Below are positions 1-64,000 of a stretch of 64,000 bases of DNA, piece by piece; positions within the stretch are counted from its first letter, which is position 1; each line of letters opens with the position of its first letter. Below the pieces are notes generated by a model. It was given only the letters and a program-made list of their open reading frames with translations. It made no database searches and had not been told where the DNA came from. This stretch comes from Alphaproteobacteria bacterium. GTDB lineage: Bacteria > Pseudomonadota > Alphaproteobacteria > Rs-D84. The stretch covers positions 1 to 64,000 of the forward strand of contig WRHR01000004.1 of the NCBI GenBank assembly GCA_009783145.1, given 5' to 3'. The translations under genes were made by a program, and so were the position numbers.

Positions 1-49
1 ACCCTAAAAAGGCATTTTTTAAAAACACTAACCTTTGAACCGTTTCTAG

Positions 50-77
50 AAAACAAAAACCTGCGGATTTCCGCAGG
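50..77 (-). terminator. Intrinsic terminator of tRNA-fMet
   Basis: An 8-bp perfect inverted repeat (60-67 with 70-77) is followed on the minus strand by a T-rich run (59 down to 50). It lies about 45 bases beyond the 3' end of the tRNA. Confidence 0.75.
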
Positions 78-120
78 TTTCCCAGTAAATATTTTCATAG
101 AAAATGACTTACATCTAAAT

Positions 121-197
<77 letters not shown>

Positions 198-208
198 ATA
201 GGACTGCA

Positions 209-236
209 ATTTTACACACAACTTGACATAAGTCAA
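209..236 (-). promoter_or_regulatory. Sigma70-type promoter of tRNA-fMet
   Basis: On the minus strand TTGACT (231-236) and TAAAAT (209-214) are 16 bases apart and sit just before the tRNA. The -35 box is half of a perfect palindrome (222-237) whose other half reads TTGACA on the plus strand, so a divergent promoter towards the gene at 278 is possible. Confidence 0.7.
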
Positions 237-277
237 GCAAAAACATATGAATCATAAGATAAAACGCAGCACCACTG

Positions 278-982
278 ATGCCAAAACACACCTTGGTCGG
301 ACAACCAAGAAGCAACATACCGCATATTAAAATTCTCACATCTTTATTTGACAAATCGGGTCATTGGATTATAATGTCCAAAATTACAAAAGGCGCTCTT
401 GTGTATTATGTAAAAATAGACAATTCGGAATATAAGCTGGTTGATAACGGAGAAGATTTTGAAGCCTTGGGTCTTTTTAAAAATCCTGAACTAAAATGGA
501 CGCGGATAGAATTCGGCTCTGTCGTTAATACCGGCAAGAAAATTTCCGATGTGAAGTTCGCGGAAAAAAGGGAGCGCGGCGACCTGTTTTCGCTTCACGG
601 ACATTTTACATTTCGCGCAACTTTCAGTAATTCCGGATGCCCAATCCCAGCCAATACCGTTGTGGACCGCTATCCTTTCGCTTTCGCGGATAAAGACGGA
701 AATGTGTTGGAACTCAAACCACCCAAAGGCATTCTGTATCGTGCGCTTGTGGATAAAAAAGATTTGAACATCTGGGGCGAAGGATTTCTGCCTATTCCGA
801 AAGACAGCAGGAGCAAGGCTGGCCGGAAAAAAAAGAAATACGGCTATACTCATTTTTATTCAATGCACCCAGAAGATATCGCCTGGTGGAACTATGACAT
901 TCCGAATGGATTGAATATAAACAATGGCGACAGGTTAATGGATAAAAACTTTCTGATAGTTATTCAAAAAATACGCTCTTAA
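278..982 (+). CDS. Hypothetical protein, 234 aa
   Basis: I do not recognise this protein. It is soluble, with no signal peptide or membrane segment, a basic stretch near residues 180-195 (AGRKKKKYG) and aromatic-rich C-terminal motifs (HFYSMHPEDIAWW). The ATG at 278 has no clear Shine-Dalgarno; a second ATG at 374 follows GGATTATA and is an alternative start. A possible promoter (TTGACA 223-228, TATGAA 246-251) lies upstream, back to back with the tRNA promoter. The reading frame is long and open, so coding is likely; function is unknown. Confidence 0.6.
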   Translation: MPKHTLVGQPRSNIPHIKILTSLFDKSGHWIIMSKITKGALVYYVKIDNSEYKLVDNGEDFEALGLFKNPELKWTRIEFGSVVNTGKKISDVKFAEKRERGDLFSLHGHFTFRATFSNSGCPIPANTVVDRYPFAFADKDGNVLELKPPKGILYRALVDKKDLNIWGEGFLPIPKDSRSKAGRKKKKYGYTHFYSMHPEDIAWWNYDIPNGLNINNGDRLMDKNFLIVIQKIRS

Positions 983-1054
983 AACATACTGGTTTTCCTT
1001 GCGTCTGTATTGTTTATATGCCACTATTCGCATATCTCGCAAAAGGAACCTTTC

Positions 1055-1831
1055 ATGAAGCTTTCATCCTTTATCAAATCCGCGCGGCAACGCGAAAACC
1101 CATGGACTCCCGTGGCGGTGATTCTGGCCATAGGCTTGGCCGTCGGGGGCTTTTTCATAGGCGATGGAATTTATCAATCCCTTGCGCGCCGCACCGTTAC
1201 CGTCAAAGGCCTTGCCGAACGCGACGCCGTTGCCGACATGGCCATCTGGAATATCAATATTTCCAAAGTCGGCGGAGACCTTGCCGATCTGCAAAAACAA
1301 GTTGATTCCGATATTGCAAAAATTAAGACTTTTTTGAAAAATGCCGGCTTTTCGGACACGGAAATCCAAAATACTCGCGTCCAAGTGCGCGATAATTTTG
1401 CCGGATATTCGCCTGTGGAGCTGAAAGAAAATATACAATCTGGAAAAAACCAAGGCCGCTATGTGATCGAGACCGGCGTTATGGTGCGCTCGTCCAATGT
1501 AAATCTGGTGGATAGCCTGTCGCGACAAATGGGAGAGCTGGTGCGCCAAGGAATTACCATCAAAGAAGATTACCAAGGCCCGATTTATATATTCAACGGG
1601 CTGAACGATATAAAAATCCCGATGATACAGCAAGCGACGATAAACGCGACCGAGGCCGGCCGGCAATTTGCAAAGGACGCGGGCGCAAGACTGGGGCGAA
1701 TTCAGACCGCAAACCAAGGCGTGTTCAGCATAGAATCGCGCGACCCGACGGGACCATGGTCGAACGACGAAAAACAATCCATCTATAAAAAAATCAGAGT
1801 GGTCTCAACCGTGACATTTTATTTGAGGTAA
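1055..1831 (+). CDS. SIMPL-domain (DUF541) membrane-anchored protein
   Basis: A 258-residue protein with one N-terminal membrane segment (about residues 16-38) followed by a periplasmic SIMPL/DUF541 domain that begins RTVTVKGLAERDAVADMAIW, the usual start of this fold. Family members are periplasmic and often of unclear role; some are linked to oxidative-stress tolerance. The ATG at 1055 follows AAAAGGAACC, a good Shine-Dalgarno, and is preferred to an upstream in-frame start at 1010. It is probably co-transcribed with the pyrophosphatase gene 14 bases downstream. Confidence 0.8.
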   Translation: MKLSSFIKSARQRENPWTPVAVILAIGLAVGGFFIGDGIYQSLARRTVTVKGLAERDAVADMAIWNINISKVGGDLADLQKQVDSDIAKIKTFLKNAGFSDTEIQNTRVQVRDNFAGYSPVELKENIQSGKNQGRYVIETGVMVRSSNVNLVDSLSRQMGELVRQGITIKEDYQGPIYIFNGLNDIKIPMIQQATINATEAGRQFAKDAGARLGRIQTANQGVFSIESRDPTGPWSNDEKQSIYKKIRVVSTVTFYLR

Positions 1832-1845
1832 TTCAGGAAAATATT

Positions 1846-2436
1846 ATGATTATACATTTCGTCACCACAAACAAAGGCAAACTGGCGTCGGTGCAAAAGC
1901 ACTTCGAGAGCTTCTCTTTAAAAAACCATAAGATTATCGCCCATAATATAGAGCTTATCGAACCACAGGCCGATACCGTAAAAGAAGTATCTTTAAACAA
2001 AGCCAAACAAGCTTTTTCGATATTAAAACAGCCCGTCTTGGTTAACGACAGCGGATTCTGCATCAAAGAGCTTAACAATATCCCCGGACCATATACAAAA
2101 TATTTTCTCGATACCATAGGCATAGAAGGCATTTTGAAAATAATGGACAATGTAAAGAGTCGCGATGCGGAATACATCAGCGCTTCTACCTTTATAAACG
2201 AAGCCGGGGAAATATTTCAATTCGACGCGGTCGACGCGCGCGTAGTCGTATCCGAAGAAATCAGAGGGAGCGACAGACAAAATGCATGGTCTGACTTATG
2301 GAAAATCACAATGGATCCGGCATCAAGAAAAACTTTTGCAGAGATGACCGATACCGAACGGAATGTTCTGGTAACCAATAAATCCAAATCCAGTCTGTAT
2401 CTATTTGCCCAGTGGTTTGCCGACAGGTACAAATAA
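1846..2436 (+). CDS. HAM1/RdgB-type non-canonical purine NTP pyrophosphatase
   Basis: A 196-residue HAM1 family enzyme. Such enzymes hydrolyse ITP, dITP and XTP to monophosphates and keep damaged purines out of DNA and RNA. The N-terminal TTNKGKLASVQ matches the family substrate-binding start, and VNDSGFCIKELNNIPGPYTK matches the conserved acidic/PGxYTK segment. The exact shape resembles archaeal or eukaryotic HAM1 proteins more than the classic rdgB product, so no symbol is given. The C-terminal half is divergent. A CAGGAAA Shine-Dalgarno precedes the ATG. Confidence 0.8.
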   Translation: MIIHFVTTNKGKLASVQKHFESFSLKNHKIIAHNIELIEPQADTVKEVSLNKAKQAFSILKQPVLVNDSGFCIKELNNIPGPYTKYFLDTIGIEGILKIMDNVKSRDAEYISASTFINEAGEIFQFDAVDARVVVSEEIRGSDRQNAWSDLWKITMDPASRKTFAEMTDTERNVLVTNKSKSSLYLFAQWFADRYK

Positions 2437-2463
2437 AAAGATAATGTTAGATACTCAAAGTCT

Positions 2464-2491
2464 TTGACAAGAGATTGTTATATATTACACT
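2464..2491 (+). promoter_or_regulatory. Possible promoter of the small membrane protein gene
   Basis: TTGACA (2464-2469) and TACACT (2486-2491) are 16 bases apart, 26 bases before the ATG at 2518. The -35 box is perfect, the -10 box weak. Confidence 0.45.
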
Positions 2492-2517
2492 CCGCATAAC
2501 GGCAGCCGGGTGCAAAT

Positions 2518-2847
2518 ATGAATAAAGCTTCTTCTGTTTTATTAGTTTTTTTATTTATGCTGATAGTGGCGCCTGCCCGCGCGGATTGGTGTCACAAGCC
2601 AGGTGGGGGCGTGGAACCATGTGATACCTGGCCGAGCTCTTGGACCGATTGCGGAACCTTTCAAGGCGAAACCATATGGTGTTTTCAGTCCGGAAGCGCA
2701 AACGGCCGCCCTAAAAGCAAGAACAATATGAATGCCGTTTTGATTTCAGTCGGGGCTGGCGTAGTTTTTATCGCGGCAATGTGGTACTTTTTCAAAATGC
2801 CTAAATCATCAAACGCCGAGGGCCAGGTCAAGCTGATGGAGTTTTAA
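2518..2847 (+). CDS. Small secreted or membrane protein, four cysteines, unknown
   Basis: A 109-residue protein with an N-terminal signal peptide (hydrophobic core VLLVFLFMLIV, likely cleaved after PARA), a short extracytoplasmic part with four cysteines and several Trp, and a C-terminal transmembrane helix (about 72-90, ISVGAGVVFIAAMWYFF). The cysteines suggest disulfides in the periplasm. I do not recognise the family. It lies near the virB3/virB4 pair, but on the other strand, so a link to secretion is only a guess. Confidence 0.6.
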   Translation: MNKASSVLLVFLFMLIVAPARADWCHKPGGGVEPCDTWPSSWTDCGTFQGETIWCFQSGSANGRPKSKNNMNAVLISVGAGVVFIAAMWYFFKMPKSSNAEGQVKLMEF

Positions 2848-2868
2848 CACGCCCGCCAGATGGCGGAT

Positions 2869-3480
2869 TTACTTGCACATATTGATTCTTTTGCCGTCGT
2901 CGCGTTCATCTACTTTCTTATTCCGGATTTCTTGTTCCGCAGTTAATTTTTGCTTCATTAATACGATATCCGGATGAGACTGCAATTCGTCCTGCATCCT
3001 GTCCAGCGCGGCGTTTACTCCATCCAAGCTTTTCACAAACACCGGCATGACCGAGTTCGCGGCCGTTCTGATTGCCGCTTTTATATTTTCGGACTCTCCT
3101 TCCAATGCCGCGATGTGCGCCGCGATGTGCTCGGTCTCATGATTCAGCACCATGTGGTATTCGCATGAACCCGGGATATGCGACCCGTCTATATGCACCA
3201 GAAAATTCGTATATCCGACCGTCGCGTCCAGCTTGCCCAGAACGATGCAATACCCCTCGCCGGCAGGCTGGGCCGCAACACGCAATCTGAATTCTTCATC
3301 AAAACTGGCCGTAACCGTACCATGGAATTTATCCATAGGCGCGGGCGGCTGCACGACATCTCTTGTCCATTCCGTAGTGGTAATCTTCACTTCCGGAGAA
3401 ACCTTGAATTGCAAACAATCACTAGCGTATATTGTATAGTGTATAGTGCATAGTGTAAGAGTTATTAGAAGTTTTTTCAT
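2869..3480 (-). CDS. Predicted secreted HExxH metalloprotein
   Basis: A 203-residue protein with a signal peptide and the motif NHETEHIAAH, which contains HExxH, the zinc-binding signature of many metallopeptidases. A peptidase or a structural metal-binding role is possible; no family is recognised with certainty. Most of the signal peptide (TLCTIHYTIYAS) is encoded by a 7-bp tandem array, so the secretion signal itself is made of repeat DNA. The start codon overlaps the stop of the upstream S23-family gene by four bases, implying translational coupling. Confidence 0.65.
   Translation of the reverse strand: MKKLLITLTLCTIHYTIYASDCLQFKVSPEVKITTTEWTRDVVQPPAPMDKFHGTVTASFDEEFRLRVAAQPAGEGYCIVLGKLDATVGYTNFLVHIDGSHIPGSCEYHMVLNHETEHIAAHIAALEGESENIKAAIRTAANSVMPVFVKSLDGVNAALDRMQDELQSHPDIVLMKQKLTAEQEIRNKKVDERDDGKRINMCK
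3427..3460. repeat. 7-bp tandem array (gtatagt type), inverted partner of 3873-3907
   Basis: Nearly five copies of a gtatagt-like word. It codes the signal peptide of the minus-strand gene 2869-3480 and is the inverse complement of the array at 3873-3907; the two enclose the S23-family gene. Confidence 0.85.
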
Positions 3481-3854
3481 TTCTTTTGTTTTTCTTCTAA
3501 TTCCATGTTTCTCTTTGCTGTTTTTATTGATGATGTAAGTAGTTTTGTAATTTCAATACAATCACTATGAATGCTTTCATATGCTTTTTCCGATAAAAAA
3601 TCTGTATCTTTTAATATATCCAACCAATGCGCCGTTTCCGAACATTCTTTCAGCGAAATACCAAGCTTGCATATAAAATCTTTTTTGGAAAATGCTGAAT
3701 TTGCTTCCGCTACATTGGCACCTATGCTAGTTCCAGAGCGAAGCACTTGTTTAGATATTACAAATTCTTTCTTTTCTTTGCATAAATACTTATACATATT
3801 TATTATTCTGGTGGCAAATTTTTTGCTCTTAAGATGCAAAACTTTTTCTTTCAT
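3477..3854 (-). CDS. Four-helix-bundle protein, S23/IVP family
   Basis: A 125-residue protein of the family first known from intervening sequences in 23S rRNA (TIGR02436-like). The hallmark regions are visible: ISKQVLRSGTSIGANVAEA and FICKLGISLKECSETAHWLD, with a helical C-terminal part. The family forms a four-helix bundle related to the Avd accessory protein of diversity-generating retroelements; its molecular role is poorly known. The gene is enclosed by inverted 7-bp arrays, so an RNA containing it could form a stem around the ORF, as rRNA intervening sequences do. It overlaps the next gene by four bases. Confidence 0.85.
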   Translation of the reverse strand: MKEKVLHLKSKKFATRIINMYKYLCKEKKEFVISKQVLRSGTSIGANVAEANSAFSKKDFICKLGISLKECSETAHWLDILKDTDFLSEKAYESIHSDCIEITKLLTSSIKTAKRNMELEEKQKK

Positions 3855-3872
3855 AAAACCCGCCGATCTAAA

Positions 3873-3907
3873 ACACTATACACTTTACACTATACATTAT
3901 ACACTAG
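3873..3907. repeat. 7-bp tandem array (acactat type)
   Basis: Five copies of acactat-like words. It provides the last codons and stop of virB4 and lies just upstream of the S23-family gene. It is the inverted partner of 3427-3460. Confidence 0.85.
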
Positions 3908-6317
3908 TTTTCTTCAAATATTCTTCAACAAACTGATTGCCCATGGTTTTATAAAGTTCTTCCGCCAAAAGAACCGACGAACGCCCCGATTCGAACAATC
4001 TCAGCAAGCTGCCCAGCCCGCCCAATTCCGTATTCAGAATTACAGATTCTCCGTTCACTGGTCGGGACAGCAGCACGGCGCGCTTCAGTGTCGGGTAAGC
4101 TTTGCCCTGTATAAATGCCATTTCCAGCGGGTTCAGCTTCCAATGCTCGTAATCCGCGCTGTCCGCCGCAGGATTGCGGAAGAACAATACTGTTTGCGCC
4201 TGGCCGCGCACAACATCGCCTATCCCCAGCTTGTCCAACACGTTCGCGCGCTGGAACGCCGCCATATACGCCTGCCTGTTTTTGCGACCCTCTTGCAGCC
4301 CCACTATAAAATTCTCGCGGAACATTTTGTTTTCCAGCATCGGCGCGGTTTCGTCTATCATAATCAGCGCCGGATTCCCTCCCGACACCGTGGCCGTGTT
4401 TATTCTATGCAGAATATAGGAAATCACCGCCGGCGCCAAGGTCTCGTCCTGCAGCACCTCGGTAAAGTCAAACGTAGTAAGGCGCGAGAACAGGTCCAGA
4501 GTATCCTTGTCTTCATTAAACACGCTTCCGTATTGAAGGTCGTCAACCCATTGCTTCAACGCCGGGCGCATCTTGCCGTCGGATGCAAAGCAAGACACCC
4601 ACAGGTTTTTAAGCTTTCTCTGCTTGTCGTCCAGGTAATCGAAACTCACAGAAACCGCACGCGCAATTTCATCCAACGATTGCGGGTCGGACTGTCCCGA
4701 AAGCATCATCAGCCAGCGCCGCAGAAAAGCGCGGTTCGCGTCGGTATCGTCCAGCTTGAACGGATTCAACTGAGTCTCGAACCCGGCTTCTATCTTGTCT
4801 TTGGATTTGCTGGCGAATGTCAGGTATTTTCCACCGGTGGCAAGAGTAAATATCTCGGCGCCGCGATTGCGGTCAAAGAAGAACGCTTTTAATTTAGGAT
4901 GCCGCAGGGATTGCGCGATAAGGAAAGAGAACAATGTGGTCTTTCCGCCCCCGGTCGGACCGATTGTAAGAGTATGCGCGACGGCTGCCTGGGCATCAGA
5001 GACATGGAATTGAAACTGATACGGAGTTCCCTGCGCCGTCGGAAATACCACCAAAGGCCCCGGTCCCCAATCGGAATTCGCAACCCCGGTCGGCGCGCTG
5101 GACAAGGGAAAGCTGGTCGCCGCGGTCATCGACAACAGCTTGAACGACCGCGGGAACACATCGAATCCCGGCATCAGCGAAAAGAACGATGCTTTGGCCG
5201 CAAAATTTTCTATTACAGGTGAAATGCCGAACCCGGCGCAAACCTTATTAAAATCCGCTATATGCCCGGCCAGCTCTTCAGGCGTATTGCCGGACAGGAC
5301 GAACAGCGGATAATAATCCACCAGGCTCTGGCTGCCCGTAACATTCTCGTCCATGGAGTACAGGGCTTCGCCGATCTGCTGGGCGGCGACATCCTCGCTT
5401 TCGCTTTTGTTGGAGTCGCTGCTGGCCATCTTCTGCCGGATTATAGTTTCGGTTTTCGCGGCCCCCAGGACGTTGAATGCGTTCATGCATATCAGCTCGG
5501 TCTGTATCGTTCCAATCGCGTCGAAAAAGTCCTCGTCCATAAAATCCGGCGAGGTCTTGAATGATGCCAACGCCAGATGTTTTTCCGCCATGCCGTGCGA
5601 GACCTTGATAATCCCGTTTCCGCCAAATGAAATTTCATCTGTAGTCATCATGCTTGACATGTTCTGATCGGTGCGGAAGACCGCCGGCTTTGAAACAGGC
5701 GATAAAATCCGCGAATACAGCGACGCAAAATTCTTGACCGAGTTGTGTTTTAACAAAACTGGTTTGTATGCGGCGAGTATGGATTCCAGATAAGTGGAAA
5801 CTTGGGCCATTTTATCTACGGCCCCCAGCCCGCGGATACTGATGACCGCATAATATGAGTTTTTGAAAATCTTCAAGCCCTGGCTGTTCCACTTGTCGCT
5901 TATTTTTTGCAATACGGGCTGGTCGAACTCATAATCGGTCTTTTGCTCGGCCGCGTCGCGAATCATGAAAAAGCGGATCGTGACGGCCGGGTCTTTGATC
6001 TGGTTGAATAATTGGGCGCGCAGCTCCAGAAACTTCAGCTTCGTCGCATCGTCATGCATCGACGTCTGCACCCCGTCGATTTCATAAGCGCGGACGACCG
6101 AACCGTCCAAGAGCCCCACCGAGGCATTATCCGAATAAATCGATGCAAACGGCAGATAATCCGAATACTTGCGATATCCGAACTTGGGAAGAACCATTTT
6201 CGATAACAGGCCCGAGTACAAATACATGACTATGAAAAAGAACACAACCACGCCGGCCATAACGAACGTTGTCGGCGAGTATATGTCGGATACGAAAAAA
6301 TTCAGCATATCTTGCAC
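3897..6317 (-). CDS. virB4: VirB4/TraC-family type IV secretion ATPase
   Basis: An 806-residue ATPase of the VirB4 family, which powers pilus assembly or substrate transfer in type IV secretion. It has a membrane segment near residues 17-38, Walker A GPTGGGKTT (453-461) and Walker B LIMIDE (651-656). A GTG at 6317 is taken as start, with an ATG three codons in as alternative. The virB3-like gene ends four bases upstream, the usual virB3-virB4 order. No other virB/virD gene lies nearby. The last residues and the stop come from a 7-bp repeat array. Confidence 0.88.
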   Translation of the reverse strand: MQDMLNFFVSDIYSPTTFVMAGVVVFFFIVMYLYSGLLSKMVLPKFGYRKYSDYLPFASIYSDNASVGLLDGSVVRAYEIDGVQTSMHDDATKLKFLELRAQLFNQIKDPAVTIRFFMIRDAAEQKTDYEFDQPVLQKISDKWNSQGLKIFKNSYYAVISIRGLGAVDKMAQVSTYLESILAAYKPVLLKHNSVKNFASLYSRILSPVSKPAVFRTDQNMSSMMTTDEISFGGNGIIKVSHGMAEKHLALASFKTSPDFMDEDFFDAIGTIQTELICMNAFNVLGAAKTETIIRQKMASSDSNKSESEDVAAQQIGEALYSMDENVTGSQSLVDYYPLFVLSGNTPEELAGHIADFNKVCAGFGISPVIENFAAKASFFSLMPGFDVFPRSFKLLSMTAATSFPLSSAPTGVANSDWGPGPLVVFPTAQGTPYQFQFHVSDAQAAVAHTLTIGPTGGGKTTLFSFLIAQSLRHPKLKAFFFDRNRGAEIFTLATGGKYLTFASKSKDKIEAGFETQLNPFKLDDTDANRAFLRRWLMMLSGQSDPQSLDEIARAVSVSFDYLDDKQRKLKNLWVSCFASDGKMRPALKQWVDDLQYGSVFNEDKDTLDLFSRLTTFDFTEVLQDETLAPAVISYILHRINTATVSGGNPALIMIDETAPMLENKMFRENFIVGLQEGRKNRQAYMAAFQRANVLDKLGIGDVVRGQAQTVLFFRNPAADSADYEHWKLNPLEMAFIQGKAYPTLKRAVLLSRPVNGESVILNTELGGLGSLLRLFESGRSSVLLAEELYKTMGNQFVEEYLKKTSV

Positions 6318-6321
6318 TGTT

Positions 6322-6654
6322 TCAAACTCTTAATGTTTTAGGTACGAATTTCCACAACATGTTTATCTTGGACAGAATGATTTGCATCAGCTGAGGTTCT
6401 TTTTTGGAATACGCCATCAGGATAAAATGAACCGCAACAACAGATAAAAGAAAATACAGCGGATCAACCGGCATTTTGTATTCTCCGCCCGACCCGGCCA
6501 AAGAAACAGAAAATCCTATGATGGTAATAATGATAAATATAAGAAATTGAACAATGAAATTCAGCAGCGCAAGGTTATAGGGCACATAAAATATGCGCGC
6601 TGGATTCGCCAAAGCTTTCAATACTTGCTGCCGCAAATAATAATCAATAATCAA
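6322..6654 (-). CDS. virB3: VirB3-like inner-membrane protein of type IV secretion
   Basis: A 110-residue protein with NPARIFYVPYNLALLNFIVQF followed by two transmembrane stretches and a DPLY motif, the pattern of VirB3/TrbD proteins that sit beside VirB4 in the inner membrane. No ATG exists; the only early start is TTG at 6654, inside a 7-bp repeat array, with an in-frame TGA two codons before it. The array may have replaced or displaced the original start, so expression is uncertain. The position directly before virB4 supports the assignment. Confidence 0.75.
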   Translation of the reverse strand: MIIDYYLRQQVLKALANPARIFYVPYNLALLNFIVQFLIFIIITIIGFSVSLAGSGGEYKMPVDPLYFLLSVVAVHFILMAYSKKEPQLMQIILSKINMLWKFVPKTLRV

Positions 6655-6666
6655 TAATCAGTAACC
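6639..6666. repeat. 7-bp tandem array (aataatc type)
   Basis: Four copies, covering the TTG start and first codons of the virB3-like gene. Confidence 0.8.
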
Positions 6667-7013
6667 GATAATTACTGCGCTGATTATTCCCTCCGTTATT
6701 CATTCAAGATTCTAACAAAATTTCTTCGTTTTCAACAAGCACAAAATGAAAGCGTCCCATTTTGTTAAAAACAGCAAAAAATCCTTGTTTTTTAACCTGT
6801 TTATTACTTTTTCCGCTTTTTAACAAAATTCTCAAACGCCGCGAAAAAGTGGATGTTTTTTGTTGAAAACCAGTTGATAAGATTTTTAAATCCGTTTTTA
6901 ACAATCCTGACAGGCACAATAACATAAACAATAGATATAGATTGATTTGGTTTTTCAAACGAGTGTTGAAATAAAAATCCCCGCAACGCGGGGAGGGATA
7001 AACAATGATAACC
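6667..7013. other. AT-rich non-coding stretch upstream of virB3
   Basis: No convincing gene. Two short minus-strand frames begin with TTG and lack a Shine-Dalgarno. The stretch is unusually AT-rich and repeats TTTTTAAC-like words several times. It contains the bL36 terminator at its right end. Nothing else was identified. Confidence 0.5.
6971..6993 (-). terminator. Intrinsic terminator after the bL36 gene
   Basis: A 6-bp GC stem (6979-6984 with 6988-6993) is followed on the minus strand by ATTTTTATTT. It lies about 20 bases past the bL36 stop. Confidence 0.8.
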
Positions 7014-7145
7014 TTACCGTTTAAAGCCCTGTTTGGCTTTAAATTTCGGTTTTTCGGGATCTATCAGTATAACCTGCTTTCCGCGACGAATTTGTTTTAT
7101 GTTGCCGCGTTTTTTCCATCCCTTAAGAGAACTTAAAAATTTCAT
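7014..7145 (-). CDS. rpmJ: Ribosomal protein bL36, cysteine-free form
   Basis: A 43-residue basic protein, easily missed because of its size. It aligns by eye with bL36 of the C-minus (type B) form: start MKFLSSLKG, central RRGKQVILIDPEKPKFKAKQG, which corresponds to the conserved RRGRVYVINKxNPRFKARQG. The zinc-binding Cys/His residues of classical bL36 are absent, as in type B paralogues. AAGGAC lies six bases before the ATG. A terminator follows directly. bL36 is part of the large ribosomal subunit. Confidence 0.85.
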   Translation of the reverse strand: MKFLSSLKGWKKRGNIKQIRRGKQVILIDPEKPKFKAKQGFKR

Positions 7146-7154
7146 ATCTAGTCC

Positions 7155-7373
7155 TTATAGTATTTTTGTTTTTTTGTCCGCCGCCCAATATAAACCCGCG
7201 GCACCCCGTATGTTTCCAATTTCCAATTCTTTTAAAATCTGTTTTTCTTTATCGCTTGTTTGAAACTCTGTGTTTCTCGCAATCACAACGCTAAGCGGAA
7301 TCAGCGCAAGAATAACAGCATCCCGGACACTAAGGACACAAATTTTCAAAAGAGCTTTAATTTCCCGTTTCAT
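7155..7373 (-). CDS. Small membrane protein, unknown, 72 aa
   Basis: A short protein with one hydrophobic segment (AVILALIPLSVVIA) and a charged tail. It ends nine bases before the bL36 gene on the same strand, so the two may share a transcript. There is no clear Shine-Dalgarno and no recognised family. Coding is plausible but unproven. Confidence 0.4.
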   Translation of the reverse strand: MKREIKALLKICVLSVRDAVILALIPLSVVIARNTEFQTSDKEKQILKELEIGNIRGAAGLYWAADKKTKIL

Positions 7374-7392
7374 AGTTGGGGTTGATTATATC

Positions 7393-8079
7393 TTAGAAAT
7401 TATCGTTTGTAAAGGCCTCGGTTAAAACTTTTTTGATCTCGCTGCCAGATAGGCCGGCGGTGCGCAAATATTCAACCTGGGCGTTGCTCTCGCGCCAAAT
7501 GGATGCCGAGTGCGCGGCGCTTGATGGCGCTGCGCCTATGCGCTGCGCCGGCGAAAACTGGATTTTGGCATCCGGTGCCGCCAAGGCGGTGAAACCGATA
7601 TCGGATTCGCAAGATTCGCATCCTTGTGCGATTTCTGCGGCACCGTATAACTTTGATTCAGAACCGGCATGCGCAACAATTTTGTTATTAAGAAAAACAC
7701 CGGCCTTTTCTGCAAAATGGCCGGCTTTTTCGTTAATTTCAAGAACCCCATAATTCTGAACCAAAATTTTGCCGTTAAAAACAGAATTTTTCCCGGTGTT
7801 TTTGATAAAAACATTCAAAAAGGCCGGCTTTTTATTTGTGGTTTTTACTGTCAGAAACACAGTGGCGTCTGGGGCCGAGATTTCGCAATTTATATCAAAA
7901 AGGCCGGCAATTTCACCAACACAGATGATATGAACCGGCAGATCGTGTTTTTTCGTAATTTTCAAACTATTGGGCAGAGTTGATAATTCCGGCATAAAAA
8001 CTCCGTCGCGGAAAACGATCGTTTCCGCCGGAAAAGTTTTAATGCTGAATTCATCCCAAAGGTATTGCATATAAGACAC
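7393..8079 (-). CDS. Short SufB/SufD-family protein
   Basis: A 228-residue protein whose C-terminal half matches the SufB/SufD core of Fe-S cluster assembly scaffolds: KIVAHAGSESKLYGAAEI and ESNAQVEYLRTAGLSGSEIKKVLTEAF, the latter like the conserved tail of SufD. It is about half the usual SufD length and lacks most of the N-terminal domain. No other suf gene is in the window. The start is GTG at 8079 or ATG at 8070, with no strong Shine-Dalgarno. It may be a reduced SufD partner of SufBC encoded elsewhere. Confidence 0.7.
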   Translation of the reverse strand: MSYMQYLWDEFSIKTFPAETIVFRDGVFMPELSTLPNSLKITKKHDLPVHIICVGEIAGLFDINCEISAPDATVFLTVKTTNKKPAFLNVFIKNTGKNSVFNGKILVQNYGVLEINEKAGHFAEKAGVFLNNKIVAHAGSESKLYGAAEIAQGCESCESDIGFTALAAPDAKIQFSPAQRIGAAPSSAAHSASIWRESNAQVEYLRTAGLSGSEIKKVLTEAFTNDNF

Positions 8080-8089
8080 TTTGAATGTA

Positions 8090-8117
8090 TTATAACTTAT
8101 AATTTATAATTTATAAC
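8090..8117. repeat. 7-bp tandem array (ttataac type), single arm
   Basis: Four copies between the divergent SufD-like and ychF genes. It is followed by a small hairpin (aaaaacc-gaa-ggttttt) just before ychF. Confidence 0.85.
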
Positions 8118-8139
8118 TAAAAAACCGAAGGTTTTTTCA

Positions 8140-9222
8140 ATGGGTTTCAATTGCGGAATTGTGGGGCTGCCGAATGTCGGAAAATCCACGCTTTTTAACG
8201 CTCTGACGGCAACGCAAGCCGCGGCGGCGCAGAATTATCCTTTCTGCACCATAGAGCCCAATACCGGGAAAGTGATCGTGCCGGACGAAACGCTTGAGAA
8301 ATTGGCCGTGGTCGCAAAATCGCAGAAAATCATACCAACGCAAATGGAGATAGTGGATATCGCGGGCTTGGTCAAAGGCGCATCTGCCGGCGAAGGTTTG
8401 GGCAACAAATTTCTTGGGCATATACAAGCGGTGGACGCAATAATACATGTCGTAAGATGTTTTGAAAATGATGATATAACGCATGTTTCCGGCCGGATTG
8501 ACCCTCTGGACGATATCGCAACAATTGAAACAGAGTTAATGCTAGCGGATTTAGAGTCTCTGGAAAAACAAATCGCCAATCTGACCAAAAAGGCCCGCGG
8601 CCAAGATAAAGAAGCAATCAAGCAACTGGAAATCGCAGAAAAGATAAAAGCCGGGTTAGAACAAGGGATTCCTGCGCGTAAAATTTTCAATTTTCAATTT
8701 TCAATTTTCAATTTGCTTACGGAAAAGCCGGTTATTTACGTCTGCAACGTTGACGAGGCGTCCGCCGCAATCGGCAATAGGTTTTCTTCGGCTGTTGCGG
8801 AAAAATACGGCGAGGAGGCAAAGGTCTTGGTGATTTCTGGCCAAGTAGAAATGGAAATCGCGCAAATAGCGGACTTGGGGGAAAGGAAAATCTTTTTGGA
8901 CGATTTGGGGTTGAAAGAATCCGGTCTTGATAAAGTCGTTAAGACGGGGTACGAAACGTTGGGTTTACAAACGTTTTATACGGTTGGGCCGAAAGAAGCG
9001 CATGCTTGGACGATAACAGTTGGGATGACCGCGCCGCAGGCGGCGGGGAAGATCCATACTGATTTCGAAAAGGGATTCATAAGGGCGGAAATCATAACAC
9101 CGGCGGATTATCTGGCATTGGGCAGTGAAGTCGCGGTAAAGGAAGCAGGGAAAATGCGCCTGGTCGGTCGGGATTATATAGTCCAGCCCGGCGACATATG
9201 TCATTTTTTGTTTAATAATTAA
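8140..9222 (+). CDS. ychF: YchF/Ola1-type ribosome-associated ATPase
   Basis: A 360-residue Obg-family P-loop ATPase of usual length, thought to act in translation and stress response. The P-loop is GLPNVGKST (9-17), followed by switch regions DIAGLVKGASAGEGLGNKFL and the C-terminal TGS-like domain ending in GRDYIVQPGDICHFLFN. Residues about 183-192 (FNFQFSIFNL) are encoded by four perfect copies of a 7-bp word inserted in frame in the coiled-coil to G-domain connection. GAAGG lies upstream of the ATG. Confidence 0.95.
   Translation: MGFNCGIVGLPNVGKSTLFNALTATQAAAAQNYPFCTIEPNTGKVIVPDETLEKLAVVAKSQKIIPTQMEIVDIAGLVKGASAGEGLGNKFLGHIQAVDAIIHVVRCFENDDITHVSGRIDPLDDIATIETELMLADLESLEKQIANLTKKARGQDKEAIKQLEIAEKIKAGLEQGIPARKIFNFQFSIFNLLTEKPVIYVCNVDEASAAIGNRFSSAVAEKYGEEAKVLVISGQVEMEIAQIADLGERKIFLDDLGLKESGLDKVVKTGYETLGLQTFYTVGPKEAHAWTITVGMTAPQAAGKIHTDFEKGFIRAEIITPADYLALGSEVAVKEAGKMRLVGRDYIVQPGDICHFLFNN
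8683..8710. repeat. 7-bp tandem array inside ychF (attttca x4)
   Basis: Four identical copies in frame, with a fifth partial copy. Confidence 0.9.
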
Positions 9223-9240
9223 TAGGTTCTTTTTAAAAAT

Positions 9241-9268
9241 TTGACAGAAGAAAGCAGTATGTTATGAT
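9241..9268 (+). promoter_or_regulatory. Strong sigma70-type promoter, leaderless layout
   Basis: TTGACA (9241-9246), 16-base spacer, TATGAT (9263-9268). The expected start of transcription (about 9275) lies only 3-6 bases before ATGATG at 9278/9281, which leaves no room for a Shine-Dalgarno. Confidence 0.75.
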
Positions 9269-9277
9269 TGCCCGGCA

Positions 9278-10192
9278 ATGATGCCGAACTTTCCGAATAT
9301 TCTTTCAAGTTATAATCCTGATACAGACTTTGACTTATTGGAGTCCTTGAAGCGTCCGGGTTGTTACCGATGGAACAAGGGCGTGGAGCTATATCAGACC
9401 GGTCTGCCTGTATATGAGATGATGCTGATAAACCCCAAGGATTCCGACGATGAAATTATGAAAGGTGTTTCGGAATTCATGCGCCGTTATAAGTCGGCGG
9501 GAAGCAAGCTCTTTGTTGTTCGCCCTGATGCGGCCGAACCCTGGAAAATACCTCCGCCGTCTAATTCGGCGGTTACGGAAACGAACGGCGAGGCCCTGAA
9601 AACCATCCGTGCGACCATAGATCAGGGTTTTACGCCAAGCCTTTGGGCGCTGGGCGATTATCGCGCGAACCGATTGGGTTCCACTGCCGTATCTTTTTTG
9701 TCGCCGGACAAGATAATGATTGAAATGGTTGGTCCTGGTCACGATGTCGCCAGCATAGCCAAAAACATTACTACGCCCCCGATAATAATAACCATGAAAA
9801 GCTTCGCGCCGCCGCTGATGGAGTTGAACCTGTCGCATTTGCGGTTTTATATCGACATCCGCGACGAAGCGCAGACTTTATCAAAAGACGAGCTGGGGCC
9901 TGCCCGTGCCGAGCGCCGAAAGCTGCGTATAGAATGGCTGGCGAAGACTTATAAAATGTCGGTAAATGAATTTGTTTCTTATGCGCGCGGCATGGGTTGG
10001 AACAATTTGTTCGAAGGCGAAGCGGAATTGGATTTCGCACAGATAGAGAAATTATTTAAGCTTGCGATTAAATACGCGCAATTCAAACATTTGCACAATT
10101 TGAAATTTGCGGGCGACACATTGGGGCTTTCGCGTTGTCGCGGTTCAGGCTGGATCATAGATAACGCGTGGGATAGTGAAAAGTACAAATAA
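9278..10192 (+). CDS. Hypothetical protein, 304 aa, likely leaderless mRNA
   Basis: I do not recognise the family. The protein is soluble, with no signal peptide. The middle part holds a PPIIITMKSFAPPLMEL stretch and the C-terminus is rich in basic and aromatic residues. Two consecutive ATG codons (9278, 9281) start directly after the predicted transcription start of a near-consensus promoter, so translation probably initiates on a leaderless transcript. The frame ends five bases before the convergent dnaG stop. The long open frame and strong promoter support a real gene. Confidence 0.65.
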   Translation: MMPNFPNILSSYNPDTDFDLLESLKRPGCYRWNKGVELYQTGLPVYEMMLINPKDSDDEIMKGVSEFMRRYKSAGSKLFVVRPDAAEPWKIPPPSNSAVTETNGEALKTIRATIDQGFTPSLWALGDYRANRLGSTAVSFLSPDKIMIEMVGPGHDVASIAKNITTPPIIITMKSFAPPLMELNLSHLRFYIDIRDEAQTLSKDELGPARAERRKLRIEWLAKTYKMSVNEFVSYARGMGWNNLFEGEAELDFAQIEKLFKLAIKYAQFKHLHNLKFAGDTLGLSRCRGSGWIIDNAWDSEKYK

Positions 10193-10196
10193 CCTG

Positions 10197-11825
10197 TTAT
10201 GCTTCGGATAGCTTATTAAGCTTTTCTTGTGTCGCGGCGATTTCCGAATCCAGCTTTTTCGCGCGGCTCATTGATTCTGGCGTCATTTCTTTCAGCGCGG
10301 TCGCGCGGTCTGCGTTCAAGTTGCCGATATAATTTTTCAGTTTTAACGCGACGATGAATTTCTCCGCGTCTGTTTCGGATAAGGGACAAACGGCTCCAGC
10401 CGTTGCATTATCAAAATTAATCCCCAGTTTAATCAAAAACTCCGAATGTTTTTCAATTAACTCTGGATACGCTGCAGAAATTTCTGATAATTGTTTTTGC
10501 ACAATAGCATCAACTTTCGGCATTGTTGCGCTTTCTTGCCCGCCGGAGCCTTGGCGAAGGCGGGTCCACTTGTGCCATTCGTTGAATTTTCGCTGGTCGT
10601 ATTCCTGCCGGAATTCGTTTTTAAGATTGGGGTCGGATATTTTTTCGGTCTCGGCCCGCAGAAACTTTTCTGCCTGTGTCCTGCCTCCTGGCGTTTTAAC
10701 CAAGTAATTCGTATTCGCCATCTGCCACAGGAAATCCACCAATGGAACTGCAGATTTTATAACATCTTCCATTATCTTTTTCCCATCGGTCTTGCGCAAG
10801 ATATCATCTGGGTCTTTCCCGCCCGCGACGAACGCGAACCGGATATCGGAATTGTCGCGCAGCAGAGGCATTACCAGCCCGGCGGCGCGCGCGGCGGCCT
10901 TTTGCCCCGCGCCGTCGCCGTCAAAACAGAAGGTTATATTGCGGTTATGCTTGCACAGAATTTGCAAGTGGTCTTCGGTCAAAGCTGTGCCCAGCGGCGC
11001 GACGGTTTCCGGAAAACCATGAGTCTGCATCTGGATTGCGTCAATTTGGCCTTCTACGACGATGCTGCGGTTTGCGCGATGAATCGCATCGCGCGCATAA
11101 AACAGCCCGAACACTGTCGCGCGCTTGTGAAACAATTCAGTATCGGAAGTGTTGATGTATTTCGGCTCGCTGCCGTCCATAGAACGCCCGGAAAACGCGA
11201 TAACTTCGCCCCGCGAATTTGTAATCGGAAACATTAGTTTATCGCGAAAGAAGTCATAAAGCCCGTAATCCCCGCGGCGGACCAATCCGGCGGCGATTAG
11301 GTTGGCTTCTTTCTGCGATGCGAATTTTGTAGAGATGATATTATTGCGCGGCGCGTAGCCCAAGCGGTATTTTTTTATCACTTCATCGGAGAACCCGCGG
11401 CCGCGAATGTATTTCAAGGCCTCGGCGCCTGCGGGCCCGAAAAGTTGTTCCTGATAGATTTTTGCCGCCAGCTCTTGAATTTCCAGATAAGATTTTTCGC
11501 GCGCGATCTGTTCGGGCGGCTTTGGCTTATAGTCCGGCAGCTTTAATCCCGCCATTTGCGCCAAATCTGCAATTGCGGATTTGAAGTCCATATTGTTGGA
11601 CTTCATAACGAACGAGATTATGTCGCCATGCTCGCCGCAGCCGAAGCAATGATAGAATCCCTTTTGCTCGTTAACGGAGAACGATGGAGTTTTCTCGCCG
11701 TGAAAAGGACAGCGTCCCCAAAAATTCTGGCCTTTTTTGGTCAAAGGCACACGCCGCCCGACGACATCAACGATTGACAGCCGCTGGCGAAGTTCATCTG
11801 TAAAATTATTGTTAAATCCGGCCAT
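10197..11825 (-). CDS. dnaG: DNA primase
   Basis: A 542-residue primase that makes RNA primers at the replication fork. It has the CHC2 zinc finger (C39, H42, C60, C63), the TOPRIM catalytic residues E258 (VVEGQIDAI) and D302/D304 (FDGDGAG), and a C-terminal helicase-binding part. An in-frame insertion LRQGSGGQ (423-430) is encoded by a GC-rich palindromic repeat also found in topA. It follows the small gene at 11868, both on the minus strand downstream of topA. Confidence 0.95.
   Translation of the reverse strand: MAGFNNNFTDELRQRLSIVDVVGRRVPLTKKGQNFWGRCPFHGEKTPSFSVNEQKGFYHCFGCGEHGDIISFVMKSNNMDFKSAIADLAQMAGLKLPDYKPKPPEQIAREKSYLEIQELAAKIYQEQLFGPAGAEALKYIRGRGFSDEVIKKYRLGYAPRNNIISTKFASQKEANLIAAGLVRRGDYGLYDFFRDKLMFPITNSRGEVIAFSGRSMDGSEPKYINTSDTELFHKRATVFGLFYARDAIHRANRSIVVEGQIDAIQMQTHGFPETVAPLGTALTEDHLQILCKHNRNITFCFDGDGAGQKAAARAAGLVMPLLRDNSDIRFAFVAGGKDPDDILRKTDGKKIMEDVIKSAVPLVDFLWQMANTNYLVKTPGGRTQAEKFLRAETEKISDPNLKNEFRQEYDQRKFNEWHKWTRLRQGSGGQESATMPKVDAIVQKQLSEISAAYPELIEKHSEFLIKLGINFDNATAGAVCPLSETDAEKFIVALKLKNYIGNLNADRATALKEMTPESMSRAKKLDSEIAATQEKLNKLSEA
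10536..10567. repeat. GC-rich palindromic repeat inside dnaG
   Basis: cccgcc / ggcggg arms around gagccttggcgaa. In frame in dnaG; close relative of 13529-13560. Confidence 0.8.
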
Positions 11826-11867
11826 ATGAACGGATTATAGAACGGGAAATTCTAATAATCAAACGAT

Positions 11868-12293
11868 TTACATCTTTTTAGTATTCATTTCTGCTGCCAG
11901 CTCGTGAACACATGATGCAAATGTGTCATAGGCGCCGTCTTCATCCAAATATTCAATACAGGGGCAGCGTTCCGTTTTCCCGCAGTTTCCCTGATACTGC
12001 TGATAGCAGAGATTGGTTATTATGCGCGCGTTATTTATAACGGCAAAATACTGGGATGCAATCAGTCCCAGCTTCGGATTTGTTATATGCTTTGGATTTT
12101 TACAGACGAAATTATAGATTTTTTCCGAATCAATTGGAGCCTTGTTAAGCAAATCAAAATGCTTTTCCATCTTTTTGTTCAGCTCGATCGTTGCCGCCGC
12201 TACCTGCTCGTTGTATTTCGCCTTCCAACCCTCCGAATTCAAGACTTGCTTGGGCTGGTCCTTTTTAGGAAACATATTGTTTAAAATAACCAT
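11868..12293 (-). CDS. Hypothetical protein, 141 aa
   Basis: Unrecognised soluble protein with helical N-terminal half and a cysteine cluster CGKTERCPCIEYLDEDG near residues 105-120. AGAGG lies 11 bases before the ATG at 12293; a second ATG six codons in is possible. A promoter (TTGACA 12351-12346, TACTTT 12329-12324 on the minus strand) lies upstream, so it can be transcribed apart from topA. Confidence 0.6.
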   Translation of the reverse strand: MVILNNMFPKKDQPKQVLNSEGWKAKYNEQVAAATIELNKKMEKHFDLLNKAPIDSEKIYNFVCKNPKHITNPKLGLIASQYFAVINNARIITNLCYQQYQGNCGKTERCPCIEYLDEDGAYDTFASCVHELAAEMNTKKM

Positions 12294-12323
12294 AACTTAA
12301 ACCTCTTTGCGTTTGGGAGAGAC

Positions 12324-12351
12324 AAAGTAGCACAATAAGCTTGTATGTCAA
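12324..12351 (-). promoter_or_regulatory. Sigma70-type promoter of the 141-aa gene
   Basis: TTGACA (12346-12351) and TACTTT (12324-12329) on the minus strand, spacer 16. Confidence 0.55.
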
Positions 12352-12407
12352 GTCTTTTTGCGGGAAACAATAGGATTTATATAAGAATAATTTTAAGTCA
12401 AGCGGGC

Positions 12408-14729
12408 TTACTTCTTCTTTGCCCAAGATTTCTTTGCGCTGGGCTTTTTATTGTTAATCAAGTCTGCTGCCTCGGATAGCGAAGGTTGTTCCTTAACGGA
12501 AACATTGATTTTGTTCGATGAGATATATGCGCCGTATCTGCCTGTCGGATAAAAGTAAATCATCTTATCCGTCGTGGGATTTTTGCCGAGTTCAATCGGT
12601 TCGGCTTTCTGCCCGGCGCCGCTTAACAGCTCTTTCGCGATTTCCAGACTAATCGTTTCCGCGGTATATTTTTTAGCGCTGGCGCGCTTGGCGTCCTTGC
12701 CCGCGCCTTGCTGCACGTACGGTCCGAACCGACCGACCATGAATTTTATATCTTCGCCTAACTCACGAGACGCGAAACGCGAGACGCGAGACGCGTCATT
12801 ATCCCCTTCGCGCGTTTCGCTTTTCGCATCTCGCGTCTCGGCGACCGACAGGTCGCGAGTATATTTGCATTTAGGATAATTGCTGCATGCCAGAAAAGCG
12901 CCGTATCGCGATACTTTCAGCGACAGCGTTCCTGTCCCGCATTCCGGGCATTTGTTATTCCCTTCGGGGAACAAATGCGCCGCCAATGCCGCATTAACCG
13001 TTGTCATAACCTCTGGACTTGGCACGTCGCGAGCGGTCCCGACCAATGGCTCGAACGCGCCCCAGAAAGCATTCAATGCCGGCAGTTTTCTTGTCGCTCC
13101 ATTTGACACATCGTCCAAAGTATCTTCTGTCTTGGCCGTGAAATTCACATCCACTATATCTGTAAAGTACTTGGTTAAAAACGCCGTAAGCAGCCAGCCG
13201 GCTGGGGTCGGGAAAAACCGCTGCTTTTCGTTTTTCACATATTCGCGGTCGACGATAGTGCTCATTATCGAAGAATAAGTGGACGGTCGCCCCACTCCCA
13301 GCTCTTCCAGTTTTTTAATCAAGGACGCTTCGGAATAGCGCGGCGGAGGTTGGGTAAAATGCTGCTCTGGCAACAGTTTCACTATATCAATCTTATCACC
13401 GACAGCCAATGGCGGAAGCATGGATTCCTTGTCATCGTCGTCCGCATCGTCCTTGCCTTCGGCATAAACTTTCAGGAATCCATCGAAAGTGCGCGTGGTG
13501 CCGACGGCATGAAAGATTGCTGTTTCGGCTTGCCCGTTTGGGCCTTGGCGAAGGCGGGTCTCGACATCCACGACAACCGAGTCAAACTCCGCATTGGTCA
13601 TCTGGCATGCGACCGCGCGCTTCCAGATAAGCTCGTAAAGTTTTTCTTCGTCTCCACCGGCCCCGACCCCGACCCCGACATCCGTGGGGCGTATAGCTTC
13701 GTGCGCCTCCTGAGCATTTTTGGATTTGGTCGCGTATATGTTGGGCGAGTTCGGCAGAAATTTATCGCCGTATTCTTTTCCTATATAATCGCGGATTGAT
13801 GCCACCGCATCCATCGATAGATTTGTAGAGTCGGTGCGGATATAAGTGATAAGCCCGGCTTCATAGAGCTTCTGCGCGGCCGAGCTGGTGCGCTTTGCGG
13901 AAAAGTAAAGTTTCCGCGCGGCTTCCTGTTGAAGCGTGCTGGTGGTAAACGGCGCCGCCGGCTTGCGCGAAGTTTTCTTCTTTTCCAAACTTATGACTTC
14001 TGCCTTTATCACCGGTTCGCCCAAGCGGTTCAGAATCGCGTCCATTTCGGCCTGTTTCCCAACAGACATCTTTTCAATCTTTTCGCCATTGAATTGCGTC
14101 AGCCGCGCTATGAAATTGCCCGCATTCGGCTTTTCGCATTCGGCATCCAGCGACCAGTACTCGATAGGTTTGAACGCTTCTATTTCACGCTCGCGATCCA
14201 CGACCAATGCTACGGCGACAGACTGCACGCGTCCAGCCGATCGGCCCATATTTTTCCGCCACAACACCGGCGACAGCTTGAACCCTATAAGGTAGTCCAG
14301 CGCGCGCCGAACCAGATACGCGTCAACCAAGTTCTGGTCGATTTCGCGCGGGTTTGCGATTGCCTCGAGAACTGCTTTCTTGGTTATTTCGTTGAAAGTC
14401 GCGCGGTAAAGCTGCTTTCCTTTCAAGGCCCCGCGCGAGTTCAAGATATCCAGCAGGTGCCAGGAAATCGCCTCTCCCTCGCGGTCTTGGTCGGTGGCGA
14501 GATATACGGCGTCGGCTTTTTTTACTTCATCCAGAATCAGCTTTATCTGTTTTTCCTTGCCCGGCATAATCTGCCACTTCATCGCGAAATCATTCGCCGT
14601 ATCGACGCTTCCGTCTTCGGGCACCAGGTCGCGAACATGTCCGACGGACGCCACTACGCGGTATTCTTTGCCCAGATATTTTTCAATAGTCTTTGCTTTT
14701 GCGGGAGATTCTACGATTAAAAGATTCAT
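12408..14729 (-). CDS. topA: DNA topoisomerase I
   Basis: A 773-residue type IA topoisomerase that relaxes negative supercoils. The TOPRIM domain starts MNLLIVESPAKAKTIEKYLG; the catalytic tyrosine is Y296 in YIRTDSTNLS. One C-terminal zinc ribbon is visible (CPECGTG ... CSNYPKC), then a lysine-rich tail. Two repeat insertions are in frame: LRQGPNGQ (about 393-400, GC-rich palindrome) and residues about 630-655, encoded by a complete heptamer hairpin, between the zinc ribbon and the next repeat domain. The ATG abuts the rodA stop with no gap. Confidence 0.96.
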   Translation of the reverse strand: MNLLIVESPAKAKTIEKYLGKEYRVVASVGHVRDLVPEDGSVDTANDFAMKWQIMPGKEKQIKLILDEVKKADAVYLATDQDREGEAISWHLLDILNSRGALKGKQLYRATFNEITKKAVLEAIANPREIDQNLVDAYLVRRALDYLIGFKLSPVLWRKNMGRSAGRVQSVAVALVVDREREIEAFKPIEYWSLDAECEKPNAGNFIARLTQFNGEKIEKMSVGKQAEMDAILNRLGEPVIKAEVISLEKKKTSRKPAAPFTTSTLQQEAARKLYFSAKRTSSAAQKLYEAGLITYIRTDSTNLSMDAVASIRDYIGKEYGDKFLPNSPNIYATKSKNAQEAHEAIRPTDVGVGVGAGGDEEKLYELIWKRAVACQMTNAEFDSVVVDVETRLRQGPNGQAETAIFHAVGTTRTFDGFLKVYAEGKDDADDDDKESMLPPLAVGDKIDIVKLLPEQHFTQPPPRYSEASLIKKLEELGVGRPSTYSSIMSTIVDREYVKNEKQRFFPTPAGWLLTAFLTKYFTDIVDVNFTAKTEDTLDDVSNGATRKLPALNAFWGAFEPLVGTARDVPSPEVMTTVNAALAAHLFPEGNNKCPECGTGTLSLKVSRYGAFLACSNYPKCKYTRDLSVAETRDAKSETREGDNDASRVSRFASRELGEDIKFMVGRFGPYVQQGAGKDAKRASAKKYTAETISLEIAKELLSGAGQKAEPIELGKNPTTDKMIYFYPTGRYGAYISSNKINVSVKEQPSLSEAADLINNKKPSAKKSWAKKK
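12766..12840. repeat. Heptamer hairpin inside topA (gcgagac type)
   Basis: Left arm with four copies of gcgagac/gcgaaac, a short loop and a complementary right arm, all in frame in topA. The same word family occurs in infB and truB. Confidence 0.9.
13529..13560. repeat. GC-rich palindromic repeat inside topA
   Basis: Shares ccttggcgaaggcgggtc with the dnaG copy; translates as LRQGPNGQ. Confidence 0.8.
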
Positions 14730-15920
14730 TTAAATTCCTTTGGCGGATAACTGCTGGTCTTTGTTTATATGCGCGTTCTGGGTCAGGCCAAAACCGAACA
14801 TCAGCGACAGCAGCGACGAGCCGCCGAAGCTCATCAGCGGCAGCGGCACCCCAACCGTCGGCATCAGTCCCAAAACCATGGCGATATTTATAAAGTAATA
14901 AACGAAAAAGTTCAACATAAATCCAAAGCATAGTAATTGCCCGAATCTATTCCTGGATTTTTTCGCGAACCAAAACAACATTCCGATTATCGCCGAATAA
15001 ATCAAAATCAGCGCGAATCCGCCAACAAACCCCAATTCTTCCCCGAACATAGCAAAAATGAAATCGGTCTGCTTTTCCGGCAGGAACGACAAGTGCGATT
15101 GCGTGCCGTTTAAAAATCCCTTGCCGATTATGCCGCCCGAGCCGAACGCGATCTTCGATTGGTTTATCTGATAGCCGGCGCCGCTTGGATCGTTGTCCGG
15201 GTTTACAAAGGTTATGATGCGGCTCCTCTGATAATCGTGCATCCCGCCGTACCATGCGATTGGCGCCGCAATCGCCGCCAGAATCACGGCGATTATAAAC
15301 CATTTCTTGTTCGCGCCCACAATCCAAAATACTCCGATTGTAATCAAGCCAAGCGACACCGCCGTGCCCAAATCGGGCTGCGCCACGATCAAAGCGAACG
15401 GGACGACCATCATCGCGATCGGCAGCAGGTAATTTTTAAACTTGGATAGCTCTACCGAATTCTGCCAAGCGAAGTATCGCGCCAGGGCCATGACCAATGC
15501 TATCTTGATGAACTCGGACGGTTGAATATGAAAAACTCCCAGATTCAGCCATCTCTGCGCGCCCATTCCGGTATGTCCGACGAACGTCACCAGAACCACC
15601 AGCCCCAGCGCCAGGAAATAAATCAAGTACGAGTTTTTCAGCCAAGTTTTTATATTCGCGAATGCAGCGACAAAAAACACGACCATGCCCAAAGCAATTT
15701 TCCCCATCTGGGAAACCGCGTACGGGCGCCAGCCGCCAAAGCTGCCCCCCTTCGCCAAGGCTTCGGGGGACAGGCCGCCTGGCTTTCCGGCCGAATACAG
15801 CGAAATCAGCGACAGAATCAGAACCAGACACATCAGCGCGAACAAGGTCCAATTGAAATGGCGCAGCTTTTGCGCAAAGCCGATATTTTCCGCCCGTGAA
15901 ATTCGCGTCTGTCTAGGCAT
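14730..15920 (-). CDS. rodA: Peptidoglycan polymerase RodA
   Basis: A 396-residue SEDS-family polymerase with about ten transmembrane helices. Family motifs are present: GAQRWLNLG, QPSEFIKIALV, AQPDLGTAVSL, GKGFLNGTQSHLSFLPEKQTDFIF and MSFGGSSLL. With the class B PBP encoded directly upstream it should synthesise the lateral wall in the elongasome. Residues 47-60 (PGGLSPEALAKGGS) come from a GC-rich palindrome in the first periplasmic loop. It is the last cell-shape gene of the mreC-mreD-mrdA-rodA run and touches topA. Confidence 0.95.
   Translation of the reverse strand: MPRQTRISRAENIGFAQKLRHFNWTLFALMCLVLILSLISLYSAGKPGGLSPEALAKGGSFGGWRPYAVSQMGKIALGMVVFFVAAFANIKTWLKNSYLIYFLALGLVVLVTFVGHTGMGAQRWLNLGVFHIQPSEFIKIALVMALARYFAWQNSVELSKFKNYLLPIAMMVVPFALIVAQPDLGTAVSLGLITIGVFWIVGANKKWFIIAVILAAIAAPIAWYGGMHDYQRSRIITFVNPDNDPSGAGYQINQSKIAFGSGGIIGKGFLNGTQSHLSFLPEKQTDFIFAMFGEELGFVGGFALILIYSAIIGMLFWFAKKSRNRFGQLLCFGFMLNFFVYYFINIAMVLGLMPTVGVPLPLMSFGGSSLLSLMFGFGLTQNAHINKDQQLSAKGI
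15745..15782. repeat. GC-rich palindromic repeat inside rodA
   Basis: Contains cccttcgccaaggcttcggggg; inserted in frame. Opposite orientation to the dnaG and topA copies. Confidence 0.75.
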
Positions 15921-15927
15921 ATTTATC

Positions 15928-17763
15928 CTAATTCTTTAAAATCTCTTTCATAGTTTCCGCTGCTGCGCGCGCCGCCGGGCCGCTGCTTCCGGAATGCTCC
16001 GTAATGATCGCGATGGAGTATTTCGGATTATCGATCGGGGCAAGTCCCACGAAAAGCCCGTGGTTGCGCTGTTCCCATATCAGCTGCTCGTTAGTCTTGA
16101 CCCCGCTTTGGCGCTCTTCCATGCTGATTCTGCGCACCTGGCTGGTTCCGGTCTTTCCGCCCATGCGCGCGCCCTTTACATTAATCGCCGCGCCGTATGC
16201 GGTTCCTCCTTCCTGCGTTACTTTCGCCAGACCGTTCATTACTAATTTGATATTTTCCGGATTCAGTCCAAGCGGTTCAAATCCATTTTCCATTTGCGAC
16301 CCACCCACAAAAATCTCCGATTTTTGCGGGGCCCGGGATTTTCCATTTGCCATTACTAATCTCGGCACAACCGCCCTATTGGTCGCGGCCCTCGCGCCCA
16401 TCACCGCAAGCTGCAGGCAGTTCGTCAGAATATACCCCTGCCCGATGCCGGAGATTATCGTATCGCCGTGCATCCAGGACCCGCGTATATTGCGCTGCTT
16501 CCATTCGCGGTCCGGTATTACTCCGGGCATCTCCCGGGGCAGCAAGTCAAGCAGCTTTTGCCCCAGACCCAGCTTTTCTGCCATGGACTTAATCGGGTTA
16601 ATCCCGATTCGCAGCGCGATTTGATAGAAATAAATATCGCAGCTTTTCTGCAATGCGGACTCCATGTTCATCCAGCCATGCCCGTGCTTTTCCCAGCAGT
16701 GGTAAAGATGCTTGCCGTATTCCCAACTGCCTTCGCAATAGATTCTTTCGTTTGGCGTGACCGCGCCGGATTCCAGCGCCGCCAGCGCCACGACGATTTT
16801 GAAGGTGGATCCCGGCGGATACAGGCCTTCTATCGCTTTATTCATAAATGGCTTCAGCTTGTTCCGGCGCAGCTCGTCCATATATTCCGTCCCGCCCAAA
16901 GTCCTGAACAAATTCGGGTCGAACGTCGGCGCGGACGCAAGTCCGATAATATTCCCGGTACGGGCATCCAGCGCCACGCCGCATCCCGAGCCGTGCACAG
17001 CCAGCGCGTCTTCCATTTTCTTTTGAACGTTTTCGCGCAAAGTGGTCTGCAGGTTGTGGCCCGGGGTGGCCGAAATTCTGTTTTCGACGTCGCCACCAAT
17101 TATGCGCCCCATCGCGTCGGTTTGGGTGATTATACGGCCCGGCGTGCCGGAAAGCTGCGCGTCGAAAACTTTTTCCAATCCCGCCTGCCCCACCATCAGG
17201 AACGGCGAATTAGCGGCGACGCGCTGGTTCGTGCGCGATTCTTCCAATGTTCCCACATAGCCCACGGCATGCGCCGCCAGCGCGGTTCCCGGATATTTGC
17301 GCAGCAAGCCCGGCTCCAGATACAGTCCCGGCATATCCAAAGATTTCAGCGCCGCCAACTGGCTCCATTTTATATTCTCGGCGATAATCGTCGGTTGGAA
17401 TTTGCGCTGGCGCTCAAGGCGCGCGCGGATTCGCGCCAAGTCCTTTGCGCCCAGTTTCAATTCCTTTTCTACCGCAGCCAATACGGCGTCCAAGTCGTCG
17501 CATTCGTCCGGAACTACGAACGCGCGATATACGGCTTCGTCCTTTGCAAGCGTAGAGCCGTCCGCGGCCAGTATTTTTCCGCGTTCGGGCGGCTCTATGA
17601 TAATGCGCGCGGAGTTGTTTTGGGACAGGCGCTTGTACTTCTTATGCTCGAATAACTGCAACTGCAACATGCGCAGGATAAGCGCACCCGTCAGAAGCGC
17701 GCCGCCCGTCAGGAACAAAGCGCTGCGTCTGTCGAAAGTAGCGGCTATTTCCTTGTCCAGCAT
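15928..17763 (-). CDS. mrdA: Penicillin-binding protein 2, elongasome transpeptidase
   Basis: A 611-residue class B PBP that cross-links peptidoglycan with RodA. It has an N-terminal membrane anchor (about 14-34), the pedestal domain, and the transpeptidase motifs SxxK (S319-TFK), SCD (374-376) and KTGT (537-540). The gene overlaps mreD by 19 bases and ends seven bases before rodA, so the run is one operon. Confidence 0.95.
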   Translation of the reverse strand: MLDKEIAATFDRRSALFLTGGALLTGALILRMLQLQLFEHKKYKRLSQNNSARIIIEPPERGKILAADGSTLAKDEAVYRAFVVPDECDDLDAVLAAVEKELKLGAKDLARIRARLERQRKFQPTIIAENIKWSQLAALKSLDMPGLYLEPGLLRKYPGTALAAHAVGYVGTLEESRTNQRVAANSPFLMVGQAGLEKVFDAQLSGTPGRIITQTDAMGRIIGGDVENRISATPGHNLQTTLRENVQKKMEDALAVHGSGCGVALDARTGNIIGLASAPTFDPNLFRTLGGTEYMDELRRNKLKPFMNKAIEGLYPPGSTFKIVVALAALESGAVTPNERIYCEGSWEYGKHLYHCWEKHGHGWMNMESALQKSCDIYFYQIALRIGINPIKSMAEKLGLGQKLLDLLPREMPGVIPDREWKQRNIRGSWMHGDTIISGIGQGYILTNCLQLAVMGARAATNRAVVPRLVMANGKSRAPQKSEIFVGGSQMENGFEPLGLNPENIKLVMNGLAKVTQEGGTAYGAAINVKGARMGGKTGTSQVRRISMEERQSGVKTNEQLIWEQRNHGLFVGLAPIDNPKYSIAIITEHSGSSGPAARAAAETMKEILKN

Positions 17764-18212
17764 GTTATTTTCTCAAAAAGGTATGTTATCGGCATATATG
17801 CGGCCGCAGTCAGCGCGAACATCCGCACAGTGGTCCACAGCGGCAGTAATGACATTGTTTCAAAGACGGACCATAAGCCCAGGATTAATAATCCCGCGCC
17901 CGCAAAAGCCATGAACAGATAAATTCCGCGCATGCGCTGCGTCGCCGGGTTTATGTAGTTTTGCAAGTCCAGCGCCGCATAAAATAGGCAGAATAACGCG
18001 GTCCAGAAAAGCATGATGTCAAAGTTGCGGTCCAGCAGAAAGCAACCTATAAGGGCCATCGGCAGAAATCCGCCGCGCGCACGGATGATTCCGTAATAAA
18101 AAATCGGTACAAGCGCCAAAATCCCATTCGGGTTTAAGGTTTGCGCAGCCAAGCGCCACAAAAACAATGTGGCGAAAAAAGGCAGCAGAATATCTATATA
18201 TTTTTTTATCAT
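17745..18212 (-). CDS. mreD: Rod shape-determining protein MreD
   Basis: A 155-residue protein with about five transmembrane helices and almost no soluble part, of typical MreD length. The sequence is poorly conserved, as usual for MreD; the assignment rests on the position between mreC (four bases upstream) and mrdA (19-base overlap). Confidence 0.8.
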   Translation of the reverse strand: MIKKYIDILLPFFATLFLWRLAAQTLNPNGILALVPIFYYGIIRARGGFLPMALIGCFLLDRNFDIMLFWTALFCLFYAALDLQNYINPATQRMRGIYLFMAFAGAGLLILGLWSVFETMSLLPLWTTVRMFALTAAAYMPITYLFEKITCWTRK

Positions 18213-18216
18213 TTAA

Positions 18217-19032
18217 TTATTTATATATCAGAACCACGGCGTCGGACATTGTTTTCGCGCCCGCCTCTACGGTCGCGGACTTGCCACTCGACGCATCCTT
18301 TATCCGCCCTATGGGAATCCCGTCGGGCAGATTTCCCCCGACGCTGCTGGTCAGCAGCATTATGCCGTTTGTCGGCGAGAATTCTTGATCGCTGAACATC
18401 TCGAATACCGGGTCGGCATTTCCGCGGCCGCGCAGAAAGCCCAGAACATCGGACCCGGCGACGCGGACGGGAGTATTGGCGCCGACGTCCGTGACGCCGC
18501 GGACATGCGCGTATTCGACGCCGGTCTGTGTAACGACGCCCGCAAGATATCCGTTTTTAGAAATAACCGCCTGGCCCGTTGCCACTGCGGAATTTTCGCC
18601 CTTGTCCAAGATAAAGGTATGGCTGGAAAACGCGGAATTTTCAAAAACTATGCGCGCCATGACGGACTTTTTAGGCAGCAAACGAACCATATCCAGCGCT
18701 TGCTCCAGCCGCTGGTTTTCGCCCAAGAGAGCCATGCATTCGGTCTGCGCCGCGATCAGTGCGTCCAGCTTCATGCGCAGCTCGGCATTTTCGCGGCGGA
18801 CATTGGCGCGCTCAGAGATATTTCTGCCAAGCGTTCCCAGCGCGCGCACGGGCCATGTAATTCCGTTGCCAACTAATCTCGCCGCCGGCACGACCACGCC
18901 CGACATCGCGTTCATGATTTTATAATCCGGCTTGTCCAGCAGAATATACAGGAAAAACACGGGCAAGAGCATCGCGGCAATGCCCGCTCTGACCGCTTTT
19001 GCAACTTTTAAAGAAGCCGTTTTCGCATCCAT
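18217..19032 (-). CDS. mreC: Rod shape-determining protein MreC
   Basis: A 271-residue bitopic protein: N-terminal transmembrane helix, a coiled coil (NVRRENAELRMKLDALIA) and the two-barrel periplasmic domain (FILDKGENSAVATGQAVISKNG, RGNADPVFEMF). It connects MreB filaments to PBP2 and RodA. ATG at 19032 is preferred over a TTG seven codons upstream; there is no clear Shine-Dalgarno. mreB is not here but at 56721-57770. Confidence 0.92.
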   Translation of the reverse strand: MDAKTASLKVAKAVRAGIAAMLLPVFFLYILLDKPDYKIMNAMSGVVVPAARLVGNGITWPVRALGTLGRNISERANVRRENAELRMKLDALIAAQTECMALLGENQRLEQALDMVRLLPKKSVMARIVFENSAFSSHTFILDKGENSAVATGQAVISKNGYLAGVVTQTGVEYAHVRGVTDVGANTPVRVAGSDVLGFLRGRGNADPVFEMFSDQEFSPTNGIMLLTSSVGGNLPDGIPIGRIKDASSGKSATVEAGAKTMSDAVVLIYK

Positions 19033-19159
19033 CGCGCCGAGTTTAGCACGCAAAATCCGATTTTCTACAAATTTCTTGCTTTTTCGTATTTTTCTGCCAA
19101 AATGATGGCACCATTACGGCGAAAGGCATGCCAAAATGGAACTAAACAGGAGACTGAAA

Positions 19160-19363
19160 ATGCCAAAAATGAAAACCAAATCGTACCTTAAAAAGCGTGC
19201 GAGTATGACCGCGACCGGCAAAGTCCGCGTTGCCAGAAACAGCCACAAGAAACTGCTGCGCAAGAAATCCGCCCGGGCCAACAACCAGGGTACTAAAGCG
19301 CAATATCTGAACGATAACATGGTGCCTCAGGCGAAAATCCTGGCGCCGTACGGCTTGAAGTAA
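19160..19363 (+). CDS. rpmI: Ribosomal protein bL35
   Basis: A 67-residue basic protein matching bL35 (MPKMKTKSYLKKRAS, GKVRVARNSHKKLLRKKSARA). AGGAG precedes the ATG at 19160. It starts the run rpmI-rplT-pheS-pheT; infC, its usual first partner, lies far away at 60526. Confidence 0.95.
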   Translation: MPKMKTKSYLKKRASMTATGKVRVARNSHKKLLRKKSARANNQGTKAQYLNDNMVPQAKILAPYGLK

Positions 19364-19375
19364 AAGGGGGCTGAC

Positions 19376-19744
19376 ATGGCAAGAGTAAAACGCGGGACAA
19401 CCGTTAAGCAAAAACACAATAAAATTCTGGCGCGCGCCAAGGGTTACCTTGGGCGGCATAGCACCACTTACCGCGCAGCGCGCGAAAAGACCGAGAAAGC
19501 GGGCCAATACGCCTATCGCGACCGCAAGGCGCGCAAGCGCGATTTCCGGTCCTTGTGGATAATCCGCATCAATGCTGCGGTGCGTCCCTTGGGACTGACT
19601 TATTCCAAGTTCATGAACGGTTTGAAAAAAGCCGGGATAGATATGGATCGCAAAGTCCTGGCGGAAATGGCATATGCCGGCGACGCAGGCTTTGAAAAGC
19701 TGGTGGAACAAGCGAAACGATTTATTCCAACGGATAAAAAATAA
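19376..19744 (+). CDS. rplT: Ribosomal protein bL20
   Basis: A 122-residue protein with the bL20 pattern [26 protein letters not shown] and [20 protein letters not shown]. bL20 is an early assembly protein of the 50S subunit and, in other bacteria, represses its own operon. AAAGGGGG lies before the ATG; rpmI ends 12 bases upstream. Confidence 0.96.
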
Positions 19745-19775
19745 TTCGGTGGAGTTCTTTTGCGCATTATGCAAC

Positions 19776-19803
19776 AATAACCGCCGAGAGGCGGTTATTT
19801 TTT
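19776..19803 (+). terminator. Intrinsic terminator between rplT and pheS
   Basis: A 10-bp perfect stem (19776-19785 with 19790-19799), GAGA loop and T-run to 19803. It can partly separate pheS-pheT from the ribosomal protein genes. Confidence 0.8.
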
Positions 19804-19869
19804 ATTTACGATTTACGAATTACGATTTATGGGGAATAAAATCGTAATTCGTAAATCTCAAATCGTAAA
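19804..19869. repeat. Inverted pair of 7-bp arrays before pheS
   Basis: Words of type atttacg, then a loop tggggaat, then the complementary aaatcgt-type arm. The right arm ends 11 bases before the pheS ATG. Confidence 0.85.
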
Positions 19870-19879
19870 TGGATTGAAA

Positions 19880-20863
19880 ATGAATGAATTATTGCAAGAA
19901 CTAAGCTCTGCTAAGACCCCGCAGGATTTGGATAATATAAAATCCAAATGGCTGGGGAAAAAGAGCGATTTAAAAGCGCAAATGGATGGATTGCGAGATT
20001 TGCCGGCGGACGTGCGCGCCGCGAAGGGCGCGGAAATCAATAAGCTTCGCGCGGCATATGAAGAAGCGATTGAAAACGCAAAGCGCGAAATGCAGGCGCG
20101 CGCGATTAATGAAAAGCTGGCCAATGACAACTTTGATATGACTCTGCCCGGCGGCGGCATTCGCTCCGGCGCGCTGCACCCGGTGAGCGCGATAGAGGAA
20201 AAATGCATCGCGGCCATGCGGCGCCTGGGCTTTGTTGTCGCAACCGGGCCGGAGATCGAGCTGCCCGAATACAATTTTGATTTGCTGGATATTCCCGAGC
20301 ATCATCCCGCCCGCGATTTACAGGATACTTTCTGGGTAGAGAAAGATAAAAAGCTTTTGCGCACGCATACCACCAGTGTTCAGTCGCGGTATATGATGTC
20401 GCTGAAGGGGGACGAATCAAAGCTGCCCGTTCGCATAGTGTCGCCTGGCCGCGTGTATCGCAACGAAGCCGTTGATGCGTCGCATCTGGCGGTCTTTCAT
20501 CAGTTCGAAGGCCTTATGGTCGGACATAATATAAAGCTGTCGGAATTGAAGGGCGTAATGGAATTCATCTTGCGCGAAATTTACGGCGAATCAGTAAAAA
20601 TAAGGTTCAAGCCGAAATTTTATCCCTATACGGAACCAAGCATCGGGGCGGATATCGATGTCGGCGATGGCTGGAAGACCATTGTCGGCGCGGGAATGGT
20701 TTCGCCCCAGGTTTTGCGCAACTTCGGATTTGATCCAAAACGCGTCAGCGGGCTTGCGTTCGGGTTCGGGACATCGCGCCTAGCAGGAGAATTCACAGGC
20801 GCAACGATGCGAGAGCTGTACGGAATGGATTTAAGAGTGTTCAAAAAATTGGCAGGAGAATAA
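19880..20863 (+). CDS. pheS: Phenylalanyl-tRNA synthetase alpha subunit
   Basis: A 327-residue class II synthetase alpha subunit. It has the N-terminal coiled coil, motif 2 (FHQFEGLMVGHNI after VYRNEAVDASH) and motif 3 (GFGTSRLA). ATG at 19880 gives the normal start MNELLQELSS; the longer open frame upstream is only repeat DNA. It pairs with pheT downstream to charge tRNA-Phe. GPEIELPEYNFDLLDIPEHHPAR is the conserved entry to the catalytic core. Confidence 0.95.
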   Translation: MNELLQELSSAKTPQDLDNIKSKWLGKKSDLKAQMDGLRDLPADVRAAKGAEINKLRAAYEEAIENAKREMQARAINEKLANDNFDMTLPGGGIRSGALHPVSAIEEKCIAAMRRLGFVVATGPEIELPEYNFDLLDIPEHHPARDLQDTFWVEKDKKLLRTHTTSVQSRYMMSLKGDESKLPVRIVSPGRVYRNEAVDASHLAVFHQFEGLMVGHNIKLSELKGVMEFILREIYGESVKIRFKPKFYPYTEPSIGADIDVGDGWKTIVGAGMVSPQVLRNFGFDPKRVSGLAFGFGTSRLAGEFTGATMRELYGMDLRVFKKLAGE

Positions 20864-20870
20864 TTTATTT

Positions 20871-20988
20871 AACTGGATTGCCGCGTCGCCCTTTGGGCTC
20901 CTCGCAATGACAATAAAGAGTTTATTCGGGGCACATATCCTAAAACAAACACCGAATTGTCATTGCGAGCGTAGTGAAGCAATCCAGT
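20871..20988. repeat. Inverted repeat of the ATTGCGAG type between pheS and pheT
   Basis: actggattgc ... ctcgcaatgacaa (20871-20913) faces ttgtcattgcgagc ... gcaatccagt (20957-20988). Similar ATTGCGAG palindromes are, from memory, scattered in many bacterial genomes. Confidence 0.8.
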
Positions 20989-21004
20989 AAGAAAGGTGAT
21001 TAAA

Positions 21005-22936
21005 ATGAAGTTCAGCAAAAAAATCTTGGAAACATTCGTAAAACTTCCAAAAAATTGGCAAGATTTGATGGAAGATGTCGGCTTGGAAATTAAATCTCTG
21101 GATGGCGATATTATGAATTTGGAGCTGCTTGCGAATCGCGGCGACCATTACTGCTATATGGGTCTTGCGCGCGAAATCCACGGCCGCGCCGCTGCGAAAA
21201 TGATAGAGTTCCCGTCCATTGCGCTGGAATCGGCTCCGGCAAAAATCTTCTCTATAGATACGGACAAGTGCATTGCGTTTTCTTTTACGCCTTATGAAAT
21301 CTCGCATTTAAAGCCGAACAATAAATACGACTATATGCTGGAAGCCAGTGGTGTGAATGTAATCCACCCGGCGATTGATATTACTAATGTAGTGATGCTG
21401 GAGCTGGGCCAGCCCGCGCACATCTATGACGCTGATAAAATCAAAGGCCGGGTCCATATCCGCGAGACCAAGAAAGGCGAAAAGGCCGCCCTGCTCTTTC
21501 ATGAAGGCATGACGGAATTGCCCGCGGGCACTTGCGTGATTGCGGACGAAGAAAAAATCCTTTGCGTCGGCGGCGTAATCGGCTGCCATGCGGCCGAGGT
21601 CGATAAAGACACGAAAAATATTCTGTTCGAAACCGCGTTATTCGACCCGGTGGCGATTCGCAAGACTGCGAAAGCGCTGGGGCTTTCGACAATCGCCAGC
21701 CAGCGGTTCGAGCGCGGCGGAGATATCGCGGCCGTATGTGCCGGGGCCTCGCGCGCGGCGCGCCTTTACGCCGACATCGGCGCAAAACGCAGTGGAGATT
21801 TTCAATTTGCGCGCACTGCTACGATTGAGAAACAATATATCGAGCTGTCCGGCGATTATGCGCGGAGCGAGCTTGAAATAAACATTTCTGATGAAGAAAT
21901 AAAAGAAAGATTGGCAAGGTATGGATTCAACCTCCTACCTCCTACTTCCTACCTCATACCTACCTGGCGCGTATGGGATATAAAAGGCGAGCCGGCGGAT
22001 TTGATTGAAGAGCTATGCCGGTCAATTGGATATAACGCGCTGCCGTCGAAATTGCCGCCGGTGGAAATCGGCGCGGCGCCGACCGCGGCCGAGGTGCGCA
22101 AGGCAGAAATAGACTCTTATCTCGTGCATAATGGATTCTATGAAGTCTTTACGGATAATTTATATTCGCCGAAGCATGCGGCGCTGTCGCCAGTTAAAGA
22201 ACACATTGCGCTGGAGAATTCCATAGAGGGCGGATATGCGTTCATGAAAAACAATCCGATCGTCCAAGCGGTCGAGCTGATAGAAAAAAACCTGCGCGTA
22301 AAAAATCGCGAAATTCGCGCATACGAATGGGGCAAGATTTTCAAAGGCGAATATGAAATTGAAATCCTATGGGGCGTTATGAATGGCGTCGGGGCTTCTG
22401 TGCTGGACGCAAAAGGGCTGATTCAGAATCTCGCGAGCGATTTAGGCCTGGATGTTAAATTGGAATATGGCGATTTCGCGGACAGCCGCAAGGTTTCTGA
22501 ATGGGAATTGCTGCATCCGAAACGGCGCGGGCGCTTGTCTTGCAATGGACGTGGAATTTGCGTATTCGGCGAGGTTCATCCCAATCTGCTGGCGGAGTTT
22601 GATATAAAAAACGACACTCCTGTATTTTTCAGCTTCGATACCAAGGCATTGCTGAACGCGCCGGCGCGTAAAATTAAATATGAATCACCAAGCGCGATAA
22701 TCCCCAGCCAACGCGATATTGCGGTTGCGGTGCCTTATGGGCGCAATGCTGGCGATGTGGCGGAATTTATAAAGAAAAAATATCCGCAGGTCGCAATTGT
22801 GGAAATTACAGATGTCTATGACAAGCCGAAAGAAAGCATGCGCAATATCACATTCACTTTGACATTCGCTGGCGAGCATAGTGCGGATGATTTGAATAAG
22901 CTTATTTTGGAGATTATGGAAAGTTATAAAGGATAA
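21005..22936 (+). CDS. pheT: Phenylalanyl-tRNA synthetase beta subunit, lacking the N-terminal tRNA-binding domain
   Basis: A 643-residue beta subunit, against about 800 in most bacteria. After a short start (MKFSKKILETF) it reaches ANRGDHYCYMGLAREIHG by residue 42, so the EMAP/OB tRNA-binding domain (usually residues 40-150) is missing. The B3/B4 editing region, B5 and the C-terminal anticodon-binding FDX-ACB domain (IPSQRDIAVAVPYGRN ...) are present. Residues about 309-319 (LLPPTSYLIP) come from a 7-bp array. AAAGGTG precedes ATG at 21005. The final codons and stop are part of another array. Confidence 0.93.
   Translation: MKFSKKILETFVKLPKNWQDLMEDVGLEIKSLDGDIMNLELLANRGDHYCYMGLAREIHGRAAAKMIEFPSIALESAPAKIFSIDTDKCIAFSFTPYEISHLKPNNKYDYMLEASGVNVIHPAIDITNVVMLELGQPAHIYDADKIKGRVHIRETKKGEKAALLFHEGMTELPAGTCVIADEEKILCVGGVIGCHAAEVDKDTKNILFETALFDPVAIRKTAKALGLSTIASQRFERGGDIAAVCAGASRAARLYADIGAKRSGDFQFARTATIEKQYIELSGDYARSELEINISDEEIKERLARYGFNLLPPTSYLIPTWRVWDIKGEPADLIEELCRSIGYNALPSKLPPVEIGAAPTAAEVRKAEIDSYLVHNGFYEVFTDNLYSPKHAALSPVKEHIALENSIEGGYAFMKNNPIVQAVELIEKNLRVKNREIRAYEWGKIFKGEYEIEILWGVMNGVGASVLDAKGLIQNLASDLGLDVKLEYGDFADSRKVSEWELLHPKRRGRLSCNGRGICVFGEVHPNLLAEFDIKNDTPVFFSFDTKALLNAPARKIKYESPSAIIPSQRDIAVAVPYGRNAGDVAEFIKKKYPQVAIVEITDVYDKPKESMRNITFTLTFAGEHSADDLNKLILEIMESYKG
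21931..21963. repeat. 7-bp tandem array inside pheT (tcctacc type)
   Basis: Four copies plus a partial copy, in frame. Confidence 0.9.
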
Positions 22937-22969
22937 GATTTATAACTTATCCTTTATAACTTATAACTT
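22922..22969. repeat. Inverted pair of 7-bp arrays at the pheT-nth junction
   Basis: ttataac-type words on both sides. It contains the pheT stop codon and reaches the nth stop. Confidence 0.85.
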
Positions 22970-23611
22970 GGGACACCACGGGGCAACCGGGCAATTCGCG
23001 CAGTCCGGACGCAGGGCCTTGCAGGTATATCTCCCATGCAGCACCATCACATGATTCACCATGCCGTGATATTCTTTGGGGATTAGTTCCAGCAATGCGG
23101 CCTCTACCTTTTCCGGAGTATTGCATTCTGCGCCTACCCACCCATATCGGTGCGCATTGCGGAAAACATGGGTATCCACGCCTATAAAGGGCGCGCCCCA
23201 CAACACATTCATAATTACATTTGCGGTCTTTTGCCCAACCCCGGGCAGTTTCATCAATGCATCGCGGGAATGGTATTTTTGTGGGAAGCGCCAATAATTC
23301 CCCCCTCCAAGGGAGGGGGCAATTAGTGCCGCCGCCAAGCCAAGAATGCTTTTCGCCTTGTTGTTAAAAAATGAAATGACTTTGATGTGTTCTTTCAGAC
23401 CTTCATCACCCAGTCGTAACATTTTTTCCGGCGTGTCTGCAACGGCAAATAAAGCGGGAGTTACCTCATTGACTTTCTTATCCGTTGCCTGCGCCGATAG
23501 AATCACTGCAACCGTGAGAGCAAATTCATTGGTGTGATACAGCTCCGTCCGGATATCCATATCAATGGTCGGCGGGACTTTTGTGAAATAAATATCGGGC
23601 GTAAGAGTCAT
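22961..23611 (-). CDS. nth: Endonuclease III
   Basis: A 216-residue DNA glycosylase/AP lyase for oxidised pyrimidines. It has the helix-hairpin-helix with catalytic lysine (LPGVGQKTANV), the catalytic aspartate (VDTHVFR) and a C-terminal 4Fe-4S cluster (C-x6-C-x2-C-x5-C in CKALRPDCANCPVAPWC). An extra PSLGGG segment before the HhH is encoded by a GC palindrome at 23296-23324. The start overlaps the stop of the upstream gene by four bases. Confidence 0.94.
   Translation of the reverse strand: MTLTPDIYFTKVPPTIDMDIRTELYHTNEFALTVAVILSAQATDKKVNEVTPALFAVADTPEKMLRLGDEGLKEHIKVISFFNNKAKSILGLAAALIAPSLGGGNYWRFPQKYHSRDALMKLPGVGQKTANVIMNVLWGAPFIGVDTHVFRNAHRYGWVGAECNTPEKVEAALLELIPKEYHGMVNHVMVLHGRYTCKALRPDCANCPVAPWCPKL
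23296..23324. repeat. Palindrome inside nth (ccccctccaagggaggggg)
   Basis: A near-perfect palindrome in frame in nth, upstream of the HhH motif. Confidence 0.75.
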
Positions 23612-24051
23612 TCCACTTTTCCCGCGAGTTTTTCAAAATTATTGCCCGTGTAAAACTTAAAACTTTCCGGCACGAATTCCAGCACCGAAAAATCCCCGCC
23701 ATCGCGCCCGTCCGGATAATACATCAGCAAGCCGTCATTCCATATCGCATGGCGTGTTTCATCGTCCAAGACTTCGTAAATCTTTCCCGCCAGCATCATT
23801 CCAGACCAATCCGCGCCGTGCGTATACAGCGTTGCGGTTGGGTTTGCGCGGATTTGCTTTATCTTATCCGTGTGAGTATTGGTAATAAATATCATACGGT
23901 CATGCTTTTTGAAATATTCCACCAAAGGCGGCGCGATATTTTCATTGCGCATATTAATCAGTGCGCGGGTTTCGGGTTGCGAACCATTCATTGTTGTCAG
24001 AATCACAACGGTCTGCGCATCAAAGAATTTTAATACTTCGGACTTCTTCAT
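23608..24051 (-). CDS. Pyridoxamine 5'-phosphate oxidase-like (stress protein 26 type) protein
   Basis: A 147-residue split-barrel flavin-binding-fold protein: VVILTTMNGSQPETRALINM, DRMIFITNTHTDKIKQIRANPTA and FKFYTGNNFEKLAGK are typical of the general stress protein 26 group of the PNPOx family. Its substrate is not known. The ATG at 24051 follows AAGGGA. It is coupled to nth by a four-base overlap, an unusual partnership. Confidence 0.75.
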   Translation of the reverse strand: MKKSEVLKFFDAQTVVILTTMNGSQPETRALINMRNENIAPPLVEYFKKHDRMIFITNTHTDKIKQIRANPTATLYTHGADWSGMMLAGKIYEVLDDETRHAIWNDGLLMYYPDGRDGGDFSVLEFVPESFKFYTGNNFEKLAGKVE

Positions 24052-24065
24052 GGTTAATCCCTTGG

Positions 24066-24532
24066 TTATAATTTGTAATTCAAAGTTGTGTTTTTGGTCG
24101 AGAATCCCCATTTCTCATAAGCCGCGATCGCGCCCTTGTTTTTCGCCGAAGCCGTTACCCTGATGTCGGTTATGTTCTTATCATGGCACTCTTTTACAAA
24201 AGCATCGAAGAACATTTTGCCAATCCCTTGGCCGCGATATGATTCCATTATAAACATATTATCCAGCTCTGCAAGATAGCCCTTGGTTATATTAATCCGA
24301 AAACCTATTGTTGCGGCAAAATAACCGACCGTACCCCCCCTGCATCTTTTGCAATCAGAACGAAATGGTTTTCAATCATGTCCTTGAAATACGCGGCACC
24401 TTCCTCGGTCAGAGGCCATTCGGGAACCAAATCCGGATCGTAATTCGCAAGTTCTAATTCAAACAACTGATTGTTCAGGTTTTGAATATCCTGCAAATCT
24501 TGCAAAGTAGCTTTTTGAATGGCGATTGACAT
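24066..24532 (-). pseudogene. GNAT acetyltransferase, frameshifted in a G7 tract
   Basis: The N-terminal part (MSIAIQKATLQDLQDIQNLN ... NHFVLIAKDAGG) and the C-terminal part (MFIMESYRGQGIGKMFFDAFVKEC ... AAYEKWGFSTKNTTLNYKL) of one N-acetyltransferase lie in different frames. The break coincides with seven C's at 24334-24340 (G's on the coding strand). One extra G (or two fewer) joins the halves into a continuous GNAT with the acetyl-CoA loop RGQGIG. It may be a pseudogene, a phase-variable gene or a sequencing error. AAAGG precedes the ATG. Confidence 0.8.
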
Positions 24533-24545
24533 TTTTATGCCTTTG

Positions 24546-25016
24546 TTATTTTGACGGCGTGCGTTCGCGCTTTGCGAATTCTGCCGGGAAGCCGGGATTA
24601 AATCCAGCGCCGGGAGTATACATGGCTGGAAAAAATTCTGCTTCATCCGGATTTATTTTTAATCCGCCCAGTCCGGTCAATACTTTGATTGCGCGGAACC
24701 TGTACAATAAGACTTCCAGCATTCGCACCTTGTATTCAAGTTCCGGTTTTTTGTAATAATGAATACTAAATCCACAGCGCTTGACCTTGTCGCCATCGAA
24801 TTCTATCACTTCCATTGATATATTATAAAGACCGTATTGTTTCAACAGCTCGGCATGCCTCTCGAAGAAATTAACACCATCAATAGTGAAATATACCTCG
24901 GCGCAACTTTCCCATTTTGCGCCTGTAATCTTGATATCGCGCAGCTTGTAGCACAGCGCGATATTGAACGGCGTCATATTTTCAACGATTTGTTGTTGTG
25001 TCGGATTGAACTTCAT
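24546..25016 (-). CDS. Hypothetical protein, 156 aa
   Basis: Unrecognised soluble protein. It follows AAAGGA with good spacing (ATG at 25016) and ends 13 bases before the GNAT gene, so the two are probably co-transcribed. The N-terminal half looks alpha/beta (EVYFTIDGVNFFERHAELL); the C-terminal third is rich in Pro, Gly and Phe. Confidence 0.6.
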   Translation of the reverse strand: MKFNPTQQQIVENMTPFNIALCYKLRDIKITGAKWESCAEVYFTIDGVNFFERHAELLKQYGLYNISMEVIEFDGDKVKRCGFSIHYYKKPELEYKVRMLEVLLYRFRAIKVLTGLGGLKINPDEAEFFPAMYTPGAGFNPGFPAEFAKRERTPSK

Positions 25017-25058
25017 GGTGCGTTGTCCTTTATATAGACATCCTCTCTCCGCCCCCTG

Positions 25059-28000
25059 TTAAGTTTTTCTGATTGTAACACCTAATTTTTGATTTTCAAG
25101 TGTTGTTGAAAACTCTGGCTTGCCGCCGGGCTTCAATTCAGTAATCAGGGCGTTTTCTTTTATCATGTCAGAGTGCGCCGCGATTGCATTGTTCATATCG
25201 CCGTCCGCGCAGTATTCCAAAACTATCCGGTCGGATACGTCCAGGCCCATGTCGCGGCGAGTATCCTGGATAAAGCGCAAGGCGTCGCGAGCAAGCCCTT
25301 CGGCCGCAAGTTCCGGCGTGATATTGGTATCCAATACCACGACCGCGGTATTATCCGGCAGCGCCGCGCCGGTGATCCCGGGTTTTATTGTCAGGCGAGT
25401 TTCATATTCATCGGGCAACAGCCCCCAATCGTTCGGATTAAACCCGGGCTGTTTTGAAGCGGCAATTATTTCTTTCAGTTTGCTTCCCAATCGCGCCCCG
25501 ATTTTTGGGGTGATAAGGTATACGAATGCATCGGCAACATTTGGCACATCATTTGAAAAACCAACCAATTTTACATTTAATTCGTCTCGTGTTATTTCGG
25601 TTAAGCTTAGACCAAACCCTTCCGTGCCAGATTCTCGTACAACAGTCATATGCGCAAGCGGTAATCTGTTGCGCAATCCATATTTTTCGCGCAATTGTTT
25701 TCCAACTGATACGATTGATTGAACACGACGCATAGCATCAAGCGGACTACTATAAAGACCATTCTCGGCAAATCTTTTTGTTTTTTTCTGCGGTGTTGGA
25801 AACTTTTCCAAATGCACGGATTCTTTGCCGGTCAGCGCGCGGAAAGTATAATCCGAAACAAACGGCGCAAATGGCGCGAGCAATTTGCAAAACTCTGTCA
25901 GAACAAAATATAGAGTATCAAATGCGGCTTGGTCCTCGTTCCAAAAGCGTTCGCGTGAACGGCGAATGTACCAATTATTAAGCACTTCCAAGAATCTCGT
26001 GAATTCGCGAATCGCGCGGTCTGGCGCGTATTCATCCAAAGCTGTGCGTACAATGCTAATTAATTCATCGAGCTCGGCAAGAATATATTGGTCTAACACG
26101 TTTTCGCTATTCGCTATTCGTTTTTCGCTATTCGCTTGGACATTTCCCGCATTAGCATACAGCGTAAAGAAATGATACGCATTCCATAACGGAGTCAGGA
26201 TATTCTTGATAGGCTCGTTGAAAACTGTTCCGGCTTTATCCAGCATTATCGGCTCGCACTTCATAAAATTACTACCTAATATGAAAAGCCTGACTGCATC
26301 CGCGCCGTATTTATCCATCAATATCATCGGATCTTCGTAATTGCCCAGCGACTTTGACATTTTGCGTTTATGCTCGTCCAGAATCAGTCCGTTTACAGAC
26401 ACAGTTTTAAACGCGGGCTTGTCAAACAAAGCGGTTGCCATAACCATCAACGAATAAAACCATCCGCGGGTCTGGTCCGGGCCCTCTATGATATAATCCG
26501 CGGGGAATGTGGCGTTAAAACGCTCCGCATTTTCAAATGGATAATGCAGCTGCGCGAACGGCATAGAGCCGCTTTCAACCCAGCAATCCAAAACATCAGG
26601 AATTCTTTTCCAGCCGTCTTTTTCAAGCTTGTCCAATGTAGGCCGATGCAAGTCTTCGATTTTTACACCGAAAAATTCCTCCAGTTCCGCAATGCTGCCG
26701 AAAATCTTGTATTCTCCGTCGCGTTCCCATATCGGCAGCGGAGTTCCCCAGAACCGATTGCGTGAAATCGCCCAGGGCCTCGCGTTTTCTACCCAACGCA
26801 TAAATCGCTCTCCTGCGGATTTCCAATCGGTTTTCTTGGTATTCGCTATCAGGCGCTCCTGGATTTTCGGCACGTCTATGTACCAGGAATCGGCCGCGCG
26901 ATAAATCAGCTTTTCATGAGTGCGATAACTAAACGGATATGAATGCTTATATTGCTCCTTTTTTACCAAAAAGCCGGCTTTTTTGAGATGTTCTATGATT
27001 TTAGGATTTGCATCAAAGATATTTTGCCCGGCAAAATCAGCAACCTCGTCCGTGAAATTGCCATAATTGTCCACGTTCACTATGACCGGGAAAAATTGAT
27101 CAATATTTTTCGCCGCCCAAAAGTCTTCCTGCCCAAATGCCGGCGCGATATGCACAATTCCCGTGCCGTCGCCGTCACTGACATAATCGGCAGCGATTAC
27201 TTTATATAACTTTTCATCCGAATAATAATCAAACAAAGGCGCATATCTCAGCCCGACAAGGTCTTTGCCGTTAATTTCGCCGACTTGCTTTGCATCTTTG
27301 AATTGCTGCGCATAGGCGCCGACGCGGCTTGTCGCGATTATGTATTCATGGCCGTCGCTATCCTTCATCACGGCATATTTCATTTTCGGATTCACGGCCA
27401 ATGCGGAGTTCCCCGGCAAAGTCCAAGGCGTCGTGGTCCAGGCCAAAATCCGCCGCCCGTTTTCCAATTCAAACCAGACCGTTATGGCATCATCGATTAC
27501 GTCTTGGTATTCTTGCGCCGCTTCGGAATTCGAAAGCACAGTCCCCAGCTTCCAGTCAAATGGGTTTACGCTGAAATCTTTGTATAACAGGCCTTTTTCA
27601 TAAAGCTGCTTAAGCGCCCAGATTACGGACTCCATATAGTCCTTGTCCATCGTGGCATAGCCGAAGTCCGGGCCGGTTTCGACCCAGCGGCCGGTCCGTT
27701 CGTATACGGACTTGAAGACATCGGTGTATTTCAGGACGTCGGCGCGGCACATTTCGCAAAACCCGCCGATTCCTTGCGCGGCAACAATATCTTTGGCCAG
27801 CTTGCCTTGCGATTTTTCGACAGACTGTTCCGCCGGCAATCCATGGCAGTCCCAGCCAAGTTCCCGCAAGACATAGCGGCCGCCCATGGTTTTATAGCGG
27901 AAAACCAAATCTTTCATGGCCGAGACCCCGACATGCCCCCAGTGCGGAATGCCGTTTGCGAATGGCGGGCCGTCAAAGAAAGTGAACGGCGCGCCGGATT

Positions 28001-28106
28001 CGGTTTGTTTCAGCGACTTGTGAAAAATATCATGCTCGCGCCAGAAATTAAGAATTTGGCGCTCCAACTCTGGGAAATTCGCTTTTGGTTCGGTCTTGGG
28101 ATACAT
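25059..28106 (-). CDS. ileS: Isoleucyl-tRNA synthetase
   Basis: A 1015-residue class I synthetase. The HIGH motif is HWGHVGVSAMKDL (eukaryote-like form), the KMSKS motif is HKRKMSKSLGNYEDP, and the CP1 editing domain is present (AWTTTPWTLPGNSALAV). ATG at 28106 is chosen because GGAGAA lies just before it. Residues about 658-669 are encoded by five copies of a 7-bp word, between the catalytic core and the anticodon-binding domain. Upstream lie an Ile-codon leader peptide and a terminator, so charged tRNA-Ile probably controls expression. Confidence 0.96.
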   Translation of the reverse strand: MYPKTEPKANFPELERQILNFWREHDIFHKSLKQTESGAPFTFFDGPPFANGIPHWGHVGVSAMKDLVFRYKTMGGRYVLRELGWDCHGLPAEQSVEKSQGKLAKDIVAAQGIGGFCEMCRADVLKYTDVFKSVYERTGRWVETGPDFGYATMDKDYMESVIWALKQLYEKGLLYKDFSVNPFDWKLGTVLSNSEAAQEYQDVIDDAITVWFELENGRRILAWTTTPWTLPGNSALAVNPKMKYAVMKDSDGHEYIIATSRVGAYAQQFKDAKQVGEINGKDLVGLRYAPLFDYYSDEKLYKVIAADYVSDGDGTGIVHIAPAFGQEDFWAAKNIDQFFPVIVNVDNYGNFTDEVADFAGQNIFDANPKIIEHLKKAGFLVKKEQYKHSYPFSYRTHEKLIYRAADSWYIDVPKIQERLIANTKKTDWKSAGERFMRWVENARPWAISRNRFWGTPLPIWERDGEYKIFGSIAELEEFFGVKIEDLHRPTLDKLEKDGWKRIPDVLDCWVESGSMPFAQLHYPFENAERFNATFPADYIIEGPDQTRGWFYSLMVMATALFDKPAFKTVSVNGLILDEHKRKMSKSLGNYEDPMILMDKYGADAVRLFILGSNFMKCEPIMLDKAGTVFNEPIKNILTPLWNAYHFFTLYANAGNVQANSEKRIANSENVLDQYILAELDELISIVRTALDEYAPDRAIREFTRFLEVLNNWYIRRSRERFWNEDQAAFDTLYFVLTEFCKLLAPFAPFVSDYTFRALTGKESVHLEKFPTPQKKTKRFAENGLYSSPLDAMRRVQSIVSVGKQLREKYGLRNRLPLAHMTVVRESGTEGFGLSLTEITRDELNVKLVGFSNDVPNVADAFVYLITPKIGARLGSKLKEIIAASKQPGFNPNDWGLLPDEYETRLTIKPGITGAALPDNTAVVVLDTNITPELAAEGLARDALRFIQDTRRDMGLDVSDRIVLEYCADGDMNNAIAAHSDMIKENALITELKPGGKPEFSTTLENQKLGVTIRKT
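26101..26135. repeat. 7-bp tandem array inside ileS (tattcgc type)
   Basis: Five copies in frame; the protein reads ANSEKRIANSEN, a 7-residue periodicity. Confidence 0.9.
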
Positions 28107-28118
28107 ATTGTTCTCCAT

Positions 28119-28141
28119 AAAAAATGGGCGCGTGCGCGCCC
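28119..28141 (-). terminator. Attenuator terminator in the ileS leader
   Basis: On the minus strand GGGCGC-GCAC-GCGCCC is followed by ATTTTTT, directly before the ileS Shine-Dalgarno. A GCGCC segment just upstream (28156-28160) can pair with the left side of the stem as an antiterminator. Confidence 0.85.
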
Positions 28142-28168
28142 CAGCAACCGCCAAAGGCGCATTTCTGG

Positions 28169-28201
28169 TTACCCTATAATGATTATATTCTTTTTGCTCA
28201 T
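28169..28201 (-). CDS. ileS leader peptide with four consecutive isoleucine codons
   Basis: A 10-codon ORF reading MSKKNIIIIG then TAA. The Ile codons are ATA, ATC, ATT, ATA, an unlikely run by chance. An in-frame ATG three codons upstream (28210) could lengthen it to 13 residues. No strong Shine-Dalgarno is visible. A ribosome stalled on the Ile codons would leave 28156-28160 free to form the antiterminator; one that reaches the stop would cover it and allow termination. This matches classical attenuation of amino-acid genes and points to control by Ile-tRNA charging. Confidence 0.75.
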   Translation of the reverse strand: MSKKNIIIIG

Positions 28202-28326
28202 GGTATGCATTCTAATACAAGTTTTTTACGATTTCCACCATTTTTTTAATAGGAATACCTCCGCCTTGTATTAATTCGGGGAGTATCTACAATCGTATCG
28301 GTCACTTCAAACAAAAGGAGAGAAAA

Positions 28327-28851
28327 ATGGCCTTAGAGAAAATCCTTCAGGGATATAAAGATATCGCGGACAATCAAGCCTTGCTGCAGGAAGAAGCCAT
28401 GATCTGCGCGCATAAACTCAACATGAACGGCCTGAAGCGCCTGCATCGGCACAAGTCAAAAATCTTTTTCTGCAAAGGACTTGGCATAGATTGCTTGGCC
28501 CAGGACTTCGGATTCCCGATTAAAAAATCGCAGCCCAAAGGCGGGTTTACCGCATCCGGACTGAAAGAACATCTTACCATGCTGATTCCAAAGTTCGAAC
28601 AGGACATAAGCAAGCTGAAACAGCTGAATTACCAATTTATTCAGGAAACCGGAATGGAATGCGACGAAGGCGTGAAAATGCAAGAAGTCTTAACCAAGGT
28701 CTGGATGAAGATGAAATTCCGCTGGCTGCCGCGCTTCGAATTTACAAAGTGGAGCCCGCAAGACATCATGGATTGGGACAAGTACTTGCATGATAAGTAC
28801 CGCTGCCGCGAGTCGGAACACCATCACTACGAGCATTACGGTATGAAGTAA
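28327..28851 (+). CDS. Hypothetical protein, 174 aa
   Basis: Unrecognised, with an excellent Shine-Dalgarno (AAAAGGAGAG) before ATG and a strong terminator after the stop, so a real and probably well-expressed gene. The protein looks helical, is rich in Lys, Met and His, and ends with ESEHHHYEHYG, a His-rich tail that could bind metal. It is transcribed divergently from ileS. Confidence 0.7.
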   Translation: MALEKILQGYKDIADNQALLQEEAMICAHKLNMNGLKRLHRHKSKIFFCKGLGIDCLAQDFGFPIKKSQPKGGFTASGLKEHLTMLIPKFEQDISKLKQLNYQFIQETGMECDEGVKMQEVLTKVWMKMKFRWLPRFEFTKWSPQDIMDWDKYLHDKYRCRESEHHHYEHYGMK

Positions 28852-28856
28852 TAAAT

Positions 28857-28878
28857 AACGCCCATTCGGGCGTTTTTT
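28857..28878 (+). terminator. Intrinsic terminator after the 174-aa gene
   Basis: Stem cgccc/gggcg with ATTC loop and six T's. Confidence 0.85.
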
Positions 28879-28884
28879 ATTATA

Positions 28885-28960
28885 TGGTGCCGGCCACAGG
28901 ACTTGAACCTGCGACCCCCTCATTACGAATGAGGTGCTCTACCAACTGAGCTAGGCCGGC
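28885..28960 (-). tRNA. tRNA-Thr (CGT), CCA encoded
   Basis: Minus-strand cloverleaf starting GCCGGCC, anticodon loop TTCGTAA (anticodon CGT), T-loop GGTTCAAGTCC and encoded CCA. Confidence 0.95.
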
Positions 28961-29003
28961 GCAGACGGCAGTTTAATATATGTTTTCCCGGATTTCCATA
29001 AAA

Positions 29004-29099
29004 ATTTACGATTTAGGATTTGCGATTTACGATTTTGTGGCTAGAATTGCAGGCATGGTTAAAAAAATCGTAAATCTTAAATCGGAAATCGTAAATTAC
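29004..29099. repeat. Inverted pair of 7-bp arrays spanning the mnmG start
   Basis: Left arm 29004-29031 (atttacg type), right arm 29065-29099 (aaatcgt type). The mnmG ATG at 29055 is in the loop and the right arm codes its first residues. Confidence 0.9.
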
Positions 29100-30812
29100 G
29101 ATGTAATTATTGTCGGAGCCGGGCACGCGGGCGTTGAGGCTGCGGCCGCTGCTGCGCGCGTATTTAATGCTTTGGCGCGCAAGGCTTGCCCGCCGAAGCG
29201 CGAAGCGCGAAGGCGGGTTGCGCTTTTTACCAAATCGCCGGATGATTTGGGCGCTATGTCTTGCAATCCGTCGCTCGGCGGGCCCGGCAAGTCCCAGATG
29301 ATTGCAGAAATAGATGCGCTGGGCGGGATTATGCCGGTTGCTGCCGATATGGCCGGGATTCATTTTCGACTGCTGAACGCAACGCACGGCGCCGCAACGC
29401 AAGCCTTGCGCGCCCAGATAGACCGCAACCGCTATCGCGTTGCGGTCAAAGAGCAAATAGCAAAGAGCAAAGAGCAAATAACGATAATTTATGAGCCTGT
29501 TGAATTGATTGATTTAGAAAATAAAATTATAAATGGAAAATACCAAGCCAAGGCGGTCGTAATCGCGGCGGGAACTTTTTTAAATGGCGTTGCGACGCGC
29601 GGGACCGAGCGCATTCCCACAGGGCGTCTGCAAGACGACGGGGCTTATCAAAAGCCGGATGAGACTTTATCAAAAATACTCGAAAAGGCCGGCTTTAGGG
29701 TAATAAGGCTTAAAACGGGAACCCCTGCGCGCTTGTATGCCGACAGCATAGACTTTTCCAAGTGCGAGCCTCAACCAGGCGACAGCACTCATGATTGGTT
29801 TAGCTCTGAAGTCGTAAATCGTAAATCGCAAATCATAAATTGTTTTATTACCCGCACCACTGAAGACACTCATGAAATAATTCGCCGGAACATTAAAGAC
29901 GCGCCGATGTATAACGGGACTATTGAAGGCACCGGGCCGCGGTATTGCCCTTCCATAGAAGACAAGGTAATGCGATTTCCCGAACATAAAAGCCACCATG
30001 TATTTCTGGAGCCCGAAAGCGCGTCCGGCGAAATTATTTATCCTAACGGCCTGTCCACTTCTTTTGGCGCCCAAGTTCAAGACAAATTCCTGCGTTCCGT
30101 TCCAGGCCTGGAAAATGTGCGGATAGCGCGATACGGATATGCAATAGAATATGATGCGATTGACGCGCGCGCGCTGAAATTGACCCTTGAATCCAAAGAC
30201 TGGCCCGGGATATTTTTCGCCGGACAGATCAACGGCACCAGCGGGTATGAAGAGGCGGCCGCCCAAGGCTTGGTTGCCGGCGCGAATGCTGCGGCATTTG
30301 CGACAGATGCCCAGTACCTGCAACTGGACCGTACCAACTCCATGATTGGCGTGATGATTGATGATATCACAACCATGGGAATTGACGAGCCGTATCGCAT
30401 GTTTACATCCCGCGCGGAATATCGCCTGAGTCTGCGCGCTGATAATGCTACCCTGCGCCTGGGGCCGATTGCGGTCAAATTGGGATTGCTGACGCAATCC
30501 CAATTTGACGCGAAGAGCGAAGAGCGAAGAGCAAAGAGCAAAGAAATAGATAAACTTTATGACGGATATATCGCGCGCAACCAGCGCGAAATAGAAAGAT
30601 ATCAGCGCGATAGAAATATCAAAATCCCCGGAGATTTTGATTACGGGGCCCTGCCCGGCCTGACTAACGAATTGCGCGAGAAGTTATTACGCGCCAGGCC
30701 AGAGAATATAGCGGCATTATCGCGCGTTCCCGGCATGACGCCCGCGGGGATTTTAATCGTGCTTCGCGCGATTAAAAAAGTAGGAAGTAAAAAGGTAGGA
30801 GGTTTGAGGTAG
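29055..30812 (+). CDS. mnmG: tRNA uridine-5-carboxymethylaminomethyl modification enzyme MnmG (GidA)
   Basis: A 585-residue FAD enzyme that, with MnmE, modifies U34 of tRNAs. FAD motif DVIIVGAGHAGVEAA, signature CNPSLGGPGKSQMIAEIDALGG, GTERIPTGRLQDDGAY and GQINGTSGYEEAAAQG are intact. The frame carries six repeat-derived segments: the first 14 residues, KREARRRV (GC palindrome), IAKSKEQI, VNRKSQII, AKSEERRAKSKE and the C-terminal VGSKKVGGLR. ATG at 29055 has only a weak Shine-Dalgarno (GCAGG). Despite the insertions no catalytic motif is broken, so it is probably active. Confidence 0.93.
   Translation: MVKKIVNLKSEIVNYDVIIVGAGHAGVEAAAAAARVFNALARKACPPKREARRRVALFTKSPDDLGAMSCNPSLGGPGKSQMIAEIDALGGIMPVAADMAGIHFRLLNATHGAATQALRAQIDRNRYRVAVKEQIAKSKEQITIIYEPVELIDLENKIINGKYQAKAVVIAAGTFLNGVATRGTERIPTGRLQDDGAYQKPDETLSKILEKAGFRVIRLKTGTPARLYADSIDFSKCEPQPGDSTHDWFSSEVVNRKSQIINCFITRTTEDTHEIIRRNIKDAPMYNGTIEGTGPRYCPSIEDKVMRFPEHKSHHVFLEPESASGEIIYPNGLSTSFGAQVQDKFLRSVPGLENVRIARYGYAIEYDAIDARALKLTLESKDWPGIFFAGQINGTSGYEEAAAQGLVAGANAAAFATDAQYLQLDRTNSMIGVMIDDITTMGIDEPYRMFTSRAEYRLSLRADNATLRLGPIAVKLGLLTQSQFDAKSEERRAKSKEIDKLYDGYIARNQREIERYQRDRNIKIPGDFDYGALPGLTNELREKLLRARPENIAALSRVPGMTPAGILIVLRAIKKVGSKKVGGLR
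29183..29220. repeat. GC-rich palindromic repeat inside mnmG
   Basis: cttgcccgcc and ggcgggtt arms around gaagcgcgaagcgcgaa; in frame. Confidence 0.75.
29452..29479. repeat. 7-bp array inside mnmG (agcaaag type)
   Basis: Four copies in frame. Confidence 0.88.
29812..29839. repeat. 7-bp array inside mnmG (tcgtaaa type)
   Basis: Four copies; the third reads tcgcaaa, and an unchanged third copy would place TAA in frame. Confidence 0.88.
30510..30544. repeat. 7-bp array inside mnmG (gcgaaga type)
   Basis: Five copies in frame. Confidence 0.88.
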
Positions 30813-30928
30813 GAGGTAGAAAATAAGAGAGTAAAAATTTTTTCTTTCAGTTTATAGAATTTATCTTTAATTACCAACTTCCTACCTCAAACCTCCTACC
30901 TCAAACCTCCTACCTCCTACCTTTTTAC
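30780..30928. repeat. Inverted pair of 7-bp arrays between mnmG and sspB (ggtagga type)
   Basis: Left arm 30780-30821 codes the C-terminus and stop of mnmG; right arm 30877-30928 contains the sspB stop on the other strand. Confidence 0.9.
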
Positions 30929-31375
30929 CTTCCTTCTATAAGCATCCAACGAAATCACGCGGCCGTCGTCGCCCGGCGCATCCGAATCCAGCGGCAATTC
31001 CAAATCGTTTCCGGCATCCGGGGCGGCTTTCGGCTGAAAAGTCAAAATGAAATCCACGCTGGTGTCTTTGAATTCCAGCATGGAATCGAACGGTACGCGG
31101 ATATAAAACGGCCGCCCGTCGAATGTCAGAGTCACGCCGAACTCGTCGTCCGACACGTTCAGATTGGAATAGGAATACTGCAGGACGATCGTCATCACTT
31201 CCGGATAGCGCATCCGCAGAAAGTCCGGAATCACGACGCCCGGATCTCGCGTCCCGAACGTGATATAAAAATTGGCATTATCGCCCAGCCCGTTGACTTG
31301 CGCATGGCGCAGGGCGTCGCGTACGACGACTTTTAATGCGCGCTCCAAAAGCTGAGGATAATTTATTTTTTTCAT
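30917..31375 (-). CDS. sspB: SspB-type ClpXP adaptor protein
   Basis: A 152-residue protein like alphaproteobacterial SspB: FYITFGTRDPGVVIPDFLRMRYPEVMTIVLQ is the substrate-binding fold and the tail GRVISLDAYRRK is the ClpX-docking motif. SspB hands ssrA-tagged and other substrates to ClpXP. It overlaps recF by four bases, so the two are translated together. The stop codon lies in a 7-bp array. Confidence 0.85.
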   Translation of the reverse strand: MKKINYPQLLERALKVVVRDALRHAQVNGLGDNANFYITFGTRDPGVVIPDFLRMRYPEVMTIVLQYSYSNLNVSDDEFGVTLTFDGRPFYIRVPFDSMLEFKDTSVDFILTFQPKAAPDAGNDLELPLDSDAPGDDGRVISLDAYRRKVKR

Positions 31376-32457
31376 GATTTAATCCTACAATCTATACGGC
31401 CATCCATGCAAGACACAATTAAGGCGTTGTTAACGCCGTTGAATGAATCCGAATTTGCCCCGGTCATCCAGATTTGGGCCGGCGATGCATCCAGTCGCGC
31501 GAACAAGTCCCGGATATTGTCGCCGTCCAGATGGGCAACCGCCTCGTCCAAAAGGATAACGACGGGAGTACTGGTGCGCGCGTACAGAAGCTTTGCGTTT
31601 GCGATAATCAGCAGCAGCAGCAGTTTTTTCTGCTGGCCTGCGGACATCATCCCGGCGTTCATATCAATGTCGCTGCGGAACATTGAGAAGTCGGATTTAT
31701 GCGCGCCGTCTATGACCATCTTGTCGGCGATAATCGTACGGTTTGCCGCAAGATAGGTCGCGTATTCTTTTTCGGCGTCAACGCAGTTGGCGCCGCCCGC
31801 CAGACGCGATTCGAACCAGCCGGATAGGACTATGCGGGCGTTGGTTTCGGCCTGCAGAAAGTGATTCAGCTGCGCCGCATACGCGACGCGCGCGGCCGCG
31901 ACAGATGCGGCCGTAGCCGCCAACTGGGATTCGATAGCGTTTAACCATGTCGCGTCAGCGCCGCTTTTGAGCGCGAACGCGCGTTCGGATAATAACTTGG
32001 CAAGACGTGCAACGCGTCCGGAATGAACCGGATCAAAACCGGCCGCCATGCGGTCCAGAAATGCGCGCCGGTCGGATGCGGATTCCGCAAACAGGCGGTC
32101 TTCTTTCGGCGTCAGCCATACAAGGCGCAGGAACTTAGACGCGGCGGCAATGGGCGAGGCATCGCCGTCAACGCGCAGTTTTCGCCCGGCATCCGGCGCC
32201 GAGTATGAAACCGAAAGATTGGTTTCGTTTTCCAGCTCCGCATTTACCGCAAATGAACTGTCCCCTTGTATACGGGCGATTTCCGCACCCGCGGCGCCGC
32301 GCAGTCCGCCATTGTTGGATAGCATGGATATAGCTTCCAATATGGCGGTTTTTCCACTGCCGTTGGGGCCGGTAATTACTATATTTTTGAAGCCCGCGGA
32401 ATTTATGCGGCCGAATTCATGATTGCGGAAATTGGTAAGCGTCAGAGTATCGAACAT
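31372..32457 (-). CDS. recF: Recombination protein RecF
   Basis: A 361-residue SMC-like ATPase that loads RecA at gaps. Walker A GPNGSGKT, RecF signature LTPKEDRLFAESASDRRAFLDRM, ABC-type signature MSAGQQKKLLLLL and Walker B VVILLDEAVAHLD are all present. dnaA, dnaN or gyrB, common partners, are not adjacent; here recF is coupled to sspB. Confidence 0.93.
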   Translation of the reverse strand: MFDTLTLTNFRNHEFGRINSAGFKNIVITGPNGSGKTAILEAISMLSNNGGLRGAAGAEIARIQGDSSFAVNAELENETNLSVSYSAPDAGRKLRVDGDASPIAAASKFLRLVWLTPKEDRLFAESASDRRAFLDRMAAGFDPVHSGRVARLAKLLSERAFALKSGADATWLNAIESQLAATAASVAAARVAYAAQLNHFLQAETNARIVLSGWFESRLAGGANCVDAEKEYATYLAANRTIIADKMVIDGAHKSDFSMFRSDIDMNAGMMSAGQQKKLLLLLIIANAKLLYARTSTPVVILLDEAVAHLDGDNIRDLFARLDASPAQIWMTGANSDSFNGVNNALIVSCMDGRIDCRIKS

Positions 32458-32510
32458 TGCCGTGAAATGATAGAAAATTCGGGCGTTTTTTTCAATGGAT
32501 AAAATTTAAG

Positions 32511-32539
32511 TTGAAAGTCCGGCTTGCATTCGGTATGAT
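32511..32539 (+). promoter_or_regulatory. Promoter of tRNA-Cys
   Basis: TTGAAA (32511-32516), 17-base spacer, TATGAT (32534-32539), ten bases before the tRNA. Confidence 0.8.
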
Positions 32540-32548
32540 TGAAGCCTT

Positions 32549-32622
32549 GGCCTGGTGGCAGAGTGGTTATGCAGAGGACTGCAAATCCTTGAATGCCGGT
32601 TCGATTCCGACCCAGGCCTCCA
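32549..32622 (+). tRNA. tRNA-Cys (GCA), CCA encoded
   Basis: Cloverleaf beginning GGCCTGG with anticodon loop CTGCAAA (anticodon GCA), T-loop GGTTCGATTCC and encoded CCA. Confidence 0.95.
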
Positions 32623-32628
32623 AAAATG

Positions 32629-32655
32629 AAACGCGCGTCAGCGCGTTTAATTTTT
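32629..32655 (+). terminator. Intrinsic terminator of tRNA-Cys
   Basis: Stem aaacgcgc (32629-32636) with gcgcgttt (32641-32648), then AATTTTT. Confidence 0.8.
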
Positions 32656-32764
32656 GGAGCCAGTCGGAATCATTTTGCAAGCAACGCGAAGCAAAATAAA
32701 TCGCACCCCGGGTCCCGCGGTCGAGGTAACGTAGGCCGTGGGTGGGTTTGGCGATTTGTTGTCA

Positions 32765-32783
32765 TTCCGGGCTTGTCCCGGAA
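32765..32783. repeat. Palindrome ttccggg-cttgt-cccggaa
   Basis: Preceded by gtca; resembles the GTCATTCCGGG-type palindromes found in many proteobacterial intergenic regions. Confidence 0.6.
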
Positions 32784-32795
32784 CCGACCCAGGCC

Positions 32796-32831
32796 CCCAC
32801 CCTTCGCTAAAGCTACGGGCGGCAAGCCAAA
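32796..32831. repeat. GC-rich palindromic repeat downstream of tRNA-Cys
   Basis: ccacccttcgctaaagctacgggcgg, then caagccaaaaatt. The same succession lies 3' of tRNA-Val. It is preceded by ccgacccaggcc, a 12-base copy of the tRNA-Cys 3' part. Confidence 0.7.
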
Positions 32832-32835
32832 AATT

Positions 32836-32857
32836 AAAATCGCCGCAAGGCGATTTT
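32836..32857. terminator. Bidirectional terminator
   Basis: Stem aaaatcgcc with ggcgatttt and GCAA loop; serves the minus-strand gene ending at 32864. Confidence 0.75.
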
Positions 32858-32863
32858 TTACAA

Positions 32864-33139
32864 CTATCGCTGCAGGTGAAGTTGTTCCAACAACCAGAAC
32901 CAAACTTGTTCCGGTGAAGCCGAGCAGCTATTATGTCCGGCGGTGAGAAAACGCACCTGTCCCCCGTCGACAAGCATTGCCGCCGCAATGTGCGAGCCTT
33001 TGCTTTCAGCGCGCAGCCCGGTCGCATTGATAGGATAGCCGAGATTGTGTTGCGTAACCTTTGCCCCCGCAAAAAATGCCTTGATCGAATCAAGAGGATT
33101 GATAGAGGGTTGCTGTGGCGCTGTATATTGTATCATCAT
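32864..33139 (-). CDS. Hypothetical protein, 91 aa
   Basis: Unrecognised small protein starting MMIQYTAPQQPS, with a Gly/Ala-rich centre (GGQVRFLTAGHNSC) and a Trp-containing C-terminus. AAAGG precedes ATG at 33139, a near-consensus promoter lies upstream and a terminator follows, so a monocistronic gene is likely. A longer upstream extension of the frame is not needed. Confidence 0.6.
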   Translation of the reverse strand: MMIQYTAPQQPSINPLDSIKAFFAGAKVTQHNLGYPINATGLRAESKGSHIAAAMLVDGGQVRFLTAGHNSCSASPEQVWFWLLEQLHLQR

Positions 33140-33164
33140 AATGTTGCCTTTATTTTTAATTGTA

Positions 33165-33192
33165 CATATAGCAGATAAATTCGCGTTGTCAA
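33165..33192 (-). promoter_or_regulatory. Promoter of the 91-aa gene
   Basis: TTGACA (33187-33192) and TATATG (33165-33170) on the minus strand, spacer 16. Confidence 0.65.
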
Positions 33193-33274
33193 GTTTTTGC
33201 AAGAAACAAAAATCGCGCCGACAGGCGCGAAGGCGCGAAGCGCAAACAAGATATTTTTCAGCAAATGTAATGAA

Positions 33275-33334
33275 TGCGGGCGGAAAAGACGGCGTAGTGT
33301 ATGAATAATACATGGGTCGTCTTTTCCGCCCGCA
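33275..33334. repeat. Perfect 17-bp palindrome after infB
   Basis: Arms 33275-33291 and 33318-33334, starting tgcgggcggaa, with a smaller inner stem in the loop. It begins 23 bases past the infB stop and has no T-run, so it is a very stable 3' hairpin or a MITE-like remnant. Confidence 0.8.
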
Positions 33335-33357
33335 GGCATACCGGTTGGGTAATTAGT

Positions 33358-35742
33358 TTAGAGAGTGGCTTTTACATTCTCCACCTCATAACATTCAACC
33401 CTGTCCCCCTCTTTAAGGTCATTATATTTATCGAAACTCATTCCGAATTCCGTGCCTACCCCTACTTCCTTCACTTCATTCTTTTCGCGTTTGAGCATAC
33501 CTATCTTGCCGTCGTAAATCACGACATTGTCGCGCAGCAAGCGCACGAAAGCGTCTTTCTTTATCACGCCTTCGGTAACGCGGCAGCCCGCGACGCGCGT
33601 GCCCTTGCCGACCGTAAATAGTGCGATGACATCCGCGTATCCGATAAAGGTCTCGCGGCGTTCCGGCGCAAGTTTTCCCGACAGTATTTCTTTCAATTCG
33701 TCAGTAATGCGGTACACGACCGAGTGATAGCGTATATCAACATTATTCTGGCGCGCCATTTCGCGCACCGCCGCATCCGCGCGCACATTGAACGCGATAA
33801 TAACCGCGCCGCTGGCGGTCGCCAAGCGTATATCGCCCTCGGTAATCTGCCCGACGCCGGCGGACAGCAAATCAATCCCCGCTTTTTCCGAGCCGACGTT
33901 TTTCAGCATATCGCGGATTGCTTCCACGCTGCCCTGCACGTCAGCGCGCAGTATAATCGGCAGCAACAGCTTTTTATTATCATCGCGTTTTGCAAACAGT
34001 TCTTCCAGCGACGAACGTTTTACAGTATTCGCGCGGTCTTTTTCTTTTTGTGCGCGATATGCAGCGACTTCGCGGGTCTGCGCCTCGTTCTCCAATACAT
34101 TTAAAGTATCGCCTGCGTTCGGCACGTTTTCAAGTCCCAGAATAATTGCAGGTTGTCCGGGACCAACGGATTTTATGCGTGTGCCGGCGGAGTTTATAAG
34201 TCCGCGTATGCGGCCAAAGGTCTCGCCCACGACGAACGCATCGCCAATGCCCAGAGTTCCTTGCTGTATCAAAACAGTCGCAGTCGCGCCCAGACCTTTT
34301 TCCTGCTTGGCCTCTACCACCACACCCACTGCGGGCATGTCGGGGTCGGCTTTCAGATCCATAATGTCCGCCTGCAGCAGAATAGCGTCTTCCAATTTAT
34401 CCAAGTTTATTTTCTTGGTTGCGGAAATCTCAACGGCTTGAACTTCGCCGCCCATTTCTTCCACCTGCACTTCGTATTGCAGCAAATCGGTTTTGACCTT
34501 TTGCGGGTTGGCATCGGGCAAATCTGTCTTGTTGATCGCAACAATGAACGGAACCCGTGCCGCGCGGATGTGGTTGATTGCCTCGACCGTCTGAGGCATT
34601 ATGGAATCGTTCGCCGCGACCACCAGAACCACTATATCCGCCATATTCGCGCCGCGCGCGCGCATCGCCGTGAAAGTCTCGTGCCCCGGAGTATCCAGGA
34701 AAGTTATCATTTTCCCGGACTTTGATTTTACCTCGTAAGCCGACACGTGCTGAGTTATTCCGCCCGCCTCTCCGGCCGCAACATTCGCATTGCGGAACGC
34801 GTCCAGCAGAGATGTTTTTCCATGGTCGACGTGTCCCACCACCGTAACGACTGGCGCGCGTTGTTTTAAATGTTCCGGCGTCGCTGCGCGGTTCAGTAAA
34901 TCTTCATAAGGCGCATGCGATACTCGTTTTACAGTTGCGCCGAATTCCGTTGCCACCAATTCGGCCGTGTCCGCGTCGATTGCTTGGTTCTGGGACGCCA
35001 TCATCCCCATTTCCATAAGTTTTTTGACGACATTTCCGACTTTCTCGGCCATGGCAGCAGCCAAGTCTTTTACGACGATCGAATCTCCCAAGACAACCTC
35101 GCGCGCGATTTTTTGCGGTTGAGTAAACATTGCGCGGGCTTTGTCGCGAAAGCGCTTCAAAGAAGCCTCGGAGCGGCGGCGATTGCTCCCCCGGATTTCG
35201 ATTTCCTCTTCTTCCCCGCCGCCTATGACTATATCGTGAATGGAGATTTTTCCCTTGGAAAAATCTTTCTTTTTCTCGGCATCGCCGCCGCGTCCGCCGC
35301 GTCCGCGTTTTCTTTCTTCCGCATCATCGCGAGACGCGAGACGCGAAACGCGAGACGCGCCAACGCCCGATTCATCTCCACGCGTTTCGCGTTTCGCGTT
35401 TCGCGTCTCGTCTTCATCGGTAGCTTTCGCGCTCAGCTTTTCTTTTACGGCTTCGTATTCTTCAGACTCGCGGGCTATTTCGGCCTCGCGCGCGGCGCGG
35501 GATGCGGCGTCCGCGGCTTCGCGCAGTCTGCGATCTTCTTCTTTGGCGCGCGCGGCCTCTAAAACTGCGCGCAGCTTTTCATCGGCCGCGCTTTTGGGCG
35601 CGTTCGGCGCGCGCGGCTCGTCCCGCAGCTCCATGGATCCCGGCATAGCAACCCGACGGCGCCGTTCTACGAAAACAGCGTCGCCTTTCTTGCTTTGCAC
35701 CGCATCGGTGGTAACTGATTTACCAAGTGTCAATGTTGCCAT
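33358..35742 (-). CDS. infB: Translation initiation factor IF-2
   Basis: A 794-residue GTPase that brings fMet-tRNA to the ribosome. G1 motif GHVDHGKTS starts at residue 303, G3 is DTPGHE, G4 NKTD. The N-terminal part is charged and low-complexity; residues about 112-138 are encoded by a full heptamer hairpin. GGAG lies before the ATG. It follows nusA on the same strand; rimP and ylxR, usual neighbours, are absent. Confidence 0.96.
35329..35410. repeat. Heptamer hairpin inside infB (gcgagac type)
   Basis: Left arm 35329-35356, right arm 35381-35410, in frame in the flexible N-terminal part. Same word family as in topA and truB. Confidence 0.9.
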
Positions 35743-35766
35743 AAAAAATTACTCCGTAATTTTTTA

Positions 35767-35847
35767 AGTTATAAATTATAAGTTATAAGTTATAATCATT
35801 CGGCGTTGCGCGGAATATTATAACTTACCCTTTATAACTTATAACTT
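35767..35847. repeat. Inverted pair of 7-bp arrays between nusA and infB (ttataac type)
   Basis: Arms 35767-35796 and 35815-35847. The loop contains cattcggcgttgcgcgg, which is related to the loops at 41969-41987 and 49359-49378. Confidence 0.9.
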
Positions 35848-35852
35848 TTTTA

Positions 35853-37409
35853 CTATTCCTCGTCCTGCGTTATTCCGAACGCGACTTCGCGCGCCTTCAT
35901 TATGATGCGCGACGCCAGACGCCCGGACATATTGTCTTCGCCCAAGATTTCTATCAGCTCGTCAGACGCCAAGTCGGCCAAATCTTCCAGGCTCTGTATC
36001 CCCGCCTCGCCCAGCTTCATTATAGTTGGGCGTTTCACAAAGTCAAAGCGCAGCAGGTCGTCTTTCATCCCCAGCTTGTGTCCTTCGTCCAGATAGTCCT
36101 GTTCTATCTTTTCCAGATAAGTCTTCGCGCGGTTCTGCAACTCGGTCGCAATTTCCGCGTTAAAGCCCTCGATAGTCTCCAATTCGCGCAGCTCTACGAA
36201 TGCGACTTCCTCTATCGTGCGGAAGCCTTCGGTTATCAGCAAATGCGCGATCATCTCATCAACGTCCAGGCCCTTTATAAACAGCTCGGTCTTTTCTTTA
36301 AACTCGCGACTACGGCGTTCCTGTTCTTCCTGCTCGTTCATAACGTCGATATTCCAGCCCGTCAGCTGAGACGCCAAGCGAACATTCTGTCCGCGTCGGC
36401 CGATAGCCAAGGATTGCTGGTCTTCGTTCACCACAACCGCAGCGGTATGGGTGTCTTCGTCCACTATGATTTTCGCAACCTTTGCCGGCTGCATGGAATT
36501 GACGATAAATACTGCCGGATCCTCGGAATACAGAATCACGTCGATCTTTTCGCCATGGCATTCGTTGATGACCGGCTGTATGCGGGTTCCCTTTATACCA
36601 ACCGTCATGCCGACCGCGTCGATGGACGGGTCGTCCGTGGTGACCGCAATCTTGGCATGAGAGCCGGGAGCGCGGGCAACGGACTTGATTTTAATAACGC
36701 CTTCGTAAATTTCCGGCACTTCCTGGACGAATAGTTTTTCCATGAACATCGGATGAGTCCTGGTCAGGAATATCTGCGGGCCGCTGTTGCTGCGCGCCAC
36801 ATCCATAATCAGCGCACGCACACGGTCGCCGGCGCTCAGGCGCTCGCCCGGTATCAGTTCCGTTCCCTTGATGTATCCTTCGGCCTTGCCGTTGATATCG
36901 ACGAAGACGTTTCCGAATTCTATGCGTTTCACGATGCCGTTCACTATATCGCCGATGTTGTCCTTAAATTCTTCATATTGGCGACCTTTTTCTGCGTCCC
37001 TAACGCGCGCGGTCATAATCTGACGCGCGGTCTGAAACGCCATGCGGCCGAATTCCGGTTCGGGCAGCTGATCTTCCACCTGATCGCCGACCTTGGGGTC
37101 CGGCGCGTATTTCTTCGCCTGCGCCACGGTCAGCATTGTGTTGGAGTTGTACAAAGGCTCTCCCAGTTCGTCCATACCGACGGATTCCGGAGACTCTATG
37201 ACATCGAATAAGCGCCGGACGCGGATCGCGCCGTTTTTATGGTCTATGTCGGCGACGATATTGAATTCTTCGCCGTATTTCTGCTTGGCGATTTTGGCGA
37301 TTGCAGCCTCTAAACTTTCGAACACGATCTCGCGGTCGATCTGCTTTTCTTGCGCTAAGCTTTCAATAGCCAACAGCAAATCCTGACGCGGCATAGACAC
37401 GAATGACAT
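35853..37409 (-). CDS. nusA: Transcription termination/antitermination factor NusA
   Basis: A 518-residue protein with N-terminal RNA-polymerase-binding domain, S1 domain (GDIVNGIVKRIEFGNVFVDI), two KH domains (IKGTRIQPVINECHGEKIDV and IGRRGQNVRLASQLTGW) and C-terminal helix-hairpin-helix repeats. AAAGGAG precedes the ATG. Its leader contains a promoter, a terminator-like hairpin and a 6-bp-word palindrome, so premature termination may regulate the nusA-infB operon. Confidence 0.96.
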   Translation of the reverse strand: MSFVSMPRQDLLLAIESLAQEKQIDREIVFESLEAAIAKIAKQKYGEEFNIVADIDHKNGAIRVRRLFDVIESPESVGMDELGEPLYNSNTMLTVAQAKKYAPDPKVGDQVEDQLPEPEFGRMAFQTARQIMTARVRDAEKGRQYEEFKDNIGDIVNGIVKRIEFGNVFVDINGKAEGYIKGTELIPGERLSAGDRVRALIMDVARSNSGPQIFLTRTHPMFMEKLFVQEVPEIYEGVIKIKSVARAPGSHAKIAVTTDDPSIDAVGMTVGIKGTRIQPVINECHGEKIDVILYSEDPAVFIVNSMQPAKVAKIIVDEDTHTAAVVVNEDQQSLAIGRRGQNVRLASQLTGWNIDVMNEQEEQERRSREFKEKTELFIKGLDVDEMIAHLLITEGFRTIEEVAFVELRELETIEGFNAEIATELQNRAKTYLEKIEQDYLDEGHKLGMKDDLLRFDFVKRPTIMKLGEAGIQSLEDLADLASDELIEILGEDNMSGRLASRIIMKAREVAFGITQDEE

Positions 37410-37428
37410 TTTTTACTCCTTTATGTGC

Positions 37429-37490
37429 AAGTGAATGTGCAGGTGCGGGTGTTTTTCATATTTGTACTTCACCTGCACTTGCACTTTCAC
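37429..37490. repeat. Inverted pair of 6-bp arrays in the nusA leader (gtgcag type)
   Basis: gtgcaa, gtgaat, gtgcag, gtgcgg on one side and cacctg, cacttg, cacttt on the other. The only 6-bp family in the window. Confidence 0.8.
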
Positions 37491-37491
37491 G

Positions 37492-37518
37492 AAAAAAGCG
37501 GAACTTTTTCAAGTCCGC
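37492..37518 (-). terminator. Terminator-like hairpin in the nusA leader
   Basis: On the minus strand GCGGACTT ... AAGTTCCGC is followed by six T's. It lies only about 20-45 bases after the promoter and no other minus-strand gene lies upstream, so it should act on nusA transcription. Confidence 0.65.
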
Positions 37519-37544
37519 CTTAAATATTTATTAAAGACATATTG

Positions 37545-37573
37545 ATTTTATACACCGAATCGTGGAAAATCAA
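37545..37573 (-). promoter_or_regulatory. Promoter of nusA
   Basis: TTGATT (37568-37573), 17-base spacer, TAAAAT (37545-37550) on the minus strand. Same boxes and spacing as the pal promoter. Confidence 0.7.
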
Positions 37574-37620
37574 GAAAAATATGATATAATTATCATTCGA
37601 CGGGAATGTAGGAAAAGTTC

Positions 37621-38970
37621 ATGAAGAAATCATTTATCTATGCTCTATGCTCTATGCTCTATGCTCTGCCGGCAAATGCCGCAAGCGACTGCGCGTCGCG
37701 CCGAATAGTGCCGGACGGGACGCTGGACCTGCAGCAGGTCGTAGAGCTGGGGCTGTGCCGCAATCCGCAGACGGCCGCTGCGTATCTGTCGGCCGAATCC
37801 GCGAGATTGTCCAAGAATACCGGCTATGCGCCATACCTGCCGTCGGTGGATGCTTCCGTTTCCGCGACGAAGCGGCTGCGCAACAAGCAATGGAGCGATA
37901 TACAATCCGGGGCGGCGCTGTCGGCCAGTTGGCTGATATTCGACTTTGGCAAGCGTTTGGCGGACTTGAATCAAATGGCGGCGGTCTGGCGCGCTACGGG
38001 ATTCGATTACAGCAATACGGTCCAGAATTACGTCTATGAAATCGTGGCGGCCTATTACGGAATGCTGAGCACGGATGCGGAAGTAAGGGCGTCCACGGAC
38101 TTGGTTGCGGTCGCGCGCGTGGCGAAAGATACCGCGGATAAAAAATTCAAGGCCGGCGCGGTGGCCAAGGCCGATGTGCTGAAGGCGGATACTATGCTGG
38201 CCTCCCGCGAATTAGAGCTGCAGCGCGCGCTGGGAAATCGCGAAATCGCAAAAGGCCGTCTGCTTTATCTGCTATCGTTCCCCCAGGAACAGGAATTAAA
38301 AATCGCTGACATGCCGGCAAAATTCGGCGGACAAGCGGAATTCAAGACAATATCGGAATTGATTGAAACTGCGCGGCGGCAGCGCCCGGATCTGCTGTCG
38401 GCGGAAGAATCTTCGAATGCGGCCTGGCACAGGCGCAATTCAGCTTTTTTGAGAAATCTGCCCTCTATCTCGGCATCCGGCCAGTTGTCTTATGATTTTG
38501 ACAACAACTATGACGATTACGGCGCGGGCCCCAACGACAGGCTGGGGGCAAGCATTGGCATCCGCGCGTCGATGCCTATATTCGCGGGATTTTCCAATGT
38601 CTATAACCTGCGCGCGCGCCAAGCCGATTACGAGCGCGCGAAAGAACAACAGCGCGCCAAGGAAGACTTTGTGGCGATGGACATCTGGACGGCATATCAG
38701 AACTATCAGACCGCGCAAAAGGTATTGGAGCAGACGGATGCGTTGCTGAAGTCCGCGACCGAGTCCGAGCGCGTGGTAAGCGGAATGTACAAGGTCGGTC
38801 GCGCGACTATGCTGGATTGGCAGACCCAGCAGGCGGAACTGGCATCCGCGCAGAGGCAGAATATCACGGCGCGGTATGACTTGTATATCAAGCGTGCGGC
38901 GCTGGCGCTTGCGGCCGGGGAACTGAAAGAGAATCTGGAGACTGGTAAAGAAAATGGCGAAGAAAATTAA
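37621..38970 (+). CDS. tolC: TolC-family outer-membrane channel protein
   Basis: A 449-residue outer-membrane factor with signal peptide, two repeated helical halves (DSARLSKN-like start; KFKAGAVAKADVLKADTMLASRELEL and YKVGRATMLDWQTQQAELASAQR) typical of TolC. It should form the exit duct for the MacAB-like pump encoded downstream. The signal peptide (YALCSMLYALPANA) is largely encoded by four perfect tctatgc copies. AGGAAA lies before the ATG. The stop overlaps the next gene by 17 bases. Confidence 0.9.
   Translation: MKKSFIYALCSMLYALPANAASDCASRRIVPDGTLDLQQVVELGLCRNPQTAAAYLSAESARLSKNTGYAPYLPSVDASVSATKRLRNKQWSDIQSGAALSASWLIFDFGKRLADLNQMAAVWRATGFDYSNTVQNYVYEIVAAYYGMLSTDAEVRASTDLVAVARVAKDTADKKFKAGAVAKADVLKADTMLASRELELQRALGNREIAKGRLLYLLSFPQEQELKIADMPAKFGGQAEFKTISELIETARRQRPDLLSAEESSNAAWHRRNSAFLRNLPSISASGQLSYDFDNNYDDYGAGPNDRLGASIGIRASMPIFAGFSNVYNLRARQADYERAKEQQRAKEDFVAMDIWTAYQNYQTAQKVLEQTDALLKSATESERVVSGMYKVGRATMLDWQTQQAELASAQRQNITARYDLYIKRAALALAAGELKENLETGKENGEEN
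37637..37664. repeat. 7-bp array in the tolC signal peptide (tctatgc x4)
   Basis: Four identical copies, in frame, coding the hydrophobic core. Confidence 0.9.
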
Positions 38971-39913
38971 AGTTGTTTTGGATTACTTGGGCGAGATAGA
39001 AAAACACGCATTGGCGCAATTGCCGGCATCACGGTTCGAGCTGGTCCGCGCCAAACGCGTAAAGAAAGACGAAGCGGAGCGCAAGGCCAATCTTGCGGGC
39101 GCGGATGCGGTATATTTCCGCGGAGATGATTTTTATTCCGACTTTGTTCTGCGCGGGAACCCAAACCTTAAACTGGCGGTGTATGGCGGAACGGGATATC
39201 AGCAATATATTGACGTCGATGCGGCCACGAAACATGGAATCGCGGTTATCGCGACCCCGGGCCTGAATGCGAATGCCGTCGCCGAGTATGCCGTCGCAAT
39301 GGCGCTGGACGCGGTGCGCAAGGTTTCGTTTTACAACTCCGATATAAAGAATGGCAAGAAAAAAATCCTGGTTACAAACGAGATAAGCGCGCTTAAAATC
39401 GGGCTTATCGGGCATGGAAACATCAACCGCAGGGTGGACGCGATTTTTCAGGGCGGCTTTGGCGCGGATGTCAGATTCTGGGACTATGCGGACAAAACTT
39501 CTACGCCTTTGAATAGAATCTTGAAAGAAAGCGATATTGTTATAATCGCGATAACGGAAAACGCGCAGACTCGGGGTTTTCTGAACAAAGCGCGGATCGC
39601 GATGATGAAGAAAGGCGCGGTATTGATAAACCCGGCGCGCCCCGGACTGGTTGATGCCAATGCTTTATACGCCGCGCTGAAATCGGAAAAGCTGTCCGCG
39701 GCGGCGTTTGATGGTATGCCGGAAGGTAGCATACGCGCGAAGCTGCTGGCCCTGTCGGACGATAGGTTTATCGCCAGCCCGCATATCGCGGCGCGCACGC
39801 TCCAGGCGCTGCATGCCACCGATATGGCGGCGCTGAAAAGCATCGCGGAGTTTTTTAAGACCGGAAAGTCGAAGCTGATAATAAATCCGGAGTATAAAAA
39901 ATTTACGATTTAA
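38954..39913 (+). CDS. D-2-hydroxyacid dehydrogenase-family protein
   Basis: A 319-residue NAD-binding oxidoreductase of the D-2-hydroxyacid dehydrogenase family: Rossmann motif IGLIGHGNI, the conserved arginine in NPARPGLVD and the catalytic histidine in SPHIAA. The substrate is unknown; the glutamate of the usual R-E-H triad is not obvious. The gene starts inside the end of tolC (17-base overlap) and lies within the export operon, an unusual place. The stop codon is part of a 7-bp array. Confidence 0.75.
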   Translation: MAKKIKVVLDYLGEIEKHALAQLPASRFELVRAKRVKKDEAERKANLAGADAVYFRGDDFYSDFVLRGNPNLKLAVYGGTGYQQYIDVDAATKHGIAVIATPGLNANAVAEYAVAMALDAVRKVSFYNSDIKNGKKKILVTNEISALKIGLIGHGNINRRVDAIFQGGFGADVRFWDYADKTSTPLNRILKESDIVIIAITENAQTRGFLNKARIAMMKKGAVLINPARPGLVDANALYAALKSEKLSAAAFDGMPEGSIRAKLLALSDDRFIASPHIAARTLQALHATDMAALKSIAEFFKTGKSKLIINPEYKKFTI

Positions 39914-39967
39914 GATTTGCGATTTACGATTTGTTGGGAGTAAAATCGTAATTCGTAAATCGTAAAT
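39901..39967. repeat. Inverted pair of 7-bp arrays before macA (atttacg/aaatcgt)
   Basis: Loop gttgggagt; the loop is almost the same as at 59113-59124. Confidence 0.9.
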
Positions 39968-39984
39968 AATGGCAGGAGAGAGAA

Positions 39985-41226
39985 ATGAAAAAATTTAGTT
40001 TTAAGAAATTATTCGAAAAAATCTGGCTTCGGAAATGGTGGATCATAGTCGGGCTTTGCGCCGTTCTGGCCGGACTGTATTTTTACGGCGGCCCCGCCAA
40101 GAAAAACGACGGACAGTTCGCGACCGTTCCGATTACTCGCGGCAACCTGAAGCAAGTGGTGACCGCGACCGGCGAAATCCGTCCTGTGAATACCATCAAG
40201 GTGGGATCCCAGGTTTCCGGAATAATAGAAGAGATTTTCGTCGATTATAACGATGTCGTGAAAAAAGGCGATATCCTGTTGAAAATAGACCCGTCGGTCC
40301 TGCAGGCCAGGGTGGACGAGACCAAGGCCGCGCTTGAATCGGCCGAGGCCCAGGCGCGCAAAGCCGCGTCGGATTATACGCGCTCGCGCACGTTGTTTGC
40401 GGACGGTTTTATCGCTCGCGCCGAGTTGGAGAATGACGAGACTAATTTCAAGACTTCCGAACAGCGAGTGAATCAGGCAAAGTCTCAGCACGAACAGGCA
40501 ATGACCAATCTGGGCTATGCGACGATCACCAGCCCTGTCGACGGCACCGTGATTTCGCGCAAGGTGGATAAAGGCCAAACGGTTGCCGCGTCGTTCCAAG
40601 CGCCTGACTTATTCGAAATCGCCGAAGACTTGTCGAAGATGCAGATTCAAACATCCGTTTCCGAAGCCGACATAGGCATGATAAAAGTCGGCCAGTCCGT
40701 CACATTCACCGTCGACGCGTACCCGTCCCAGACTTTTGTCGGCGCGGTCCAGCAGATACGCCTTTCGCCTACGACCACCAGCAATGTCGTGGTCTATACC
40801 GTGGTTATCGACGTTGATAACTCCGACCTGCGCCTGATGCCCGGAATGACGGCTTTCGTGACGATAGTAGTGGAAGAGAAGAATGACGTATGGAAGGCCG
40901 CGAATGCCGGATTCCTGGTTCGCGACCTTAAATCCTTGTCCGAAGACCCGCGCGTGCAATCCGGGGATATGACCGGACGCAATACTTTGCTGATTCAAAG
41001 GGACGCCGATAAGGGAAAACCGGAAATGATATTAATACCTTATAAAAAGGGCTTGGTCGCGGCCACCGAGACCGAGATAGTGCCGGAAGGCGATGCGGCG
41101 CTTAAAGCCGGCGATAGGGTCGTAACCGGCAAGCTGGGCCAGCAGTCCAATGCTACCGGCGGGCAGCAATTCGGCGCTCGCCAGGGGGGCATGGGCGGCG
41201 GTATGGGCGGGGGCAGAGGCAGATAA
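39985..41226 (+). CDS. macA: MacA-like periplasmic adaptor (HlyD/RND adaptor family)
   Basis: A 413-residue membrane-fusion protein: N-terminal membrane anchor (about 20-38), split lipoyl domain (VKVGSQVSGIIEEIFVDYNDVVKKGD and ATITSPVDGTVISRKVDKGQ), helical hairpin that contacts TolC, and beta-barrel domain. The C-terminus is Gly/Met/Arg-rich (GGMGGGMGGGRGR), which is not usual. It links the MacB-type ATPase and permease encoded next with the TolC protein. Confidence 0.88.
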   Translation: MKKFSFKKLFEKIWLRKWWIIVGLCAVLAGLYFYGGPAKKNDGQFATVPITRGNLKQVVTATGEIRPVNTIKVGSQVSGIIEEIFVDYNDVVKKGDILLKIDPSVLQARVDETKAALESAEAQARKAASDYTRSRTLFADGFIARAELENDETNFKTSEQRVNQAKSQHEQAMTNLGYATITSPVDGTVISRKVDKGQTVAASFQAPDLFEIAEDLSKMQIQTSVSEADIGMIKVGQSVTFTVDAYPSQTFVGAVQQIRLSPTTTSNVVVYTVVIDVDNSDLRLMPGMTAFVTIVVEEKNDVWKAANAGFLVRDLKSLSEDPRVQSGDMTGRNTLLIQRDADKGKPEMILIPYKKGLVAATETEIVPEGDAALKAGDRVVTGKLGQQSNATGGQQFGARQGGMGGGMGGGRGR

Positions 41227-41945
41227 TGTCTAAAGAACCTCTAATCATTTCGCTGCAGAAAATCAACAAAAGCTTTCCCATGGAAGTGGGGGGAGAACAA
41301 CAGGTCCTGTTTGACGTCAATTTTGACATCCGCGCCGGCGAATTCGTATCGATCATGGGGCCGTCGGGGTCGGGAAAATCTACTTGCATGAATATCATCG
41401 GCGCGCTGGATACGCCGTCAAGCGGAACTTATAAGCTTTATGGCAACGACATCACCAACATGACCTCGGACGAGCTGGCGATAGCCCGCAACGAATATAT
41501 CGGCTTTGTGTTTCAGAACTTTAACCTGCTGACCAAGCGCAGCGTTCTGGACAATGTCATGCTGCCTCTGATATATCGCGGAATGTCTCCGGACGAGCGC
41601 GCGCGGCGCGCGCGCAAGATGATCGACGCCGTGGGCCTTGAAAAGTTCGAATCCTATCTGCCGACGCAGCTATCGGGCGGAATGCGCCAGAGGGTCGCGA
41701 TCGCGAGGGCGCTTGCCGGAGAGCCGAAATTGATACTCGCGGACGAGCCCACCGGGAATCTCGACAGCAAGATGGGGCATGAAATCCTGGAGATGTTCAA
41801 AAAGCTGAACAAGGATCTGGGGATAACGATAATAATGATTACGCACGAGTTCGATATAGCGAAACATACGCGGCGCCTGATTCATATCCGCGACGGCCGC
41901 ATAACGCACGATGGTCCGGTACCGAAGGACGATAGGAAGTTATAA
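41226..41945 (+). CDS. MacB/LolD-type ABC transporter ATPase
   Basis: A 239-residue ABC ATPase: Walker A GPSGSGKST, Q-loop FQNFNLL, signature LSGGMRQRVAIARAL, Walker B LILADEPTGNLD and H-loop ITHE. It overlaps macA by one base. In classical MacB the ATPase and permease are one chain; here they are two genes. The last codons and stop are in a 7-bp array. Confidence 0.92.
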   Translation: MSKEPLIISLQKINKSFPMEVGGEQQVLFDVNFDIRAGEFVSIMGPSGSGKSTCMNIIGALDTPSSGTYKLYGNDITNMTSDELAIARNEYIGFVFQNFNLLTKRSVLDNVMLPLIYRGMSPDERARRARKMIDAVGLEKFESYLPTQLSGGMRQRVAIARALAGEPKLILADEPTGNLDSKMGHEILEMFKKLNKDLGITIIMITHEFDIAKHTRRLIHIRDGRITHDGPVPKDDRKL

Positions 41946-42017
41946 AGGATAAGTTATAAGTTATAATGTATCGAGCCGCGCCGAATTATTATAACTTATC
42001 CTTTATAACTTATAACT
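41939..42017. repeat. Inverted pair of 7-bp arrays (ttataac type) in the macAB operon
   Basis: Arms 41939-41968 and 41988-42017 with a loop containing gagccgcgccgaa. It sits between the ATPase and permease genes. Confidence 0.9.
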
Positions 42018-42035
42018 AAAAATGCGGAGCATTTT

Positions 42036-43256
42036 ATGACATTCAACGACATTCTTAAAGAATCCTGGCTAAGTATCAGCGGAAATAAAATCCGGTCGTT
42101 TTTGACCATTCTGGGCATCATTATCGGCGTTATGGCCGTCGTCATCATGATGTCCGTCGGAGACGCCGTGCAAAAGCAGATTACGGACCAGTTTTCGGCA
42201 CTGGGGACGAATACTATCATGATTCGCGCGGGCGCGTCGCAAAGCGCCGGAGTGCGGACTTTTGCCGGCATGCAGACACTGACGATTCAGGATGCGGAAG
42301 CCATAGGATCGCTGCCGGATGTGGAATATATCACCCCCTTGCGCACGATGGGCGTGATGGTGATCGCCGGAAACAGAAACTGGGGCACTACGGCCGCCGC
42401 CGCGTATCCGGCTTATCAATATATCCAGAATATAGAGATGGAGCGCGGCGCGTTCTTTGATAATCAGGCCGTGCGCAATGCCAGCACTTATGTGGTGCTG
42501 GGCCCGACGGTGTCGAAGGAGTTGGAGCTGGGCGCGGATCCGGTGGGCCAGGTAATTCGTCTGAACGGCGTTCCTTTGGTTGTTATCGGGGTTACCAAGG
42601 AAAAGGGGGGCGCCGGGATGTCCAATTCGGACGATATGATTTTCCTGCCGATCACCACCTTGCAAAAAAGAATCAACAGCAGCCGTTTTCCCAACTCGGT
42701 TCCGCAGATAGTTCTTAAACTGCGCGCGGGCGCCGACAATGCGCTGGCGGTGGAGCAGATAACGCAATTATTGCGCGAGCGCCACAGGCTGAAAGACGAC
42801 GCTCGCGACGACTTTCAGATTACCGATATGAAGCAGGTGATGGATACTATGAATACCGTTACGGGGTTCCTTAAAATGCTGTTGATGGCGATCGCGAGCG
42901 TATCGCTGCTGGTGGGCTCTATCGGAATCATGAACATGATGCTGGTCAGCGTGGCCGAGCGCACGCGCGAAATAGGAATCCGCAAGGCTATCGGCGCGCG
43001 CGAAAGCCATATCACGATTCAGTTCCTGTCCGAATCCGTCGTCATTTCGTTTATGGGGTCGCTTATCGGCTTTATATTGGGCTTGGTGCTGTCGCAGACG
43101 GTCTTGCCGAGCGTTATGGATATGAGCGTGCCGCTCAGCGTTTGGTCTGTCGTGCTGTCCATAGCGGTTGCGCTGGTCGTTGGTGTCGCCAGCGGAGTCA
43201 TGCCCGCGCGCAAGGCAGCAAAGCTCAATCCGATAGATGCGTTGCGGTACGAGTAG
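42036..43256 (+). CDS. MacB-type ABC transporter permease (FtsX fold)
   Basis: A 406-residue permease with the MacB topology: one N-terminal transmembrane helix (ILGIIIGVMAVVIMMSVGDAV), a large periplasmic MacB_PCD domain, and three C-terminal helices including GSIGIMNMMLVSVAERTREIGIRKAIGAR, the conserved coupling segment. With the separate ATPase it forms a tripartite pump with MacA and TolC. The substrate cannot be told from sequence. Confidence 0.92.
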   Translation: MTFNDILKESWLSISGNKIRSFLTILGIIIGVMAVVIMMSVGDAVQKQITDQFSALGTNTIMIRAGASQSAGVRTFAGMQTLTIQDAEAIGSLPDVEYITPLRTMGVMVIAGNRNWGTTAAAAYPAYQYIQNIEMERGAFFDNQAVRNASTYVVLGPTVSKELELGADPVGQVIRLNGVPLVVIGVTKEKGGAGMSNSDDMIFLPITTLQKRINSSRFPNSVPQIVLKLRAGADNALAVEQITQLLRERHRLKDDARDDFQITDMKQVMDTMNTVTGFLKMLLMAIASVSLLVGSIGIMNMMLVSVAERTREIGIRKAIGARESHITIQFLSESVVISFMGSLIGFILGLVLSQTVLPSVMDMSVPLSVWSVVLSIAVALVVGVASGVMPARKAAKLNPIDALRYE

Positions 43257-43282
43257 AGTATCGCAAACGCTATGCGTTTGCT

Positions 43283-43348
43283 AGAGTAACAGAGTAAGAG
43301 AGTAAAAGAGTAGGAAAATTAGAAATATTCTCTTACTCTTCTACTCTG
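43283..43348. repeat. Inverted pair of 8-bp arrays (agagtaag type)
   Basis: Four 8-bp copies, loop, complementary arm. It lies between the permease and argS (convergent) and is preceded by the hairpin gcaaacg-cta-tgcgtttgc. Confidence 0.85.
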
Positions 43349-43363
43349 CTGACAAAGTTGGCA

Positions 43364-45076
43364 CTACATTTCGGAAGGAACGCGAAGCCCCATTAACTCA
43401 ATCGCCATTACTAAAGTATCCCGTGCCTTTGCGGCGATTTGCAAGCGGTGGGCGCGCGTATCCCCGTCCACGTCTTCGCGCAATATCGGGCAATTGTGGT
43501 AAAAAGTGTTCGCCATCTGGCACAGGTCGTAAGCATAGTTTGTCAGAATATCCGGAGACCGTTTATCAAACGCATTCTGCACCGTGCGCTCGAAATCCAT
43601 AATCCCAAGAAGAAGATTACGTTCTTCGATTGAAAGTTTTGTTATCTTTGCTCTATGCTCTGTGCTCTGTGCTCTTTTTAATACGCTATTCAGCCTTACC
43701 GCCGTATAAAGGATATACGGCCCCGTGCGGCCTTCGAATTGCGTCACCGCGTCCGGGTCGAAGATATAATCGGACTTTACGTCATGCATCAGATCGTTGA
43801 ATTTCAACGCCGCCAGCGCGATCATTGCGATTGTGTCATCGGGCAGATTCTTTCCGCTTTCCTTGACGCGCGCACACACAGCCTCGATTACCGTGTCTAT
43901 GACCCCGGTCAATGTAGCATTGGCCCCGCTGCGCGTTTTCAGCGGCTTGCCGTCCTTGCCGTTTATGCTGCCAAAGCCCACGCTTTCCAATGCGCTTCGC
44001 GGGAATAATCCGATCATTTCCGATACGCGGAATAATTGCTCGAAATGCAGGTTCTGCCGGAAATCTGACACATATATGATTTTATCCGGATTGTCCGTGT
44101 TTTTCTTATAGTACGTCGCCGCCAGGTCCGTGGAGTCGTAAGTATCTGCCCCGCGCGAGTCATAAAACATAAACGGAGGCATCGGCGCGGTGTCAAGGTC
44201 CGTCTTTAAATTTATTATCGTTGCGCCGTCGTCGGTGGTCAGAAGATTTTTATCACGCAGTATTTTTTCAACCGCGTCCAGATATTTAGCGGCGTTACGC
44301 TCGCCCAAGGTATTGTCGAATGGTATGATGTTCAAGCGCTTGACGACCGATTCCATCTCGGACATGCTGATCTTCATCATTTTTTCATACAGCGCGAAGT
44401 ATTCCGGATGCCCGTCCTGGAATTTTTTTTTGATTGCTAAAACCTGCTTTAAAAATTCCGGATTTTCTTTTGCATGCGCGCTTGCGGCCGGATAATAATC
44501 GTTGAATTCGGTTTCGTCGATTTTGAAATCCGGTTTATTCCAGTCTTGCGGGAACTTTTTCATAATCCATGCGATGACCAAAGCCATGGGCTTTCCCCAG
44601 TCGCCGATATGGTTGTATGAAATCGGCCGGTGACCCAAAAAGCGCGCGATGCGGTAAAGAGTGTCGCCGACAATGCTCCCGCGCAGATGCCCGATATGCA
44701 TGGCCTTTGCGATATTATAAGAGCCGTAGTCCAGGTCGATGATTTCCGATTTCCGATTTATGATTTGCGATTTCTGATTTGCAGAATTTAAAATAAATTC
44801 ATCCTTCAATTTTATATTTATAAACCCGGGGCCGGCAATGGATATATCTGCGACAAAATCCAGCGCCGCGATATAGGGAAGGATCGTTTCCGCAATTTGG
44901 CGCGGAGGTTGACCCAGTTGTTTGGTAAGAACCATTGCGGCGTTGGTTGCATAGTCGCCGAAAGCGCGGTCCTTTGGAGCTTCTATGGATACGGCTGCCA
45001 AGTCGACTCCACTCAATTCCGGCACGCATCCCAATGCGGCTTTTATAGAATCTGAAACGGATTTATAAAGGTTCAT
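43364..45076 (-). CDS. argS: Arginyl-tRNA synthetase
   Basis: A 570-residue class I synthetase with the HIGH motif in AKAMHIGHLRGSIVGDTL and the ArgRS catalytic segment (GFGSINGKDGKPLKTRSG) in place of a clear KMSKS, plus the C-terminal anticodon-binding helical domain. ATG at 45076 follows AAAGGTGG. Two repeat insertions are in frame: residues about 99-112 (six 7-bp copies) and about 467-476 (four copies). Confidence 0.95.
   Translation of the reverse strand: MNLYKSVSDSIKAALGCVPELSGVDLAAVSIEAPKDRAFGDYATNAAMVLTKQLGQPPRQIAETILPYIAALDFVADISIAGPGFINIKLKDEFILNSANQKSQIINRKSEIIDLDYGSYNIAKAMHIGHLRGSIVGDTLYRIARFLGHRPISYNHIGDWGKPMALVIAWIMKKFPQDWNKPDFKIDETEFNDYYPAASAHAKENPEFLKQVLAIKKKFQDGHPEYFALYEKMMKISMSEMESVVKRLNIIPFDNTLGERNAAKYLDAVEKILRDKNLLTTDDGATIINLKTDLDTAPMPPFMFYDSRGADTYDSTDLAATYYKKNTDNPDKIIYVSDFRQNLHFEQLFRVSEMIGLFPRSALESVGFGSINGKDGKPLKTRSGANATLTGVIDTVIEAVCARVKESGKNLPDDTIAMIALAALKFNDLMHDVKSDYIFDPDAVTQFEGRTGPYILYTAVRLNSVLKRAQSTEHRAKITKLSIEERNLLLGIMDFERTVQNAFDKRSPDILTNYAYDLCQMANTFYHNCPILREDVDGDTRAHRLQIAAKARDTLVMAIELMGLRVPSEM
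43650..43677. repeat. 7-bp array inside argS (gctctgt type)
   Basis: Four copies, in frame. Confidence 0.88.
44741..44782. repeat. 7-bp array inside argS (gatttcc/gatttgc type)
   Basis: Six copies, the longest single-arm array in a gene here. Confidence 0.9.
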
Positions 45077-45090
45077 TGTTTCCACCTTTC

Positions 45091-45114
45091 CTACTCTCTT
45101 GCTCTTCTACTCTG
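45091..45114. repeat. 8-bp array, single arm, upstream of argS
   Basis: Complement of the agagtaag family; overlaps the argS 5' leader. Confidence 0.7.
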
Positions 45115-45115
45115 T

Positions 45116-45150
45116 AAAATAAAATCCGCCATCAGCGGATTTTATTTTAC
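45116..45150 (-). terminator. Intrinsic terminator of rpmG
   Basis: A 15-bp perfect stem (45116-45130 with 45136-45150), AT-rich outer part and GC core. It includes the rpmG stop codon. Confidence 0.8.
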
Positions 45151-45329
45151 GATGGCATTTTGGTTTCCACAAATTCCACATGCTTGCGCAATTTCGGATC
45201 GTACTTGCGCATTTTCATCTTGCCCTGAGTATTTTCGGACTTGGTGTTTTTCGTCTTTGTGTAAAAGAAGCCGGTTTCCGGATTATGCATCTTTACGACA
45301 ATTTTAGCTGCTTTTTTCTTGTTCGCCAT
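45147..45329 (-). CDS. rpmG: Ribosomal protein bL33
   Basis: A 60-residue basic protein with the bL33 pattern KIVVKMHNPETGFFYTKTKN and MRKYDPKLRKHVEFVETK, without zinc cysteines. Slightly longer than usual because of a SENTQGK segment in the centre. The stop lies in its own terminator stem. Confidence 0.93.
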   Translation of the reverse strand: MANKKKAAKIVVKMHNPETGFFYTKTKNTKSENTQGKMKMRKYDPKLRKHVEFVETKMPS

Positions 45330-45389
45330 TTTAATTACCTTTTTGTTCGTGCGGGCATTTTAAGGCACGATTCGCCAAAAATCAAGAAA

Positions 45390-47228
45390 TTATTCTACCG
45401 TCACGCTTTTGGCCAGATTGCGCGGCTGATCCACGTCGCGCCCCAGTTTCAGTGCAGAGTGGTATGCGAACAGTTGAAGCGGGATTATCATCAGGAAAGG
45501 CGCCAAAATAGGCAAGGTTTCCGGAACTTCTATGACGTCGTCGGCAATATCCCGGGCCTCGGTATCCCCGGCGGTGCAGATGGCGATTACCCGGCCCTTG
45601 CGGGCTTTGACCTCTTTCATACTTGATATATTCTTTTCGCGCAGGCCATCGTTTGGGACCAGGAACATGGAGGGCATCGCCTCGCTTATTAATGAAATAG
45701 TGCCATGTTTTAGTTCGCCGGCGCCAATGCCTTCGGCGTGAATATAGGATATTTCTTTCAGCTTTAATGCGCCCTCACGCGCCACTGGCAGACAGATTCC
45801 GCGTCCCAAGAATATGAAATTCGGATAGTTGCAATATTTTTCGGCCAGCTTTGCTATCGTAGAATCCAATTCCAAGGTTTCCTTTATCAGCGCCGGAATT
45901 GCCGAGAAAGCCTTTATAAACGCGTCGCCCTGGACGGATGTCATCTCGCGCAGGCGCGCCATAATCGCTGCGAAAATCGCGAAAGCCGTGATTTGCGAAG
46001 TAAACGCCTTGGTGCTGGCGACCGCTATTTCCGGGCCCGAGTGAATATATACGCCCCCGTCGGTCTCGCGCGCTATGGTAGAGCCTACCGCGTTGCATAT
46101 GCCCAGAACCCGCGCGCCCTTGCGCTTTAATTCCCGCAGCGCTATCAAGGTATCCGCGGTTTCCCCAGATTGCGATACGACGAAGTACATGCTGTCCGGT
46201 TCAACGATGATATTCTTATAGCAGATTTCCGAGGCCAATTCCGCCCTTGCCGGCACTCCCGCCATGGACTCCAAAAAATTCGCCCCGATACAGCCCGCAA
46301 AATAAGACGTGCCCGCGCCGACGATGACAACTCGGCGAATCGCGCGCAGCTCGTCCTCGGTCATATTCAACCCGCCCAGCTTCCCCGTGGAAGCCGCCAA
46401 GTCAAGCCGCCCGGTTGTGCCGCGCTTGATGGATTCGGGCTGCTCGAAAATTTCCTTCAGCATAAAGTGCGGGAAATCGCCCTTTTCAAAATCGTCGTTT
46501 CTAAATTCGATATTGTCCGCGGTCTTTTTGATATCGCGGTTCTTGCCGTCGGTTATATTGAAGCCGTCCGCAGTGATGGACACTATTTCCCCATCATCCA
46601 AATAGACTACTTTCTTCGCGTGCCGGGTAAGAGCGCCCGGATCCGACGCCAAAAACATCTCGTTGTCGCCAATCCCCAGAACCAAGGGCGAGCCACATCT
46701 GGCGCCCACCAAAACGCCCGGCGCGTCGGCATGCATGGCGATGATTCCGTAAGTTCCGCGCAACATCGGCAGAACCGCGTGTATGGCGGCGTTCAAGTCG
46801 CCGTTCCAAGCTTCCTCTAACAGGTGCGCAATAACCTCGGAATCGGTCTGGGATTTAAATTTATGGCCGTTTGCGATCAGGCGGTCTTTCAACCCGGAAA
46901 AATTTTCGATGATTCCGTTATGAACGACGGCAATCTTGCCGGTGCAGTCGGTGTGCGGGTGAGAGTTTTCTTCGGATACCTCGCCATGGGTCGCCCAGCG
47001 CGTATGCCCTATTCCAAAGCTCGCCTTGTTGTCCGTCGCAAGGGAAGATTCCGCAACCGCCTCCGTTAAATTGTTCAGCTTGCCAACGCGGCGAACGACG
47101 ATTATGCTATTCTCGCCGCTGACCGCGATACCGGACGAATCATATCCGCGGTATTCCAGACGGCGCAAACCCCCAAGAAGGATTTCCGAAGTATTTTTCA
47201 CGCCGCAGTATCCGACAATTCCGCACAT
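45390..47228 (-). CDS. glmS: Glutamine-fructose-6-phosphate aminotransferase
   Basis: A 612-residue enzyme making glucosamine-6-phosphate for peptidoglycan and LPS. ATG at 47228 places the catalytic Cys as residue 2 (MCGIVGYCG) after GGGGG. The glutaminase domain shows RWATHGEVSEENSHPH; the two SIS isomerase domains follow (GAGTSYFAGCIGANFLE, SQSGETADTLIALRE) with the C-terminal DQPRNLAKSVTVE. No glmS ribozyme signature was recognised. Confidence 0.96.
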   Translation of the reverse strand: MCGIVGYCGVKNTSEILLGGLRRLEYRGYDSSGIAVSGENSIIVVRRVGKLNNLTEAVAESSLATDNKASFGIGHTRWATHGEVSEENSHPHTDCTGKIAVVHNGIIENFSGLKDRLIANGHKFKSQTDSEVIAHLLEEAWNGDLNAAIHAVLPMLRGTYGIIAMHADAPGVLVGARCGSPLVLGIGDNEMFLASDPGALTRHAKKVVYLDDGEIVSITADGFNITDGKNRDIKKTADNIEFRNDDFEKGDFPHFMLKEIFEQPESIKRGTTGRLDLAASTGKLGGLNMTEDELRAIRRVVIVGAGTSYFAGCIGANFLESMAGVPARAELASEICYKNIIVEPDSMYFVVSQSGETADTLIALRELKRKGARVLGICNAVGSTIARETDGGVYIHSGPEIAVASTKAFTSQITAFAIFAAIMARLREMTSVQGDAFIKAFSAIPALIKETLELDSTIAKLAEKYCNYPNFIFLGRGICLPVAREGALKLKEISYIHAEGIGAGELKHGTISLISEAMPSMFLVPNDGLREKNISSMKEVKARKGRVIAICTAGDTEARDIADDVIEVPETLPILAPFLMIIPLQLFAYHSALKLGRDVDQPRNLAKSVTVE

Positions 47229-47351
47229 ATAGGCCCCCTTTGTACAAAACATATTTTATACTGTTTCAGGGGCGATTTTAATGCATTTTATATAACGGAG
47301 TATAACAAGGTATAATTGATTTTAATAAAGGATCCCTGTATCATATATGCC

Positions 47352-48173
47352 ATGAGTAACAATCAGCCTGATATTTTTAAGAGGATCAAATCTGATGCGC
47401 CGCTGGTTTTCGCGCATCGCGGGGCCAGTGCCGATGCGCCTGAAAATACTATGGCCGCATTTCGCCTGGCGAAAGAATACGGGGCGAACGGCATAGAGCT
47501 GGATGTGCATTTGTCGGCCGACGGACATCTGGTAATTATTCATGATTATACGCTGAACCGCACGGCCAGAATGCCAGACGGCAAAAAGCTGAAATCTGAA
47601 ACCCCGGTTAATGATTTAACTCTGGCTCAATTGAGAAAATATGATGTCGGGATTTCTTTTTCAAATAAGTATGCCGGCGAAAAAATTCCGACATTGCGCG
47701 AAGTAATGGATTTTATTGGTCCCGATGTATTGTTGAATATTGAAATCAAAGCGGATATGGAACATCCCTATCGTGGAATATCCGCGGCATTGGCCTTGTT
47801 TTTATATGAATATTCGCAAACTAAATCTATAAATAATGTTACTGTGTCGTCGTTTCATCCATTGGCGTTGAATTGTTTTCGCCGCGCAGCTTGCGAATTA
47901 AAGATGAACATTCCGATTGCATTGTTTTATGGCACGAACAGGGAGGTTCCTTGGTATCTGCGCCGCGGACAAGGAGCTTTATTATGCAATCCGGACATAT
48001 TGCAGCCGCTGTATTCGGACCTGGCGAAGAAAAAGAACCTGTCTGGTAAAAACAGGCCGATCATTGCGTGGACTATAAATGATAAGAATGCCGATAAGGA
48101 ATTGATTGATAAAAATATCGCCGGGATAATCACCGATAATCCGAAAGGAATATTAAAATTAAAAGCAAAGTGA
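47352..48173 (+). CDS. Glycerophosphodiester phosphodiesterase
   Basis: A 273-residue GDPD-family TIM barrel: FAHRGASADAPENTMAAF contains the catalytic HRG...ENT motif and GIELDVHLSADGHLVIIHD the ExD...H metal and base residues. It hydrolyses glycerophosphodiesters to glycerol-3-phosphate; no signal peptide, so cytoplasmic. The ATG at 47352 has a distant AAAGGA. Confidence 0.9.
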   Translation: MSNNQPDIFKRIKSDAPLVFAHRGASADAPENTMAAFRLAKEYGANGIELDVHLSADGHLVIIHDYTLNRTARMPDGKKLKSETPVNDLTLAQLRKYDVGISFSNKYAGEKIPTLREVMDFIGPDVLLNIEIKADMEHPYRGISAALALFLYEYSQTKSINNVTVSSFHPLALNCFRRAACELKMNIPIALFYGTNREVPWYLRRGQGALLCNPDILQPLYSDLAKKKNLSGKNRPIIAWTINDKNADKELIDKNIAGIITDNPKGILKLKAK

Positions 48174-48184
48174 AATTCCAATAA

Positions 48185-48207
48185 AAAACGGGCGATTGCC
48201 CGTTTTT
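48185..48207. terminator. Bidirectional intrinsic terminator
   Basis: aaaacgggc-gatt-gcccgtttt with T-runs on both strands, between the convergent GDPD gene and the gene ending at 48208. Confidence 0.85.
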
Positions 48208-49074
48208 TTATTTCTGGTTCGAATAGAATATGCGATTTCTGGCTTTTAAATTCTCGAGTTCTTGTTTTGACAATCCCTTGTACGAGTATGCCTGGTCGCC
48301 GCTATCATTATTCTCATACCTAATGGTGGCCCAATAATCGTCCAGCAATTCGATATAAGGAATTTCAATCCGCCCGCCAACGGAAGATGAATTCTTGGCG
48401 CTAATTTCTTGAAGCTGTTGTTGAATTTGCGAGTTTTGTTCCTTCTTGTTTGCTTTATGAACGTCTATTTGTTTTTGCAATTCATCTATTTGAGAAAGAA
48501 TCTTATTTATCTCTGAGTTTTCAAAACTAATGGAACCGCGCGCCCGGGTTATAGAATCCAAGTTTTCATGGAATTGCGCCAGCGTTGCATTATCACGATA
48601 ATTTTTCATATTATTATCGCGGCTTCGTATTTTCGCTTGCTCGATAATTTTACAAAGGGATTCGTTTTGAACGCTGAATCCTTCGCCGATGCCAAATCTG
48701 AAAACTTGATTCGGATGGCGCAGTTTCAGAGATTTTATGAAATGAAATTTCCTTTCATCGTTGAACATCCAGTAACCAAAATCACCTGCCGCACTTGCGT
48801 CCAGTTCAACCAAATCCTTTTTTGTCTTTGCCCGTTCCAGTACTTTTTTATCTCTTGTTTCCCACCACAAATTTTTCCAGTCTGCGTCTTGTGGAACGGA
48901 ATGATATATGCGCAACGCGACGGCGCCGCGGGTAAATTCAGCAAGATTCAAATATCCGGATAAATCCCATAAGGAAAGAGATACGGATTCTTTCTGGTTT
49001 ATTTCCGCCAAAGAACCGCAGTTGTTATCATCAAGAATGGCCTTGATATTTTTGCGAGAGGTCTTTTTTAACAT
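48208..49074 (-). CDS. Hypothetical protein, 288 aa, with coiled coil
   Basis: Unrecognised. ATG at 49074 (MLKKTSRKN) follows AAAGGATG, better than a start 15 codons upstream. The middle shows aromatic-rich segments (WKNLWWETRDK, GYWMFNDERKFHF) and residues about 200-240 form a strong coiled coil (INKILSQIDELQKQIDVHK). No signal peptide. Monocistronic by its isolation and terminator. Confidence 0.65.
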   Translation of the reverse strand: MLKKTSRKNIKAILDDNNCGSLAEINQKESVSLSLWDLSGYLNLAEFTRGAVALRIYHSVPQDADWKNLWWETRDKKVLERAKTKKDLVELDASAAGDFGYWMFNDERKFHFIKSLKLRHPNQVFRFGIGEGFSVQNESLCKIIEQAKIRSRDNNMKNYRDNATLAQFHENLDSITRARGSISFENSEINKILSQIDELQKQIDVHKANKKEQNSQIQQQLQEISAKNSSSVGGRIEIPYIELLDDYWATIRYENNDSGDQAYSYKGLSKQELENLKARNRIFYSNQK

Positions 49075-49180
49075 AACGCATCCTTTATATTCTGTCCCCC
49101 TCCCGACAATCTTTAACACAAGGATACAAGTTTATTAACGAAAGTCTAGTTTTATTTTTTGTCTAAAAAATCGTGCATTT

Positions 49181-49210
49181 CAAAAACAAAATGACCGCAA
49201 GGGTCATTTA
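49181..49210 (-). terminator. Intrinsic terminator of tRNA-Val
   Basis: Stem aaatgacc (49189-49196) with ggtcattt (49202-49209); on the minus strand followed by TTTTGTTTTTG. Confidence 0.75.
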
Positions 49211-49218
49211 ATTTTTTG

Positions 49219-49249
49219 GCTTGCCACCCGAAGCCTTGGCGAAGGGTGG
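49219..49249. repeat. GC-rich palindromic repeat at the 3' end of tRNA-Val
   Basis: ccacccgaagccttggcgaagggtgg, whose right edge coincides with the CCA end of the tRNA. Confidence 0.75.
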
Positions 49250-49322
49250 TGGGTGATGACGGACTCGAACCGCCGACCTGCTGGATGTAAACCAGACGCT
49301 CTACCAACTGAGCTAATCACCC
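49247..49322 (-). tRNA. tRNA-Val (TAC), CCA encoded
   Basis: Minus-strand cloverleaf starting GGGTGAT, anticodon loop TTTACAT (anticodon TAC), T-loop GGTTCGAGTCC, CCA end shared with the adjacent palindromic repeat. Confidence 0.95.
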
Positions 49323-49329
49323 CATAGAA

Positions 49330-49410
49330 GTTATAAGTTATAAAGGATAAGTTATAATAGACCGAGCAACGCCGAACTATTATAACTTATAACTTATCCT
49401 TTATAACTTA
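49330..49410. repeat. Inverted pair of 7-bp arrays between tRNA-Val and ybaB (ttataac type)
   Basis: Arms 49330-49358 and 49379-49410 with a loop containing gagcaacgccgaa. It contains the ybaB stop codon. Confidence 0.9.
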
Positions 49411-49707
49411 CTCCGGCAATGGCATTCCGGCTGTCGCCGCCGACATAACCTTGTCTATCAAGTCGTCCGCCTTGGCCTTGGCATCATTAAACGCCGCCGT
49501 TATTAATGCAGTAACCGTTTCCAGATCTTCTTTCATCAAGTCCGGGTTCAGCGTCAATTTCACCAGGTCGTACTTGCCGGTCATTTCCACAATAACCAGA
49601 CCGTTCCCGGCGATTCCCTTGACCGTGGATTTGCCCAACTGATCCTGTGCCGTCGCAACTTTACCCTGCAATTGCTTCGCCTGCTCCATCAATGCTTTCA
49701 TATCCAT
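49408..49707 (-). CDS. ybaB: YbaB/EbfC nucleoid-associated protein
   Basis: A 99-residue DNA-binding protein with the family pattern MEQAKQLQGKVATAQDQLGKSTVKGIAGNGLVIVEMTGKYDLVKL. It forms dimers that coat DNA. AAAGGGAG precedes the ATG. dnaX and recR, its usual partners, are not here; it follows pnp and a repeat hairpin. Confidence 0.9.
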   Translation of the reverse strand: MDMKALMEQAKQLQGKVATAQDQLGKSTVKGIAGNGLVIVEMTGKYDLVKLTLNPDLMKEDLETVTALITAAFNDAKAKADDLIDKVMSAATAGMPLPE

Positions 49708-49728
49708 CGTTTGCTCCCTTTGGTCGCA

Positions 49729-49792
49729 GGTAGGAGGTAGGAGGTTTGAGGTAGAAGGTAATCGACAACCTCTTACTTCCTACCTCAAACCT
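49729..49792. repeat. Inverted pair of 7-bp arrays between pnp and ybaB (ggtagga type)
   Basis: Left arm to 49760 and right arm 49768-49792. Same word family as 30780-30928. Confidence 0.88.
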
Positions 49793-51943
49793 TTATTTTT
49801 CCGTGGCGCCGGTCTTTTGATTGATTCCGACCATGCTGAAACGGGTCTTGCCGCGCTTATCAACACCCAGGTATCTTACGAAGACTTTATCGCCTTCTTT
49901 CAGTTTAGCGTCCTCTATTTTATTCAAGCGCTCGCCTGTGATTTCGGAAATATGGACCAAGGACTCGAAAGTTCCGTTCATAATCTTCACGAATATTCCG
50001 AAGTCTTTCATCCCGGAAACGACGCCTTCGTAAATCTCGCCTACTTCAGGTTCCGCTGTAATCGCTTTAATCCGTGCGATTGCGGCATCTGCGTCCGCCT
50101 TGTCAACGGCCATAATCTTTACCGTGCCGTCGTCGGAAAGGTCTATATTTGTGTTTGTTTCCTTGGTCAGAGCCTGAATCACGCTGCCGCCCTTTCCAAT
50201 CACATCGCGGATTTTATCCGGATTGATTTTCATTATAAAGGCCTGAGGCGCGTATTCGGAGAGGTTTGAGCGCGGCGCTTTAATCGTCTTGGTCATGATG
50301 CCGAGTATATGAAGGCGGCCGTCGCGCGCTTGCGCCAATGCCTGCTTCATAATCTCGAACGTGATGGAGGTAATTTTGATATCCATCTGCAATGCCGTGA
50401 CGCCCTTGTCCGTGCCTGTTACCTTGAAATCCATATCGCCCAAGTGGTCTTCGTCGCCCATGATGTCGGTCAGGACTTCGAACTCGTCGCCCTCCTTAAT
50501 CAGGCCCATCGCGATACCGGCAACCGGGCGGGTCATCGGCACTCCGCCGTCCATCAATGCCAGCGTCGTTCCGCAGACCGTCGCCATAGAGCTGGAACCA
50601 TTAGATTCCAACACGTCGGAAACCGCGCGAATTGTGTAATCGAACTTTTCCTTTGATGGCAACATCGGGTTAATCGCGCGCCAGGCCAGCTTGCCGTGTC
50701 CCAACTCGCGCCGTTTCGGCGCGCCGATGCGTCCCGTTTCACCGACCGAGAACGGCGGGAAGTTATAGTCCAGGATAAAGCGGTCATCAGATGCGCCGTC
50801 CATGGCCTCTATCGGTCGCGCATCCTTGTCATTGCCAAGCGTTAAAGTCACCAAAGCTTGCGTTTCGCCGCGAGTAAAGAGCGCCGAGCCATGAGTCCTT
50901 GGCAGCAATCCAACCTCGACTTCGATCGGGCGCACGGTTTTGGAATCGCGGCCGTCGATACGCGGCTTTTTATCCAGGATATTGCGGCGCATGATGCGCG
51001 ATGTGATAGCCTCGCAAATTTCCCCGGCCCATGCTTTTTGCGAATCCGTTGCATCCGGGATGGAAGCTTTGGCATCCGCCTTTATCGCGTCTAAGGCCGC
51101 GTAACGCTCCATCTTCGCCGCAATCGTCAAAGCCTCGGCAATGCGGTCCGCAAAGCGTTCCAAATCCGATTCCATCTGCTTGTATTCGTCAGAGCGCTGT
51201 GACACCGCCCATGCGGCCTTGCCAACTTTTTCTTTCAGCTCTGCAATCGCAGCGATAACCGGTTGAAACGCTTCGTACCCGAACTTCACCGCGCCCAGCA
51301 TTTCTTCCTCGGACAGCTCGCCCGCTTCGGACTCCACCATCAGAACGCCGTCTTTCGTTCCGGCCACGACCAATTCCAATTCCGAATTTTCAATCTCTTT
51401 CTTGGTCGGATTCAGCAAGTACTTGCCATCCGCAAACCCAACGCGCGCAGCAGCAATCGGCCCCATAAAAGGAACGCCCGAAATCGCAAGCGCTGCGGAT
51501 GCCGCAATCATTGCCATGATGTCCGGCTGATTTTTCCGGTCATAAGAAAAGCAGGTCGCGACGATCTGGGTATCGTTTGTGAAAGTTTCCGGAAACAGCG
51601 GCCTGATTGGGCGGTCTATAAGACGCGCGGTCAGGGTCTCATTAAGCGTAGATTTTCCTTCGCGACGATCGCGGCTTCCCGGGATGCGTCCGGCGGACGC
51701 GAACTTTTCTTGATAGTCCACGGTCAGGGGAAAGAAGTCTTGTCCCTCTTTAGCCTCATGCGCAGACACAACGGTTGCCAAGACCATCGTCTGGCCCATA
51801 GTCGCCATAACGGCGCCGGTTGCTTGCTTTGCAAATCTGCCGGTTTCCAGGATTAGTTTTTCTCCGCCGAAATCGATTTCCACGGATACAGGATTGTTCA
51901 AGACATTTTTGGGCGCCTTGTCCCCGAATAAACCAAATAACAT
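49793..51943 (-). CDS. pnp: Polynucleotide phosphorylase
   Basis: A 716-residue 3'-5' exoribonuclease of the RNA degradosome: two RNase PH domains (FPLTVDYQEKFASAGRIPG and LFTRGETQALVTLTLG with the catalytic IMGDEDHLGDMDFKVTG), KH domain (KIRDVIGKGGSVIQALTKE) and S1 domain (GEIYEGVVSGMKDFGIFVKI). AAAGGAG precedes the ATG. It follows rpsO, and the junction carries a long stem-loop. Confidence 0.96.
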   Translation of the reverse strand: MLFGLFGDKAPKNVLNNPVSVEIDFGGEKLILETGRFAKQATGAVMATMGQTMVLATVVSAHEAKEGQDFFPLTVDYQEKFASAGRIPGSRDRREGKSTLNETLTARLIDRPIRPLFPETFTNDTQIVATCFSYDRKNQPDIMAMIAASAALAISGVPFMGPIAAARVGFADGKYLLNPTKKEIENSELELVVAGTKDGVLMVESEAGELSEEEMLGAVKFGYEAFQPVIAAIAELKEKVGKAAWAVSQRSDEYKQMESDLERFADRIAEALTIAAKMERYAALDAIKADAKASIPDATDSQKAWAGEICEAITSRIMRRNILDKKPRIDGRDSKTVRPIEVEVGLLPRTHGSALFTRGETQALVTLTLGNDKDARPIEAMDGASDDRFILDYNFPPFSVGETGRIGAPKRRELGHGKLAWRAINPMLPSKEKFDYTIRAVSDVLESNGSSSMATVCGTTLALMDGGVPMTRPVAGIAMGLIKEGDEFEVLTDIMGDEDHLGDMDFKVTGTDKGVTALQMDIKITSITFEIMKQALAQARDGRLHILGIMTKTIKAPRSNLSEYAPQAFIMKINPDKIRDVIGKGGSVIQALTKETNTNIDLSDDGTVKIMAVDKADADAAIARIKAITAEPEVGEIYEGVVSGMKDFGIFVKIMNGTFESLVHISEITGERLNKIEDAKLKEGDKVFVRYLGVDKRGKTRFSMVGINQKTGATEK

Positions 51944-51976
51944 AATTTTTCTCCTTTTGCGTTTGGTTTTAAGTTA

Positions 51977-52045
51977 CGCAGGAGAAAATTATTCGTTTTT
52001 ATGCGCTTATCTATGCATAAAAATGAATAATCGCTTACCCCTGCG
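51977..52045 (-). promoter_or_regulatory. Long stem-loop in the rpsO-pnp junction, possible RNase III site
   Basis: An outer 6-bp stem (51977-51982 with 52040-52045) encloses a nearly perfect 17-bp stem (51988-52004 with 52015-52031). In E. coli a hairpin at this place is cut by RNase III and lets PNPase repress its own mRNA. Confidence 0.65.
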
Positions 52046-52052
52046 AGTTGTG

Positions 52053-52077
52053 CGAATGCGGGCCACGCCCGCATTCG
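52053..52077 (-). terminator. Stable hairpin right after rpsO
   Basis: An 11-bp perfect stem (52053-52063 with 52067-52077), CAC loop. It has no T-run on the minus strand, so partial terminator or 3'-end stabiliser. Confidence 0.55.
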
Positions 52078-52359
52078 TTATTTTCTTAAGCCCAATTTCT
52101 TAATCAGGGCTTCATAGTCGGAGGGATTGCGCTTTTTGATATACGCAAGCAGCTTTTTGCGGCGGTTCACCATCAGCAGCAAGCCGCGCTTGGAATGCTG
52201 GTCCTTGTGATTCAGCTTCATATGCTCGGTCAGGTTCTTGATGCGTTCCGTCAGAATCGCGACCTGGGCCTCCACCGACCCGCCGTTGTCTTTTTCCGAT
52301 GCCTTGTGCTCGGAAATGACCTTCGACTTGATTGTTTTTATAAAAGTTTTAATCGACAT
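52078..52359 (-). CDS. rpsO: Ribosomal protein uS15
   Basis: A 93-residue 30S protein: GGSVEAQVAILTERIKNLTEHMKLNHKDQHSKRGLLLMVNRRKKLL is the conserved rRNA-binding part. Upstream of pnp as in most proteobacteria; truB ends 47 bases before it. Confidence 0.96.
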   Translation of the reverse strand: MSIKTFIKTIKSKVISEHKASEKDNGGSVEAQVAILTERIKNLTEHMKLNHKDQHSKRGLLLMVNRRKKLLAYIKKRNPSDYEALIKKLGLRK

Positions 52360-52379
52360 TTTGTTTTTCCTTTCGTAGT

Positions 52380-52406
52380 GCGAGACGCGAGACGCGAGAC
52401 GCGGAG
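52380..52406. repeat. 7-bp array between truB and rpsO (gcgagac x3)
   Basis: Inverted partner of 52501-52528; the two arms enclose the last part of truB. Confidence 0.85.
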
Positions 52407-53291
52407 TTATATGTTTATGACACGATTTGGTTTCAATATGCAGTCTTCAATAAATCCTATGCCGATGAATTTATCGTTATGATAAACTCTCAGCAATTTC
52501 GCGTTTCGCGTTTCGCGTTTCGCGTCTCGAATAAATCCGCCGTTTTGAAACAGCTTCGCGTCCGTTTCGTTCAGATTCCAAACCGGAATGTCGCCCAGTC
52601 CGAAATCAGGTGGCTGCAGATAATTGTTTATCCCAGCTCGGCCGCTATTATTAAACAAATTTTCCAAGAAATCAAGCCGCACCGCATTTTTTATATCAAA
52701 GCCGTTGGTATGCGTGCGGCGTATTGAGTCGCAAGCCGCAATAGTTTCGCATTTTGCCGCGATATCCCGCGCCAAACTGCGTATATAAGTCCCGGGGCTG
52801 CATCTGACTATGAATTTGGAATTATTTATAAATTTTAAATCATAAATCGTAATTTTTCGCGCCGGTATCTCGAAAGATTTGCCTGCGCGCGCAAGCTGAT
52901 ATGCGCGCCGCCCGCCCACATGCACTGCGCTGTAGCTTGGGGGAGTCTGCCAGATTTCGCCAATCAATGATTCGCAGACCGTGTGAATTTGCTTCTCGGT
53001 CGGTATATTTTCGTTCTGCTCCAGAATCTTGCCCGTAATATCGTCGGTGTCCGTACGAATGCCCCATTGAATAGAAAATTCGTATTCCTTTGTTGCGGTT
53101 TCGTCTAAATATGGAATTACTTTCGTCGCCTCGCCGAGTGCGATTACCAACAGGCCCGATGCCATAGGGTCCAAGGTTCCGACATGCCCGAAAGTTTTCG
53201 CGCCGAACATTCGCGCAATGCGCCCGCCCGCCGCGCGGGATGATATTCCGCTGGGCTTGTCCAATAAAATAAATCCGGAGCTATTCATCAC
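52407..53291 (-). CDS. truB: tRNA pseudouridine-55 synthase
   Basis: A 294-residue enzyme making psi55 in the T-loop of tRNAs. The catalytic aspartate is in GHVGTLDPMASG; LDKPSGISS, RCSPGTYIRSLARDI and the C-terminal PUA-like part are present. Residues about 255-264 ([11 protein letters not shown]) come from a 7-bp array. The start overlaps the mutS stop by four bases, an unusual coupling. Confidence 0.93.
   Translation of the reverse strand: MMNSSGFILLDKPSGISSRAAGGRIARMFGAKTFGHVGTLDPMASGLLVIALGEATKVIPYLDETATKEYEFSIQWGIRTDTDDITGKILEQNENIPTEKQIHTVCESLIGEIWQTPPSYSAVHVGGRRAYQLARAGKSFEIPARKITIYDLKFINNSKFIVRCSPGTYIRSLARDIAAKCETIAACDSIRRTHTNGFDIKNAVRLDFLENLFNNSGRAGINNYLQPPDFGLGDIPVWNLNETDAKLFQNGGFIRDAKRETRNAKLLRVYHNDKFIGIGFIEDCILKPNRVINI
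52501..52528. repeat. 7-bp array inside truB (gcgtttc type)
   Basis: Four copies in frame; complement of the gcgagac/gcgaaac family found in topA and infB. Confidence 0.9.
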
Positions 53292-55792
53292 CCAAACAAC
53301 GACGGCTGAGTTTTTTCTTTTTCGCCGCTGCGCACGATATAAACCTTGGACAGGACTCTTTCCGGTTCGTCCGGCCCGGACGGCGTCTGATAATTCGCCC
53401 GTCCCCCATTTTCCAATCCGACCAAAATTCTTGAAGCATTCGCGACGACGCTTTCTGGCATTCCCGCCATTTGCGCCACATGAATCCCATAAGACCTGTT
53501 CGCGACTCCGCTTGCGATTTTATGCATGAATATGATTTCGTCGTTATGCTCGGCTACCTCTACCGTCAGGTTTTTGACGGCGTTGAATTTGAGTCCGGTC
53601 AGCTCGTGATAATGAGTCGCGAACAATGTGCGCGGCTGCAGTGTATCAAGAAATTCCAGCACCGCCTGCGCGATCGCCATCCCGTCATAAGTCGCCGTGC
53701 CGCGCCCTATCTCGTCGAAAATAATAAAGCTCTTATTCGTCGCGCGATTAAGAATGTTTGCCGTTTCCTGCATTTCAACCATGAACGTCGATTGTCCCGC
53801 CGCCAAGTTGTCCGATGCGCCGACGCGCGAAAATAGCTGGTCGCAGATACCGATAGTCGCCTTGTCGGCAGGTATGAAAGACCCCAGGTGCGCCAAAACA
53901 ACCAGTAATGCGTTCTGGCGCAGATAAGTCGATTTCCCCGCCATATTCGGCCCCGTCAGCAATGCGATCTTCTTGTCGTTCAACTCGCAGTCGTTGCGCA
54001 CGAACTGATTCCCGGACTTGCGCAATACGTATTCTACGACCGGATGCCGCCCGTTTTTTACGTCGAACTCGGCGCCGCTTGTCATTGTTGGGCGAACCCA
54101 TCCGTATTCTTCAGCCGCGTCCGCCAACGCAAGCCACACGTCGGCATTGGCCAGCAATTCCGCCGTCGCCAGCAAGTCGTCCGAAATATCGCGGACTTTA
54201 TCAATTAGATTTGCGATGATTTGGGCTTCTATCGCCGCGGCTTTTTCCCCCGCACCCCTGACTTCGTTATCCAAATCAATCAGGCGCGCGGTGGTGAATC
54301 TCATATTGCCCGCCATTGTCTGACGATGTATAAATCCCGCTTCCGGCGTCATCAGCGCCTCGCTACGAGTATTTGGAACCTCTATATAATACCCCAAGAT
54401 ATTATTGAACTTGATCTTAAGCGTGCTCACATTCGTGGATTTGATATATTCCGCCTGCAGTGCGGCAATGGTTTCTTTGGCTCCATGCGCCATTCGGTTC
54501 ATATTGTCCAGCGCGTCGTCAAATCCCGGGGCTATGATCCCCCCGTCGCGGAAAAACGCCGGCAGCGCATCCGACAGCGCTAATCGCAATTCGAGCGCGA
54601 AGGAATCGAAAGTCTTTATATCCGCAAATTTTGCGGCCATATCCGCGTCCAGCTTTGCCCCAGTTATTTTTGCCATTGGCAGCGCGATCAGGAAATCCGA
54701 CGCGGCGCGCAAATCGCGCGGCGCACCCCGCCCGCTGATGAGGCGTGTAATGCTGCGTCCCGCGTCCGGCAGGCGGACAAGTTCCGCGCAGAGGGAATGA
54801 AACACGTCGCGATTGACCAGCAGATGCGCGATATGCTCTTGACGGCGGCGAATTTCGCCTATGTCTCCGGATAGCTGGCGCAAGTATGCGCGCAGCCGTC
54901 GGCCGCCCGCCGCCGTGCGCGTCTTGTCCAATATATCCAACAGGCAATGCCCGCCGTCGTTCAGCACCGAGTCTATTTCCAGGCTTTTCCAAGTCGCGCT
55001 ATCCACCAGCAACTGAAAGCCCGCGCCGAACCGATAAGGAGTGCGGAACGCGACATTCGCGCCGCGCTGGGTTTGACGCAGATAAACCGCAAGCAGCTTG
55101 TCCGCAAGAGTCGAAGAGCCCGAAAGCTGAAAAGTTGAAGATACGATTTCATCGATATCCGTGCGGTCGTATAATTTTTCATGCACCGGAGTTGTGGCGA
55201 AGGATTCGCGCAGACGCTTGATTTCGGGCGTCTCGGCGATGTTTTCCGGATAGATTATTTCCGCAGGATTAATCCGCGACATATCATCGAAAATATTTTC
55301 CGACCGGCCGACAAAAAATTCTCCCGTGGAGATATCGCAGCCGGCGAAATCGAAAGACGAATCGCTCTGCGGAGCGACCGCGACCAAGAAATTACTCTTC
55401 TTCGGGCTCAGCAGATTATCGTCCGTCAGCGTTCCGGGAGTCATGACGCGCACCACTTTGCGCTCTATTTGCTTATTGCCGCGCGCCTTGGCCTCTTCCG
55501 GCGTTTCCATTTGTTCGGCCAATGCGACAGCGGCGCCCGTGCGCACCATTCGCGCAATATAATTTTCCGCCGCATGCCAAGGGATTCCGCACATCGGGAT
55601 GTCGCTGCCGCGCTCGTCCGTGCCGCGGTGCGTCAGAACCAGGTTCAGCGCCTTGCTTAATATTTTCGCGTCCGCGAAAAAAGCCTCGTAAAAATCGCCC
55701 AAGCGGAACAGCAGAATAGCGTCTGGATTTTCAGCCTTCATATCCAGATATTGCTGCATTATCGGGGTAAGAGTTGGTTTGTTTGTGCTCAC
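53288..55792 (-). CDS. mutS: DNA mismatch recognition protein MutS
   Basis: An 834-residue ATPase that finds mismatches. The mismatch-binding FYE motif is GDFYEAFF near residue 32; Walker A is TGPNMAGKSTYLRQ, the signature and Walker B are in FIIFDEIGRGTATYDG, with the conserved THYHEL following. The start is GTG at 55792, beside a palindromic gagcgaacgaagtgagc sequence. truB is translationally coupled. Confidence 0.96.
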   Translation of the reverse strand: MSTNKPTLTPIMQQYLDMKAENPDAILLFRLGDFYEAFFADAKILSKALNLVLTHRGTDERGSDIPMCGIPWHAAENYIARMVRTGAAVALAEQMETPEEAKARGNKQIERKVVRVMTPGTLTDDNLLSPKKSNFLVAVAPQSDSSFDFAGCDISTGEFFVGRSENIFDDMSRINPAEIIYPENIAETPEIKRLRESFATTPVHEKLYDRTDIDEIVSSTFQLSGSSTLADKLLAVYLRQTQRGANVAFRTPYRFGAGFQLLVDSATWKSLEIDSVLNDGGHCLLDILDKTRTAAGGRRLRAYLRQLSGDIGEIRRRQEHIAHLLVNRDVFHSLCAELVRLPDAGRSITRLISGRGAPRDLRAASDFLIALPMAKITGAKLDADMAAKFADIKTFDSFALELRLALSDALPAFFRDGGIIAPGFDDALDNMNRMAHGAKETIAALQAEYIKSTNVSTLKIKFNNILGYYIEVPNTRSEALMTPEAGFIHRQTMAGNMRFTTARLIDLDNEVRGAGEKAAAIEAQIIANLIDKVRDISDDLLATAELLANADVWLALADAAEEYGWVRPTMTSGAEFDVKNGRHPVVEYVLRKSGNQFVRNDCELNDKKIALLTGPNMAGKSTYLRQNALLVVLAHLGSFIPADKATIGICDQLFSRVGASDNLAAGQSTFMVEMQETANILNRATNKSFIIFDEIGRGTATYDGMAIAQAVLEFLDTLQPRTLFATHYHELTGLKFNAVKNLTVEVAEHNDEIIFMHKIASGVANRSYGIHVAQMAGMPESVVANASRILVGLENGGRANYQTPSGPDEPERVLSKVYIVRSGEKEKTQPSLFG

Positions 55793-55805
55793 TTCGTTCG
55801 CTCAA

Positions 55806-55930
55806 AATCGTAAATCGTTAGTCGTGAATCGTCAATCGTGGTTGTTGCAACAACATAAGTTGTCCTTTATAAAGGACAATGTTAATTGTCGCACTTTTTC
55901 GATTCACGACTAACGACTAACGATTCACGA
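55806..55930. repeat. Composite palindrome between xseB and mutS
   Basis: Left array (aatcgta/aatcgtc words, 55806-55840), two inner palindromes (gttgttgcaacaac; tgtcctttataaaggaca) and right array (cgattca/cgactaa words, 55899-55930). The right arm codes the C-terminus of XseB. Confidence 0.85.
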
Positions 55931-56112
55931 ACATTTATAGTTTCTATTTTCAGCTCGGCCTCTTTGAGCAGCTGCTCGCAATAAGCTTTCAGCTTCATGC
56001 CGGTTTCGTATGCTTTGACCGAGTCCGCAAGCGGCATCGTCCCAGATTCCATTTTTTTAACCAAATCGGTCAGCTGCTTGTAGGCGTCTTCAAATGATAA
56101 TTTTTCTTCCAT
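55882..56112 (-). CDS. xseB: Exodeoxyribonuclease VII small subunit
   Basis: A 76-residue subunit with the typical SFEDAYKQLTDLVKKMESGTMPLADSVKAYETGMKLKAYCEQLL. The last 15 or so residues (VRESLVVSRESKKCDN) derive from a repeat arm and are not a family feature. AAAGGA precedes the ATG. xseA is not in the window. Confidence 0.88.
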   Translation of the reverse strand: MEEKLSFEDAYKQLTDLVKKMESGTMPLADSVKAYETGMKLKAYCEQLLKEAELKIETINVRESLVVSRESKKCDN

Positions 56113-56226
56113 GATAAAAATCCTTTTGCAGAAAAATACAAAATAAAAAACGAAAATGCAAATTTATAAATAAAACCCCAATAAATCGGGGAGTAAAAAA
56201 CTAGAAGCCAGCGGCAGTGCGCCGCA

Positions 56227-56251
56227 AAAAATCCGGCGGCGCCGGATTTTT
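56227..56251 (-). terminator. Intrinsic terminator of the 138-aa gene
   Basis: An 11-bp stem (56227-56237 with 56241-56251), followed by T's on the minus strand. It overlaps the gene's stop codon. Confidence 0.8.
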
Positions 56252-56666
56252 ATCTCTTGTTTATTTGGTCGTAATAATCAAGCTGTTGTTTCAGAACGTC
56301 CATTGGCAAGCAAATGCTGTTGAGAGGATCTGAATCAATGGCAAGAATAGCTTCTTGTGGATTGCCGCTGCGGCTGATATGCTTTTTCGTGTCAAAATAT
56401 TGTTGGGACATGTCTGCATGAAAAGCAACAGCGGAAGAAGGAATGAATCCGTTTTGTGGGAGCGCGCCGTGGGCAACGATTACACCAATATGGCACTTAA
56501 TAATATTCGGATTCATAAAGTCAATAAAATCTGATTTATCAATACTTATCTTTGTCGTATTATATGAAATGCAAATAAAAGCTTTATCAATTTCAAAATT
56601 TGCCAGGAACTTTACGCTGCGCTGCCAAATAATGGTTGAAAATTTAACAATTTTTTCTTTTGCCAT
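56250..56666 (-). CDS. Hypothetical protein, 138 aa
   Basis: Unrecognised soluble protein. ATG at 56666 (MAKEKIVKFS) follows AAGAGG. A near-consensus promoter lies upstream and a terminator overlaps the stop, so a small monocistronic gene. The sequence looks alpha/beta, with the segments FEIDKAFICISYNTTKIS and KCHIGVIVAHGALPQNGF. Confidence 0.65.
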   Translation of the reverse strand: MAKEKIVKFSTIIWQRSVKFLANFEIDKAFICISYNTTKISIDKSDFIDFMNPNIIKCHIGVIVAHGALPQNGFIPSSAVAFHADMSQQYFDTKKHISRSGNPQEAILAIDSDPLNSICLPMDVLKQQLDYYDQINKR

Positions 56667-56687
56667 ATCGAACCTCTTTTGGTGGTT

Positions 56688-56715
56688 AGAATACAACAAA
56701 ACAAGCATTTGTCAA
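56688..56715 (-). promoter_or_regulatory. Promoter of the 138-aa gene
   Basis: TTGACA (56710-56715) and TATTCT (56688-56693) on the minus strand, spacer 16. Confidence 0.6.
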
Positions 56716-56720
56716 TGATT

Positions 56721-58173
<1,453 letters not shown>

Positions 58174-58191
<18 letters not shown>

Positions 58192-58240
58192 CAATTATCG
58201 GGGAGTTTAATCGCTAATTGATAATTGCTAATTGATAATT
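58174..58240. repeat. Inverted pair of 7-bp arrays between rnpA and yidD (ttagcaa/aattgct)
   Basis: Loop ttatcggggagttt; the loop core ggggagt is shared with pairs built from other words. Confidence 0.9.
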
Positions 58241-58242
58241 AA

Positions 58243-58467
58243 ATGAAGCAAATTCTATTATTCTTAATAAAGCTCTATCAGTATGGGATATCGCCCATGA
58301 TGGGGTCGCGATGCCGTTTTTTCCCGTCTTGCAGTGTGTACGCGAAGCAAGCAATCGAAAAATACGGTGCTTGGCGGGGCGCATGGATGGCGATCAAAAG
58401 AATTTCCCGCTGCCGCCCGGGCGCAGGATTCGGGTACGACCCTGTGCCGGCTTCGCCGGCAGAGTAA
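58243..58467 (+). CDS. yidD: Membrane protein insertion efficiency factor YidD
   Basis: A 74-residue protein of the YidD family: LLFLIKLYQYGISPMMGSRCRFFPSCSVYAKQAIEKYG is the conserved core with cysteines. It assists YidC-dependent insertion and normally follows rnpA, as here. No clear Shine-Dalgarno. Confidence 0.92.
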   Translation: MKQILLFLIKLYQYGISPMMGSRCRFFPSCSVYAKQAIEKYGAWRGAWMAIKRISRCRPGAGFGYDPVPASPAE

Positions 58468-58487
58468 AGATTTTGCTTCGCAAAATC

Positions 58488-58544
58488 AGAGTAAGAGAGT
58501 AGGAGAGTTATAGATGTTTTCCACTCTCTTACTCTTCTACTCTG
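58488..58544. repeat. Inverted pair of 8-bp arrays between yidD and accB
   Basis: agagtaag/agagtagg words and their complement; flanked by hairpins gattttgc-ttc-gcaaaatc (58469-58487) and tgtgcgc-ata-gcgcaca. The 179-base gap to accB holds nothing else. Confidence 0.85.
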
Positions 58545-58646
58545 CGAGCGAAGCGAGTGAATACTCTGTGCGCATAGCGCACATTTGACTTTTGCCCTTG
58601 TTAAGACTACAATTCAAGTCCAGTTTAATTTAACTAAGGATTTTTT

Positions 58647-59096
58647 ATGTCATTTCGTTCAACAGTGAAAGCCATGACGAAGATTATGGATGAAATGGGC
58701 CTCACTGAACTTGATTTGGAACGCCAATTTTTATTCGGCATTTACCGCAAACATATTCATCTGTCGCGCCAAGGGGCGGTTACTGTCGCGGCGCCGACAT
58801 TTGCGGCGGCGCCGTTATCCAGGGCTTCTTGCGATGTTTCTGAAAACCCGGCGGTGTGCCGTGCAAATGCCGTGCGCAGTCCCATGGTCGGGGTCGCGTA
58901 CCTTTCGCCGGAACCCGGCGCAAAACCGTTTTGCGAGGTCGGCGCGAAAGTCAAATCCTTTGAGACGGTCTGCTTGATAGAGGCTATGAAGACTTTCAAT
59001 CCGGTAAAGGCCGATAAAGACGGAACCGTGAAAGAAATTCTTATCCAAGACGGCCAGGCGGTGGAGTTCGATACTCCGCTGATGGTGATTGAATAA
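58647..59096 (+). CDS. accB: Biotin carboxyl carrier protein of acetyl-CoA carboxylase
   Basis: A 149-residue BCCP: N-terminal helical part ([14 protein letters not shown]), an Ala/Cys-containing linker, and the biotinyl domain [18 protein letters not shown] ... [10 protein letters not shown], the lysine of EAMK being biotinylated. AAGGA lies before the ATG. It forms a unit with accC downstream for malonyl-CoA synthesis. Confidence 0.95.
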
Positions 59097-59150
59097 ATTT
59101 ACGATTTACGATTTGTTGGGAGTGAAATCGTAAATCGTAAATCGTAAATT
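59097..59150. repeat. Inverted pair of 7-bp arrays between accB and accC (atttacg/aaatcgt)
   Basis: Loop gttgggagtg, near-identical to that at 39901-39967. It starts right after the accB stop. Confidence 0.9.
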
Positions 59151-59153
59151 ATT

Positions 59154-60506
59154 ATGTCTGCAATAAAGAAAATTTTAATAGCAAATCGCGGGGAAATAGC
59201 GCTGCGAATTATACGCGCTTGCCGCGATATGGGCATCCGCACGGTGGCAGTGTATTCTGTTGCCGATCGCGCGGCATCGCATGTTCATCTGGCGGACGAA
59301 TCGGTCTGCATCGGCCCCGCACCGGCGCGGGATTCTTACCTTAACGAATCGGCGATTATAACGGCGGCATTGCTGACTAATTGCGACGCGATTCACCCAG
59401 GATATGGCTTTTTATCGGAACGCGCGGGCTTTGTGGAAAAAGTTGAATCTTTGGGACTCATATGGATAGGCCCCAGCGCGAAATTAATCGCGAAAATGGG
59501 CGACAAGGTAGAAGCCAAGAAGACCGCGATTAAATGCGGCCTGCCGATTGTGCCCGGCAGTGACGGTGCGGTGGATACGCTGGAAAGCGCGTTGTCTTGG
59601 GCCGAGAAAATCGGATATCCGGTAATGTTAAAGGCGGCCGCAGGCGGAGGCGGCAAAGGCATGCGCCCGGTGATGAGCGCATCCGAAATGGCCGAAGCGT
59701 TCCAGATGACAAAGGCGGAATCGCGCGCGGGCTTTGGCGACGATACGCTTTACATGGAAAAGCTGCTGCTTCACCCGCGGCATATAGAGTTTCAAGTCCT
59801 GGCTGACCAGCATGGGGGCGTTGTGATCTTCGGAGAGCGCGACTGCAGCTTGCAGCGGAAAAATCAGAAAGTAATGGAAGAATGCCCCGCCGCGGCGCTT
59901 ACGCAAAAACAGCGCGACGATATGATAGAAATCTGTCGCGCGGCGGTTAAAAAAATGGGTTACACGAACGCCGGTACGCTGGAGTTCATGTTCGAAGACG
60001 GACAGTTTTATTTTCTGGAGATGAACACCAGGCTGCAGGTGGAGCATCCGGTTACCGAAATGGTATACGGCGTTGATCTTGTGCGAGAACAGATTCGCAT
60101 CGCGCAGGGAGAAAAGCTGGGCTATAACCAAGGCAATCTGGTGCCCAACGGCCATGCGATAGAGTTCAGAATCAATGCCGAAGACCCCGAGACTTTCGTT
60201 CCGAACCCGGGTAAAGTAACGGCTTATAATCCCCCCGGGGGTCTGGGCATACGGATAGATTCGGCGATGTACGCGGGATATTCCGTGCCCCCGACTTATG
60301 ATTCGCTGATTGCGAAATTAATAGTCTGGGCGCCGAATCGCACGGCATGCCTGCTGCGCGCGCAAAGGGCATTGGACGAGTTTGTCATAGAAGGCGTGAA
60401 AACCACGATCCCGTTGCAACAAAAGTTATTGCAGAACAAGGATGTGAAGACCTTGAATTATGACAACCATTGGCTGGAAACGTTTCTTGCCGAAAGCAAA
60501 AAATAA
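59154..60506 (+). CDS. accC: Biotin carboxylase subunit of acetyl-CoA carboxylase
   Basis: A 450-residue ATP-grasp enzyme: KKILIANRGEIALRIIRACRDMGI start, glycine-rich ATP loop KAAAGGGGKGMR, and EMNTRLQVEHPVTEMV with the catalytic glutamates. It carboxylates the biotin of AccB. Full length and typical. Confidence 0.97.
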   Translation: MSAIKKILIANRGEIALRIIRACRDMGIRTVAVYSVADRAASHVHLADESVCIGPAPARDSYLNESAIITAALLTNCDAIHPGYGFLSERAGFVEKVESLGLIWIGPSAKLIAKMGDKVEAKKTAIKCGLPIVPGSDGAVDTLESALSWAEKIGYPVMLKAAAGGGGKGMRPVMSASEMAEAFQMTKAESRAGFGDDTLYMEKLLLHPRHIEFQVLADQHGGVVIFGERDCSLQRKNQKVMEECPAAALTQKQRDDMIEICRAAVKKMGYTNAGTLEFMFEDGQFYFLEMNTRLQVEHPVTEMVYGVDLVREQIRIAQGEKLGYNQGNLVPNGHAIEFRINAEDPETFVPNPGKVTAYNPPGGLGIRIDSAMYAGYSVPPTYDSLIAKLIVWAPNRTACLLRAQRALDEFVIEGVKTTIPLQQKLLQNKDVKTLNYDNHWLETFLAESKK

Positions 60507-60508
60507 AA

Positions 60509-60530
60509 CCGCCCAACAGGCGGATTTATT
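60509..60530 (+). terminator. Possible terminator between convergent accC and infC
   Basis: Stem ccgcc (60509-60513) with ggcgg (60519-60523) and ATTTATTTT after it. Confidence 0.5.
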
Positions 60531-61074
60531 TTACCGGGGCAACAATTATCGACTTCGTTCTTTCGTCCGGCTTGGATTTGGATTCCAGAATGCCGCGGTC
60601 GCCTATCAATGCGATGACCTTCTCGAACAGAATCGGCACCGCGTCGCGCCCGCGCGCAAGCACTTTCTTGCTGCCGCGCGTCATGACCGAGATCTTCACC
60701 TTGTCGCCGTCTGCTAAAAATTCCAGGACTTTCTTCAGCTTGATGTTCAGGTCGTTTTCCTCGATGAATGGTTTTATCCAGACTTCGCGCAATTCGTTTG
60801 CTTTTTGATTTTTGCGCGCTTCGGCCGCCTTCTTTTTCTGCTCGTACTTGAACTTTCCATAGTCCATAATCTTTACGATTGGCGGAACGCCCGCCGCGTT
60901 GATTTCGACCAAATCCATATCTTCGTCCATAGCCATCTGCAATGCTTGGGGAGTAGGCATAACGCCAAGATTCTGGCCGCTTGCGGAAATCACTTGGACG
61001 CTTTTGGCGAATATTTTATTGTTCATACGGGGCCCGGTGTCCCGACGGTTATCACGGTTGAATGTAGGTTTAAT
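60526..61074 (-). CDS. infC: Translation initiation factor IF-3, ATT start codon
   Basis: A 182-residue IF3 that controls start-codon fidelity. N-terminal domain SVQVISASGQNLGVMPTPQAL and VEINAAGVPPIVKIMDYGKFKYEQKKK, C-terminal KPFIEENDLNIKLKKVLEFL and GDKVKISVMTRG. No ATG, GTG or TTG lies at a sensible place near the true N-terminus; an AGGAG (61081-61085) stands six bases before ATT (61072-61074), giving the usual IF3 extension IKPTFNRDNRRDTGPRMNNK. E. coli infC also begins with ATT, used for autoregulation. A first ATG lies 16 codons later. Confidence 0.9.
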   Translation of the reverse strand: MKPTFNRDNRRDTGPRMNNKIFAKSVQVISASGQNLGVMPTPQALQMAMDEDMDLVEINAAGVPPIVKIMDYGKFKYEQKKKAAEARKNQKANELREVWIKPFIEENDLNIKLKKVLEFLADGDKVKISVMTRGSKKVLARGRDAVPILFEKVIALIGDRGILESKSKPDERTKSIIVAPVK

Positions 61075-61088
61075 AGGTGTCTCCTTTT

Positions 61089-61123
61089 AGTCATTAGTCA
61101 TTAGTCATTAGTCATTAGTCATT
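61089..61123. repeat. 7-bp array upstream of infC (agtcatt x5)
   Basis: Five perfect copies, single arm, ending just before the infC Shine-Dalgarno. Confidence 0.9.
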
Positions 61124-61166
61124 ACAGACAAACAACCGAGACAACGACCTTTAATCGGATTATTAA

Positions 61167-61883
61167 CTATTTTTCCAAGACTTTCAATAATTTTTGCAGT
61201 TCTTCCCAAGCAGCGCGTTTTGCATCCGGTTTTAACAAGAGGTAATTTGGGTGAGGTATTGAAAAAATTGCTAATTGATAATTGCTAATTGCTAATTGTT
61301 TGGCAGCCAGCGTGCCCAGCGTAAGTATTGCGCGCGGCGCGGTCAGCTCTATCGCGCGATTAACGAACGGCTCTGCGATTGCAAGTTCCTCGTCAGTCGG
61401 CGTGCGTCCGCCTGGCGGACGCCAGAATACAACCGGGCATATTGCGGCCGCGTCGCGGGATAATCCTATGGCGCCCATCATCTTATAGAACAATTCGCCG
61501 GGCGCGCCGGATAGAATCCGTCCCGATTCCTCATCGTCGGACGACGGCGCGTCTGTGAGTATCAGCAACTTTTCGCCCGTCTGCGGCAGCACCGTATTCT
61601 TGGCGAACATTTTCAAGGGATGGGGAAACTCGGCAATAGCGGCGTGCAGCGCATCCATATCCTCGGCCTTGTTTGCAGCATTGGCGGCATCCCTTGCGGC
61701 CGAGTTTGCATTTGTGGGAGGATGCGGCGGCACGGTGACGGAATTGCCAGAAATCGCGGATGATTTTGTTTTCGCCGGGCGTTCTATTGCCGGCCCTTTA
61801 TTATCTGTGTTCTGTGCTCTGTGTTCTGATAGCTCCCATTTCACCCCAGCCAGGTCCAGATCGCGCAATGATTGTATTCCCAT
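61167..61883 (-). CDS. Uracil-DNA glycosylase family protein
   Basis: A 238-residue protein of the UDG superfamily (family 4/5-like): LLILTDAPSSDDEESGRILSGAPGELFYKMMGAIGL, ICPVVFWRPPGG and the C-terminal SIPHPNYLL fit the glycosylase motifs, although the DAPSSDDEE loop is divergent. The N-terminal 75 residues are low-complexity. The Fe-S cysteines of family 4 are not seen, so activity is less certain. Two 7-bp arrays are in frame (residues about 18-26 and 195-206). Confidence 0.8.
   Translation of the reverse strand: MGIQSLRDLDLAGVKWELSEHRAQNTDNKGPAIERPAKTKSSAISGNSVTVPPHPPTNANSAARDAANAANKAEDMDALHAAIAEFPHPLKMFAKNTVLPQTGEKLLILTDAPSSDDEESGRILSGAPGELFYKMMGAIGLSRDAAAICPVVFWRPPGGRTPTDEELAIAEPFVNRAIELTAPRAILTLGTLAAKQLAISNYQLAIFSIPHPNYLLLKPDAKRAAWEELQKLLKVLEK
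61266..61300. repeat. 7-bp array inside the UDG gene (aattgct type)
   Basis: Five copies, in frame. Confidence 0.9.
61804..61830. repeat. 7-bp array inside the UDG gene (tctgtgt type)
   Basis: Nearly four copies, in frame. Confidence 0.85.
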
Positions 61884-61907
61884 AAAATCCCCCGAATTAA
61901 CTTTTCC

Positions 61908-61936
61908 TTGATTTGTCGCATAATTTGGTATAAAAT
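61908..61936 (+). promoter_or_regulatory. Promoter of pal
   Basis: TTGATT (61908-61913), 17-base spacer, TAAAAT (61931-61936), about 35 bases before the ATG. Same boxes and spacing as for nusA. Confidence 0.65.
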
Positions 61937-61972
61937 AAACACTGAACCAAAAAAATACAAGGGAGTATTTTC

Positions 61973-62392
61973 ATGAAAATGCAAAAATTTATTATGCTGG
62001 CCGGAATCGCAGCGATGCTGGCGGCTTGCGGCGGGTCCAACAAAATCGTTGAGCCGGCCGATCTGAACGAACAAAGGGTATTCTTCGCGTTCGATAAGTC
62101 GGATATCTCCGAAGACGCGCGCAACAACCTGCTGGGCCAGTCGTTGTACATGAAGAACCACAAAGACACCAAGATCAAGCTCGAAGGTCACTGCGACGAA
62201 CGCGGAACCATCGAATATAACCTTGCGCTGGGCGCGCGTCGCGCGAACGCGGCAAAGGCCGTGATGGTTAAAGACGGCGTGGATGCAAAGCGCATCGACA
62301 CCATCTCTTATGGCAAGGAGCGTCCGTGGAAGTTGGGCTCTGGCGAAGCGGTTTGGATGTACAACCGTAACGCGACCACAGTCGTTCAATAA
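61973..62392 (+). CDS. pal: Peptidoglycan-associated lipoprotein Pal
   Basis: A 139-residue lipoprotein with lipobox LAAC (signal peptide cut before C19) and an OmpA-type peptidoglycan-binding domain: FFAFDKSDISEDARNNLL, LEGHCDERGTIEYNLALGARRANAAK and SYGKERPW. It tethers the outer membrane to the wall. AAGGGAG precedes the ATG. tolB and the rest of tol-pal are not in the window. Confidence 0.94.
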   Translation: MKMQKFIMLAGIAAMLAACGGSNKIVEPADLNEQRVFFAFDKSDISEDARNNLLGQSLYMKNHKDTKIKLEGHCDERGTIEYNLALGARRANAAKAVMVKDGVDAKRIDTISYGKERPWKLGSGEAVWMYNRNATTVVQ

Positions 62393-62394
62393 AG

Positions 62395-62418
62395 AATCCG
62401 GCGAAAGCCGGATTTTTT
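62395..62418 (+). terminator. Intrinsic terminator of pal
   Basis: Stem aatccggc (62395-62402) with gccggatt (62407-62414), GAAA loop and six T's. Confidence 0.88.
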
Positions 62419-62463
62419 ATTCTTTATTTGCAATCCGCCGCTTCGGCGATTATACTCCCATTT

Positions 62464-63528
62464 ATGAAGATTATAGACAGGTATCTGTCGCGGCAGATCG
62501 CCTTGTTTTTTGCGATGTTGCTGCTGGTCCTGACCGGACTGGCTTGGATGCTGCAGATATTATCCATGCTGCGGCTTTTGATTCAATATAACGTAAGCAT
62601 CGGCGGGTTCTTGGGTCTGACTATGATGATGATTCCCTTTATAGCGATGCTGATAATTCCGTTCGCTGTTTTCATTTCCACAATGTTTGTTTTCAACCGC
62701 ATGATCGCGGACAGGGAAATCACGGTCATGATGGGAGCCGGCCTGTCGCCCGCGCGCGTTGCAAAACCCGCGATGGCGTTTGCGGGCATTATGACGGCGC
62801 TGCATTTGGTTCTGGGTATTTGGATGGTGCCCGCCACCCAGGAGAAATTCTATAAAAAACAATGGGAAATGAGATACGGCTTGGCGCATCTTGCGCTGCA
62901 GGAGGCTTCGTTCAACCAGTTGGCGGATGGCTTGGTAGTATTTGTAAACAAGGTCAATGACCGCGACGTTTCCGGACTGATGCTGTTCGACAACCGCAAT
63001 CCTAAAAACCAGTTGGTAGCGCTGGCGGAAAAGGGAAAGCTGGTCTCCACGGTGCGCGGCATGTCCATAGTAATGGCGAACGGGTCGGTTCAATCTTTGG
63101 GCGAGACATTTGTTTTGGGTACGTTTGATTCGTTCGATATGGATATGAACATTTCGGATAAACAAATAAAGTTCTCGTTTAAAACTCGCAGGATTTCGAC
63201 GCCCCAACTGATTGCTGACGCGCAGAGTCCCGAGCTATTCAAGAAATCTGAATATAAGATGCTGATTTCCGAGCTAGCAAACCGCTTCCTGATGCCGTTT
63301 ATGAATCTGATGCTGATATTAATAGCAGCGGTCGTGCTGCTGCGGACTTCGCTTTTGCGACGCAGAATAAGTATAGCGCCGTTTATTGCGACCTTGGGCA
63401 TGGGCGCAAGCATGGGCTTGTTTATGACTTTTTCCGGAATTATAGGGTCATTCGGAGAGCTTGCAATCTTAGCAGGCGCCCAATTCATCATAACCGCCGC
63501 GCTGGCTTTTGTTCTATTGAGAAAATGA
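62464..63528 (+). CDS. lptF: LPS export permease LptF
   Basis: A 354-residue permease with three N-terminal membrane helices, a periplasmic jellyroll and three C-terminal helices. KIIDRYLSRQIALFFAMLLLVLTGLAW and MIADREITVMMGAGLSPARVAKPA (coupling helix region) are typical. It drives LPS from the inner membrane with LptB/LptG. lptG, its usual partner, is not next; an lptD-like gene overlaps its stop. Confidence 0.88.
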   Translation: MKIIDRYLSRQIALFFAMLLLVLTGLAWMLQILSMLRLLIQYNVSIGGFLGLTMMMIPFIAMLIIPFAVFISTMFVFNRMIADREITVMMGAGLSPARVAKPAMAFAGIMTALHLVLGIWMVPATQEKFYKKQWEMRYGLAHLALQEASFNQLADGLVVFVNKVNDRDVSGLMLFDNRNPKNQLVALAEKGKLVSTVRGMSIVMANGSVQSLGETFVLGTFDSFDMDMNISDKQIKFSFKTRRISTPQLIADAQSPELFKKSEYKMLISELANRFLMPFMNLMLILIAAVVLLRTSLLRRRISIAPFIATLGMGASMGLFMTFSGIIGSFGELAILAGAQFIITAALAFVLLRK

Positions 63529-64000
63529 AGAAATTCTTTATTCTTTATTCTTTATTCGCTCGACGCTTTGCGTCTGTGCGTATCCTCGTAAAGGCAACAA
63601 GTTGCCTACTCGGATTCTTTATTCTCTACGCCGCTGGCGCAGCGCAAGGTGCGAGTCTGGACGCCGACGCGCCAAAGACTATTACGGCGGATAAGATAGA
63701 ATACGATGTAAAGGCGAAATCGATACAAACCACCGGCAAGACGACCATAGTGAACCAGACGGGCCAAAGGGTCACTTTGGTGGATGCGTATCTGGGCGAC
63801 AGGAATACGGACGCGGGGGGGCGAAATGTGGTAATGTACTTGTCGCTGCGCACGCGGGTCACTGCCGAAAGACTGGAAAAAAACGGGGACATAACGATTG
63901 CGAAAAGGCCGACCTATACCACCTGCGCCAATTGCGGCGATTATACGGAAGCCTGGCATATTTCCGCGTCCAAGCTGAAGCATAACAATGTGGAGCACGA
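63525..64000 (+). CDS. lptD: LptD/OstA-like LPS assembly protein, 5' part only
   Basis: An open frame from ATG at 63525 runs off the window. The start overlaps the lptF stop by four bases. After the signal region comes an OstA/LptA-type domain (ITADKIEYDVKAKSIQTTG, KNGDITIAKRPTYTTCANCGDY), the two Cys as in the N-terminal domain of LptD. LptD is the outer-membrane LPS translocon. The signal-peptide region (MKKFFILYSLF ... FFILYAAGAAQG) contains a 7-bp array and an inserted basic segment, so it is unusually long. Confidence 0.75.
   Translation, partial: MKKFFILYSLFARRFASVRILVKATSCLLGFFILYAAGAAQGASLDADAPKTITADKIEYDVKAKSIQTTGKTTIVNQTGQRVTLVDAYLGDRNTDAGGRNVVMYLSLRTRVTAERLEKNGDITIAKRPTYTTCANCGDYTEAWHISASKLKHNNVEH
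63533..63553. repeat. 7-bp array at the lptD start (attcttt x3)
   Basis: Three copies; a further partial copy (gattctttattct) recurs at 63613-63625 after an inserted stretch that includes the palindrome aggcaacaagttgcct. Confidence 0.8.

Follow-up and report, generated by a model that had tools for sequence, protein, structure and literature searches.

S23-family genes are carried by intervening sequences (IVSs) of 23S rRNA, the origin and purpose of which have been open for decades. In the window analysed here, meaning the whole 64-kb stretch of DNA, an S23-family gene is found not inside a 23S rRNA gene but between virB4 and a gene for a secreted protein, and it is surrounded by inverted arrays of tandem heptamers. 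What kind of unit is this, and how do the gene and the arrays belong together? A preliminary description of this DNA had suggested a link between S23-family proteins and the creation or spread of the arrays, and the data below bear on that link from the single locus outwards.

Results

An S23 gene between inverted heptamer arms

The S23 gene of the window (125 aa) has on each side a 36-bp arm of TATAGTG-type heptamers, with a unit of about 7 bp, and the two arms are inverted relative to each other (Table 1). Read from the outside inwards, the arms are ACTAGTGTATAATGTATAGTGTAAAGTGTATAGTGT at 3873-3908 and ACTAGCGTATATTGTATAGTGTATAGTGCATAGTGT at 3421-3456, and they are complementary at 32 of 36 positions. 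The inverse complementarity claimed in the preliminary description is real; its bounds (3427-3460 and 3873-3907) fell a few bases short and are corrected here. The only ORF between the arms, at 3477-3854 on the minus strand, belongs to the S23/23S_rRNA_IVP family as had been proposed, matching PF05635 (E 6e-29; 101 bits against a cut-off of 33.8) and TIGR02436 (E 2.5e-31; 108 bits against 24). With a spacer of 418 bp, compared with 9-103 bp for the other inverted pairs, this is also, as first described, the sole arm pair of the window that encloses a whole gene. Both neighbours are indeed cut into, the virB4 stop codon (3897-3899) lying in one arm and the signal-peptide h-region of the next gene in the other. 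An RNA of the element is predicted to fold into a stem of about 34 bp closing the S23 ORF (z = -5.9), in keeping with the stem that had been envisaged.

Table 1. Features of the S23 locus and gene-less inverted array pairs, in window coordinates
Feature	Position	Strand	Description
Upstream arm (5' of S23 gene)	3873..3908	-	tandem TATAGTG-type heptamers, purine-rich reading inwards; contains virB4 stop
S23-family gene (TIGR02436/PF05635)	3477..3854	-	125 aa, four-helix-bundle, intact; stop overlaps ATG of next gene
Downstream arm	3421..3456	-	reverse complement of 3873-3908 (32/36); encodes h-region LCTIHYTIYA of next gene's signal peptide
virB4-like ATPase	3897..6317	-	arm supplies last codon and stop (stop 3897-3899)
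Next gene, secreted protein without assigned family	2869..3480	-	N-terminus is element sequence in place of G001 version
Gene-less inverted pair	12766..12840		ACGCGAG family, the heptamer of S23 locus L006
Gene-less inverted pair	19804..19857		ATTTACG family; loop 9 nt
Gene-less inverted pair	29004..29096		ATTTACG family
Gene-less inverted pair	35328..35410		ACGCGAG family
Gene-less inverted pair	35765..35847		AAGTTAT family; irregular arm of S23 locus L002 present
Gene-less inverted pair	39901..39967		ATTTACG family; loop GTTGGGAGTA
Gene-less inverted pair	41937..42017		L002 arm copy
Gene-less inverted pair	49328..49410		L002 arm copy
Gene-less inverted pair	52380..52529		ACGCGAG family
Gene-less inverted pair	55805..55925		AAATCGT family
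Gene-less inverted pair	58172..58233		AATTAGC family; loop TCGGGGAGTT
Gene-less inverted pair	59097..59142		ATTTACG family; loop GTTGGGAGTG

Heptamer arrays are scattered through the window as a whole. We counted 24 lag-7 segments against 0-1 in dinucleotide shuffles, and 13 segments at lag 14, a multiple of seven, with at most one at every other period tested. Inverted array pairs number 13, against none in five shuffles, and a single one of them (3421-3908) holds a gene. The core of the irregular L002 arm is present in seven copies in the window and in none in 80 kb of G001, a relative of the same genus. For the ATTTACG and AATTAGC array families, no S23 gene with a matching heptamer was found in the 92%-complete assembly. 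The short-loop hairpins at 39901-39967, 58172-58233 and 59097-59149, drawn from two heptamer families, have a GGGAGT-like loop in common, and some S23 elements have a similar ribosome-binding leader. Two observations concern coding sequence: ychF has an in-frame AATTTTC array (8682-8714), without counterpart in G001, that adds a short low-complexity peptide to this conserved GTPase, and the primase (10240-10900) has an LRQGSGGQ-type insert that looks like another dispersed coding-sequence repeat.

Arms are a general property of S23 genes

Each of the six S23 genes in the window genome is flanked by inverted arms, built of a heptamer or octamer that differs from gene to gene. The preliminary description had proposed looking for arrays beside other S23 genes, and we found them strongly enriched there. 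Using a flank test with its threshold at the 99th percentile of random intervals (arm score of same-size intervals: median 7, maximum 14, of 2222), inverted arrays flank 63 of 67 S23 genes in the window's GTDB family and 6 of 339 non-S23 genes of these genomes, the S23 loci not all being independent because several share a junction by descent. Arrays do not enclose small genes in general: in these controls 2 of 71 small genes (part of the 6 of 339) were enclosed. One enclosed control is the ribosomal S11 gene, which presumably lies between two separate hairpins; ParE toxins were too few to serve as a small-gene control.

Outside the family the flank test was passed by 29 of 51 Bacteroidota S23 loci (counting in one Spirochaetes and two Desulfonema loci) and by 18 of 29 other proteobacterial loci, so about 60% of the sampled loci in these groups have arms. 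A further 14 of 20 additional loci passed, one on a fecal phage contig failed, and all 16 S23 genes on named plasmids have arms (Nostoc, Aulosira, Dolichospermum, Anabaena, Planktothrix, Gloeocapsa, Euhalothece, Bernardetia, Treponema and Monoglobus). S23 genes with heptamer arms extend over at least six phyla. The gene is in the sense direction relative to its upstream neighbour in 60 of the 67 family loci. Plasmid S23 elements are often located in defence loci; we noted S23 elements between cas2 and cas1 on the Anabaena cylindrica plasmid pANACY.01 (L312, 1015-3106), between hsdS and hsdR (L297) and between drmD and a methyltransferase (L311). At locus L001 of the window genome (1015-1839), the S23 gene is joined in frame, via an arm, to a prepilin-like gene.

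The two arms and the protein vary together

Irregular units in one arm have an in-register match in the other arm 72% of the time, and 10% of the time after a shift of one or two units; the higher figure is an upper view, since the best register is what the alignment tends to pick. In the orthologous elements L004 and L238 (G000 and G002) the heptamer has changed in both arms. S23 protein similarity predicts the heptamer, nearest S23 relatives having similar arms (mean 0.386, permutation maximum 0.232). Where different genera have an identical gene junction, its S23 genes are sometimes of clearly unrelated lineages (17-31% identity) though alike in orientation, and such junctions have therefore been hit repeatedly. 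Arms designed for stop codons were considered and rejected: stop codons occur in 45 of 57 arm units reading into the element where composition predicts 37 (P 0.006), and reading outwards the figures are 22 and 16, which is mostly purine skew.

The S23 gene encodes a real protein. It is under purifying selection (pN 0.09-0.22, pS 0.57-0.92), with dN/dS at most about 0.12 where dS is unsaturated and calculable, and residues Q36, R39, S43, N47, E50 and E73 are near-invariant. By sequence, a single relative of solved structure was found, the five-chain entry 2RLD.

Array density follows the presence of S23

Within the window's GTDB family, array density depends on whether a genome has S23 genes, as the proposed link would lead one to expect. 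The median is 22 arrays per 100 kb in 12 S23-bearing genomes, against 0 (maximum 5) in 13 S23-less relatives (Mann-Whitney P 0.001; Spearman 0.70), a correlation that is not phylogenetically independent because the genomes are related, and one sampled over 12-80 kb per genome with several genomes incomplete. In 80 kb of the S23-less G001 there is one array. No dispersed arrays were seen in G020 (one S23 gene) or in the 12.7 kb read of G026 (four S23 genes). Gene-less arrays match the S23 heptamers of their own genome more often than those of other genomes in G000 (46 vs 16%), G003 (72 vs 32%), G008 (33 vs 4%) and G028 (48 vs 16%); four other genomes gave no significant excess and two no match.

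Dispersal was seen in this family only. In Bacteroidota it is unsupported, arrays away from S23 genes numbering 2 against 0 in about 200 kb each (20-kb samples). Two candidate drivers were rejected within the family: the presence of reverse transcriptase (PF00078) does not follow S23, and RAYT/Y1 transposase (PF01797) matches only in two S23-less genomes of the 28 searched.

Empty sites and replacement

Empty sites, which the preliminary description had suggested looking for, were found for the window element and in two Nostoc-plasmid cases. G001 lacks both arrays at the window site; there virB4 abuts the next gene, whose signal peptide is ordinary. In several further genera the same junction holds other hairpins, with the 3' arm as the signal-peptide core. 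Among Nostoc plasmids, four related ones have a whole cytosine methyltransferase that is interrupted by an S23 element in another, where 306-327 bp are replaced. A second element takes the place of 197 bp present in three empty alleles, whose flanks are up to 95% identical. The elements are mobile and insert by replacement, with no target-site duplication visible in the three occupied/empty comparisons, a small number of events. Elements of Nostoc sp. C052 and N6 have arms of TAATTCG and CAATTCG units, respectively, and CAATTCG stands exactly at the left breakpoint of the methyltransferase empty site. Targeting by heptamer match, that is, heptamers derived from the target, is not established, the second empty site having no matching heptamer at its breakpoint.

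Intervening sequences of 23S rRNA have the same plan

In G429 an S23 gene is located inside the 23S rRNA of both rRNA operons (loci L255/L256; Rfam RF02541), some 1,150 nt into the RNA from its 5' end and by estimate near helix 45, and its arms are the inverted heptamer arrays TCAGGAATCAGAGGTCAGGGATCAGGGATCAGA and TCAGGAATCAGAGTTCAGGAATTAGGTATCAGA. The Coxiella IVS is reported to have tandem GACAGAT heptamers ahead of the S23 ORF and a 28-bp stem, with processing by RNase III (PMC4990558). The parallel with rRNA IVSs drawn in the preliminary description is supported by these two cases, and because the plan is identical, we see the classical IVS as one special case of S23 element. In the window element, as in IVSs with an S23 ORF (Coxiella, Leptospira and others), terminal inverted repeats close a stem around the ORF. 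The window element differs in lying in a protein-coding operon and not in rRNA, such sites being many per genome and spread over many phyla. Gene-less derivatives also exist here, and heptamer arms are not given as a general rule in the IVS papers that we found.

Discussion

The most satisfactory account, and one we consider probable, is that of a family of small mobile hairpin elements in which the S23 protein is a putative cognate factor for its own arms. The unit at 3421-3908 would be one copy of such an element, an S23 gene between inverted tandem-heptamer arms. Upon transcription, usually from the host operon in the sense direction, the arms would pair into a stem of some 34 bp around the S23 message, much as in an IVS. 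S23, as the element's sole protein, most likely recognises its own type of arm, in the form of hairpin DNA or RNA, and may act in trans. Together with host replication and repair enzymes it could help new copies to enter at replication or repair intermediates, where each would take the place of a short piece of resident DNA at a site with little homology. Arms that were copied or corrected together, or selected for the stem, would stay complementary while the heptamer drifts, and in some genomes the same activity might spread gene-less arm copies, giving the scattered heptamer arrays. In its widest form the idea would make S23 proteins the sequence-specific drivers of pan-bacterial mobile hairpin elements with tandem-heptamer ends, entering by replacement without a classical transposase and being the source of both rRNA IVSs and dispersed heptamer repeats, cyanobacterial STRRs included; this we offer tentatively, as possible rather than probable.

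It could be argued that S23 is a passenger, the arms being mobile via some other enzyme of host or element and S23 being cargo that aids either, as it would if it stabilised or regulated the hairpin RNA. To our knowledge S23 has no known catalytic domain, the majority of hairpins are gene-less, and co-inheritance alone would also link S23 and heptamer. The near absence of arrays from S23-less relatives is hard to reconcile with a passenger role, as is the agreement of gene-less arrays with own-genome S23 heptamers, and the obvious alternative enzymes give little help, Y1/RAYT transposases being absent from S23-bearing family genomes and reverse transcriptases failing to track S23. We regard this alternative as rather unlikely. 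Less likely still is a function at the RNA level only, with the stem as an RNase III site that excises the element from polycistronic RNA, S23 binding the excised RNA, and mobility incidental and rare: repeated movement is indicated by the many copies that lack a gene and by the occupation of identical junctions by unrelated S23 lineages, and the contrast in array density would be left unexplained, even if such a function would suit the predominant sense orientation, the strong predicted stem and a plan shared with 23S IVSs, in which RNase III cleavage is published (PMC4990558). That slippage and template switching grew the arrays and copied inverted partners as replication errors, with S23 genes merely surviving best between them, is very improbable given the restriction to period 7, the specific enclosure of S23, the nearly array-free close relatives without S23 and the copying of whole irregular arms to new sites, for all that the in-register variants fit quasi-palindrome copying and a single in-frame array inside ychF gained units.

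A mobile hairpin element with S23 as its cognate factor would resemble several known systems in part. REPIN/RAYT (TnpA-REP) systems likewise have short inverted units dispersed intergenically, with a single protein gene that has these units on either side and is tied to their sequence type. However, RAYT is a Y1 HUH nuclease, a protein that the S23-bearing family genomes do not have, and the REPIN unit is a single palindrome where the units here are tandem heptamers. As with MITEs, short gene-less copies have terminal inverted repeats in common with a coding element, and the short-loop gene-less hairpins may be internal-deletion derivatives of S23 elements; unlike MITEs and DDE transposons, there is replacement of host DNA, no target-site duplication was seen and no transposase was identified. 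The Avd accessory proteins of diversity-generating retroelements, for which a review uses PF05635 (PMC10053308), have a four-helix-bundle fold family in common with S23, but reverse transcriptase presence in the family does not track S23, and the genome's single match lies on contig C1, the window being on C4.

We found no paper in the open-access literature searched that links S23 to heptamer arrays. The results tie S23-bearing IVSs to dispersed heptamer repeats: at least six phyla have S23 genes in the form of heptamer-armed elements, within one family the repeats go with the gene, and together they make a candidate type of mobile element without a known transposase. Tandem heptamers of patchy distribution, for which the authors give no known origin, have been described in cyanobacterial STRRs, in the TAACTGA arrays of Beggiatoaceae (PMC4679880) and in the P6b stems of cyanobacterial trnL introns, where complementary heptamers (TDNGATT/NNTGAGT) replace one another (PMC4476775). 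Cyanobacteria also carry S23 elements, and the window, like STRRs, has tandem heptamers in intergenic DNA, a likeness of pattern only. These papers draw no S23 link, and the Beggiatoaceae sets are almost all direct whereas S23 arms are inverted. The complementary stem is shared with P6b, and the trnL intron heptamer stems look like S23-type hairpins.
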